Position numbers and translations under genes: made by a program. A stretch of DNA of 45,811 nt from Parcubacteria group bacterium GW2011_GWA2_40_23. GTDB lineage: Bacteria > Patescibacteriota > Patescibacteriia > UBA11705 > JABHMO01. The first letter of the stretch is position 1. Each line of letters starts with the position of its first letter. Location of the stretch: the NCBI GenBank assembly GCA_000996245.1, contig LBYP01000011.1:1-45811 (forward strand), written 5' to 3'. Of the stretch, positions 1 to 45,811 are shown piece after piece. The notes under the pieces are model-generated. The model was not told where the DNA came from, did no database searches, and saw only the letters and a program-made list of their open reading frames with translations.

Positions 1-162
1 CGCTCAGATTAAGAGCAATTTCTTTAACCAGAGTCAGGACAACAGTTACATGCAATAACATTAAGTTTCAACAGAATTAATTTAATCATCCCACATATTT
101 TTTTAATAAATTCTCATTTTATTGGGTGAGTTAAAATAACAGAATTTTACTTGTTGGCGGTC

Positions 163-1014
163 TCATTTTTTCCTAAATAGCAGAAGTAATTTTTTTGTAA
201 TTCGTTGAACCAGTGAAAACAAGAAATTCTTTTGATTAGGATTAACTATTCGATCTATGAAATACATGAGCTCTGTATACAAATACATGATTATCTTTTT
301 GGGCGGGCGAAATTTTACCAGCAACTCTTTTCTCATTTCGTGAATCATTTTTTGTTTCTCTTTAAATCGAGAATCAGTGCTTTCTGAATATTTACGGTAT
401 AGAAGCAGTTTTTCTGGTATATTGCAACCACCATAACCACTCATAAATAAACGTAAAAACAAATCTATGTCTTGGGCTATAGGAAATTGTTCTCTGTAAT
501 TACCTATATCGTTAATGTCTTTTTTACGAAACATAATAGTTGGGTGCAGAAACGGATAGTGAAAGAAAAACATCTTTTTAAGTATCTGAGGGGAGGTAGG
601 AAAAGTAATTTCTCCAATTATCGTACCTCCTTCATCAATTGTTTCTGCAAAGGAACCAACAATAGATATTTTTTTATCATTTTGTAATACTTTTAGCTGT
701 TTTTCTAGTCTTGTTAGAATCGAGATGTCATCACCATCCATTCTTGCGATAATGAATGCCTTTGAGAGGCGAAGCCCTTTGTTTAAATTCTTCGTGGTTC
801 CTAGTTGTTTATTATTCTTTAGATAAACGACGCGAGGATCATCCAAATACTTAGAAACGATTCTGTCTGACGCGTCAGTAGAGGCGTCATTGATTATAAT
901 AAATTCAAAATCAGTAAACGTTTGGTTAAGTATACTTTGAATGCTTTGATCCAGAAATTTTTCTGCATTCCTGAAAGGCATTATCACGGAAATTTGTGGG
1001 ATAGATTTATCCAT
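163..1014 (-). CDS. Glycosyltransferase family 2
   Basis: ORF with GT-A signature ISVIMPFRNAEKFLDQSIQSILNQTFTDFEFIIINDASTD...ARMDGDD. Confidence 0.9.
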   Translation of the reverse strand: MDKSIPQISVIMPFRNAEKFLDQSIQSILNQTFTDFEFIIINDASTDASDRIVSKYLDDPRVVYLKNNKQLGTTKNLNKGLRLSKAFIIARMDGDDISILTRLEKQLKVLQNDKKISIVGSFAETIDEGGTIIGEITFPTSPQILKKMFFFHYPFLHPTIMFRKKDINDIGNYREQFPIAQDIDLFLRLFMSGYGGCNIPEKLLLYRKYSESTDSRFKEKQKMIHEMRKELLVKFRPPKKIIMYLYTELMYFIDRIVNPNQKNFLFSLVQRITKKLLLLFRKK

Positions 1015-1753
1015 TTTTAAAAATTCTCAATATTTTTAAGGCGATACACTTTATTGATTTAGGGATTGCTCCTGTTATCAATTGATGAAACTTTGCTTTT
1101 TTTAGGTACAATTTTGGATGCACAATAGTAATGCATTGTTCTTTTGTAAGTTGAACGGATTTGAATATGTCATTGTTTTGATCTAGATAATCTTGTCTAA
1201 CGTACAGGAGTGTGTTTTGGGCGTACCAGATACTGACTTCCTCATTATTCCATATTTGAGGTCTAAGCCAGTCTATTGCAACAAAATTCCGTTTTGCAAA
1301 AAGATTCTTCCAATAATCTTGCCATTGTTCGTTGATATGATGAGTCCCTCCCTGCAATGGGATGGCGGCGGAAAATAGAATGACAGGCGACAGCTTACTG
1401 AGATCGTCAATAAAACGCTGAGCATATTCTTTGGGTAAATGTTCAGCAACCTCAAGCGACATTGCTAAATCAAATGTTCGATTGAGCTGTATTGATTCTT
1501 TCAGATCGATTTTTTTGAATGAACTCTTGGGAATAACAATTGCCTTATTATCCATCCAGGAACCATCAAGACCTAAAATATCCTCTACTCCATTTTCTAT
1601 AAAAACTTTCAAAAAGTCTGCAGTTCCACAACCAACATCAACTACGCTCTTAGGCTTTAAAAAATCAATAATTAAAGGGACGATTATTTGTGCTGATTTC
1701 ATTGCTCCAGATCGGTTTGTATAAAAATCCTTGTTATATATGGAAGTTCTCAT
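1007..1753 (-). CDS. Class I SAM-dependent methyltransferase
   Basis: VVDVGCGTADFLKVF motif I; lies in the glycan cluster. Confidence 0.85.
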   Translation of the reverse strand: MRTSIYNKDFYTNRSGAMKSAQIIVPLIIDFLKPKSVVDVGCGTADFLKVFIENGVEDILGLDGSWMDNKAIVIPKSSFKKIDLKESIQLNRTFDLAMSLEVAEHLPKEYAQRFIDDLSKLSPVILFSAAIPLQGGTHHINEQWQDYWKNLFAKRNFVAIDWLRPQIWNNEEVSIWYAQNTLLYVRQDYLDQNNDIFKSVQLTKEQCITIVHPKLYLKKAKFHQLITGAIPKSIKCIALKILRIFKNG

Positions 1754-1764
1754 ATTGAAATTTA

Positions 1765-2517
1765 TTATACTTTTACTCCAATCATTCCAGCCTCATCTAT
1801 TTTGCTTAGGAGGATGGTGTCTTTAACGAAATATTCGTCTACAGCCTTTTTAGCACCCATCCAGGTGCCATAGTCATCTAAAATTAAGACCCCCTTAGTC
1901 ACAAGTATCGGGTATAAATTATTTAATTCATGTTTTGTTGATTCATACCAGTCTGTATCGAGTCTTAATAGGGAAATGTTTATCGGCATTTCTCTTGGTA
2001 TTGTGTTTTCTACTTTTCCTTTAACATACACGACTAAATTTTCAGGGTAATTTGTCGTGCACATATTGCGCTTGACTTCGTCTAACGAAGCATAACACCA
2101 ATCGTTATGATTCGTATTTTTTTTACTCTGCCAAATATTTCTGGCTATTCTTTTTGAATTTGCAATACTATAATCATTGGCTTGCGGCTCTGCCATGCCT
2201 TCATAGGTGTCATATAAAAAGATCTTTCTCGTGGTATCTCTGAGTTCAACCAATGTATGGGCAATTAACATGCTGCTTCCGCCACGCCAAACACCGCATT
2301 CTACAAAATCACCAGGGATATCGGCATCTACTACATATTTTGTAGCACGGTATAGTGCGTACATTTTCTCTTTTGAGGTCATTGTATAGCCTTTGCAAAG
2401 ATTGTAGATACGCTGAAAAGTTTTGTCCTTGTCTATAACTATATCAAAGTTTGACAATACTTTGTATCCCATAACCAAAAAAAATTTTTGGATAAGTTGT
2501 TTTAAAATATTAGACAT
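1765..2517 (-). CDS. TylF/MycF-like (macrocin O-methyltransferase family) methyltransferase
   Basis: PGDFVECGVWRGGSSMLIAHTL...LLRLDTDWYESTKHELNNLYPILVTKGVLILDDYG. Confidence 0.85.
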   Translation of the reverse strand: MSNILKQLIQKFFLVMGYKVLSNFDIVIDKDKTFQRIYNLCKGYTMTSKEKMYALYRATKYVVDADIPGDFVECGVWRGGSSMLIAHTLVELRDTTRKIFLYDTYEGMAEPQANDYSIANSKRIARNIWQSKKNTNHNDWCYASLDEVKRNMCTTNYPENLVVYVKGKVENTIPREMPINISLLRLDTDWYESTKHELNNLYPILVTKGVLILDDYGTWMGAKKAVDEYFVKDTILLSKIDEAGMIGVKV

Positions 2518-2520
2518 AGT

Positions 2521-3357
2521 TTATTTGTTTTTTCCTTTTGCAATCAAATATCCCAGTTTATAGGGTAGGCCTTTAATTAGCAACAATAATATTGAAGCAA
2601 CACTTTCCTTCAACAGCCCCCTTCTAAACAGCCCAGTCCTAAAATGCTCTTTTCTGGCCAACAATTCACTATATCTGGTGTTTCTAGCACCGACGCTAGT
2701 ATAACCCCAACGGTAAAATTTCTTTAACATAGGAATAATTTTGGATGGTTCAATGTGTCTCACTAGGTTAGGTATCATTGTTACCCTTGAACTCAACAGA
2801 TAAGCCTCGTAGTAAATGATGGCGTGATCTTGCCCCCCCACACTATTGAGAACTTCATCTGGGATGGCTTCGAAGGCCTTCAACAAAATTTCTTTTCTAT
2901 AAAAACGTGGCAACATTACTGATGTTTTAGGATTAAAATCCTTTATTAAATGGACTAATTTACGATCATAACTGAAGAGTTTTTCTAAAAAAGTTTCTTT
3001 TTTATAGACATCTTCCCCGAGAACAATCATGTCGTTTTGGCTCACTTCATTAACTAAAAGTTCAAGGGCTTTTGGTTCAAGCACTTGATCACTATCTAAC
3101 AATAAAATAAATTTACCATTTGAACTTTTAACGCCTTCATAACGAGACTTAAGAAGAGATTCCTTACAAAATGTTATATTTGTTATTCCCTTTTCTTTAG
3201 CTATTTTCAGGGTTCTATCTTTTGACCCACCATCAACAAGATTAATCTCATAAGACGAATATGTCTGCTTTGCTATTGCATCCAAACACAAACCTAAAAA
3301 TTTTTCGCTGTTGTATGTTGGGATTGAAATTGTAACCAAGGACTTGTTCACAGGCAT
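2521..3357 (-). CDS. Glycosyltransferase family 2
   Basis: VTISIPTYNSEKFLGLCLDAIAKQTYSSYEINLVDGGSKD. Confidence 0.88.
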   Translation of the reverse strand: MPVNKSLVTISIPTYNSEKFLGLCLDAIAKQTYSSYEINLVDGGSKDRTLKIAKEKGITNITFCKESLLKSRYEGVKSSNGKFILLLDSDQVLEPKALELLVNEVSQNDMIVLGEDVYKKETFLEKLFSYDRKLVHLIKDFNPKTSVMLPRFYRKEILLKAFEAIPDEVLNSVGGQDHAIIYYEAYLLSSRVTMIPNLVRHIEPSKIIPMLKKFYRWGYTSVGARNTRYSELLARKEHFRTGLFRRGLLKESVASILLLLIKGLPYKLGYLIAKGKNK

Positions 3358-3368
3358 AATTAATAAAA

Positions 3369-4106
3369 TTATTTAGATGCAACCGTTGTGCCGGCATCAT
3401 TTCTGGAAAGCATTAGCACAAATACATTGTTTGGAGCCAGAGAATGCGATAATATGCAGATTATGCGATCAATGAATAGGCCAAATGCACTTCTCGCAGA
3501 ATAAATTTTAATTATTTTCAGATTTTCTTTTTTAAATAAGTCTTTCAGAGCACAATACGTAAACACTCTAATGTGCCCCTCTGTTTTATTCCCCTGTCCG
3601 AAACATTTTAATTTTCGACCTAGTTTAACTTCAGCCGAGTTTTCAAGAAACAGAGGGGAAACCCCAAACAACAACAGAAGTCTATTTATGAGATAACCAA
3701 GATTTGGAGTAGATAAAATAAGAACACTGTTCTCGTGCATCAAAGTTTTAATCTCTTGTATCAAAGCATCTGGGGAAAATAAGTGTTCAATAACTTCGCC
3801 ACAAAAAATAACATCGAATTTTTCTGTTTTAAAAACTTCGCCCACATTATCTATGTTTAAATCGATTTTAACATATCTCGATACCTTCACGTCAATTTGC
3901 GAATAATAATCACAACCCGTGTAATAATCAGCCTTGTTCATGTACTGGAACAAAACTGCGTTTTGTCCACAGCCAATATCAAGCACCCGCAGACTCTTGT
4001 TACTTTCGTTGCGCATTTTAGTATAAATTTTGCCAAAAATTCTTAGTCTCAGTGTTATGTTTTGGGCTGTTTTGTTTTTTTCTAGGAATTCTTTATATGT
4101 CTTCAT
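3369..4106 (-). CDS. Class I SAM-dependent methyltransferase
   Basis: VLDIGCGQNAVLFQYM...FDVIFCGEVIEHLFSPDALIQEI. Confidence 0.85.
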   Translation of the reverse strand: MKTYKEFLEKNKTAQNITLRLRIFGKIYTKMRNESNKSLRVLDIGCGQNAVLFQYMNKADYYTGCDYYSQIDVKVSRYVKIDLNIDNVGEVFKTEKFDVIFCGEVIEHLFSPDALIQEIKTLMHENSVLILSTPNLGYLINRLLLLFGVSPLFLENSAEVKLGRKLKCFGQGNKTEGHIRVFTYCALKDLFKKENLKIIKIYSARSAFGLFIDRIICILSHSLAPNNVFVLMLSRNDAGTTVASK

Positions 4107-5202
4107 ATTTTAGTGCTTTCAAAAACATCATATAACAGTTCTTAAAATTTATTTTTTTTGAATATTTTAATGCCCGAATACTCATTTGTTTATTTCGTGT
4201 TTCATTCACTAAGACATGTTTTATTTGTCTTGCTAGGGATTGCGGCGTATTAGGATTGACAATAACACCCGTTTCACCATTTATTACACTATCCCTCAAC
4301 CCATCCACATCATAAGCAATTGCCAGTGTCCCCTGACTATTTGCTTCCGTCACTACCAAGCCCCAACCCTCTTTAACAGAAGTAACACATAATAAATGAG
4401 CTTTTTGCATAAGCTCTATTTTTTGTTCCGGCGTTACACGACCAAGATATTTTATCGAATCGGAAAAAACAGATTCTTGAATTAATTTTAACACTTTTAT
4501 ACCGTAAGAACAACTTGCATCCCCACTGACTATTAATTGCAGTTCAGGAATTTCTTTTTTTGCTAATTCAAAGGCTTTGATGATGTGATGAGTTCTTTTC
4601 ATTGGACGGATAGATCCATGTGTAAGTATGGTCGCTTGCTCAAACTTGACGATGTTTTCGAGATTCTCGATTGGTTCCATTTCAATTCCTTCTGAAATAA
4701 TGCTGATATTTTCGGCCTTGAAACCAAAACGCATTAAATTTCTTTTAGTGCTTTTAGAAACAGTTATCACTTTACGATCATTTAAGAGTCTAAGATATGT
4801 CGATTCGGCCAAATATCCAATCCAAGCTATAAACCAAGGCATTTGGTAAAACCAAACCTCTCGACAAAGCTGGTGGACAAATATGATATTTTTTTCTTTA
4901 ACATAATACTTACAGAAAAAAGGAATAGTATTCATTTCATCAATAACTAAATCCGCCCAACCAACTAAATGTTTTTTGTAATATTTGTATGCTTGCCAAT
5001 ATACAGACCAGCGATTGCCAACTCGGATGACTTTGTAACCATCGATTATTTGCTCTCTCAATGAGTCTTTGAATCCAGCTGTGAGCAAAATAACTTCGTG
5101 TCCATCTAAACTGAGTCTTTTGCAAAGTTCTTCATTAACAACTTCTGCCCCACCAGCAAAAGGGTTTTTCAGGTCTTTCCAGGTGAACCAGAGAATTTTC
5201 AT
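4093..5202 (-). CDS. Glycosyltransferase family 4 (group 1)
   Basis: Starts KILWFTWKDLKNPFAGGAEVVNEEL; C-terminal VTSVKEGWGLVVTEANSQGTLAIAYDVDGLRD. Confidence 0.9.
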   Translation of the reverse strand: MKILWFTWKDLKNPFAGGAEVVNEELCKRLSLDGHEVILLTAGFKDSLREQIIDGYKVIRVGNRWSVYWQAYKYYKKHLVGWADLVIDEMNTIPFFCKYYVKEKNIIFVHQLCREVWFYQMPWFIAWIGYLAESTYLRLLNDRKVITVSKSTKRNLMRFGFKAENISIISEGIEMEPIENLENIVKFEQATILTHGSIRPMKRTHHIIKAFELAKKEIPELQLIVSGDASCSYGIKVLKLIQESVFSDSIKYLGRVTPEQKIELMQKAHLLCVTSVKEGWGLVVTEANSQGTLAIAYDVDGLRDSVINGETGVIVNPNTPQSLARQIKHVLVNETRNKQMSIRALKYSKKINFKNCYMMFLKALKYEDI

Positions 5203-5222
5203 TAATATACAAATTTATGAAA

Positions 5223-6176
5223 TTAATTAAAATATTCTTTAAACCATTTTATAAACATATACAACCCATCTTCAATTGATGTTTGTGGTTTATAGCCTAA
5301 TAATTTTTTAGCCTTGTCGATATTTGCGTATGTGATCATAACATCCCCTTGTTGCATGGGTAAATATTGCTTTTCAGCCATCTTGCCGAAATTTTGTTCA
5401 ATAATCTCGACAAATCTTGCTAAATCTACAGGCGAGTTATTCCCAAGATTGATGATCTCATACGCCAAATTTTTATCCAATGCAGACAATATCCCTTCAA
5501 CAATATCTGCTATATAGGTGAAGTCTCTTTTTAAATCTATTCCGTAGTTAAAAAGACTGATGGGCTTATTGTTTTTAATTGCTTCGGCAAATTTAAAATA
5601 TGCCATATCAGGTCTCCCCCACGGTCCGTAGACAGTAAAAAACCTTAGTCCCATTACATTTAACCCGTAGAGGTGATGATATGTATAACCGAGCAATTCA
5701 CAAGTTTTTTTTGTTGCAGCATAGGGGGATATTGGTTTGTCGACAAAATCTTCTTCGGAGAATGGAATTTTGGAGTTGTTACCATAGACTGATGAGCTTG
5801 AAGCAAAAACAAAATTTTGTATTTTGTTCCGTCTGGCAAGTTCAAGTAAGTTTAACGTACCTTCTATATTTGTTTTTTGATAGATAAAGGGATCATCTAT
5901 GGATGCTCTGACACCTGCTCGTGCGGCTAAATGACAAATTTTTTCTATTTTATTTTCTGAAAAAATTTTTTCCAGTTTTGTGAAATCACAAATATCTGAT
6001 TCGTAAATTTTTATAGGACTATCTTTCAGCAAGGTAGCTATGCGATTCCGTTTAAGCTCTTGGGAATAATAGTCATTAAAGTCATCAATAATTATCACTT
6101 CATCCCCACGGCTTATTAGGGCTTTTGCTGTATAAGCCCCAATAAAACCAGCTCCGCCTGTGACTAAGATTTTCAT
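5223..6176 (-). CDS. NAD-dependent epimerase/dehydratase (UDP-glucuronate 4-epimerase-like)
   Basis: VTGGAGFIGAYTAKAL, SSSSVYGNN, YAATKK. Confidence 0.9.
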   Translation of the reverse strand: MKILVTGGAGFIGAYTAKALISRGDEVIIIDDFNDYYSQELKRNRIATLLKDSPIKIYESDICDFTKLEKIFSENKIEKICHLAARAGVRASIDDPFIYQKTNIEGTLNLLELARRNKIQNFVFASSSSVYGNNSKIPFSEEDFVDKPISPYAATKKTCELLGYTYHHLYGLNVMGLRFFTVYGPWGRPDMAYFKFAEAIKNNKPISLFNYGIDLKRDFTYIADIVEGILSALDKNLAYEIINLGNNSPVDLARFVEIIEQNFGKMAEKQYLPMQQGDVMITYANIDKAKKLLGYKPQTSIEDGLYMFIKWFKEYFN

Positions 6177-6180
6177 AACA

Positions 6181-7125
6181 TTACTTTATGTTTATACTTT
6201 TCCTGATTATATAAAGTGGTCTATGCATTACTTCTTGTTGTATATTCGCAATATATAAAGCCATCAAACCTAAACAGGATAAAATCAAACCAACTAAGAA
6301 TATAATCAAAATTGCGAGTTGAGCAATGCCAGAAAAATATAAACCACCATGAATCCCTAATAGATACTGAACAATAAGAACATGTATTCCAAAAAGGCCA
6401 GATATTAACATAATTATAACACCTAAATACCCTGCCAATTTGAGTGGAAATAAGCTTTGGCTAATAAATGAAGTTATTGCGAGATGAAATAGTTTTGCTT
6501 TTGTATAACGAGCTTTCCCAATAGCTCGTTGAGGAGCCTCAAAATTAATAAATTCTTTTTTGAAGCCCAACCAAGCTATCAATCCGCGTGTAATTCTGTT
6601 ATTTTCAGTTAGCTTTTTAAATTCATCAATTACCATACGATCCAAAAGACGAAAATCGGTCGCACGCGGCGCAATTTTTGTTTCACCAATTCTATCCATT
6701 ATTTTGTAGAACAACCAAGATCCAGCTTTTTTGATGACATCGGATTCGCAATTTGACTGTCGCACACCCACAACAACTTCTGCCCCACGCTCCCATTTTG
6801 CGATAAAATCTAAAATTAATATTGGTGGATGTTGCAAGTCTACATCAATCATAATAGCGCAATCGCCAATTGCATTATGTAACCCAGCCGAAAGAGCTGC
6901 TTCTTTCCCAAAGTTACGGGAAAATTGAATATATTTTACATTAGAATTTGACTTGATGATTTTTTCTATTTCTTCAAAACTATTATCTGTGGAACCGTCA
7001 TCAATAAAAAGAATCTCGAATTCGTAATTTGGAGATTTCTTTAAAGTGGAATTTAACTCAACCCAAAAAACAGGGATACTTTCCTGCTCATTATAAATTG
7101 GGATGACTATCGAGATTTTCTTCAT
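6181..7125 (-). CDS. Membrane-associated GT2 (polyprenyl-phosphate glycosyltransferase, DPM1/GtrB-like)
   Basis: ISIVIPIYNEQESIPVFW...MIDVDLQHPP; two C-terminal hydrophobic segments. Confidence 0.88.
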   Translation of the reverse strand: MKKISIVIPIYNEQESIPVFWVELNSTLKKSPNYEFEILFIDDGSTDNSFEEIEKIIKSNSNVKYIQFSRNFGKEAALSAGLHNAIGDCAIMIDVDLQHPPILILDFIAKWERGAEVVVGVRQSNCESDVIKKAGSWLFYKIMDRIGETKIAPRATDFRLLDRMVIDEFKKLTENNRITRGLIAWLGFKKEFINFEAPQRAIGKARYTKAKLFHLAITSFISQSLFPLKLAGYLGVIIMLISGLFGIHVLIVQYLLGIHGGLYFSGIAQLAILIIFLVGLILSCLGLMALYIANIQQEVMHRPLYIIRKSINIK

Positions 7126-8389
7126 ACTTGATTGGGTCGTTTTTAGAACTTATAAAATAATAAATGGCTAAAGCAAGAGACATAAAGATCATTACTGAAA
7201 GAATGGAATAAAGAATAGAGAATAATGAATAATGAAAGAAATAAATCAAAACAACTTCCATGACAGTCCCTATTGCTAAAATTACACTAAATTTTGTTTT
7301 TTGTACAGAGAGAAAGTATAGGGAAAGAAAATTTATTATCGAATAAAGAGCAAAAATGATCCCGCCGAGCCATAATAAACTGGCAATCCCAAGATATTTT
7401 GCACCAAAAAGGATGCTAATAATAAGTTCGGGGAATAACGAATAGAGCAGAATAATTCCAATGGAAGCTCCTACGATAAAAATCAAAGATAATATGATTA
7501 TTCGTTTATTGCTTTTTTTGATTTCGTGATTGTTAGAGGCTAAAGGGAACATAACATTGTTAATTGAAGCTGTAAAAAAAATGATTATTTTCCCAGCCAA
7601 AGAAATTATGGCGTAATTCCCTGCTTCTATTGCTGACAAAAAGTGTTTCACAAGAATTATGTCTAAATTATATAAACAAATTAAACAAAAAGACACAATT
7701 AGCGTTGCTTTTGCTTGATGCGAGATTCTGGTTGTTTTTTCTGTTTGCTTTTTTTCTTCACCTGATTTTTTATACAATTTTAAATTTACAATAAAGTAAA
7801 AAATTAGGAAAATTGCAGATAACAGATACGACAATATAGCACCGCTAACACCCCAGCCAATCGCAACAAAAATAAGCCCCATAATCAAGCGTACTAATGT
7901 TGACAAGAATTGTGATAATGATGCTTGATAAAAATTTTGAATTCCGCGATATATCCCTATCCCTAAGGGTGATAAAAATGAAAATATAAAACAAGCAGCA
8001 AGAATGTAAAGTGGCCAAATTTCAGATAAATTAAGAAAGTTTTTTATCAGAGAAGAAAAACCGAGGATGATAATAAAAAGGAAAATGCCATAAGGCAAAA
8101 TCCTTTTTGTTGTTGTTTGTGCATAAAGAGGCAGTGATTTTAGGTTGTTATTCGCCTGCATTACCGAAATATGTTTTGTCGCTGTAAGACCAATGGCTTG
8201 ATTGGGGACAGTTAAAATTATCGACAATGATAATAGTGCGGCTAAAGAGCCGAATTCAGCTGGCGACAACAAGCGACTCATTAATAATTGGAAAATGTAA
8301 TTTAAAAAACCAATTAAAACAGTTCCTATAATCGCTATAAAACTCCCTCGCACCAAGGGCTCCTCTTTTAATTGTTTTAAAGTAAGCAT
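7091..8389 (-). CDS. Polysaccharide/lipid-oligosaccharide flippase (MATE/MVF-like)
   Basis: Polytopic membrane protein in the glycan operon; LLSPAEFGSLAALLSL flippase-type N terminus. Confidence 0.8.
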   Translation of the reverse strand: MLTLKQLKEEPLVRGSFIAIIGTVLIGFLNYIFQLLMSRLLSPAEFGSLAALLSLSIILTVPNQAIGLTATKHISVMQANNNLKSLPLYAQTTTKRILPYGIFLFIIILGFSSLIKNFLNLSEIWPLYILAACFIFSFLSPLGIGIYRGIQNFYQASLSQFLSTLVRLIMGLIFVAIGWGVSGAILSYLLSAIFLIFYFIVNLKLYKKSGEEKKQTEKTTRISHQAKATLIVSFCLICLYNLDIILVKHFLSAIEAGNYAIISLAGKIIIFFTASINNVMFPLASNNHEIKKSNKRIIILSLIFIVGASIGIILLYSLFPELIISILFGAKYLGIASLLWLGGIIFALYSIINFLSLYFLSVQKTKFSVILAIGTVMEVVLIYFFHYSLFSILYSILSVMIFMSLALAIYYFISSKNDPIKYEENLDSHPNL

Positions 8390-9567
8390 TTAGCGTCCGA
8401 TTGAATAATATTTAAAATCAAGATTTAACAGTTTGTTTTTGTCGAGTAAATTTCGGCCGTCAAAAATAATTTGTGATTTCATAACATTTCTAAGCTGAAC
8501 TATATCTATTTCTTGAAATTCTGGCCACTCGGTTCCAATGATTAAGGCATCAGCACCATGACAAGCATCAAGCGCATTAAAAAAATAAACAACATTCTCT
8601 TGTCCTAAAACCTTACAAGCATTCTCCATTGCCTTGGGATCATAGACGCGCACCTTAGCACCTTCTTCGATAAGTTTCAATGCTAAATCAATGGCAATTG
8701 ATTCGCGAATATCATCAGTATTAGCCTTAAAAGCTAAGCCCCAAATTGTTATTTCTTTGTTATTAAGATCGCCTAAAATATTTTTTATCTTGTGGAAAAA
8801 TTTCCAGCGTTGGTGATTATTGACATCAATAACAACTTTTAGTAGTTGGAACTGATAACCGTTTTCACCAGAAATACTTTGCAAAGCTCGAACATCTTTG
8901 GGAAAGCAACTGCCACCATAACCTAGTCCAGCTTTTAAAAACTTGTGTCCAATTCTTGAATCTAAGCCCATGCCATAAGAAACAATGTCGATGTCTGCAC
9001 CAACGCTTTCGCAGACATTGGCTATTTCATTAATGAAAGATATTTTTGTTGCTAAAAAGGCATTCGATGCATACTTAATCAGTTCTGATGAAGGAACAGT
9101 TGTTTCAATCTTTGGACAAGCAAGTTTTTCAATGCCACGTCGAATGCTCCAGTATAATATTTAGAAATAATACGTCGAATTTTTTTTGAGGTTCCAATCG
9201 GCACAGTACTTTTTGTCACAATGACATTATAGTTTTGTAGGTTCTGTCCAATTTCTTTGGCGACTTCAAAAACATATTTCAAATCAGCTTGGCCATTTTC
9301 CTTAGAAGGAGTTCCAACTGCGATAAAAATAATATCAGATGAATTAACATCATCCTTAAGTGAAAGTTTGAATTGAAGTCGTCCTGCGGTTTTGTTTTTT
9401 GAAATTAAGTCAGCTAGACCTTGCTCAAAAAAAGGAACTTCACCACGACTTAATTTCTCAATTTTTGTTGAATCATTATCAACGCAAACAACTTCATGCC
9501 CAAGTTCTGCATAACAAGTTCCACTGACTAAGCCAACATAGCCAGTACCAATAATTAATATTTTCAT
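8390..9567 (-). pseudogene. ugd: UDP-glucose/GDP-mannose dehydrogenase (UDP-glucose 6-dehydrogenase), internally deleted and frameshifted
   Basis: N part MKILIIGTGYVGLVSGTCYAELGHEV...STVPIGTSKKIRRIISKYYTGAFDVA, then frame loss. The C part resumes in another frame: GIEKLACPKIETTVPSSELIKYASNAFLATKISFINEIANVCESVGADIDIVSYGMGLDSRIGHKFLKAGLGYGGSCFPKDV. The expected NPEFLREG region is absent. Confidence 0.8.
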
Positions 9568-10049
9568 AAAGCTTTAATGGTTTCAATTAAGAGTTTAGTC
9601 ACACGGTCTGCATTATCCTTCATGCGTGTAAAAATTAAATCGATTGTAACACTTTCTTCATAAAATGGATCAGCCATCGGTGTATGAATAACCCTGTCTT
9701 CAAAGAAAGTAAGGTTGCGGTGTTTGGTAAAGTCAACAAATTGATCAAGGAAGACAAAGTCTCCAGGTTTGTATTTTTCTTTTAATGAACCGCATGCAGT
9801 CGTCGCTAGGATATGTGTGCAACCGAGTTCTTTCAGGGCCCAAATATTAGCTCGATACGGAACCTTTGTTGGCATGATGGAATGATCCTTGCCGTGTCGA
9901 GCTAAAATAATGATTTCTCTATTATCGATATTTCCAGTAACTAATTTGTCTGAAGGTTTACCAAAAGGAGTATCAATTTCAAGTTCTTGATGATTTTTTA
10001 TGATTTGTGGGTTATCCATGCCGGAACCTCCGATGATGCCTATTTTCAT
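9564..10049 (-). pseudogene. S-methyl-5'-thioadenosine phosphorylase family (PNP/MTAP), in-frame internal deletion
   Basis: MKIGIIGGSGMDNPQ...TTACGSLKEKYKPGDFVFLDQFVDFTKHRNLTFFEDRVIHTPMADPF joined directly to EESVTIDLIFTRMKDNADRVTKLL. The TIEGPRFSTRAE and MTTVPEV segments are missing. Confidence 0.75.
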
Positions 10050-10052
10050 ATA

Positions 10053-10087
10053 TTACAAATTACGAATCTGCTACGAATCTACGAATA
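10053..10087. repeat. Dispersed short repeat, copy 1
   Basis: Minus strand TATTCGTAGATTCGTAGCAGATTCGTAATTTGTAA, just upstream of the MTAP start. Confidence 0.6.
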
Positions 10088-10095
10088 ATAATTAC

Positions 10096-10620
10096 TTATT
10101 CGGATAGATATGTAATTAATGATTTAAATGTATATTTTGGGAATTTTTTACTTCCACCAAGAAATGGTAAATCAACAATGACACTAATTCCAACAATTTC
10201 ACCACCTAATTTTTCAACCATATTTACAGTAGCCTGCATTGTACCACCAGTTGCCAATAAGTCGTCGACTATCAAAACTTTTTCTCCTGGAAGAACAGCA
10301 TCTTCGTGCATAGTCAAAATATCTGGACCATATTCTTTTTGATAGCTTTCTTCAATAGTTTTGTAAGGTAACCTCCCTTTCTTGCGAACCAGACTTATAC
10401 CACAACCGAGTTTATAAGCCATAGCTGTACCCAAAAGGAAACCGCGAGCATCGATAACCACGATTTTGTCTATTTCCATCGCCTCGTAAGGCTTAACAAG
10501 CTCATCGATAAGAGCTTTAAAAACATCAGCGTTTTGAAGTAACGGAGTTATGTCTTTAAAATTAACCCCTTTCTGTGGCCAATCTGGTATCTCTCGAATG
10601 TGTTCTTTGAAGTTGAGCAT
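10096..10620 (-). CDS. apt: Adenine phosphoribosyltransferase
   Basis: IREIPDWPQKGVNFKDITPLL; PRPP loop VLIVDDLLATGGTM. Confidence 0.92.
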   Translation of the reverse strand: MLNFKEHIREIPDWPQKGVNFKDITPLLQNADVFKALIDELVKPYEAMEIDKIVVIDARGFLLGTAMAYKLGCGISLVRKKGRLPYKTIEESYQKEYGPDILTMHEDAVLPGEKVLIVDDLLATGGTMQATVNMVEKLGGEIVGISVIVDLPFLGGSKKFPKYTFKSLITYLSE

Positions 10621-10692
10621 ATAATTGTAAATTCAATGTGATTTTAGCACAAAAACTGACTCGCTGCAAATCCCTAAATATTGAGTTTCTTT

Positions 10693-10729
10693 AAAAAAAT
10701 ACGCGCCACAGAAATGATTCCGTGACGCG
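10693..10729 (-). terminator. Intrinsic terminator of the 10741-12261 cassette
   Basis: Minus strand CGCGTCACGGAA-TCAT-TTCTGTGGCGCG-TATTTTTTT. Confidence 0.85.
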
Positions 10730-10740
10730 AGTTGATCTAA

Positions 10741-12261
10741 TTAGGCTCGAACGATGTCTGCCGCAGGGTCAGTCGTGAGAACAGGCTTCTCTCCCCGCAA
10801 GAACTCGAACAGGCGTCCATTGTCGAATGCCGCGAGGAGTTCGTCGGCAAAGGGCTCGAGGACGGTGTTCTTGGTATCTGAGCTCGCGAGCTGCAATTGC
10901 AGACGGGGATCACCGATTGTCGTAACGTCCAGCCCTTGAATCCACTGGAGATTCTTTCCGAAGTTTGCCAGCAGGCCTTTGTTCTGACGCACATGATTCA
11001 TGGTGTCGGCCAACATGTCGAGGAACCTGGGGAACAGATTCGTGCCAGACCAACGTCCAAGGATGAACACGTACGGGACGTCTCGCATGAACCCCACGAG
11101 GAAGGGGTCAACATTGCGCAACCAGCGTCCATTGGCCCACTCTTCGCCCGCGATGTCGTGGTAGGGCGTCATGATCGCGACATAGTCGAAGATCTGGAGG
11201 GCTACCTTTAGAACCTCGTTCAGTGCGGGAGGAATGATGTCACGCCCGTTGAACGCAGTAAGCGGACGCTGCTGGTAGTTGTACATCTGGTAAAACCAGG
11301 CGAATTCCTTGCTAGGTACGCGGGCACAGATGTGCTCGTTGATGTTCCGCGGACGCGTCTTTGTGGCTTCGTCCGTCAACACCGGACCACCGTTACCAGC
11401 GCTGAACAACACCGGAGCGGCCGTGAACAATTCGGGAAAAAAGCGATCGGGCAGGAGCATATCGAGACGCAGGATCTTGTGTTTGCGCATCAGATAGAAG
11501 ACCCAACGCAAGCCCTTGAAACGATTGTACTCGGACCGAATGGATACTTGCTGTTCCGGAAGATCGCTGTAGGCTTTGAGATGCTCAACCAGCGCCTTGT
11601 CATCTGTCGCGTCGTCGTGATCCTGGCCGATGTCGTAGGTAAAGCCAAAGGCGCCCATGGACGGGTAGGTGCTCTCGAGAATCCTAGAGGCCTCATTGAC
11701 CAAGTCCAGGCCTTCACCCGTACCGATCATTTGAGCGTAGTATTTCAGCCACTCTCCGAACGGCAGGTTTTCGGCCGCTTGGTTGATGTCAGCCTCGGCG
11801 ATTCTTTTGGCCAGCTTGTGGTAGGGGCTTTCTTGCACTGTCTCACGGAAGATCGCCAAGGTCAGTGCTCTGTCGCTCATGCTACCAGGAACAGCGAGCT
11901 CTTGCCGCAGCTCGGTCACGTTGTCAGCCCGGAAACGTCCCGGTTTTTCCGGATTCGGTCTCAGGTCTTCGAACTTGAACGTGACGTGGGCTCCGACTTC
12001 GAATACGGTCGTGGGGCAAAAGATATCGCCGTTGGTTTCGAGTGTCTCGGTTCCACGATGGGCATCACATAGCCAGCTGAACTTCTCGTGTACGGATTTC
12101 ACACGCGCGACGCAGAGAGGAGTACCGACTTCGTACTCTGCGTCGATGACTTCGTCAGGAGGCAGCAATTCGGTACTTGCATCGCCCGAACCGCTCCCAG
12201 CACTTTCACCCGCACCCGAACTTTGCTCTCCAGTTTGTCCAGTTTTCAGATCGTCAGGCAT
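10741..12261 (-). CDS. Uncharacterised GC-rich protein (~506 aa), Gly/Ser-rich N-terminal tail followed by a possible OB/cold-shock-like segment
   Basis: Start at MPDDLKTG after GGGAGGTGTTTC; own promoter and terminator; no family recognised. Confidence 0.75.
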   Translation of the reverse strand: MPDDLKTGQTGEQSSGAGESAGSGSGDASTELLPPDEVIDAEYEVGTPLCVARVKSVHEKFSWLCDAHRGTETLETNGDIFCPTTVFEVGAHVTFKFEDLRPNPEKPGRFRADNVTELRQELAVPGSMSDRALTLAIFRETVQESPYHKLAKRIAEADINQAAENLPFGEWLKYYAQMIGTGEGLDLVNEASRILESTYPSMGAFGFTYDIGQDHDDATDDKALVEHLKAYSDLPEQQVSIRSEYNRFKGLRWVFYLMRKHKILRLDMLLPDRFFPELFTAAPVLFSAGNGGPVLTDEATKTRPRNINEHICARVPSKEFAWFYQMYNYQQRPLTAFNGRDIIPPALNEVLKVALQIFDYVAIMTPYHDIAGEEWANGRWLRNVDPFLVGFMRDVPYVFILGRWSGTNLFPRFLDMLADTMNHVRQNKGLLANFGKNLQWIQGLDVTTIGDPRLQLQLASSDTKNTVLEPFADELLAAFDNGRLFEFLRGEKPVLTTDPAADIVRA

Positions 12262-12339
12262 GAAACACCTCCCAGCAGAAGCAGCCAGCCACAGCAACAT
12301 ACTGCAGCTCGACAGGGTAGATCAGCTACCCATCAGTTA

Positions 12340-12368
12340 AACATTACCATTAATGTATATTTTGTCAA
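12340..12368 (-). promoter_or_regulatory. Sigma70-like promoter of the 10741-12261 cassette
   Basis: TTGACA-17 nt-AATGTT on the minus strand. Confidence 0.5.
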
Positions 12369-12444
12369 TATTGGATGACTAATTCATTGTAAATTTAAAC
12401 AAAAAAATCCTACTAATTAGGATCTTTATTGAAAATATTAAATT

Positions 12445-12518
12445 TGGCAGGGGCGGTAGGAGTTGAACCCACGCTAGAGGTTTTGGAGACCCCTGTACTA
12501 CCGTTATACTACGCCCCC
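12445..12518 (-). tRNA. tRNA-Trp(CCA)
   Basis: Cloverleaf GGGGGCG...GGGGT-CTCCAAA-ACCTC...TTCAA...CGCCCCT-G-CCA; 3' CCA encoded. Confidence 0.9.
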
Positions 12519-12567
12519 GTAATTACAGAGTTGATAATAACACGAAATTATGATTATTTCAACTGAG

Positions 12568-13728
12568 TTATTCTAAAAGTTTTTCAATATACGCGGCCAA
12601 ATCAAGTCCCTTAACAGATTCTTGAGCATTAAAACTCATACCCGTATATTCTAAATTGCTTAATGCGGTTGTTTTTTGAATAGCTGCAATTAATTCGCCT
12701 TCATTTTTAGGTTTAAAAACAAATCCGGATAAACTTTCTTGAACCAATTCCGCAGAACCGCCAATATCAGCGACAATAACCGGCGTTGCATTCTGCAAAG
12801 ATTCGATAATCACGGTTGGTGAATTTTCATAACATAACGAAGGAAAGATTAAAAAGTCTGAACGTTTAAATAAATCTTCAATTCCATTTCTTTCGATAAA
12901 ACCGATAAGTTCAATATTCCCAGCATTCTTATATCTATCAAGATTTAAATTACCTTTTCCAGCGATAATTAATTTTGACTGAATCTGATTTTTAATCCAA
13001 CAATCCAATAACCAAGATACGCCCTTATGTTCTTCGAGTTGACCAAGATATAAAAATGTATTTTGCTTTACCTTCTTGATATCGGCTACGGTCGGAGGTG
13101 GAAGAACAGGATTACGTAAAACTTCTTTTTCTGATTTTTGAAAAAACCGATGCTCCCAATAAAAGTTTTTTAACCATTCAGACGGAAAAACAGCTTTTGA
13201 AACATTAGAAAATATTCGGCGTAGAATGAATTGGTAAATTTTTGATAAAAATCCATTTTGCATGAAGGATTTTTCTTGGCGCCAAATCATTAATCCCGAA
13301 GGATTTACAAGTTGGATGTCATGCAAAACGTGTATATGTCTAATTTCAAGTTTTTTTATTGCAAGTGGAATTAACATTCCAATACCCTTGAGATTATGAG
13401 TGATTACGAGGTCAGGTTTTTCGTCTCTAAGAATATTTGAAATAATTTGCGCGCTACTAAAATGAAAAACATCGATTATATTCCAGATGAATCTAGTTAG
13501 AAAATGATATTTGTAGTCGTCGAGATAATAAAAAATGTTTAACGGTCTAAAACGATAAACGCGTACATCAGATTCTACTGAGACTTCAATCCCCTTTTGC
13601 GGTTTGGTGGAGATAACAAAAACATCATGTCCAGCTTGTTTTAAACCTTGAACAGTTAATTCAACAATACGCTCGGCACCACCGCGTGTATAAGGTTTGT
13701 AGAGATTTGAGATGACAGCAATCTTCAT
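12568..13728 (-). CDS. Glycosyltransferase family 4
   Basis: MKIAVISNLYKPYTRGGAERIVELTVQGL...FPSLCYENSPTVIIESLQNATPVIV. Confidence 0.9.
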   Translation of the reverse strand: MKIAVISNLYKPYTRGGAERIVELTVQGLKQAGHDVFVISTKPQKGIEVSVESDVRVYRFRPLNIFYYLDDYKYHFLTRFIWNIIDVFHFSSAQIISNILRDEKPDLVITHNLKGIGMLIPLAIKKLEIRHIHVLHDIQLVNPSGLMIWRQEKSFMQNGFLSKIYQFILRRIFSNVSKAVFPSEWLKNFYWEHRFFQKSEKEVLRNPVLPPPTVADIKKVKQNTFLYLGQLEEHKGVSWLLDCWIKNQIQSKLIIAGKGNLNLDRYKNAGNIELIGFIERNGIEDLFKRSDFLIFPSLCYENSPTVIIESLQNATPVIVADIGGSAELVQESLSGFVFKPKNEGELIAAIQKTTALSNLEYTGMSFNAQESVKGLDLAAYIEKLLE

Positions 13729-13789
13729 AATTACAATTGAATGGGCATTGCTTTGTCTCCTTCGAGTGCCTCAGGATGACAAAAGATAA

Positions 13790-14770
13790 TTATTTATTGA
13801 ATGTTTTTATTTTCAACACATCACACTCACCGCACGCAATATTTTGCTTGCAACGGAAGCGGCGGAAATTAACATTATTCCAAATCGATTCAAGAGAGTC
13901 TTCTCGAGCGTCCCCCATTATCAGGTTCGGCAAGGCACAACAGGGAGTGGCTTTACCATCTTCATTAATATAAATATCGTTATATGTTCGTAAGCAATAC
14001 TTCCCGAAGCGATGAAGGAATGGGCTTGTTAGTTTAAAAATGAATTTAGAGAAACCATCAGAAGCAACGTGTGGGAGAAAATCGATTCCGATTCCAGTAT
14101 CTTTTATTCTAGATTCTATATTCCGAATTAGTTTTTTCTCATCTTCAAATGAAGGCCTTTCAAATTTCTGAAAGCGGACGTCGAGTCTAGAGAAACGTAA
14201 ACGATTCACACCAATTTCTTTCCCAAACTCGACTACATCGTACAAATCTTGTTCTTTATTTTTATGATAGGTGGATTGCAAATAAATTTCAGTTTTAAAT
14301 TTTTGTTCTCTGACTGTTTTGATAAACTGACGGATATTGTTCAATTGTTCTTGAATTGGATGGCCAAATTCCGCATCATCGGATTTAATCGCATCAACAG
14401 AAAAAGTAATAGCATCAAGTCCACTGTTAATTAGCTTTTGACCCAACTCAGGTGTCAAAAGGTTTCCGTTTGAAGTAAAGCACACATCGCATCCTTTTTC
14501 TTTGCATAATCTAATCATCTCAATTAAATCTGGATGGAGTAAGGGCTCGCCCCAACCTGTCAGCACAACGTTTTTTGCTGTTCCAATATGTCTTAGAACT
14601 TTTTTAAAGTCTTCAAGACTCATATCTCCAAGTCGAACCTTAAGATCAAAACGTTGACACATTTTGCAACTAAAATTGCATTTATTCGTAATTGCAATTT
14701 GCACGTTAGCTGGCGCTGACGGAACTATGTAGAGTAGTCGACGTAAAAACTCAGTTATCATTTTTATCAT
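13790..14770 (-). CDS. Radical SAM / SPASM-domain protein
   Basis: ITNKCNFSCKMCQRFD (CxxxCxxC); C-terminal Cys cluster CCALPNLIMGDAREDSLESIWNN...CGECD. Confidence 0.88.
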   Translation of the reverse strand: MIKMITEFLRRLLYIVPSAPANVQIAITNKCNFSCKMCQRFDLKVRLGDMSLEDFKKVLRHIGTAKNVVLTGWGEPLLHPDLIEMIRLCKEKGCDVCFTSNGNLLTPELGQKLINSGLDAITFSVDAIKSDDAEFGHPIQEQLNNIRQFIKTVREQKFKTEIYLQSTYHKNKEQDLYDVVEFGKEIGVNRLRFSRLDVRFQKFERPSFEDEKKLIRNIESRIKDTGIGIDFLPHVASDGFSKFIFKLTSPFLHRFGKYCLRTYNDIYINEDGKATPCCALPNLIMGDAREDSLESIWNNVNFRRFRCKQNIACGECDVLKIKTFNK

Positions 14771-15930
14771 AATTTTATTTTAAATAAATTTAAATATAAA
14801 TTCTTTAGCTTTTCACTGACGACCGCAGGACGATATTTTTCGTTAACGCATTTCAAGGCATTAGCAGAGAAAAGTTTTTGTTTTTCTTTATTCTGATATA
14901 AAGAAATAATCTTTTCAACAATATCTTGCGGATCATTTGGTTCCAGCAGCAAACCATTGAGATTATTTTCCACAACGCAACGCACCCCGCGCAAATTCGA
15001 GGCCATAATTGGTTTGCCACAGGCCAACGCTTCAATTAAAACAATACCGAAAGCTTCATTTTTATTTATTGATGGTAAAATTACAACATCGGCAAGATTA
15101 TAATATTTCGGTAGATCTTCATTCGATACATATCCAGCGAATTTAATTCTATCTTCAAGTGCCAAGGCTCTAACTTTATCTTGATATTGTGTTTTCAAGT
15201 TGCCTGCACCAATGATCAACGCTTTTATATTTAAAGCCTCAATGGTCTTGATAGCATCAATTAAACAATCAACACCTTTAAAATAATGAGCCCAATCTAG
15301 TCCACCTACAAAGAGAACGACAAAATCATCTAGTGAAAAACCATAATTATTTAGTAATTCTACGCTTTTCTTTGTCGGGAAAAAGCGTTCACTGACATCA
15401 AATGGGATTTCGACAAATTTATTTTTGTGTGCAAAATAATACTTTTTTATAAACGAGTCTTCCACGTAGTCAATCGTTGAAACAACGATTTTATCCGCTA
15501 ATCGTAAAAGCAACGGCGTTAAAACAAACATCGATATTTTATAATACCAATTACGCCAGCCAGCCAAAATCAAATCTTGATGATAAGTTATAACCAACTT
15601 TGTTTTATTGCCTCGGAACAATTTTGCCAAAGTGACAATAAACGCCGCACCAAAAAAGGGAAAATGTAAATGGATTATATCAAAATTAAAAAGCTTGAAA
15701 AATAATTGCGGCACAAATGCGCCATGACCCAATTTTAAAATTGACCTGAGCCGGTCAATTTTGTATTTTCTTTCAATTGATTTTATTTCCTGCGTTTCGG
15801 GTGCAAAAACAGTAACATCAAATCCGGCTTCAGTCATTAACTCTGCTTGATTATGAGCAGCGACACCAAGGCCGCCGCCATAGGGTGGCAAAACGCACAC
15901 TACATGTGCAATTTTTATTTTTTTAGACAT
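14767..15930 (-). CDS. Glycosyltransferase family 4
   Basis: VLPPYGGGLGVAAHNQAELM...LPSINKNEAFGIVLIEALACGKPIMAS. Confidence 0.9.
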   Translation of the reverse strand: MSKKIKIAHVVCVLPPYGGGLGVAAHNQAELMTEAGFDVTVFAPETQEIKSIERKYKIDRLRSILKLGHGAFVPQLFFKLFNFDIIHLHFPFFGAAFIVTLAKLFRGNKTKLVITYHQDLILAGWRNWYYKISMFVLTPLLLRLADKIVVSTIDYVEDSFIKKYYFAHKNKFVEIPFDVSERFFPTKKSVELLNNYGFSLDDFVVLFVGGLDWAHYFKGVDCLIDAIKTIEALNIKALIIGAGNLKTQYQDKVRALALEDRIKFAGYVSNEDLPKYYNLADVVILPSINKNEAFGIVLIEALACGKPIMASNLRGVRCVVENNLNGLLLEPNDPQDIVEKIISLYQNKEKQKLFSANALKCVNEKYRPAVVSEKLKNLYLNLFKIKL

Positions 15931-16493
15931 TATTTTGTTTCTATTTGAAGGTTTGAAGTTGCTTCACTCTTTAAAACCTGCGTTCGAATTTCACTTATGT
16001 AGGCAGGCTCACAGCTTTTTTCTGGTTTATCATTCAAAATCGTACAGGTGTTAACAAAGTTTAATGGAATTTGACCCTCGAGCGGTTTAGAAAATGTATA
16101 TTCCTCGTAATTATTTTGGATAATGCAATCATTTTGATCATTAGCCTTAATAACACGTAGAACTGAATACGTAATATTGTTTTCTGCAGCAGAATAGTTA
16201 TCTTTAACAATAAGAATGCTTCTGTTTAGACATTTTTCGAAAGCATCAGCAAAACAGGCGGTAACTTCGGCATTATCTTTGCCAGCCTTGAACTTAGCAC
16301 TTGGGTTTTGACTTTCGTACCAAATGCCACACTTTTTATCCGTGCTGTTTAAATATTGTTCAATAGGCGCTGATGACATGTCTTTCATGGCCTGCTTGAT
16401 TTGCATTTGCGAACTTGGATATATTAATTTTACATAACCTAAAATCGCCAATAGAACAATTACGAGTATGATTCCTGTCAACTTTTTCGACAT
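15930..16493 (-). CDS. Hypothetical protein with N-terminal membrane anchor
   Basis: Single N-terminal TM, Cys-containing extracytoplasmic part. Confidence 0.65.
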   Translation of the reverse strand: MSKKLTGIILVIVLLAILGYVKLIYPSSQMQIKQAMKDMSSAPIEQYLNSTDKKCGIWYESQNPSAKFKAGKDNAEVTACFADAFEKCLNRSILIVKDNYSAAENNITYSVLRVIKANDQNDCIIQNNYEEYTFSKPLEGQIPLNFVNTCTILNDKPEKSCEPAYISEIRTQVLKSEATSNLQIETK

Positions 16494-16497
16494 ATGC

Positions 16498-17565
16498 TTA
16501 CCACTTTATTAATTTCTTTATTAGATTAAAATATGAATTTAATATCGGATTACCAATATATTTTAACAAAGGATTATCAATCTCTTGAAATTCAACTCGT
16601 GCTTTAAAATCCGCTAACATTTCTTTATCTGTTTTTTTCCGATATGCATTGACCGCATTCCTCCTTTGGATAATATGATTCCAACTCTTTGGTCGTAAGA
16701 AATATCCAGCAACACGGATTTTAGTTTTCAACCAACCTCTCATACCGGCATACAACCACATTCCTACTTCTAGAAAAAGTAAGGCTGGTAATATCAATAA
16801 TAATGTTCTGATTCGATAATATGTAAATATAGCTAAAAACCTATTTCTTTCGAGGTAATAAAGCATCAAAACACTACGCTTAAACTCATATTTATGATAG
16901 ATTATCGACTTATTTGCTAAGACAATTTTATAACCAGCCAGTTTTGCTCTCCAGGATAATTCCAAATCATCATGGTACATGTAGTATTCTTCATCATAAG
17001 TACCTATCTTGTCAAGTACCGCCTTCTTAATAATTAAAGAACAACCACTGGCATAGCCTTTAATTTCCGTCACCTTTTGTTCCGTTGATTCAACTATTTG
17101 CTGATAGCCATCTGTAAAACCAAAGCCTAAATAATGGAAACTATTACCAAGTGAATTTATTAAATTATTTCCCAGCTTATCTTTTTCGTAAAGCAATACT
17201 TTTGATTGTGCGATGCCAATTTCAGTATCAAATTCCAAAGCCTTAACGAGCTCGCTTAACCAATCATTATCGAAAGCAACATCCATATTCACAATCACGA
17301 AATATTCGCAGCCATCTTTTCTCGCTTGACCTATCCCCGCATTGTTACCGGCTGCATAATTTCCGTCCGGCCGCGGAATAACGGTGGCTGAAGGACAATT
17401 TGAGTCTAAATATTTCAATGTTTGTTCAGTCGCCGCATTATCAACAATATAAATTCTGGTGAGTTCTTTGGGATATGTTTGCTGCATTAACCCAGACCAA
17501 CATTCTATTATAAATTTTTCGGCATACCCCTTGTAGTTTATCAATATTATACCAACTTTTTTCAT
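16498..17565 (-). CDS. Glycosyltransferase family 2 (rhamnosyltransferase-like)
   Basis: VGIILINYKGYAEKFIIECWSGL...DEEYYMYHDDLELSWRAKLAGY. Confidence 0.88.
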   Translation of the reverse strand: MKKVGIILINYKGYAEKFIIECWSGLMQQTYPKELTRIYIVDNAATEQTLKYLDSNCPSATVIPRPDGNYAAGNNAGIGQARKDGCEYFVIVNMDVAFDNDWLSELVKALEFDTEIGIAQSKVLLYEKDKLGNNLINSLGNSFHYLGFGFTDGYQQIVESTEQKVTEIKGYASGCSLIIKKAVLDKIGTYDEEYYMYHDDLELSWRAKLAGYKIVLANKSIIYHKYEFKRSVLMLYYLERNRFLAIFTYYRIRTLLLILPALLFLEVGMWLYAGMRGWLKTKIRVAGYFLRPKSWNHIIQRRNAVNAYRKKTDKEMLADFKARVEFQEIDNPLLKYIGNPILNSYFNLIKKLIKW

Positions 17566-17566
17566 A

Positions 17567-17902
17567 CTACCCTTTCTTTTTGGCTTGGACTAAAGCGATT
17601 TTCCGCACAAGATCTACAATATCCTTTTCGTTTTTCTTTTGTTTGATCGACATTTTAAATAAAATATAAAAACAAACAAATAAAGCAATATAGATTATCA
17701 GATCAACGCCACGGCCTACTCCCACAAAAGTGGCAATAGACTCAATAATAATCGGAAAAATAGCTATTAAGCCCAAGACCACCCAAAACCCGCACCAAAA
17801 AACCATTAACCAAATTGAAATTTCTTTGTTAATAAAACGTCTAATTGCCTTATAAAGCACAAAGAGAATAAACACTATAATCAATCCTTGAAAAACTGTC
17901 AT
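17567..17902 (-). CDS. DUF2304-like small membrane protein
   Basis: 111 aa, three hydrophobic segments, next to a DPM1-like GT2 as is typical for DUF2304. Confidence 0.6.
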   Translation of the reverse strand: MTVFQGLIIVFILFVLYKAIRRFINKEISIWLMVFWCGFWVVLGLIAIFPIIIESIATFVGVGRGVDLIIYIALFVCFYILFKMSIKQKKNEKDIVDLVRKIALVQAKKKG

Positions 17903-17903
17903 A

Positions 17904-18566
17904 CTAATGAAATAATTTATGCAAAACTATTTTCAGCCCCATACTAAGTCGTGGCCTAACTTCTTTTTTTCCATCCAAATGGTAATTGACAATAATCGGT
18001 AACTCCTGATATCGTAATTTATTTTCAATAATAAGTGATAAAATTTCTGTACAATGTAAAAAATCATTCTTTTGCCAATCTAATTGATCTAAAATATTTG
18101 TTTTAAAAACGCGGAGTCCACTTTGAGGATCAGAGAAATCCAAATCCATAATTTTGTCACTGAATATTTTGGCTAGTTGCAGAATGATTCTCTTTTGTAG
18201 TGGAAAAGTTGTTTCTTGATTCATAAAACGTGAACCAAGAACAATATCTAAATCATTATTTTGCAGATGGGCTATCATTTTTTCTAAATCTTCAACACGG
18301 TGTTGTCCGTCAGCATCGAAATGTGCAATAAGGTCGCTCCCCAGTTGACGCGCATACTCGGTTCCTGTTTTTAATGCAGCCCCCTGACCGCAGTTAACCG
18401 GATGAGATAAAAAATGAATCGGATATCCTCTAACTATTTCAGCTGTATCTTCCTCTGACCCATCATCAACAACAATGACTTCATACTTGGTCGGTACAAG
18501 CAGATCAAGTGTTGACTGAAGGCGCAGGCCTTCGTTGTATGTTGGAACAACTACAGAGACTAACAT
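17904..18566 (-). CDS. Glycosyltransferase family 2 (DPM1-like)
   Basis: VSVVVPTYNEGLRLQSTLDLL...HFDADGQHRVEDLEKM. Confidence 0.88.
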   Translation of the reverse strand: MLVSVVVPTYNEGLRLQSTLDLLVPTKYEVIVVDDGSEEDTAEIVRGYPIHFLSHPVNCGQGAALKTGTEYARQLGSDLIAHFDADGQHRVEDLEKMIAHLQNNDLDIVLGSRFMNQETTFPLQKRIILQLAKIFSDKIMDLDFSDPQSGLRVFKTNILDQLDWQKNDFLHCTEILSLIIENKLRYQELPIIVNYHLDGKKEVRPRLSMGLKIVLHKLFH

Positions 18567-18619
18567 AGTTAAAAAATTTAGCTCCTCCCTCCCGTCAGAG
18601 CCCGCTGTATTATATAGAA

Positions 18620-19624
18620 CTAAACTTCCGTACTAAATGATAATAAGTCTTTATGTGCACGAGTAAAATCAATTGTTTTTTGTAAGCCTTCTTCTAGTGT
18701 TACGATTGGAAACCAACCAAAATTATCTTTAGCAAAAGTAATATCAGGTAAGGCTAACTCTCGCATAAATAATTTTGCTGTTTCGAACTTCACTTTAGCG
18801 GTTGAACCTGTCAACTCAATAATCTTTTGTGCGACGTCTGCTAAGCGGAAAACTTCTGTACTGCCAAGATTAACAGGATCAGTGATAGTTGAATCCATAA
18901 TTTTCACACAACCTTCAACAATATCGCCAACATAGCAAAGGGATGTTCGAAAATCTTCATTACCATAAATAACTAAATCTTTATTATCAAGGGCATTCAA
19001 AATAAAATCTGGCATCATTTGTCCATCGCTCAATAACATACGTGGACCATAGGTTCGAAAAATTCTAACGATTTTCGTATCAAGACCATTTACAATACGG
19101 TAATTATCAACTACTGACTCGCCATAGCGTTTACCCTCATCATAACAGGCACGTGGATCGAGCATGTCGCAAACTCCGCGGTACGATTCTGTGACAAATT
19201 CATCTCGTGGAGATTCACCGTAAACAACTGATGAAGAAAACTGCATGAATTTAGCTTTGTATTTCACGGCTAATTCTAGGGCATTGATTAATCCACGAGT
19301 ACTAGCTTCGACTGTTTTAATTCGTAACTTCTCAAAATTCTTAACTGATGTTGGGCAAGCTAGATTATAAATTTCGGAAATTCCGAAAACATTAATTTTA
19401 AATTTAGCTAAATCTGAAACTTTTTCAAGTTCTATAGGGGTTGAAATATCATGATTGATAAATTCAAATCTTGGCAATTGAAGTAAGTGATTGATGTTTT
19501 TTTCAGCGCTACTAGAAAAATTGTCGAGACAAATGACGTTGTTCTTGGCCACCAAGCGCTCGCAGAGTAAGGAACCAATGAAACCAGCGCCTCCGATCAC
19601 TAAAATATTTTTGTTTTCATTCAT
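18620..19624 (-). CDS. NAD-dependent epimerase/dehydratase (UDP-glucuronate decarboxylase-like)
   Basis: VIGGAGFIGSLLCERL...YNLACPTSVKNFEKL...FRTYGPRM. Confidence 0.85.
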   Translation of the reverse strand: MNENKNILVIGGAGFIGSLLCERLVAKNNVICLDNFSSSAEKNINHLLQLPRFEFINHDISTPIELEKVSDLAKFKINVFGISEIYNLACPTSVKNFEKLRIKTVEASTRGLINALELAVKYKAKFMQFSSSVVYGESPRDEFVTESYRGVCDMLDPRACYDEGKRYGESVVDNYRIVNGLDTKIVRIFRTYGPRMLLSDGQMMPDFILNALDNKDLVIYGNEDFRTSLCYVGDIVEGCVKIMDSTITDPVNLGSTEVFRLADVAQKIIELTGSTAKVKFETAKLFMRELALPDITFAKDNFGWFPIVTLEEGLQKTIDFTRAHKDLLSFSTEV

Positions 19625-19682
19625 ACGATTAAATGTAAATTATTATATAAAGATAGCAGATTTTTGCTAATTTTGCAAATAA

Positions 19683-21359
19683 CTAATCCCCATGTATTTT
19701 CAACTTAAATAGCCTAAAAGGCTTATCAATCTCTTGAATTAACTCCCAGGACAATCTGAAAACCTTTAATTTGTTTTTATTTATAAAATCCATGTCGTTA
19801 TCAGTACTCACACTTAGATAATAGATGGGAACTTCAACGCCGATGTTTTTCAACTCACTAAAAATTGAATAATCCTGTTCAAATGTAATTACTTTGTGCG
19901 TTGGGAAGAACAATTTATCTTCTCGTTCGACCATAATCAAAGCATCTGGTTCAACGATAGCAGTAACTGCTTGTGCCCTTTCATAATATTGACGTGTGAC
20001 TTCAGCTTGTGCTAATAATCCATCTCCCTTGGCTGTAAAAGACTTTGTAATCGAAATAAATAATAATAGAATAATAGTTATAACGACGAAAAAGAATCGT
20101 GTCGACCACAATTTTGTCGCTTTTTTTAAGACATGATCTAACAAATACCCGGTAATGGGTAATGTCATAATCAAAATTGGTAGCCAATAGCGAGTATAAG
20201 AACTGCTGATAATATTGTTTTGTAAAACCATCGCATCCGTAAAAATCCAACTGCCATAATATAGGATCAGAATAAGACTAGCCAATCCAGCACAAGCAGC
20301 ATAAACTTTTTGCTTATAAGATTTCTTTATTATTGCAGTTGACCAAACAACAACTCCAACCATAAAAAACGCCAAGTACGGTGCGTAAGGCATCCAGACA
20401 TACTGGACAAAATTGTGATAAATATTCCGTGCTGAGAATCCAAATGGTAAAAACAATAATTTTGTATACGCCAGTAGATTATTATCATGACTGACAGAAA
20501 TCTCGGCTGGCAAACGGTATCCGATTGAATCCGCGGGATTATTCATACGTAAATATCCCACAGTAAAAAGTTCGCCATAGGTTTGCCAGTTATAGAATAA
20601 AACTGCTGCAATCGGAATAATGAATCCAAGGATAAAGAAAGATGTTTTCTTGATCGTAATTTGTTTTAATTGACTCAACAAAACCATTAAGAGTGAAGCA
20701 ATAATCCAGATCGCTTCCTGATAACGGATGGTGATAGCCAATCCCAGCAAAAAACCGGCGAGAACAAGCAATAAATTTGTTTTTTTATCTTTATAATCGC
20801 CCGATTTCATCAAACAATAAAAGCCACTTATCACTGCAACCAAGAACGGCACGGTTGCGAGCAGCGTTTGGTTTGCGAAGAAGATGTATGGTGCTAGTGT
20901 CGCCAACAAAAGAGAACTGATCATCGCGGCTCGTTTATTAATCAGTTCCTTAACAAAAAAGTAGAAAACAAAAACGCCAAGAGAAGCTATAATTGGCGTA
21001 AAATAAATGACCGCGTATTTTGTAAAAATCTTCCCTAGCCAACCGTAAAGAATCAAAATCCCCAAGAAACCTGATGGAACAATGTCATGATTAACAATGT
21101 TCACGCTGCGCGGTCGAATAATGTCATTTAAAATTGCATTCAGCGGTTCGGGTTGAACAAACTTGCTTGTTTCGATAAAGCTATCGATAAAGTAATTATT
21201 GGCCATAGCATCAGGCCAATTAAAAATGTATTGATAGTTAAATTCGTGCGAAAGTGGCCGCAAGACTGACCAGTTAAACCAGGAATACAAAATAATCAAA
21301 AAAACAAATAAACAAATAAACAAAATAACATTAATATGCTTTTGGTTGAATTTGATCAT
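19683..21359 (-). CDS. Polytopic GT-C (GT39/ArnT-like) glycosyltransferase
   Basis: Multi-TM protein, paralogous to 21504-23126 (RPRSVNIVNHDIVPSGFLGILILYGWLGKIF). Confidence 0.75.
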   Translation of the reverse strand: MIKFNQKHINVILFICLFVFLIILYSWFNWSVLRPLSHEFNYQYIFNWPDAMANNYFIDSFIETSKFVQPEPLNAILNDIIRPRSVNIVNHDIVPSGFLGILILYGWLGKIFTKYAVIYFTPIIASLGVFVFYFFVKELINKRAAMISSLLLATLAPYIFFANQTLLATVPFLVAVISGFYCLMKSGDYKDKKTNLLLVLAGFLLGLAITIRYQEAIWIIASLLMVLLSQLKQITIKKTSFFILGFIIPIAAVLFYNWQTYGELFTVGYLRMNNPADSIGYRLPAEISVSHDNNLLAYTKLLFLPFGFSARNIYHNFVQYVWMPYAPYLAFFMVGVVVWSTAIIKKSYKQKVYAACAGLASLILILYYGSWIFTDAMVLQNNIISSSYTRYWLPILIMTLPITGYLLDHVLKKATKLWSTRFFFVVITIILLLFISITKSFTAKGDGLLAQAEVTRQYYERAQAVTAIVEPDALIMVEREDKLFFPTHKVITFEQDYSIFSELKNIGVEVPIYYLSVSTDNDMDFINKNKLKVFRLSWELIQEIDKPFRLFKLKIHGD

Positions 21360-21503
21360 ATTAGTATCAGTATAGACAAATTAGGTTAAATTCGCAATAA
21401 TATCAATGCTAGACGACTAATATGCTGGGAGTTAATCAAAAAAGCCCCGCAATATTAAGTGTTCCCTTAAAGTGCAGGGTAAACAAGAAAGCAATTCACT
21501 CAG

Positions 21504-23126
21504 ATGAACAAAACTCTAAATTTTATAAAAACTAATTGGCAAGTAAAATTGTTAATTCTTTTTATCGTTGTAATGATAATCCCCTATTGCTATTTGAGTT
21601 TTACCACCGATCACAAATTCTATTCACCAGACGAAACTGCCAATTTTGTTTTCACGAAACAATTCATCGAACACAGCAATCTAAATATTGAAATTCCCTT
21701 AAATAGAGCGGTTAATAATGTTATTTTCCCAAGGAGTGTTAATGTTTTAAATGGTAATTTCGTTCCGATGAGCTTCCTTGGTCTGCCTGTCTTTTATGGT
21801 TTAATAGGAAAAATTATTGGAATCGACTTAGTAACCTTTATAACTCCTATACTTTCACTAATCGGCGTTTTTCTATTTTATTTGATCATAAAAGAAGTTT
21901 TCGACAAAAACATAGCTTTCCTTTCTGGATTATTTTTGTTGTTCAATCCTGTCTATTGGTATTTAGGCGGAAAGGCCATGTTGCATAACAACCTTTTTGT
22001 TTTTTTTATTATTTTGGGACTTTGCTTGTTATTACTAGCCTTGCGAAGGAAGAATATTTTTCTCTACGCTTTGTCAGCTATAATTTTCGGAGCAAGTATT
22101 TGGACTAGAACTTCAGAAATTGTTTGGGTGGGTTTGTTGATGTTAATTTTTTATATTGTGAACCGCAAAAACGTGAGGAAACGTGATTTAATTATATTTA
22201 TCATTGGTTTTTGCGGCATGCTCGGCTTACTGCTCTTTGTAAATCATTCCGTTTACAATAATATTTTCCGTTCCGGTTATTCGTCCTTAGAAAACAGTTC
22301 AAAAACGGGATTATCTTCATTACTAGGACAAATCGTTCTTCCTTTTGGGTTTAAGTTTAAGAATATCGTTTTTCATGTTTGGGAATTTTTTATTAAGTAT
22401 ATTTGGTTTATAACATTACCAGCTCTTTGGGGACTTATCTACTTTTCCAAAAAAAGTTTGTCAAATCTCCAAAAGGCTTATCTATATTCAACCGGGCTAA
22501 TTTCGATCTATTTACTCAGTTATTATGGTAGTTACTGGCCCTGGGGTGAATACGGCCAACCAGCTACTCCAGAAATTCTTATTGGGAGTCCACATTTACG
22601 TTATTGGTTGCCAATATTGATATTTTTAACTCCCTTTGTCGCAATTTTTGTAAGTGAAGTTCTACCACGATTGTATAAATCAAAAAAAGTTCTTCCCATT
22701 ATAATAACTACTGGATTTTTGGTTCTACTGATTTATTTCTCTATCTCAACTGTTTTTTATAATCCACAAGAAGGTTTTATTAAAATTAAAAATGATATAT
22801 CAGAGTTCAAACCCCAAATCGAACAAATAAACAATTTGATCGAAAACACAGCCATAATCATAGTACCTGATTGGGCAGATCGAATTTTTTTCCCAGAATA
22901 TCAAGTCATACACTCTCTTGGAAATCGAAAGGTTTACGGTGGAGATGCTTATCTGGAAATTTCTAAGTTAGTCCAATTAGTGCCAGTGTATTATTACAGT
23001 GCTGACTCAGACAGAGATGTTGCGAGTTTATCGAATATTCTTAACAACTATAAACTAAGGTTGCAATTCGTCTCAGAAATATACAAAGGCGTGAAACTAT
23101 ATCAGATTAAATATGAACAACCTTAG
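21504..23126 (+). CDS. Polytopic GT-C (GT39/ArnT-like) glycosyltransferase
   Basis: Multi-TM; FPRSVNVLNGNFVPMSFLGLPVFYGLIGKII aligns with the divergent neighbour. Confidence 0.75.
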   Translation: MNKTLNFIKTNWQVKLLILFIVVMIIPYCYLSFTTDHKFYSPDETANFVFTKQFIEHSNLNIEIPLNRAVNNVIFPRSVNVLNGNFVPMSFLGLPVFYGLIGKIIGIDLVTFITPILSLIGVFLFYLIIKEVFDKNIAFLSGLFLLFNPVYWYLGGKAMLHNNLFVFFIILGLCLLLLALRRKNIFLYALSAIIFGASIWTRTSEIVWVGLLMLIFYIVNRKNVRKRDLIIFIIGFCGMLGLLLFVNHSVYNNIFRSGYSSLENSSKTGLSSLLGQIVLPFGFKFKNIVFHVWEFFIKYIWFITLPALWGLIYFSKKSLSNLQKAYLYSTGLISIYLLSYYGSYWPWGEYGQPATPEILIGSPHLRYWLPILIFLTPFVAIFVSEVLPRLYKSKKVLPIIITTGFLVLLIYFSISTVFYNPQEGFIKIKNDISEFKPQIEQINNLIENTAIIIVPDWADRIFFPEYQVIHSLGNRKVYGGDAYLEISKLVQLVPVYYYSADSDRDVASLSNILNNYKLRLQFVSEIYKGVKLYQIKYEQP

Positions 23127-23640
23127 GTTGATTGCAATTACGAAATATTGTTTCTGGTTCCTGGCTGTGGCGCTAGTGATCTTTTTGCTTTGGAAGAATT
23201 ACTCACCTCTCGGTAGTCAACATATAGACTTTAATTTAATGCCAAATATATTTGTTTCAGAAATTAACCCAAGTGCTAGAATTACTGCCCCTTTTTGCGA
23301 AAAAGACAGCTGCAGTCAAATAATGTTTGGAGATCCGCTATACTTTGACCTACTCCTTGCCCGCAAATTTGATCTTGCAACGATCAAAATATATTACTCT
23401 TCAGACGTGGACATTGATTTACGTTTAGGGATGCAAACTAGAGAAGGTTGGAATTACATGATCAAAACACCAGACAAAATCGATAAACTCGAAACTTTAG
23501 CAACCGCAGAATTTTCTTTTCCCTTAAGCCAAGCCTTGGTCAATAAGCGCCGTATAAATTTCATTATCAGCGCGCCAGAGATAAGAACTGAAGACAAGGA
23601 AATTACAATCCATAAAATAGAATTTGATTTAAAACGTTAA
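23113..23640 (+). CDS. Hypothetical membrane-anchored protein
   Basis: N-terminal TM; start overlaps the preceding GT-C gene end. Confidence 0.65.
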   Translation: MNNLRLIAITKYCFWFLAVALVIFLLWKNYSPLGSQHIDFNLMPNIFVSEINPSARITAPFCEKDSCSQIMFGDPLYFDLLLARKFDLATIKIYYSSDVDIDLRLGMQTREGWNYMIKTPDKIDKLETLATAEFSFPLSQALVNKRRINFIISAPEIRTEDKEITIHKIEFDLKR

Positions 23641-23641
23641 T

Positions 23642-23821
23642 ATGCCGACACTCCAATCAATCAATAACGAACTATTTAAGTGCTCGATAATTTTATATTT
23701 AATTTTGTTTATAATCGAATGGTTGCTTCCTGGTTTTGTTTCCTTATATTTTAATAGTTCTGTTGTCTTAATCGTAGCAATTTTGTCTGGCTGTTTTCAT
23801 GTTTTAACGCTTAAAGATTAA
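23642..23821 (+). CDS. Small hydrophobic membrane protein (59 aa)
   Basis: MPTLQSINNELFKCSIILYLILFIIEWLLPGFVSLYFNSSVVLIVAILSGCFHVLTLKD*; directly follows the upstream CDS; below the ORF-track cut-off. Confidence 0.55.
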   Translation: MPTLQSINNELFKCSIILYLILFIIEWLLPGFVSLYFNSSVVLIVAILSGCFHVLTLKD

Positions 23822-23851
23822 AAAAAGAAGCCCCTTTATGGAGCGTCTTTT

Positions 23852-24007
23852 TTATTTGGTTTCTTTATGCATTTTATGAGTTTTGCATTTCGCACAGTGT
23901 TTCTTGATTTGTAACTTCTCTTTAACTTTCTTTTTGTTGCGGAAAGTTTGATAATTGACACCGCGGCATTCTGTACACTCAAGTTTTACTAAATTATCTT
24001 GTGACAT
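23852..24007 (-). CDS. rpmG: Ribosomal protein bL33
   Basis: MSQDNLVKLECTECRGVNYQTFRNKKKVKEKLQIKKHCAKCKTHKMHKETK*, with the two CxxC pairs typical of zinc-binding bL33; missed by the ORF track because it is 51 aa. Confidence 0.9.
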   Translation of the reverse strand: MSQDNLVKLECTECRGVNYQTFRNKKKVKEKLQIKKHCAKCKTHKMHKETK

Positions 24008-24073
24008 ATGTTTTGTTATTTATAATTGAATGGCTTGCCATGAAGTTAAACAAAATCTGTACGAAATGGTTTA

Positions 24074-24105
24074 CCATGAAGTCACGCGTAGCGTGTACTT
24101 CATGG
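24074..24105 (-). terminator. Strong hairpin immediately downstream of tRNA-Thr
   Basis: CCATGAAGTCACGC-GTA-GCGTGTACTTCATGG; no long T-tract, so it may be a processing or REP-like hairpin. Confidence 0.4.
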
Positions 24106-24178
24106 AGCCAGCGACAGGATTCGAACCCGTGACCAATAGTTTACAAAACTACTGCTCTACCAACTGAGCTACGCTGGC
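24103..24178 (-). tRNA. tRNA-Thr(TGT)
   Basis: GCCAGCG TA GCTC...GTAGT-TTTGTAA-ACTAT...CGCTGGC-T-CCA; CCA encoded. Confidence 0.92.
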
Positions 24179-24258
24179 AAGTATCGCTATTATAACAGAG
24201 AAGTAATAATTTAGCAAGTCTTTTGTTAACGAATACAAAACATGTTTTTATACTAAAT

Positions 24259-24752
24259 TTAAATAAAAAGTCCTTTTGGCAACAACACCTGAAATCGTTT
24301 GTTCCCATTTTTGCGGATGAACAAACGCAAGTCGACGCCTGAACCTTTGGTTCGAGATCGTGAAAACTGATTTTCTGAAGACCAAGTTGCGCACTCATTG
24401 CCTTGACGATCGGATTAGTCGTTGTCATCAAGATACGAAGGTCATCCCTTTGCCTAAGCAAGTTAGACATGATCTCCTCACCAACGCCATGCTTGCGCAT
24501 GGCTGGATCTACCCACAAAGTACCGAGCTCGTACCAACCGGTTTCCAAATCCCAGAGCGTTACATGACCAACGATCTTCCAACCAACAATCTTCACGACC
24601 GACAAGCCTAGAAAGAATTGCACCATCAAGTCAAAGGGAGACTTTGGCAAAAGATGTTCTTCGTTACGGAGTTTATTAGCAAAGAGACAGAACGCCACAA
24701 AGAGCTTCAAGAAATTCCCGACTTTGACTCGATAAACCAGTTGACCGTGCAT
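24259..24752 (-). CDS. GNAT-family N-acetyltransferase, apparently frameshifted near the 3' end
   Basis: LWVDPAMRKHGVGEEIMSNLLRQ acetyl-CoA motif. The intact frame runs into tRNA-Thr, whereas a 1-nt slip at AAAGG (~24345) gives ...LEPKGSGVDLRLFIRKNGNKRFQVLLPKGLFI* ending at 24259. Confidence 0.6.
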
Positions 24753-24875
24753 GTGAACCTCCCCTGTTAGGCAAAACTAAAGAGCCGGGCCACCACGACC
24801 CAGCTCTTTATATCTAATCACCAAAAAGCTAGCTGTCGTGGAGACAGTTCTTCTTGGCTTTCTTTGAAATAAGAT

Positions 24876-25997
24876 TTAAAAACATAAACTTTGTATCATC
24901 TTTTTATAGCACTCTATCATTATATCTATCTGATCAAATTTTACAAATTCATCTGCCTGGTGTGCCATTCTAAAATCTCCTGGTCCCCAGATGAGACAAT
25001 TACCCCAAATCTTAAAAAGCCCGGCTTGAGTCCAACCTTCAATAACATCAATCTTTGATTGCCCCATGACTTCTTCGGAAACAAATTTAGCGTTTAAAAA
25101 TAATTCCGTATCTTGGCTGACCAAATTAGCATCACCACAAAACACTGACTCAACTTTAGCTGTTTTATCAATAGCTAGAATAACTTTTTCGATTCTCTCA
25201 AATTCTTCTTGAATATTTTCTGTGGGTAAAAGACGACGATTGATGTTAAATGTACATTCGTCAGGAATAACATTTGGTGCGGTTCCTCCATGGATGGTGC
25301 AAATTGATTGAGTCGGTACTCGAAATAAATCATGTGTTCTTGTTTCTAGTTCTTCTTCGATCTTTGAAAGTTCCGCATAAGCCATCATAGCTTTATGGAT
25401 GGCATTATTCTTTTTATTGTTTTCTAAATTGGTGTCGGCCGAATGAGACGCAACGCCATAGAAAGTAACCTTGATTTCCATTGCGCCCTTTTGACCGACA
25501 TGTAGTTCACAATTTGTTGGTTCAGCAACTATAACATTAGCGGAACCCGGTTTGATTTCAACAGTATCAAGAAAACTTCTGCCACCTAATCCACTCACTT
25601 CCTCATCACAATCAAAAAGAAAGAAGATATCCTGCTTTGGTTTTTTATCGATGTTTAATGCAGTTTGGATCATAGCGGTTAAACCTGCTTTCATGTCGCA
25701 TGAGCCTAATCCAAACAACTTGTCATCTTTAACAATCGGCTCAAAAGGATTTTGAGTCCACTTACTAGAAGTCGGAACAGTATCTGTGTGTCCGCTGAAA
25801 ATAAGTGGCTTGTCATGTTCCTGACCTTCAAATTTGACTTCCAAATTATAAATCAAATTTTCGCTATTTTTCAGTGGAGTAATCTTCACTTTATCTGCTG
25901 GGAAAAAAGAAGCAATGAAGTCAACAATTTCTTTGTTGGAGTTTTGACTTTGGGAATCAAAGGAAATTAATTTTTTTAGTAGTTCTAAATTTTGCAT
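24876..25997 (-). CDS. M20 family metallopeptidase (ArgE/DapE-like deacylase)
   Basis: LIFSGHTDTVPTSSKWTQNPFEP...LFGLGSCDMKAGL...DCDEEVSGLGG. Confidence 0.88.
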   Translation of the reverse strand: MQNLELLKKLISFDSQSQNSNKEIVDFIASFFPADKVKITPLKNSENLIYNLEVKFEGQEHDKPLIFSGHTDTVPTSSKWTQNPFEPIVKDDKLFGLGSCDMKAGLTAMIQTALNIDKKPKQDIFFLFDCDEEVSGLGGRSFLDTVEIKPGSANVIVAEPTNCELHVGQKGAMEIKVTFYGVASHSADTNLENNKKNNAIHKAMMAYAELSKIEEELETRTHDLFRVPTQSICTIHGGTAPNVIPDECTFNINRRLLPTENIQEEFERIEKVILAIDKTAKVESVFCGDANLVSQDTELFLNAKFVSEEVMGQSKIDVIEGWTQAGLFKIWGNCLIWGPGDFRMAHQADEFVKFDQIDIMIECYKKMIQSLCF

Positions 25998-26066
25998 AAA
26001 TTTGTTTATTTACTCCATCGTAACAGACAGCCGAAAGTTGTCAAACGAAAATTTGAAGAAAAAAAT

Positions 26067-26094
26067 GTGGGAAAAGAGTTGACTCTTTTCCCAC
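26067..26094 (-). terminator. Intrinsic terminator after the second tRNA-His
   Basis: GTGGGAAAAGAGT-CA-ACTCTTTTCCCAC followed by ATTTTTTTC on the minus strand. Confidence 0.85.
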
Positions 26095-26100
26095 ACGCAG

Positions 26101-26173
26101 TAGCCGGGACGGGCATCGAACCCGCGACACACAGATCCACAGTCTGTTGCTCTACCAATTGAGCTACCCGGCC
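26101..26173 (-). tRNA. tRNA-His(GTG), non-canonical: U-1, G1:U72, A73, CCA not encoded
   Basis: GGCCGGG TA GCTC AATTGGTA GAGC A ACAGA CTGTGGA TCTGT GTGTC GCGGG TTCGATG CCCGT CCCGGCT A; intact cloverleaf. Confidence 0.85.
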
Positions 26174-26214
26174 ATCTGAGTACAGGTTAACACTATTTAA
26201 TTATTTGTCAAGAG

Positions 26215-26252
26215 TAAAAAAATCGAGCCGCAGCAATGGTGCATACGGCTCG
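26215..26252 (-). terminator. Intrinsic terminator of HisRS-2 gene
   Basis: ACGAGCCG...CGGCTCG-ATTTTTTTAC on the minus strand. Confidence 0.8.
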
Positions 26253-26259
26253 TTGTTTA

Positions 26260-27630
26260 CTATTTCCCTTGTGAAAGCTTCTCGATGTTCCAATCGACGG
26301 TGATCGGACCTTGCTTGCCAGTAGTCATGTCTTTGAGGGTCACGGTTCCATTCGCCAATTCACTCTCACCGATGATGACCACGAACGGAATACCGAGCAT
26401 GTTGGCGCGTCCAAGTTGCTCACGGAGTCCTGACTCTGCTCCGTCGTAAAGCATCACGTTTCTAGCGGTCAAGCGGAACCCTTGGGCGACTTCGATGGCT
26501 CGCTCTCTGCAACCAGCACTCGGTCGGTAAGCGACGAGAACTTGTGCCACCGACTTCGGCAGAGTGAAAAGACCCTTCTTTTTGGCGTAGACCATGAACC
26601 GATCGATGCCGAAGGATGCGCCCGTGGCCGGTGCCGGCATCTCGACGAACCTGTCCGTCAGATTGTCGTAGCGGCCACCCGAGAAGATCGATCCTGTCTC
26701 GGGGCTATCCGTGAGAATTGTTTCGAAGATAGGTCCAGTGTAGTAGCCGAGTCCGCGAACCATTGACGGCTCGATGAGAATGCGACTCTTCTCGACACCG
26801 AACAGATCCAGGTAGCGCATGATCTCTTCGAGTTCGCAGCAACCTTGTTCAGCAACCGCACTACCCGCGAGGATAGTACGAATTGCCGCGAAACGTTCTA
26901 CGTTGCTGCCGGTGATATTGCAGAACTCCACGAGCTTCACGATCTGCGCTTCATTCAACAGAATCGCGTAGTCTTCACGTTCGATCTTTGCCAGTTCGCC
27001 TTCGAGCGTCTCTTCGGGCTTGAGCTTGTCCTTCTTGTCGAGAACAGTCAGCACAGCCTGCAGATAACGCGCCGGGAATTTAACGTACTCGGGCAATCCA
27101 TCGAGGATCTTGCGGTTGTTCAGGAGCACAAGGTGTGTGTTAATGCCGAGAGCACGCATGCATTCATCCATGAGAGCGATGATCTGCGCATCCGACATCA
27201 TTCCAGGTGCGAACACGCTGTCCACATCGCACTGCGTGAATTCGCAGAAACGTGTAGCTGACGGCGTTTCGCCGCGAAAGACTTGAGCGATCTGGTAACG
27301 CATGAAGGGTCTGGGCAGCTTTTCGTAGTACGCTGCCACGAACCGCCCCAGTGCAACCGTCAGATCAAACCTGAGACCCAGTTTAGGTCGCTCACCCTCT
27401 TCGGGGTGAAAGGTGTTCTCGACCTTAAAGAACTGCATGTCCGTCTTTTCTTCGGCTCCGAACAGCGTTGAAAGATACTGCACGGTTGACGAGTCGAACG
27501 GTTCGAAACCGAAACGCTCAAACACGGCAATGAGGATGTTCAGGATGTGGCGCTTGAGGATCATGTCCTCAGGCGTGATATCGCGGAAACCAGCAGCCAG
27601 AACGGCTTTCACTCGGTCTTTTGCGTCCAT
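26260..27630 (-). CDS. hisS: Second, divergent GC-rich histidyl-tRNA synthetase (HisRS-2)
   Basis: Class II motif 2 RYQIAQVFRGETPSATRFCEFTQCDVD; HisA motif MVRGLGYYTGPIFE; motif 3 GASFGIDR; start MDAKDRV. Confidence 0.85.
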   Translation of the reverse strand: MDAKDRVKAVLAAGFRDITPEDMILKRHILNILIAVFERFGFEPFDSSTVQYLSTLFGAEEKTDMQFFKVENTFHPEEGERPKLGLRFDLTVALGRFVAAYYEKLPRPFMRYQIAQVFRGETPSATRFCEFTQCDVDSVFAPGMMSDAQIIALMDECMRALGINTHLVLLNNRKILDGLPEYVKFPARYLQAVLTVLDKKDKLKPEETLEGELAKIEREDYAILLNEAQIVKLVEFCNITGSNVERFAAIRTILAGSAVAEQGCCELEEIMRYLDLFGVEKSRILIEPSMVRGLGYYTGPIFETILTDSPETGSIFSGGRYDNLTDRFVEMPAPATGASFGIDRFMVYAKKKGLFTLPKSVAQVLVAYRPSAGCRERAIEVAQGFRLTARNVMLYDGAESGLREQLGRANMLGIPFVVIIGESELANGTVTLKDMTTGKQGPITVDWNIEKLSQGK

Positions 27631-27677
27631 GATTCTTCCCTCTCTGGAGGTCAATTTAAGAACTCCACGAACACTCT

Positions 27678-27706
27678 AATTTAACACCCACGATAGAAGA
27701 AGTCAA
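27678..27706 (-). promoter_or_regulatory. Promoter of HisRS-2 cassette
   Basis: TTGACT-17 nt-TAAATT. Confidence 0.6.
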
Positions 27707-27707
27707 C

Positions 27708-27746
27708 AAAAAAAATCGGAGGAAATGGTTGACCACATCCCCCGAT
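27708..27746 (-). terminator. Intrinsic terminator of PRTase-like cassette
   Basis: TCGGGGGATGTGG-TCAA-CCATTTCCTCCGA-TTTTTTTT. Confidence 0.85.
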
Positions 27747-27762
27747 AAGAACTTACGTGCTT

Positions 27763-28797
27763 CTACAGCATCGACCGCGAAATCGCAATCTCCTCGAGAA
27801 TCGGGACGTCGGGACGCCGATAGAAGTACGGTACACGATCAAGGTCACGCACCATGATCGTTACAGGTCGTTGAAGAACACGTGAACTTTCTTCTTCAAT
27901 CCCACGATAAAGCCTGGCCGAAAGGTCCAGCATCGCCAACGAGAAGGCCCTAGCTTCTTTTTCTGGGATACTGGCCCAGTGAACAGGATCTCCTAAGGGC
28001 AGCAAGTACGGAGCACAGAGATTCCCCAACATGGGTGCGTTGGGGTAATGGATGTTTACTTGTGTCGGATGGCCAGGAGGTGGATCGACTTTCTGACCGA
28101 GGGTTCTGCCACCGAAAGGTACTCCTACATAGAAGTCTCGTTCCACGACCCAATCCACGATCTTGCCAGGTTCAAATTCGCCGCCTTCTGCTGCGAACAA
28201 GCGATCCTCGATCGCACGTATCTGTGATGTACGTTTTGCCTGGCGAATACGGAGGGCAACTAGGAACTTGTTGATTTCAATTCCGCGTTCGCGGAAGATC
28301 TGATCGACTGCGTAGAAAGTTCCGCCAGTCCAAACACCATCGTCCACGATTGCAATTTCCCGCTTTTCTGACACAGCACTGTGGCGGTCGATCGCATCGA
28401 GCTGCGTCAGAATCATCGGCGAACCGATGCGATTCCCCTTCCCCAAATCGCTCCAGGTTGGGTTATCGGGGTGCTTGCTGTGTCCGATGAGGCGCGTGGT
28501 CGACAGGAACAGATCAGCTTCTTCCACGAAGATACTCTCGAGACTAACGAGCGGTATGCCGTTGCGTTCTCTCTCGATGAGATCCATGAGCCGCCGCTTT
28601 GTAACGCGCCACGGAATGAATTCCACGTCCACTCCACGCGGTTCGAAGATACGCTTCAGCTCGGTAATTAACCCCTCCATCAGATTACCAAAGAAAAAAC
28701 GAGCCGGCACCGAGAATCCGTGCCTCTTGGCCCACTCCATGACGACTATGGCCAGGTCACCGGTTACGAGATACTTTGGCCTAACCGTTGGTCGCAT
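27763..28797 (-). CDS. Phosphoribosyltransferase-fold-like protein (GC-rich cassette)
   Basis: PRPP-loop-like EIAIVDDGVWTGGTFYAV; start MRPTVRPK after GGGAGGATGGA. Confidence 0.65.
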   Translation of the reverse strand: MRPTVRPKYLVTGDLAIVVMEWAKRHGFSVPARFFFGNLMEGLITELKRIFEPRGVDVEFIPWRVTKRRLMDLIERERNGIPLVSLESIFVEEADLFLSTTRLIGHSKHPDNPTWSDLGKGNRIGSPMILTQLDAIDRHSAVSEKREIAIVDDGVWTGGTFYAVDQIFRERGIEINKFLVALRIRQAKRTSQIRAIEDRLFAAEGGEFEPGKIVDWVVERDFYVGVPFGGRTLGQKVDPPPGHPTQVNIHYPNAPMLGNLCAPYLLPLGDPVHWASIPEKEARAFSLAMLDLSARLYRGIEEESSRVLQRPVTIMVRDLDRVPYFYRRPDVPILEEIAISRSML

Positions 28798-28882
28798 TCC
28801 ATCCTCCCAGTGGTTGAACAAGCTAGTCCTAATTGTTTCCTCCTGCTACGGCTATGTTAATTTATACCTTATAAAAATGCAA

Positions 28883-29422
28883 CTATTTGTTTTTCTTAGC
28901 AATTTCAGATTCCGCTAAAGCAACTGCTTCTTCTGGAGTATTTGCTCCAAGTGCTTTACGTCTATTGCGTCCATCAATGTATTGATCAGCCAACTTCTCG
29001 GCCCAACCACCTGTATTTTTCATCACAATTATAGGAATATCTAATTGATAAGCAATAGCTATTTCATTTAAAGTTCCTGAACCACCACTTACAGCGATAA
29101 TTGCGTCGCAACTGTTTACTAAAACAAATTCACGGCCACCGCCACGTTCTAGACCCGAAACAATAATGACATCTGTGTTTCCTTCTTTATCCCAAACGTC
29201 TTTGCCTGTCGAATATGTAACACCAACAGTCAGTCCACCTTTTCTTTTGGCTCCACGAGCACCCGCTGTTGATAATGAATCATAATCCTTTTCTGCACCA
29301 TAAACCAAGATGTAGCCTTTTTCAGCCACAATCTCACCAATACGTTCAGCTATTTTTTGAATTTCTTCTGAATATTTTAAATCAGCTGCCGAACCCATCA
29401 CTCCAATTTGTAATTTACGCAT
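28883..29422 (-). CDS. TIGR00725/LOG-like Rossmann-fold protein
   Basis: IGVMGSAADLKYSEEIQKIAERIGEIVAEKGYILVYGA...AIIAVSGGSGTLNEIAIAYQL. Confidence 0.8.
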   Translation of the reverse strand: MRKLQIGVMGSAADLKYSEEIQKIAERIGEIVAEKGYILVYGAEKDYDSLSTAGARGAKRKGGLTVGVTYSTGKDVWDKEGNTDVIIVSGLERGGGREFVLVNSCDAIIAVSGGSGTLNEIAIAYQLDIPIIVMKNTGGWAEKLADQYIDGRNRRKALGANTPEEAVALAESEIAKKNK

Positions 29423-29431
29423 AAACTATTT

Positions 29432-30262
29432 TTATATTATTTTATCTAAATTTAGCAAAATTTCTTCTACGCCCTTGGTTATTTTTTCAGGGCTGACATA
29501 ATCAGCCAATTCTCTAACTTCTGCGGTAGCATTATTGACAACACAGAACTTATCAACTTTCCCGAGCAAAGGTTTATCTAAAACATCATCAGCGATAACA
29601 ATTTTTTTATATTCCGGATAGTAACTGGCTAATTTATCAAAAGCTTTGCCTTTATCATAATTCTTTGGATAAATTAATAAGTTACAAAAACTATCACAAC
29701 AACTAACTACTAATTCTAGATTTTGACGAGTCACATACTGATTCAATAGACCTGAAATTTTTCTTAACGCTGGAATATTTTCCTGTAAAGATCCGTTAAA
29801 ATGTTCTCGCACATGAATACTACTGCTGAAATTACGAAAACAATTTTCCACAAAAACATTTTTAAGCAAGGGATCAAGATTTAAGCTATCAGGATTTTTA
29901 TTAACTTCAGTGGTATCTTCGATAATGTAAAATGAATCTTCAAAGTTTTGTTTAACTAGCTGTGGTAAAATGTTCTTAACTTGACTTAAGTGCATAATAA
30001 TTTCATCGTCAACTAATATGTCTCTTTCAGCTGTCAAAGTGTCATAAATAAAACAACCATTTTCCCCAATTATTTTTCCGCCTAATTCAAACATTTTTAC
30101 TACAGGTAGAATGTCTTCAAGTGATCGATTGGAATTAAGAACAAAAACATGTCCTTCTCTTTTCATTTGATCAATCACAGAATTAATGGTCGGCGAAGTA
30201 GATCGATAGTTATGATCGATCAAGGTGTTATCAATGTCAAGAATAATAAGATATTTATTCAT
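29432..30262 (-). CDS. HAD-superfamily hydrolase (Cof-like)
   Basis: YLIILDIDNTLIDHN...VLNSNRS...KKIVIADDVLDKPLL. Confidence 0.8.
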   Translation of the reverse strand: MNKYLIILDIDNTLIDHNYRSTSPTINSVIDQMKREGHVFVLNSNRSLEDILPVVKMFELGGKIIGENGCFIYDTLTAERDILVDDEIIMHLSQVKNILPQLVKQNFEDSFYIIEDTTEVNKNPDSLNLDPLLKNVFVENCFRNFSSSIHVREHFNGSLQENIPALRKISGLLNQYVTRQNLELVVSCCDSFCNLLIYPKNYDKGKAFDKLASYYPEYKKIVIADDVLDKPLLGKVDKFCVVNNATAEVRELADYVSPEKITKGVEEILLNLDKII

Positions 30263-30310
30263 AGAGTCTGTAATAATCAGTATAGCCAGTGCCGAAAATG
30301 TTGTCAATTT

Positions 30311-30347
30311 AAATAAAAGCGGGAGCAACTGATGTCAGTTACCCCCG
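30311..30347 (-). terminator. Intrinsic terminator of hutH cassette
   Basis: GGGGGTAACTGA-CA-TCAGTTGCTCCC-GCTTTTATTT. Confidence 0.8.
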
Positions 30348-30355
30348 TGGTTCAC

Positions 30356-31990
30356 CTAGCTGTGTTCGAGTGCCTTCAGCAGTTCGCCTTTGGTCACGAG
30401 CTCGCGCACGCGTTGGATGTCTGGGTACAGGGAACGATCTTCGTGCATCATCGGTACGTACTGCCGGATGCAATCGTAGCCACGTTTCGTGCCTTGGCCG
30501 AGAACAGCGAGATCGCCCAGGTGGGGCGTTCCCAAGTCAACAGCCTGGCAACCTGCCAGCAGTTCCACGGCCAGGACGCTTCTCAGGTCACCAAGGGTCT
30601 TGCGCAGCCCCCAGGCCGAGTTGGCGCCATTGGACACGTAGTCTTCCTGCTGCATGGAAGTCGGAATGGACAGCGCGGAGAACGCCGCGCCCGCCAGTCC
30701 TTGTGCGTGCATGACACGCGAGGCGACGGCATACTGCGCGATCATGAGAGCAGTATTGTCCTCGTCATCGGAGCCGGCTAGGTCTGCCGGCAATCCGAAA
30801 CTCCAAGCCGGATTCAGCAAACGATAGAGACGTGCGTTCGAAATGCTGGCCAGCTTGGCCAAGGCGATGATCGCTGCGTCCAAGGGGATCGCGAGCGGAT
30901 CACCATGGAAGTTGCCCCCCGAAAGGACCGAGAGCTTCCCACGTTTTCCAGCAAACACCAAGGGGTTGTCAGTGCTGGCGTTAATTTCGTTCTGGACGAT
31001 GGTCGCCAAGTTCAAGAGAGCGTCATAGACGGCTCCATGCGCTTGCGGCGCACAGCGCAACGAATACGCGTCCTGAACTCGAGAGCCCTTCCGCTTGCGA
31101 CGGTCGGGACGCTTCTTCTCGTCTGGGAAGTCTATCTTCTGCGCTTCGGACGTTGTTCGCAAACTGCCAGCGAGCAAGTCACGCAATTCGCTTGCTACGA
31201 TCTGCTGGCCATCTTGGTGGCGTGCTTCGTGGATACGAGCGTCAAAGGCATTGAGTTCACCTCTGATCGCTTCCGCATGGAGCGCAGCGCCCAGGTTGGC
31301 AAGCGTCAACAGACCAAAGGCGTCGTGAACACCCAAAGCAGCGTTGGCCAGGATGAACGTCGCGCCGTTGGTGAGTCCCATGGCTTCCTTGGGCTGCAGT
31401 ACGTGATGCTCGAGCTTCACTTCCGTGAAGACTTCTCTTGCATTGCGTCTTTCGCCCTTGTAGAAAACCTCAGCCCATGGCAGTCCGATGAGCACTGCGC
31501 CCAGATGAGCCAACGGAACGAGGTCGCCACTCGCGCCTACGCTCCCGAATTCCGGGATAACCGGCGTGATGTCCATGTTCAGCAGATCCAGGATCAGTTC
31601 GCACAGTTGGACTGTCATGGCCGAATTGTTGAGCGAAAACGAGTTGACACGGAGCAACATCATGGCGCGTACCACTTCGCGGGGCAGCGGCTGACCAAAG
31701 CCAACCGCGTGTGTCATGATGTACTTCTTCTGGTAACGGATCAGATCTGCGAGCGGGATGATCTTGTTACGGTTCGATCCACATCCAGTGTTGATCCCGT
31801 ACATGACTCTCCGCGGGATCAACTTCTCGAGCCAGCCACGGATGACGACCATCCTGTCTCTGACTTCAGGGTCGAGTCGCACCATGGGGAAATCGCTCGT
31901 GTGCGCCCGTGCAATTCGCACGACCTCCAAAAAGGACAGTTTACCTTTGAGATGGATCACATGACCATCTCCTTGTGCGTTTGCGTTCAT
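30356..31990 (-). CDS. hutH: Histidine ammonia-lyase (MIO enzyme)
   Basis: MIO motif FGSVGASGDLVPLAHLGAVLIG; active-site-type TH in YIMTHAVGFG; DNPLVF; start after GAGGAGGTTCCC. Confidence 0.88.
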   Translation of the reverse strand: MNANAQGDGHVIHLKGKLSFLEVVRIARAHTSDFPMVRLDPEVRDRMVVIRGWLEKLIPRRVMYGINTGCGSNRNKIIPLADLIRYQKKYIMTHAVGFGQPLPREVVRAMMLLRVNSFSLNNSAMTVQLCELILDLLNMDITPVIPEFGSVGASGDLVPLAHLGAVLIGLPWAEVFYKGERRNAREVFTEVKLEHHVLQPKEAMGLTNGATFILANAALGVHDAFGLLTLANLGAALHAEAIRGELNAFDARIHEARHQDGQQIVASELRDLLAGSLRTTSEAQKIDFPDEKKRPDRRKRKGSRVQDAYSLRCAPQAHGAVYDALLNLATIVQNEINASTDNPLVFAGKRGKLSVLSGGNFHGDPLAIPLDAAIIALAKLASISNARLYRLLNPAWSFGLPADLAGSDDEDNTALMIAQYAVASRVMHAQGLAGAAFSALSIPTSMQQEDYVSNGANSAWGLRKTLGDLRSVLAVELLAGCQAVDLGTPHLGDLAVLGQGTKRGYDCIRQYVPMMHEDRSLYPDIQRVRELVTKGELLKALEHS

Positions 31991-32075
31991 GGGAACCTCC
32001 TCATAGTGCAGATGTTCAGAAACAAATATTTTCAGCACCCCGGTTAGTGGGTGCAACCCAACTTACCATTAGATT

Positions 32076-32105
32076 AGATTATCATTTTTAACAATGTAAA
32101 GTCAA
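32076..32105 (-). promoter_or_regulatory. Promoter of hutH cassette
   Basis: TTGACT-18 nt-TAATCT. Confidence 0.55.
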
Positions 32106-32107
32106 TA

Positions 32108-32144
32108 ACAAAAACACCGAAACTGTTACTATCTCGGTGTTTTA
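32108..32144 (-). terminator. Intrinsic terminator of hisS-1
   Basis: AAAACACCGA...TCGGTGTTTT hairpin. Confidence 0.75.
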
Positions 32145-32155
32145 TACTTGATAAT

Positions 32156-33454
32156 TTATTTGACTTTTGTGCAAATTTCTTCGAAACTACAACTTACCTG
32201 CTCACCGGTTGTCATGTTTTTTAAAGTATATTTTTCTTGTTTAACTTCATCATCACCAAGAACAATTACCCAAGGCATGCCATAGCTGTTGGCATATTCC
32301 ATGTTCTTACCAACTTTTCTCTCAAGGAAATCAATATCCGCAGCGATTCCTTTTGCACGTAATTTTTCAACGAGCTGAAATGCCGGTGCAAAATTTTCTT
32401 TACTTACAGGTAAGACATAAATCTCTGCAACTGACTGTTTTGATAATATCCCTTTGTTTTGAATTTGTAATGCATCAAAAATTGTATCTAGTCCGAAGCT
32501 AACACCAACTGCTGGATATTTTTCATCGGTACCAATAAAACCACCAATCATATTATCAAATCTACCACCAGCACAAATTGATGAAGAAAGTTGTGAGGTG
32601 TCTTTTAAAAAAACCTCAAAAACATTCCCCGTATAATAGGCCAAACCACGTGCTAAGTTTGGGATGAATTCAAGATTGTCAGCACCAACTAGATTGATTG
32701 TCTTTTCTAAATCTTTCAAACCATCTATTTCACCCAGTAAATCTTTTAAACTCTGAATCTTTTCAATATTTGAGCCTGTCAGCGCTAATGTTTTTAAAAT
32801 TTCATCTGCGGTTTCCGCATTTATCTTTTTATCAAGTAATTCGGCCTTAACTCCAACATCGCCAATTTTATCAAACTTATCGATAGAAATAATAGCTGAG
32901 ATCTGAGATTCTTCTGGTACGCCACATTTAGATAAAATAGCATTTAAAACATTACGATTATTTGTCTTGATGACAACTTCTAAATTTAATTTACTAAAAA
33001 CAGTGTTAATTAATTTTACCAGTTCAGCATCAACAGCAGGATTAGAAACACCAACAACGTCAACATCGCATTGATAAAACTCTCGATAACGACCGAGTTT
33101 AATTGGACCATCGCGGAAAACTTTACCAATTTGATAACGTTTAAAAGGCATTTTAAGTTGCGGATTCATGCCAACAAAACGTGCAAATGGCACAGTAAAT
33201 TCTGTACGTAAAACCAAATCGCGTAAACCTTGATCTTTTAATTTAAAAGTTTCGCGCATGGCATCTGATTCTTGGCCAATACCATATTTTGATGCGAAAA
33301 GTTCATAGCGTTCCATCACCGGTGTTTCGATTGGATTATAACCATACAACTCAAAAACTGAGCGTAATGTTTGAATTAGCTTGTCGCGAGCAATCTTTTC
33401 GGCTGGGCCAAAGTCTCGAACACCCTTTGCGCGTTGTAAGGCTTCGTTTTGCAT
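32156..33454 (-). CDS. hisS: Histidyl-tRNA synthetase (HisRS-1, AT-rich, likely housekeeping)
   Basis: Motif 2 RYQIGKVFRDGPIKLGRYREFYQCDVDVVG; HisA motif LARGLAYYTGNVFEVF. Confidence 0.92.
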   Translation of the reverse strand: MQNEALQRAKGVRDFGPAEKIARDKLIQTLRSVFELYGYNPIETPVMERYELFASKYGIGQESDAMRETFKLKDQGLRDLVLRTEFTVPFARFVGMNPQLKMPFKRYQIGKVFRDGPIKLGRYREFYQCDVDVVGVSNPAVDAELVKLINTVFSKLNLEVVIKTNNRNVLNAILSKCGVPEESQISAIISIDKFDKIGDVGVKAELLDKKINAETADEILKTLALTGSNIEKIQSLKDLLGEIDGLKDLEKTINLVGADNLEFIPNLARGLAYYTGNVFEVFLKDTSQLSSSICAGGRFDNMIGGFIGTDEKYPAVGVSFGLDTIFDALQIQNKGILSKQSVAEIYVLPVSKENFAPAFQLVEKLRAKGIAADIDFLERKVGKNMEYANSYGMPWVIVLGDDEVKQEKYTLKNMTTGEQVSCSFEEICTKVK

Positions 33455-33541
33455 ATATTACTTTTTGTGAATTATGGGGAAAGGGGTATGGGATAAGGGT
33501 CTTCCCTTACACAGTAACCTTTTATTCTTATCCCTTTTTTA

Positions 33542-33619
33542 TGGGGCGGACGACGGGGTTCGAACCCGCGACCCTTGGTACCACAAACCAATGCTCTAAC
33601 CAACTGAGCTACGTCCGCC
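33542..33619 (-). tRNA. tRNA-His(GTG), canonical (G-1:C73, CCA encoded)
   Basis: G GCGGACG TA GCTC...TTGGT-TTGTGGT-ACCAA...CGTCCGC C CCA. Confidence 0.93.
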
Positions 33620-33683
33620 ATAGTCTAACTATTGAAATACACAGCTGAACTTTAATCAAGAAAGCAAAAAAACAATATTAAGT

Positions 33684-33710
33684 TAAAAAAAGAATCAGCC
33701 GGCTGGCTGA
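33684..33710 (-). terminator. Attenuator terminator (region 3:4) of the his leader
   Basis: Minus strand TCAGCC-AGCC-GGCTGA-TTCTTTTTTT. Confidence 0.85.
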
Positions 33711-33772
33711 CAATTTACAAAAAACTGCAACCAGCGCTTTACTGATGATGATGGTGGTGATGAATTGCAGTT
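33702..33772 (-). promoter_or_regulatory. Mutually exclusive attenuator pairings: 1:2 AACTGCAA/TTGCAGTT and 2:3 GCTGGTTG/CAGCCAGC
   Basis: 33765-33772 pairs with 33723-33730; 33728-33735 pairs with 33702-33709; the two share three nt and region 3 overlaps the terminator stem. Confidence 0.8.
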
Positions 33773-33783
33773 ACTTTTTTCAT
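33739..33783 (-). CDS. Histidine leader peptide MKKVTAIHHHHHHQ*
   Basis: ATG AAA AAA GTA ACT GCA ATT CAT CAC CAC CAT CAT CAT CAG TAA: six consecutive His codons directly before a terminator and tRNA-His/hisS. Confidence 0.88.
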   Translation of the reverse strand: MKKVTAIHHHHHHQ

Positions 33784-33791
33784 ATGAATAT

Positions 33792-33819
33792 AGTATATCA
33801 AAAGATTTCACTTTGTCAA
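33792..33819 (-). promoter_or_regulatory. Promoter of his leader-tRNA-His-hisS transcription unit
   Basis: TTGACA-16 nt-TATACT; predicted +1 about 2 nt before the leader ATG. Confidence 0.8.
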
Positions 33820-33824
33820 CCGTA

Positions 33825-35519
33825 TTAAAAAATCTCGCTATCGATTCGTTCAAAATCCTTTAAATGCCTTTCTTTCTCGATACGATATTTTTTCTTATCC
33901 ATTCTAAATTTCGAGAACACATCAACAATAAATCGTCGACCTAAATATGGTGGCATAATTACATAAGTCGCACCCTCGAAGTACAATCTTTCTGCATCGC
34001 GGACATGATGCGAAACGCAAATAAAACTAATCGTTGGTTTCTTCTTTTTAAAATAATCCAACAATGAAATGTTAACATCATAATCAGGTATGGTTGAGAT
34101 AACCATTTTCAAACCGTCTCTGGGCAATGAATCAAGTAAATCCGTGTCGTCGGCTGAGCCAAAAATACAAGGCAAACCTTTTTTATTCAACGCTCGAACC
34201 GTCTCTGGACTATGATCGACCAAGATGTATTTTAGCTTTTCTTTATTCAAAACGCTTAGCAACCCACCACCAGTTATATGACACCCAAACATAATCAAAT
34301 CAGCCTTTTCTTTGATAGTGGCAGCTTCTTTAATTCCATTTTTTTCTAATAAAACTTTATGTAAAAATGGTTTTAAAGCCCGATAAAATGAATGACTATA
34401 ATTAATGTAATAGCTTGAAACAGCAATAGTAATCAAACCAACAAAAGTTATAGGACCAAGTAGCTCCGCATCTAAATGACCGAAACCAACTCCCATGCCA
34501 ATCAAAATTAAAGAAAATTCGCTAATTTGAGACATGGAAACTCCGGCCAAAAAACTGGTACGTGTGGTGTACTTCATCAGCCGCAAAACAACTGTCATTA
34601 ATATCGGATTAATAATCAAAACAAATAACGAGAACACAACTATTGGTATAATAAAAGTTTTGACATCAGAAATATTAATATTTGAACCCATGACAATAAA
34701 AAAGATAATCAAAAAGAAATCGCGCAAAGATTGAATGCGCATAGCAATCTCTCGTTGATACGGTGACACAGAAAGCAAAACCCCAGCCGCCAGCGCACCC
34801 AATTCCAAAGAAAAACCAATCTTATAAAATATAGTTGCTACCACAAAACACATGGCTAAGGAAAAAATAAAAAGCATTTCTTTATTCTCTGCAAAAACAT
34901 GGTCAATCCGAGGGGTGACAAACTTAATTATCAAATAAAGAGCAAAACAAATTATGATAAAGCGTCCAATCAAGAGCAAAAGAACATGAATATAATTACC
35001 GCTTCCCATACTTTGAGAACTTGATAACAAGAGAAACAAAATCATAGCCACAACATCCTGCACCAACATGTAGCCAATAGTTATTTTACCAAACAAAGTA
35101 TCTTGTTCATCTTTATTGAATAAAAAGCGGAGAATAATAATGGTGCTACCAAAAGCGAGGACAAAACCTAGGTACAGACAAGTAACATAATCAAAACCTA
35201 GAAAATGCGCGGCTGTAAAACCTAAAACTACGGAAAGTGCTATTTGAGATATTCCAGCGATTACCGCCGTCTTCCCTACTTCGCGAATCAAGGTTGGCTT
35301 TAAGCCAAGACCGACTATAAACAATAAAAGCGCTACTCCAATATGGGAGAACGCTTCCAAAGTACTTCTTTCGGATATCAAACCAGTTACGAGTGGTCCA
35401 ACAATAACGCCAGTCAAAATATAACCAATAATCAACGGCTGACGTAAAAACTTCATGGCCAAGGATAAAACCAGGGCTATTCCAAGAGTGATGCTTAATT
35501 GTAAGAAGGCTTCGGGCAT
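33825..35519 (-). CDS. CPA2-family cation:proton antiporter with C-terminal TrkA-N/RCK domain (KefB-like)
   Basis: Polytopic PLIIGYILTGVIVGP...; C-terminal DLIMFGCHITGGGLLSVLNKEKLKYILVDHSPETV. Confidence 0.88.
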   Translation of the reverse strand: MPEAFLQLSITLGIALVLSLAMKFLRQPLIIGYILTGVIVGPLVTGLISERSTLEAFSHIGVALLLFIVGLGLKPTLIREVGKTAVIAGISQIALSVVLGFTAAHFLGFDYVTCLYLGFVLAFGSTIIILRFLFNKDEQDTLFGKITIGYMLVQDVVAMILFLLLSSSQSMGSGNYIHVLLLLIGRFIIICFALYLIIKFVTPRIDHVFAENKEMLFIFSLAMCFVVATIFYKIGFSLELGALAAGVLLSVSPYQREIAMRIQSLRDFFLIIFFIVMGSNINISDVKTFIIPIVVFSLFVLIINPILMTVVLRLMKYTTRTSFLAGVSMSQISEFSLILIGMGVGFGHLDAELLGPITFVGLITIAVSSYYINYSHSFYRALKPFLHKVLLEKNGIKEAATIKEKADLIMFGCHITGGGLLSVLNKEKLKYILVDHSPETVRALNKKGLPCIFGSADDTDLLDSLPRDGLKMVISTIPDYDVNISLLDYFKKKKPTISFICVSHHVRDAERLYFEGATYVIMPPYLGRRFIVDVFSKFRMDKKKYRIEKERHLKDFERIDSEIF

Positions 35520-35539
35520 TTTTGTTTTTATTTCGGCTG

Positions 35540-35567
35540 GGACAGGTCTCGACCTGTCCCTACAGTA
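35540..35567. repeat. Palindromic REP-like repeat in antiporter leader
   Basis: GGGACAGGTC-TC-GACCTGTCCC. Confidence 0.6.
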
Positions 35568-35604
35568 TATACGTTTACCTGCATATTGTAACATTTTTTA
35601 TGAA

Positions 35605-35645
35605 AATATAAAACGCCCGTCTGCAGAAAGCTGCAAACGGGACGT
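35605..35645 (-). terminator. Intrinsic terminator of 35680-36519 cassette
   Basis: ACGTCCCGTTTGCAG-CTTT-CTGCAGACGGGCGT-TTTATATTTT. Confidence 0.8.
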
Positions 35646-35679
35646 TGGGAACTTAGGTCAGCTCAGCACATGGGCTGGG

Positions 35680-36519
35680 CTAGGCCTCGACCTCCGGGGT
35701 CTGCGGCATGAGCTCGGGGAAGGCGTGCCCCAGGAACGGAGCCAGGGCGGCGTCGAGGGCAACGCGCGTGCGGTGCCGACCCCTCACCTGCGCCTCGAAG
35801 GCGAGCGGGGCGCAGGTGTCCAGCAGCTCCATGAGCTGCGGCACCTCGACGCCCTGGCGCGCCAGGAAGTTGCGCAGGACCTGCAGGCTGGCGGCGGCGT
35901 CGGCCAGGATCTTGGGGATCTTGGCGTTGGTGGCCTCCTTCACCTTGGCGTAGAAGGTGGCCAGGACCAGGGCGTTCACGTCGTCGCGGTAGGCGCTGTA
36001 CTTGGCGCCCAGGAGCTTCAGCGAGAACCGATCGTCCTCGTCTCGCGTGAGCTGCCCGATGAACGGCGCGATCTGGCCGACGAGCCCCTCGATCATCTCG
36101 ACGAGGTGCAGCGGCATGCCCTGCGGCGGCTGCGGCATGCGGCGCGCGTCGGGGAGCACGAACTCGACCGGGAGCCTGTCCCAGTCGATGGTCGGGAGCA
36201 TGTCGACCCCTTCCTCGACCAGGTTGTACGCGAAGCGCTCGACGGTGTCGAGCAGGTTGCCACGGTCGTACTCGAGGGCGGCGACGAACTCCTGGATGAT
36301 CCTGGCCACGGTGCTGCCGATCTGCAGGCGCTCGGCCGTGAAGCCGGTCACCTTCAGGACCCTCGCGTTTCCGTCCATCTCGAGGACCCACGGGGCGTCG
36401 GCCTCCGGGAAGCCCTCGGCGAGCAGCGCGAGCTGCTTCTCGATGACGCTGATGCGCGGGGTTGTGCGCACTCCGAAGCTTCCGACCTCGATCAGGAAGT
36501 GCAGGTCTTGTCTTCGCAT
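35680..36519 (-). CDS. Uncharacterised GC-rich protein (279 aa)
   Basis: AGGAGGTT Shine-Dalgarno, own promoter and terminator; no family recognised. Confidence 0.75.
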   Translation of the reverse strand: MRRQDLHFLIEVGSFGVRTTPRISVIEKQLALLAEGFPEADAPWVLEMDGNARVLKVTGFTAERLQIGSTVARIIQEFVAALEYDRGNLLDTVERFAYNLVEEGVDMLPTIDWDRLPVEFVLPDARRMPQPPQGMPLHLVEMIEGLVGQIAPFIGQLTRDEDDRFSLKLLGAKYSAYRDDVNALVLATFYAKVKEATNAKIPKILADAAASLQVLRNFLARQGVEVPQLMELLDTCAPLAFEAQVRGRHRTRVALDAALAPFLGHAFPELMPQTPEVEA

Positions 36520-36579
36520 CTAGAACCTCCTCAGAACAGGGTTTGGGGAACCACCAGGGCTCTTGCCCTTGATGCGAAC

Positions 36580-36608
36580 AACTTACTACATTGTAAACAT
36601 TTTGTCAA
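36580..36608 (-). promoter_or_regulatory. Promoter of 35680-36519 cassette
   Basis: TTGACA-17 nt-TAAGTT. Confidence 0.6.
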
Positions 36609-36682
36609 GGCCTGTTTTGACTTTCAAGCTTAATTATGAAAACATAATGGCATCAGTGGTTCGTTAACTGGAGGTGCAAACC

Positions 36683-38305
36683 ATGCTCCTGACAAAGCCC
36701 TCACTGACAGGCCAGAGGTTCCTGCGCTACGTTCGTGTCTCGTCCATGCTGGATTCGGCCAAACTAGCGGCCGGTTTCCATCCGTCCTCCCCTGGCCAGG
36801 TAGAACTCGCCAAGCTGCTCTTGACTGACTTCGCTGAGTTCGCAGACGAAGTCGGCACCGACTACAAGGTCGAGTGGACTCCCGGCGGCGTTCTGATCAT
36901 CAGAATCACTGCCACGCCCGGATTCGAACAAGCTCCCCGGCTCGGTTTCTCGGCGCACTTGGACAGCTACCCCAACGGTAGTCCGATGGTCGAACCGCTC
37001 ATGCACCTGTACAAAGGTGGCGACCTCGCCCTGCCGCGTTGCGGCACTTTCGTTCCGACCAAGGTTCTGGAAGGCCGCGAAGGCCAGTTGATCTTCACCT
37101 CGAGTGGCGACAGTGTCCTCGCAGCTGACTGCAAGGCTGGCATGACGGCCATCATGGAAGCCATGGCAACGATCCTCGGTGACAACGTGTCGCACGGACC
37201 GATCACGCTCATCTTTTTCCCCGACGAAGAAGAAGGCGTACTCAATGTCTCGGACTTTTCACCGGAACTGGTAGGCTCGCTTGACGTGCTCTACACGGCC
37301 GATGCAGGTATTCCCGAAGAAGTGGACACCGACTGCTACAGCGGCCGTTCCGCTACGGTCACCATCACCGGGACCGAAGCCAAGAACTACGAAGGACAGC
37401 AGGTCGTGGTCACCGTCATCGGCAACGATGCTCACCCCGGACCTGGTGGCGAAAGAATCGTACCCGCGCACCTGATCGCAGCCGAGTTGGCTCTGTACCT
37501 CGACGATGAATGTCCGTCGAACAGAGGGACACATTACGGCTACGTCCTCGTCCAAAAGATAGAAGGTGGCGCCGGTAAGGCGACCATGACCCTGGTCGCG
37601 AACCAGTCGTCCGAAGACAGAGCACCTGACATCCTCGATCTGATTCGAACGCAAGCCATTCGTATGCAAGATATGCACCCTGGTTGCAAGACAGAAATCG
37701 ATGTCTACGGCTCCGTCAAATCCGAAAACGACGCCGAAGATGTGACAGGGATCGTCCCCGCTGCATTCATCGCGTCCGAGTTCATGCTCGCGCTCACGGC
37801 CAACTCCGGCACGCCCTGGAAAAAGGGCAAGGACGACAGCTACCAGTACCCGCGCCTGATCCAGAACGTGGACGGCAAAACCGTCGTCATCTGCATCCCC
37901 CGTGCATACGAAGACGACCGTTCGCTGGAGCTCGTCGAAGAACTCCGCGCCTGCGCCCAGAACATCAGCGACACCTACGATGGTTGCACGCTTGACGTGA
38001 AAGTAGAACACACCTACACTTCGATCGCCAAAGCCATCGCGGCCAACCGCTGGTGCGTGGAACTCTTGCACCAGGCTGCGGCAAAGTGCGGCTTCGAACT
38101 GAAAGAGAAGCGCGTCCCTGGCGGCACCGATGTCGCCATGTTGGATCGGATCTATGACTGGATGCCCGGACCGAACATCGGCGCCGGCTGCATGGAAGCG
38201 CATGCCCTGTTCGAGTGTTGCTCGGATCGCGATCTGGATCTCGCAACCAGGTGGTACGTCCAGATCATCATGCTGGCCACCCAAGCCCAGTTCCAACGTC
38301 CCTAG
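36683..38305 (+). CDS. M20 peptidase, peptidase T-like
   Basis: LGFSAHLDSYPNG...VLAADCKAGMTAIMEAM...FFPDEEEG...PGGTDVAMLDRI...PNIGAGCMEAHALFE; start after GGAGGTGCAAACC. Confidence 0.82.
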   Translation: MLLTKPSLTGQRFLRYVRVSSMLDSAKLAAGFHPSSPGQVELAKLLLTDFAEFADEVGTDYKVEWTPGGVLIIRITATPGFEQAPRLGFSAHLDSYPNGSPMVEPLMHLYKGGDLALPRCGTFVPTKVLEGREGQLIFTSSGDSVLAADCKAGMTAIMEAMATILGDNVSHGPITLIFFPDEEEGVLNVSDFSPELVGSLDVLYTADAGIPEEVDTDCYSGRSATVTITGTEAKNYEGQQVVVTVIGNDAHPGPGGERIVPAHLIAAELALYLDDECPSNRGTHYGYVLVQKIEGGAGKATMTLVANQSSEDRAPDILDLIRTQAIRMQDMHPGCKTEIDVYGSVKSENDAEDVTGIVPAAFIASEFMLALTANSGTPWKKGKDDSYQYPRLIQNVDGKTVVICIPRAYEDDRSLELVEELRACAQNISDTYDGCTLDVKVEHTYTSIAKAIAANRWCVELLHQAAAKCGFELKEKRVPGGTDVAMLDRIYDWMPGPNIGAGCMEAHALFECCSDRDLDLATRWYVQIIMLATQAQFQRP

Positions 38306-38312
38306 TACGTTA

Positions 38313-38341
38313 ACGCCCCGCGATTCTGAATCGCGGGGCGT
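38313..38341. terminator. Bidirectional terminator between convergent peptidase and hutU
   Basis: ACGCCCCGCGATTCTGAATCGCGGGGCGT; T-rich on the plus side, ...GATATAAAACACGCC on the other. Confidence 0.85.
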
Positions 38342-38360
38342 GTTTTATATCTTTAGTTGT

Positions 38361-40379
38361 CTAGACGATCTTGGCCAGGATCTCGAGATCAACGAAGTTC
38401 GCCAAGGTCGGCTTGAACCTGTCAACGCGTAAAGCTTCCTGACGCACCGCCCAATTCGCGGACGGACTGCCAGCCCAGGCACGACGAGTAACGCCGCAAA
38501 GCACATCCCAGGTGAGCATGATCTCTATGGTCGCATCTACGCTTCGACTACCATCGAGTACCAGACCGAAGCCACCATTTATCGCTCTTCCCCAGCCAGT
38601 GCCGCCACCGTGGTGCAGCGACACCCAGGTAGCACCTCGCATGGCATTACCGATGACACACTGCGTAGCCATATCGGCCGTGGGAGCAGAACCGTCGTGA
38701 ACGCTGGAAGTCTCTCGCAGGAAAGAATCCGTACCACCAGTGTCGTGGTGATCACGGCCAATGACGATAGGACCATGTAGTCGCCCATCGCGAATTGCTT
38801 CATTCATGGCCAGACCGAGTTTCACACGGCCCTCTGCGTTGCTGTAAAAGATACGCGCCCGAGTCCCGATTGCTAGTTCGTGTTTGCCAGCATCGAGAAT
38901 CCACTGAGCATTGTCTTTCAGCTGCTGCTTGATTTCATCCGGTGCATCCATGAGCATTTGCTCAGTTACTTCGATGGCGATTTGATCCGTCGTGGCCAGA
39001 TCTTCGTCGAGGCCACTCAAGCACACCCAGCGGTACGGGCCAAATCCGTAGTCGAAGTACAGGGGACCCATGAGACCTTCGACGTAACTCTGATATCGCG
39101 GCTGGCCGTGTTCGTCAAAGATATCCGCACCAGATTCGATGGCCACGTCAATGAAACTGTTGCCGTAGTCCCAGAACTTCATGTCCAGAGCTACGTGCAT
39201 GTTAACGACAAGGACATGTGCGCGAATGGATTTTTGCACCTTCAACCTGAAGGCCGCAGCATCACTTTCACGCAAAGCATCTGCTTCTTCTACTGTCATA
39301 CCTGACGGATAGTAACCCCCGCCGTAGGCGTCATGCAAAGAAGTCTGGTCTGAACCCAGATCGACTCTGATGTTTTCGACGAGTAAATGTTTCCAAAGAT
39401 CAACCACGTTACCATGGTAACCAAGGGAAACTGCTTCGCCGTTCGCCACAGCTTCGCGAATACGATCTGAGAGGACTTTGAGGTCGGTATGTATTTCATC
39501 CAACCAACCCTGATCGTGGCGCTTTTGCAGCCACCTCATCTTCACTTCAGCAACAACGACGACTGCGCCGAGAATCACACCAGCCTTGGCTTGAGCACCG
39601 CTCATGCCGCCCAAACCCGACGTGACGATGAGTTTCCCTTTCAGGTTCTCATTCACACCAAGATTGAGCCACTTACGTGCGGCATTCAAGAACGTGATGA
39701 CCGTACCGTGCACGATTCCCTGACTACCAATGTACATCCATGACCCTGCGGTCATTTGTCCATACATGGTTACGCCGAGTTGGGCGAGTCGTTCGTACTC
39801 TTCGGGAGTACCGAAGCGCGGAACAACGAGACCGTTCGTCAATACGACGCGCGGAGAATCTGGATACGACGGATAGAGTCCATCCGGGTGGCCGGACTTC
39901 ATAACCAGCGTTTGCCGATTCGTCATCTTCGAAAGATACCACATGGTCAAACGGTATTGTGCCCAGTTCTGGAACACGCCACCATTGCCACCGTACGTGA
40001 TCATCTCGAACGGGTACTGCGCCACGTCTGTGTGCAGATTGTTCTGGATCATGAGCATCATGGACCTTGCGGCCAGGATCTGGGCGGGATACTCGTCGAC
40101 AGGACGCGCCAGAACCGGGAACTGCGGACGGAAGCGATGCATGTAGATGCGACCGAGCGTCCGCAACTCGTTCAAGAACTCAGGACCGAGGATGGCGTGC
40201 CATTTAGCTGGGAAATACCGCAGCGCATTGGCCACTGCTTGCTTCTGTTCCGCGAGAGTCAGAACCAGCTTACGCTTCAATGCTCGAGGCACCTCTGCGG
40301 CAACCCGCGGCATGTCCGGCAGATAATCCGGAATGCCTTGCAGGATTTCTTCCTGCCAGGTTTGTGGTCGGGGTATCAT
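38361..40379 (-). CDS. hutU: Urocanate hydratase
   Basis: YGGNGGVFQNWAQYRLTMWYLSKMTNRQTLVMKSGHPDGLYPS...VTSGLGGMSGAQ...GRDHHDTGGTDSFLRET. Confidence 0.93.
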   Translation of the reverse strand: MIPRPQTWQEEILQGIPDYLPDMPRVAAEVPRALKRKLVLTLAEQKQAVANALRYFPAKWHAILGPEFLNELRTLGRIYMHRFRPQFPVLARPVDEYPAQILAARSMMLMIQNNLHTDVAQYPFEMITYGGNGGVFQNWAQYRLTMWYLSKMTNRQTLVMKSGHPDGLYPSYPDSPRVVLTNGLVVPRFGTPEEYERLAQLGVTMYGQMTAGSWMYIGSQGIVHGTVITFLNAARKWLNLGVNENLKGKLIVTSGLGGMSGAQAKAGVILGAVVVVAEVKMRWLQKRHDQGWLDEIHTDLKVLSDRIREAVANGEAVSLGYHGNVVDLWKHLLVENIRVDLGSDQTSLHDAYGGGYYPSGMTVEEADALRESDAAAFRLKVQKSIRAHVLVVNMHVALDMKFWDYGNSFIDVAIESGADIFDEHGQPRYQSYVEGLMGPLYFDYGFGPYRWVCLSGLDEDLATTDQIAIEVTEQMLMDAPDEIKQQLKDNAQWILDAGKHELAIGTRARIFYSNAEGRVKLGLAMNEAIRDGRLHGPIVIGRDHHDTGGTDSFLRETSSVHDGSAPTADMATQCVIGNAMRGATWVSLHHGGGTGWGRAINGGFGLVLDGSRSVDATIEIMLTWDVLCGVTRRAWAGSPSANWAVRQEALRVDRFKPTLANFVDLEILAKIV

Positions 40380-40424
40380 GAGAACCTCCTCTGCAGGTGC
40401 AGTTGTCGAACATGATTTGAGTTA

Positions 40425-40453
40425 AATTTACAGCATAATCCTTTTGACGTCAA
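40425..40453 (-). promoter_or_regulatory. Promoter of hutU cassette
   Basis: TTGACG-17 nt-TAAATT. Confidence 0.6.
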
Positions 40454-40488
40454 TCTTACTCCATCCGATTTGTACGTCCCAAGTCTAT

Positions 40489-40633
40489 CGTCATTGCGAG
40501 ACCGTGAAACAGGTCGAAGCAATCCCCGATATCTCAACTATTTGGTGCTGCTATCATAGATATATTAGTAAGTTAACGATCATTAAGATCTCGTGGATTG
40601 CTTCGGGCTACTCAGAGTGCCCTCGCAATGACG
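40489..40633. repeat. MITE/REP-like inverted-repeat element
   Basis: Ends CGTCATTGCGAG...GAAGCAATCC and inverted GGATTGCTTC...CTCGCAATGACG; each arm has its own small hairpin. Confidence 0.75.
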
Positions 40634-40642
40634 CTTCGCGCG

Positions 40643-40676
40643 AAAAAAAACCAGCTGCTGTATGAACAACAACTGG
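40643..40676 (-). terminator. Intrinsic terminator of 40685-40924 cassette
   Basis: CCAGTTGTTG-TTCATA-CAGCAGCTGG-TTTTTTTT. Confidence 0.85.
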
Positions 40677-40684
40677 GCAATACC

Positions 40685-40924
40685 TTACGCGACTTTACCA
40701 TCCAGCCGGAGAATTCCGAACTCACGGACAAAGATTCCGAACCCGTCGCGCGTCGCGACGCCGATAAAAGCGATTTCCGGTTGCCTGATCAGCTGAACCT
40801 TGGCTTCGAGCCTAGTATCGACTGTCAGAACCTCGATCGGAGTCGGTATGGCCGCACGAAGCGCGTCGAATCGATCTGATTTTCCCTCAAGAATGAAGAG
40901 TGCAATGGGTCTCTTTCGCGGCAT
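40685..40924 (-). CDS. Small uncharacterised protein (79 aa)
   Basis: MPRKRPIALFILEGKSDRFDALRAAIPTPIEVLTVDTRLEAKVQLIRQPEIAFIGVATRDGFGIFVREFGILRLDGKVA; strong terminator follows. Confidence 0.55.
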   Translation of the reverse strand: MPRKRPIALFILEGKSDRFDALRAAIPTPIEVLTVDTRLEAKVQLIRQPEIAFIGVATRDGFGIFVREFGILRLDGKVA

Positions 40925-40997
40925 AATCCACTCCATCCTAAGTCAAATTTGTAACAAAACAATATCACAATAGTGTAAATTTAGCAAATTTTATGTA

Positions 40998-41026
40998 TTG
41001 ACAAGATTGAATAAAACTGTTACACT
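40998..41026 (+). promoter_or_regulatory. Promoter of 41102-41734 cassette
   Basis: TTGACA-17 nt-TACACT. Confidence 0.7.
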
Positions 41027-41101
41027 TATACTTGCGCGTATCGTGTCGCGGTGGTGCCTTGTTGTCCTCTACCCAACCTTTTCTGTAGAAGGAGCCTGGC
41101 C

Positions 41102-41734
41102 ATGTTACCCACACAGGATCCCTTGCCCCCTCCGATCGGCCTGTTCTTCCATCCATGTGAAGAAGAAGGTCTGAGCAAGCTCGTCGCACACCTTCCCACC
41201 GGGAAGGGAGCAGTGGTCGTCCTCACCGCGCAGCGTAGCGTGGCGGACATGAACCAGCCGGGCTGGTACCTGGTTAAGATCGGATTCCCGCCCGACACCA
41301 AGATCGCGCTGGCAGACCCCGTGCTGACCCAGGACATCCTGGAAGCCAGCCAAGACCTCCTGGCCAACATGCTCGACTTCGGGTTCGAGCTGCGCACGGA
41401 CGACAGACCGTCCATCCCCAACGACATCGCGATCTTGTTCTTCGACGATGTCGGCGCCGAGCCGCTCAAGGCCCAGCTCACGCTGCCCACGGGCACGGTG
41501 GACGTCATCGCGTCGTCCGACTTCGATGAATTCATGGACGAACCCGGGTGGTACATGTGCCGCCTGGAGTTCATGAGCCCCGACACGGCGTACGCCAGCC
41601 CGATCATGACCGAAGAAAACGTCACGGCCGCCCGCCAGTTGCTCGACGGCTACCACCAGATGGAGCCGCTGCGCAGGCGCCTGCGTCGCAACGTACGCCT
41701 GTCCCTCGTCCCGACCGCTGCCGTCGCCCAGTAG
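41102..41734 (+). CDS. Uncharacterised protein with two tandem related domains
   Basis: GAAGGAGCC then MLPTQDPLPP; internal repeat of LPTG...(2-12 aa)...PGWY...DxxxAxxxPxxTxxxxxAxxxLL. Confidence 0.7.
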   Translation: MLPTQDPLPPPIGLFFHPCEEEGLSKLVAHLPTGKGAVVVLTAQRSVADMNQPGWYLVKIGFPPDTKIALADPVLTQDILEASQDLLANMLDFGFELRTDDRPSIPNDIAILFFDDVGAEPLKAQLTLPTGTVDVIASSDFDEFMDEPGWYMCRLEFMSPDTAYASPIMTEENVTAARQLLDGYHQMEPLRRRLRRNVRLSLVPTAAVAQ

Positions 41735-41743
41735 CGACGACAA

Positions 41744-41782
41744 ACCCCCACATCTATCGCTAGGTGTGGGGGCAATTTTTTT
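41744..41782 (+). terminator. Intrinsic terminator
   Basis: CCCCCACATCTATCGCTAGGTGTGGGGGCAATTTTTTT. Confidence 0.85.
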
Positions 41783-41792
41783 ATAAAAGAAA

Positions 41793-42434
41793 TTATTTTA
41801 TTTCAATTGGAATTATTAACTCGTCATCATTCGCAGGTAAGCCAGAAGGATTATCTTTTTTTAATACAAGTTCAATTTTACCTTTTATTTTTGTTGATTC
41901 TAAATTGACCTTCAACTCAAACGGTACAAAATCTATTGTCATCCAATCAGCTTTGGCCTCAGCCAAACCCTCAAATAGAATTTTGTTTTCTAAATCTCTT
42001 ATTTGGACTGGAAAACTGGCTTCAAAAAACCATGTTCCTCGAGCCAATCCAGTGATTTCCAAAGATGAGCCCTCAATAACTTGATTTGCCTGTGGGTAAT
42101 TAACACGGATTAAATCTGCTTTACTATTAATAGTGGCATATTCACAAAACGGGACACATTGCATGCTGCAAATTTTTGCTTCAGGATTATGACGACACGC
42201 CGAACCACAAGCATTGAAAAATCCACCATTCGATGAACAAACTTCTTCAGAAATATTTTCACATTCGCTGAATTCACTTAACCAAATTCCATTGTACTTT
42301 TCGCATTTGTCAATAGCTGTAACTGGTTCTTTTGAGAACCAACCCAACTGACCAGCAATAACAAAAGCAAAGCAAATTATGAGTACAACTACTAGAAAAA
42401 CAGTGAGAATAATTGTTGTAAATTGTTTTTTCAT
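41793..42434 (-). CDS. Membrane-anchored secreted protein with C-terminal Gmad2-like domain
   Basis: N-terminal TM; Cys-rich middle; LIRVNYPQANQVIEGSSLEITGLARGTWFFEASFPVQI...KKDNPSGLPANDDELIIPI. Confidence 0.75.
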   Translation of the reverse strand: MKKQFTTIILTVFLVVVLIICFAFVIAGQLGWFSKEPVTAIDKCEKYNGIWLSEFSECENISEEVCSSNGGFFNACGSACRHNPEAKICSMQCVPFCEYATINSKADLIRVNYPQANQVIEGSSLEITGLARGTWFFEASFPVQIRDLENKILFEGLAEAKADWMTIDFVPFELKVNLESTKIKGKIELVLKKDNPSGLPANDDELIIPIEIK

Positions 42435-42456
42435 GGTACGAAAATATACCTTCTTT

Positions 42457-42828
42457 CTATTTTAAAATTTTTTTTATCCTATCAACCACGTCATCTAAAC
42501 CATGATCTGCCTTGATCAAAAAATCTTTTGCTCCAAGGTCCATAGCGCCCTTGGCATCTTCATCTGAACCCAGGTTTGTCAAAACGATTACCGGTGTGTC
42601 GAGGTGTTCATCTTCTCGTAAGTGCCTCAACATAGTCATGCCCTCCATGCGCGGCATAATTAAATCTAACAAAATAAGATCAACTTCTTCGGTCATAGCT
42701 TTTTTTAGCCCTTTTAATCCGTTTTTTGCAATCAGAACTTTGAAACCACTGCTACTCAGTTTGTCTTGTAGAACCTCTACTAGGATAAGATCATCTTCCA
42801 CAAGCAAAACTGTTGGTTTTTGATTCAT
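42457..42828 (-). CDS. Response-regulator receiver-only protein (CheY-like)
   Basis: VLLVEDDLILVEVL...DLILLDLIMPRMEG...PVIVLTNLG. Confidence 0.9.
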   Translation of the reverse strand: MNQKPTVLLVEDDLILVEVLQDKLSSSGFKVLIAKNGLKGLKKAMTEEVDLILLDLIMPRMEGMTMLRHLREDEHLDTPVIVLTNLGSDEDAKGAMDLGAKDFLIKADHGLDDVVDRIKKILK

Positions 42829-43347
42829 ATTAAATGTATTTTCACAGAATAAAGTCTTTTTATATGTAACATCATCGAAAGCAGTGTGAGAACCGATTTT
42901 ACAACCTAAATTTCTAGTATCTTCACCAAAATTATTTTTTTAAGGATTAAATATATTGGTTTCAAATCGCAAAAAAACAAATGGTTTGTAAAATAATATT
43001 TTGGCTCCTACAACAGCGGCTTTCTCTCGAATCAAAGCGTTGTGCATTTCCTCGAGCCAACGAGGATCAGCCACCATATCATTGTTAATCAATGCTACAT
43101 ATTCCCCATCGCAATATGGTAAAGCGCTATTATTACCACCAGCAAAACCGAGATTGGTCTTATTTTGAACAACTTTGATCTCGGGATACTTCTTCTCGAC
43201 AAACTGAACTGAGCCATCACTGGAGTTATTATCAACAAATATAATTTCAAAATTTTGGTAAGTTTGATTTTTAAGACTATTAAAAAGTGGTTCTAAATAT
43301 TTTAGACCATTGTAGTTGGCGGTTATGATTGAGATTTTATCTTTCAT
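42829..43347 (-). pseudogene. Truncated GT2 glycosyltransferase remnant with an in-frame stop
   Basis: MKDKISIITANYNGLKYLEPLF...VALINNDMVADPRWLEEM...ETNIFNP* then same frame KNNFGEDTRNLGCKIGSHTAFDDVTYKKTLFCENTFN, running into the receiver gene ATG. Confidence 0.65.
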
Positions 43348-43352
43348 TTACG

Positions 43353-43386
43353 TACTAATTACTAATCTACTGCGAATCTACGAATA
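43353..43386. repeat. Dispersed short repeat, copy 2
   Basis: Minus strand TATTCGTAGATTCGCAGTAGATTAGTAATTAGTA, just upstream of the GT2 remnant start. Confidence 0.6.
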
Positions 43387-43546
43387 TCTGAAAATTATCT
43401 TCTAGAAACGTCAAAATGAATTTTGAATAATAAATAAAGCATAATGCTAATCACAATTTATTAATTGTTTAATTATAGCAAATTTAGGCAAAATTATCCA
43501 CAAACAAAAATCCCCACCTTAGGGCGAGGATTTCTTTATTGAGAAG

Positions 43547-44209
43547 TTACTTTTTCTTTTTAGCAGGAGCTTTTTTTGCCACAGCTTTTTTAGCTGGAGC
43601 TTTAGCTTTCTTTTCCTTAACAACTTCTATTACTTCAATTTCTTTCTTGACTTCAGGCTTAGTTTTTTTAATTTCAGTTTTTTCAACTGGAGCATTTGGA
43701 GCTAAAATTTTCATCAACTTATCAAACTTAGAATTTAAAGCCATAAGTTGTTCCATGATTTCCTTAGTGTCTCGTCCGCCACCAGCACCTGGTTTCTTGA
43801 AGCAATCGCTACATGAAACTGGTTTACCAGCTGTTGGTCTAAATGGAACTTGGCAGGCCTTACCGCAAACGCCGCAAACTGCGTCGTACATTGGTCGGTC
43901 TTCGCGAGATCTGTCGCTGAAACTAGGTCGTTCACGTCTATCGCCTCGGTCGTTTCCGCCAAAAGATGGACGGCTGCTGCCACCATTTTGTTTTTCAAAA
44001 CAAGAACTGCAATAAATTGGTCTGTCGCCAGTTGGTCTGAATGGAACTTCGCAATTAGCGCCGCATTCATCACAAACAGCTGGATGCATAGGTGGTCTGC
44101 CACCATCTCTATCACCAAATCTACTGCCTCCACCAAAAGATTTACCACCACCAAACTTGCTGCCAAACCCTCCACCGGAGCGTTTGTTGTCTCGAGTAAA
44201 ATTTCCCAT
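43547..44209 (-). CDS. CxxC-x(n)-CxxC zinc-ribbon protein, Gly/Arg-rich with Lys/Ala-rich tail
   Basis: Two repeats CDECGANCEVPFRPTGDRPIYCSSCF and CGVCGKACQVPFRPTAGKPVSCSDCF. Confidence 0.85.
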   Translation of the reverse strand: MGNFTRDNKRSGGGFGSKFGGGKSFGGGSRFGDRDGGRPPMHPAVCDECGANCEVPFRPTGDRPIYCSSCFEKQNGGSSRPSFGGNDRGDRRERPSFSDRSREDRPMYDAVCGVCGKACQVPFRPTAGKPVSCSDCFKKPGAGGGRDTKEIMEQLMALNSKFDKLMKILAPNAPVEKTEIKKTKPEVKKEIEVIEVVKEKKAKAPAKKAVAKKAPAKKKK

Positions 44210-44377
44210 GTATGTTTTGTTAATTACTTAAATCGTAATTTAGCTAAGAATAACACAATTTTATAAAAAATGCAAGCGTTCGTTTTACTTTGTCTCCCTG
44301 ATAAGAGCAGAATGGCAAAACTGGATAAAAAATCCCTAAATTTACCGTCTGGCAGACTTAGGGATTTTTTGAAGCAA

Positions 44378-44578
44378 TTAAGCTCTAGAAACTTGAGTAG
44401 CAGCTGGACCTTTTTCGCTTTGTACAAGCTCGAAAGATACAACATCGCCGATCTTAAGTTCTTCGAAAGTTACGTCTACAAGTTCCTTAGAGTGGAAGAA
44501 AAGGTCTTTTGCCTCGCCTTCGCGAGCAATGAAACCATATCCTTTGTCTGTAAGGGTCTTGATTGTTCCTGTCATCAT
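44378..44578 (-). CDS. Cold-shock domain protein
   Basis: TGTIKTLTDKGYGFIAREGEAKDLFFHSKELVDVTFEELKIGDVVSFEL. Confidence 0.9.
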   Translation of the reverse strand: MMTGTIKTLTDKGYGFIAREGEAKDLFFHSKELVDVTFEELKIGDVVSFELVQSEKGPAATQVSRA

Positions 44579-44746
44579 GTGATTAGATTTAGTTTGCTTA
44601 GTTAGAACGTCTAACATTCTTCATGTTTATTAAAGTTGCAAATTGTTGTCTTAAAAAAGTTTGATCTTATAGCTGCTAAAGCGCCAAAAGCAAAGAGGCA
44701 GCGCCTATAGATGATGTCATGCTATTAGAGAGTTCAATATATTAAT

Positions 44747-45259
44747 ATGAGATGCCCTTTTTGTCGCCATTCTAACGATTCAGTTTTAGATTCAAGACCT
44801 CTTGAATCCGCAAGCGTAATTCGGCGCAGAAGGATCTGCAAGAATTGTCACAAACGTTTTACCACTTACGAGCGGCTAGAAGAGATGCCTTTAATGGTTG
44901 TAAAATCAGATCAGCGCCGAGAACCTTATGACAGAGCTAAATTGCGCCAAGGGATTTTGCGCGCTTGTGAAAAAAGGCCGATCTCTATGGACACGATAGA
45001 CCTGATTGTGGCGGAAGTGGAGTATGAGTTAAAGGATTATGTGATGGAAATTTCTTCAAAAGTGATTGGAGAAAAGGTGATGGAAAAATTGCATGCGATT
45101 GATCAGGTCGCTTATGTAAGATTTGCTTCTGTTTATAGAAATTTTTCCGACGTCAATTCTTTTTTAGAAGAGATTGATAAATTAAAAAATAGAAAGGAGA
45201 AAAACGCTCTTTCCAAAGCTGTGCCATCAAAAATTTCAAAATTAAAGATTGCCAATTAA
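44747..45259 (+). CDS. nrdR: Transcriptional regulator NrdR
   Basis: MRCPFCRHSNDSVLDSRPLESASVIRRRRICKNCHKRFTTYER. Confidence 0.95.
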   Translation: MRCPFCRHSNDSVLDSRPLESASVIRRRRICKNCHKRFTTYERLEEMPLMVVKSDQRREPYDRAKLRQGILRACEKRPISMDTIDLIVAEVEYELKDYVMEISSKVIGEKVMEKLHAIDQVAYVRFASVYRNFSDVNSFLEEIDKLKNRKEKNALSKAVPSKISKLKIAN

Positions 45260-45281
45260 TTTCAAGGAGGAAAAAACGCTT

Positions 45282-45811
45282 ATGAATCCACCCTTAGAAG
45301 GCAGGGTAAATTCTAGTAACAGTTCAGAGGAAGTGAGCCCATCAGTTCCCAATCTCCCATTAGAAGAAGAAGTGGCTTTAACTCCAGCTCCGTTAACTCA
45401 AGAAACAAAAGAATTTTTTAATGACGATATTTTAAGATGCAGAGTCTTTTTAGACAAATATGCTCTCCGCGATAGAAGCGGCCGGGTCGTAGAAAAAACA
45501 CCGGTGGAGATGTGGCAAAGAGTGGCTAGGGAGCTGGCCAGCGTAGAAGAGAATGAAGCGTTAAGAAATGAATGGCAAGAAAAATTTTATTGGCTTTTAT
45601 CAGATTTTAGATTTATTCCAGGAGGAAGGATTCTTTTTGGAGCTGGCAACCCAAGAAACGTTACCTTATTAAATTGTTATGTGATCCCTGTAAAAGAGGA
45701 TCGGTTGGAAGCTATTTTTGATTGGATGAAAGAAGCGGCTAGAACCTATTCCTATGGCGGTGGAGTGGGCACTGACATTTCTATTTTGCGTCCAAAAGGC
45801 GCTCGGGTCAA
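45282..45811 (+). CDS. nrdJ: Ribonucleotide reductase, class II (NrdJ)-like, N-terminal part (runs off window)
   Basis: AAGGAGG SD; ...FIPGGRILFGAGNPRNVTLLNCYVIPVKEDRLEAIFDWMKEAARTYSYGGGVGTDIS. Confidence 0.85.
   Translation, partial: MNPPLEGRVNSSNSSEEVSPSVPNLPLEEEVALTPAPLTQETKEFFNDDILRCRVFLDKYALRDRSGRVVEKTPVEMWQRVARELASVEENEALRNEWQEKFYWLLSDFRFIPGGRILFGAGNPRNVTLLNCYVIPVKEDRLEAIFDWMKEAARTYSYGGGVGTDISILRPKGARV

Follow-up and report, generated by a model that had tools for sequence, protein, structure and literature searches.

The genome of Parcubacteria group bacterium GW2011_GWA2_40_23 encodes a second histidyl-tRNA synthetase (HisRS2), whose gene is followed on the same strand by a second tRNA-His gene (tRNA-His2) that lacks the G-1:C73 pair. 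We consider it likely that the two genes form an identity-insulated accessory histidine-charging cassette that has spread among Patescibacteria and has left the G-1:C73 rule. The analyzed window is the whole of contig C11 (45,811 nucleotides) from a 1.22-Mb genome in 37 contigs, which is 99.8% complete and 1.5% contaminated. The nearest named relative in our searches was Candidatus Falkowbacteria RIFOXYC2_FULL_36_12. The genome contains three HisRS-like genes (HisRS1, HisRS2, and HisRS3) and two tRNA-His genes, both located in the window (Table 1); a third tRNA-His was sought in the genome and not found.

Table 1. Features of the window associated with histidine charging and histidine-related genes
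Feature	Position	Strand	Evidence or remark
M20 ArgE/DapE-family deacylase	24876..25997	-	recurrent in islands
Terminator-like hairpin 3' of tRNA-His2	26065..26096	-	14 pairs
tRNA-His2 (GUG)	26101..26173	-	Rfam RF00005, 65.9 bits; ARAGORN; ends by script
TTGACA, possible -35 box for tRNA-His2, weak -10	26206..26211	-	read from sequence; conjectural
Terminator-like hairpin and T-run 3' of hisS2	26216..26252	-	fold and sequence
hisS2 (HisRS2)	26260..27630	-	TIGR00442, 296.6 bits; PF13393; PF03129; catalytic positions kept
PRTase-like protein	27763..28821	-	recurrent in islands; weak adenine PRTase similarity; family F5, 8 loci
SLOG/TIGR00725-type protein	28883..29422	-	recurrent in islands
HAD-IIB phosphatase-like protein	29432..30328	-	recurrent in islands
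HAL/hutH-like histidine ammonia-lyase family protein	30356..32056	-	PF00221, E = 1e-142; MIO motif present
hisS1 (HisRS1)	32156..33454	-	above TIGR00442 cut-off; no histidine in protein
Canonical tRNA-His, upstream of hisS1	33545..33619	-	G-1 at 33619, C73, CCA
His-codon leader peptide MKKVTAIHHHHHHQ	33739..33783	-	before tRNA-His/hisS1; similar leaders in G001 and G003
HutU, urocanate hydratase	38361..40379	-	TIGR01228, 399.9 bits, above cut-off

HisRS2 and tRNA-His2

The hisS2 reading frame is open from a TTG at 27654 (464 aa), and translation probably starts from the ATG at 27630 (456 aa), which is preceded by GAGAGGG. The 464-aa frame exceeds the cut-off of the NCBIfam hisS model (286.75 bits). 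The protein comprises a class II core and an anticodon-binding domain, and its catalytic residues and histidine pocket are intact at T85, R113, Q127, R259, Y263, and Y264. It is histidine-poor, and no histidine is present in five relatives. Like HisZ, the regulatory subunit of ATP phosphoribosyltransferase, HisRS2 belongs to a family of HisRS paralogues, and a PRTase-like gene adjoins hisS2; unlike HisZ, it scores above the hisS cut-off and retains the anticodon-binding domain and the catalytic positions. Assignment to HisZ was rejected, since HisRS2 reached 143 bits vs the 272 bits of TIGR00443 and was below every other HisZ cut-off too.

The distance from hisS2 to tRNA-His2 is exactly 86 nt, with the tRNA downstream on the same strand, as an earlier note on this DNA had stated. 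Its description of an intact tRNA with a GTG anticodon, U-1, G1:U72, A73, and no encoded CCA was also borne out by ARAGORN, Infernal, a script, and inspection by eye. Both programs recovered a full cloverleaf, A73 is followed by CTG, and U-1 pairs with A73 in the minimum free energy fold. The Infernal check for a pseudogene, which that note had proposed, gave a score far above the gathering score of 29, and this ruled out a pseudogene. Thus, tRNA-His2 has the cloverleaf, the GUG anticodon, and the score of a functional tRNA-His, and its U-1 and A73 depart from the canonical bacterial G-1:C73 pair. The tRNA-Trp, tRNA-Thr, and other tRNA-His genes of the window all encode CCA, and the latter has G-1 and C73, again in agreement with the earlier reading. 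On other contigs, two more tRNA genes, Thr(CGU) and Pro(GGG), also lack encoded CCA, and a CCA-adding enzyme is encoded; therefore, the absence of CCA from tRNA-His2 is by itself unremarkable, and the idea that this tRNA cannot mature for want of CCA was rejected. A search of the genome for Thg1 did not find it, and on this ground eukaryote-style post-transcriptional addition of G-1 opposite A73 was rejected.

In the window, hisS2 and tRNA-His2 look like separate transcription units because a hairpin with a T-run follows the former and a strong terminator follows the latter. The possible -35 box of tRNA-His2 was not picked up by a consensus promoter scan.

Distribution and phylogeny

A profile search (E ≤ 1e-70) found HisRS2-like genes in 41 of the 384 genomes of the class, a set that also includes some HisRS1-like genes, and strong matches were present in other classes as well. 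In the maximum-likelihood tree, HisRS2 forms one clade of 22 patescibacterial sequences (support 98/98), and HisRS1 forms a separate clade (100/100). Next to HisRS2 stand alphaproteobacterial HisRS and that of a single Acidobacteriota MAG; the node that unites them, which includes G052, has a support of 85/93. The HisRS2 clade lies outside the alphaproteobacterial clade, and the G-1-less HisRS of alphaproteobacteria appears to be its sister rather than its parent; a recent gift from alphaproteobacteria was rejected on the basis of this tree. The Acidobacteriota MAG with the sister HisRS (L261) has an apparent U72/A73 tRNA-His, which we gave no weight because the 10.3-Mb bin may be mixed.

A same-strand tRNA-His lies within about 100 nt of 16 of the 23 HisRS2-type genes (the 22-sequence clade and G052). 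Fourteen of these tRNAs are located 6–86 nt downstream and two just upstream, and the spacing in most relatives is 6–50 nt. The tRNA-His beside HisRS2 in G196 is of the native type, and the HisRS2 genes of f21 have no linked tRNA. Since the arrangement is kept in relatives whose HisRS2 proteins are just ~31%–42% identical, it is not due to chance. G007, a separately assembled Falkowbacteria genome, has the gene order HAL - HisRS2 - tRNA-His - canonical tRNA-His - HisRS1 - GNAT - M20 - tRNA-Thr, which ties the two HisRS/tRNA pairs together. Its HisRS2-adjacent tRNA-His has C-1, A73, and no CCA, and the locus lies in low-GC sequence.

tRNA ends and the motif-2 loop

The G-1:C73 pair is kept in just 3 of 22 companion tRNAs of HisRS2 and departed from in the other 19. 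The data set comprised 19 companions, including two located elsewhere in the genome (G349 and G311) and one of a Collierbacteria HisRS outside the HisRS2 clade, and three companions from other classes. Among the 19, all but the three canonical ones have U, C, or A at position -1 combined with A, C, or U at position 73; those from other classes have C-1:A73, U-1:A73, and U-1:C73. On the contrary, both G-1 and C73 are present in all 18 native and all six HisRS1-linked patescibacterial tRNA-His (16/19 vs 0/24, Fisher p = 4e-9, a descriptive value rather than a strict probability, since the sequences share ancestry). The tRNA tree, based on few columns, is suggestive at most. The general feature of the companions is therefore loss of the G-1:C73 rule, with A73 as one state among several. 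The weight that the earlier note gave to A73 is not supported as it stood: position 73 of the companions can be A, C, or U, and all four bases occur at -1. The refuting condition that it set, HisRS2 homologues consistently without an A73 tRNA-His, had a mixed outcome in the co-occurrence survey, which revealed homologues lacking an A73 tRNA, most of them still with a non-canonical companion.

In Escherichia coli HisRS, C73 is read by Q118 and G-1 by R123 (PMC10100707). HisRS2 of the source genome (G000) has T116, S118, and C123 vs R116, Q118, and R123 of the E. coli enzyme. In the HisRS alignment, just three further enzymes lack R123, those of G007 (C), G249 (C), and G130 (N). The companion tRNAs of these four R123-less HisRS2 enzymes all lack G-1, and those of the three Cys123 enzymes (G000, G007, and G249) all have A73. 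Several HisRS2 enzymes with non-canonical companions retain both Q118 and R123, so that the motif-2 covariation is partial, and a strict Q118-to-N73 rule, not found in the alignment, was rejected. The earlier proposal of a matched pair thus stands in part: linkage of 16/23 genes, absence of the identity pair, loss of the motif-2 contacts, and foreign composition speak for it, while the A73 element of the proposal is not constant.

The same data bear on the reading that HisRS2 and its tRNA are redundant transferred spares without real insulation, in which G-1:C73 drifted as the anticodon dominates recognition and cross-charging is free. Companions are nearly unconstrained at N-1 and N73, Q118 and R123 are retained in many HisRS2 enzymes, and GC3 indicates recent acquisition in several genomes, all as expected for such spares; however, the native and HisRS1-linked tRNAs of the same lineages have not drifted (24/24), and HisRS2 of the source genome lacks all three motif-2 contacts. 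We regard this reading as rather unlikely. The native enzymes may still charge tRNA-His2 via the anticodon.

Resident histidyl-tRNA synthetases

HisRS1 (432–440 aa) contains no histidine in any of seven relatives (the window protein, L021:11906-13228, L029, L030, L031, L032, and L033) vs three to nine residues in E. coli-type HisRS. It was apparently selected to be histidine-free so that its synthesis can proceed under histidine starvation. In three genomes of one family, tRNA-His/hisS1 is preceded by leader peptides with histidine codons, MKKVTAIHHHHHHQ (window), MKQMNTIHHHHLSQ, and MNSANQNHHSHHCRLLLD, which look like transcription attenuators; the other sites are L032:9935-9979 (minus strand) and, in L229, upstream of its tRNA-His. 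The tRNA-His/hisS1 operon of a sister family has a conserved structured leader instead (L021:11536-11689; aligned in L030 and L033). The structured leader of G007 matched the T-box model with E = 6e-8, yet well under the gathering score.

HisRS3, encoded on contig C7, is of the E. coli type, and drift has affected both its motif-2 loop and its His-A motif (RTFDYY in the source genome vs RGLDYY). In the HisRS3 proteins of this order (comparison loci L022:8265-9593, minus strand, and L283-L290), the arginine equivalent to R259 is absent in G005, G009, and G010. The drift suggests lost or altered function in this order, and because of it, resident histidine charging is probably carried out by HisRS1 together with the G-1:C73 tRNA-His. 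HisRS1 was not found in G002, G004, and G005, nor was a recognizable tRNA-His (sought in G002 by one pattern only), and the histidine island may be absent from these genome bins.

Linkage to histidine ammonia-lyase and proposed role

The HAL of the window scores under the hutH equivalog cut-off. HAL (PF00221) is present in 24 of the 384 genomes of the class; the 41 genomes that carry HisRS2-like genes account for 16 of these (2.6 expected, p = 6e-12). This co-occurrence is spread over about ten families, and in 15 of the 16 genomes, the two genes lie no more than ~10 kb apart on one contig. The divergences of HAL and HisRS2 correlate (Mantel r = 0.54, p = 1e-4, 13 genomes), as expected if they were inherited together, by vertical or by lateral descent. 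The HAL sequences form two groups, and a functional tie is favored since both are HisRS2-linked. In G132, G218, G334, and G345, no HisRS was found near HAL in the stretch examined. HAL itself is not histidine-poor (2.8% histidine), a point against the reading proposed below. Genes recurrent in these islands encode M20, GNAT, HAD, PRTase-like, SLOG, AstE, and M15 proteins, nucleoside phosphorylase, and HutU. Judging by the linkage to HAL, CPR bacteria seem to possess a histidine-handling island that has not been described before.

We propose that hisS2 and tRNA-His2 would act as a self-contained histidine-charging cassette, probably a natural and partly separate second route to read histidine. 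Because its motif-2 side chains for G-1 and C73 are lost, HisRS2 would select its tRNA via the anticodon and the altered end, which in this genome means A73 and U72, as used by Caulobacter. tRNA-His2 would gain CCA from the CCA-adding enzyme of the cell and, as Thg1 was not found, has no obvious route to G-1. HisRS1 and the G-1:C73 tRNA, as the canonical pair, are presumed to work in parallel, and little cross-charging is expected. Both tRNAs would read CAU and CAC, so the cassette is best viewed as an insulated second supply of His-tRNA. The activity, specificity, and orthogonality of HisRS2 are predictions, the last of them drawn indirectly from enzyme residues and tRNA ends. The HAL linkage suggests, tentatively, that the cassette sustains charging when free histidine is scarce or consumed. 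Enzyme and tRNA, each needing the other, would be transferred as a unit and retained where the histidine supply fluctuates or histidine is degraded.

A more far-reaching version, which we find doubtful, is that HisRS/tRNA-His pairs tied to HAL are mutually orthogonal across the phylum and that the second pair serves a separate purpose, not spare translation. Such a purpose, itself equally doubtful, could be a response to histidine starvation, or else tRNA charging that serves a step off the ribosome or a derivative of histidine. Second synthetases are well known as resistance genes, and the HisRS2 pair could be insensitive to a HisRS inhibitor, or its tRNA could evade a tRNA-targeting toxin. 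The islands carry GNAT, S66-type LdcA-like, M20, and nucleotide-handling enzymes, which would suit resistance or immunity, and a resistance role was proposed for TrpRS-A of CPR bacteria (PMC5370408). However, this would leave the HAL linkage unexplained, and neither a toxin nor an inhibitor-biosynthesis gene was recognized nearby, which makes resistance improbable. Still less probable is a use outside translation, where His-tRNA-His2 would feed tRNA-dependent peptide or cell-wall modification or carry a histidine derivative made by the island. The HAL linkage and the recurrent GNAT, M20, and peptidase genes would agree with it, but the tRNA-His2 body is fully canonical with a GUG anticodon, the histidine-pocket positions of HisRS2 are conserved, and no aminoacyl-tRNA transferase family was recognized in the island.

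Comparison with known systems

Few tRNA identity rules are as conserved as the G-1:C73 pair, and we know of no intermediates of its loss in alphaproteobacteria. HisRS2 companions show many end states in hosts that mostly keep a canonical tRNA-His, and a change of identity rule becomes testable inside one enzyme family.

The tRNA-His identity set of Caulobacter comprises the absence of G-1, A73, U72, and the anticodon, and the Caulobacter-type HisRS/tRNA-His pair has been reported to be orthogonal to the E. coli pair (PMC9976931, PMC3875453). The insulated cassette proposed here resembles the alphaproteobacterial pair in the tRNA without G-1 and with A73 and U72, in the position of HisRS2 in a neighboring clade, and in the replacement of Q118. 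The combination of A73, U72, and no G-1 is found in tRNA-His2, but not in most companions of its relatives. Moreover, the alphaproteobacterial pair is the main pair of the cell and follows one rule, whereas the HisRS2 pair is an extra beside the canonical one, its tRNA is genetically linked to hisS2, and N-1 and N73 vary between species.

Accessory TrpRS-A/tRNA-Trp(A73) pairs have been described from CPR bacteria (PMC5370408). They share with the HisRS2 pair an extra synthetase with an adjacent tRNA, a different discriminator base, coexistence with a canonical pair, and synthetases depleted in their own amino acid. They differ in that TrpRS-A is a class I enzyme for tryptophan, of archaeal origin and with the partner ORF1, while HisRS2 is a class II enzyme for histidine linked to HAL. 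One archaeon has two PylRS/tRNA-Pyl pairs (PMC9071458). There too, a single cell contains two pairs that serve the same amino acid and are distinguished by the discriminator base N73 and the motif-2 loop; orthogonality was measured for the PylRS pairs, whereas we infer it for the HisRS2 and HisRS1 pairs. Searches of an open-access literature collection for CPR/Patescibacteria with HisRS, tRNA-His, or HAL gave no account of the cassette. The G-1-less pair of some alphaproteobacteria and the TrpRS-A pairs of CPR bacteria were known already, and the HisRS2/tRNA-His2 cassette is new to the literature searched. It supplies ready-made candidate orthogonal HisRS/tRNA pairs.

Composition and origin of the locus

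Most of contig C11 has a GC content of ~35%, and stretches of 50%–60% GC contain the genes for HisRS2, the PRTase-like protein, HAL, the M20 peptidase, and HutU. GC3 is 0.65 for HisRS2 vs 0.25 for HisRS1, and the genes of the pair are compositionally foreign in the host genome. Abrupt GC jumps inside the contig could indicate an artefact, that is, a chimeric contig or a tRNA pseudogene, which is hardly credible, since G007, from a different assembly, has the same gene order at its own low GC, which led us to reject a chimera, and tRNA-His2 scores 65.9 bits. Viral contigs gave no relative, matches in the phage collection were weak and partial, and a phage origin was rejected. A plasmid origin was also rejected: plasmid matches were distant (≤35% identity among the matches listed), and the three that we inspected proved to be hisS genes of alphaproteobacteria or alphaproteobacterial DNA lacking annotation.

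A gene-like frame at 35680-36519 has 68% GC and a minus-strand GC3 of 0.95 vs the 35% GC of the genome; it has no family match, and both strands carry long frames. The genome also contains two odd tRNA genes: one is Trp(CCA)-like, lacks the usual U33, and adjoins a GC-rich stretch (L037:5073-5148); the other scores low and has mispaired stems (L035:8238-8311).
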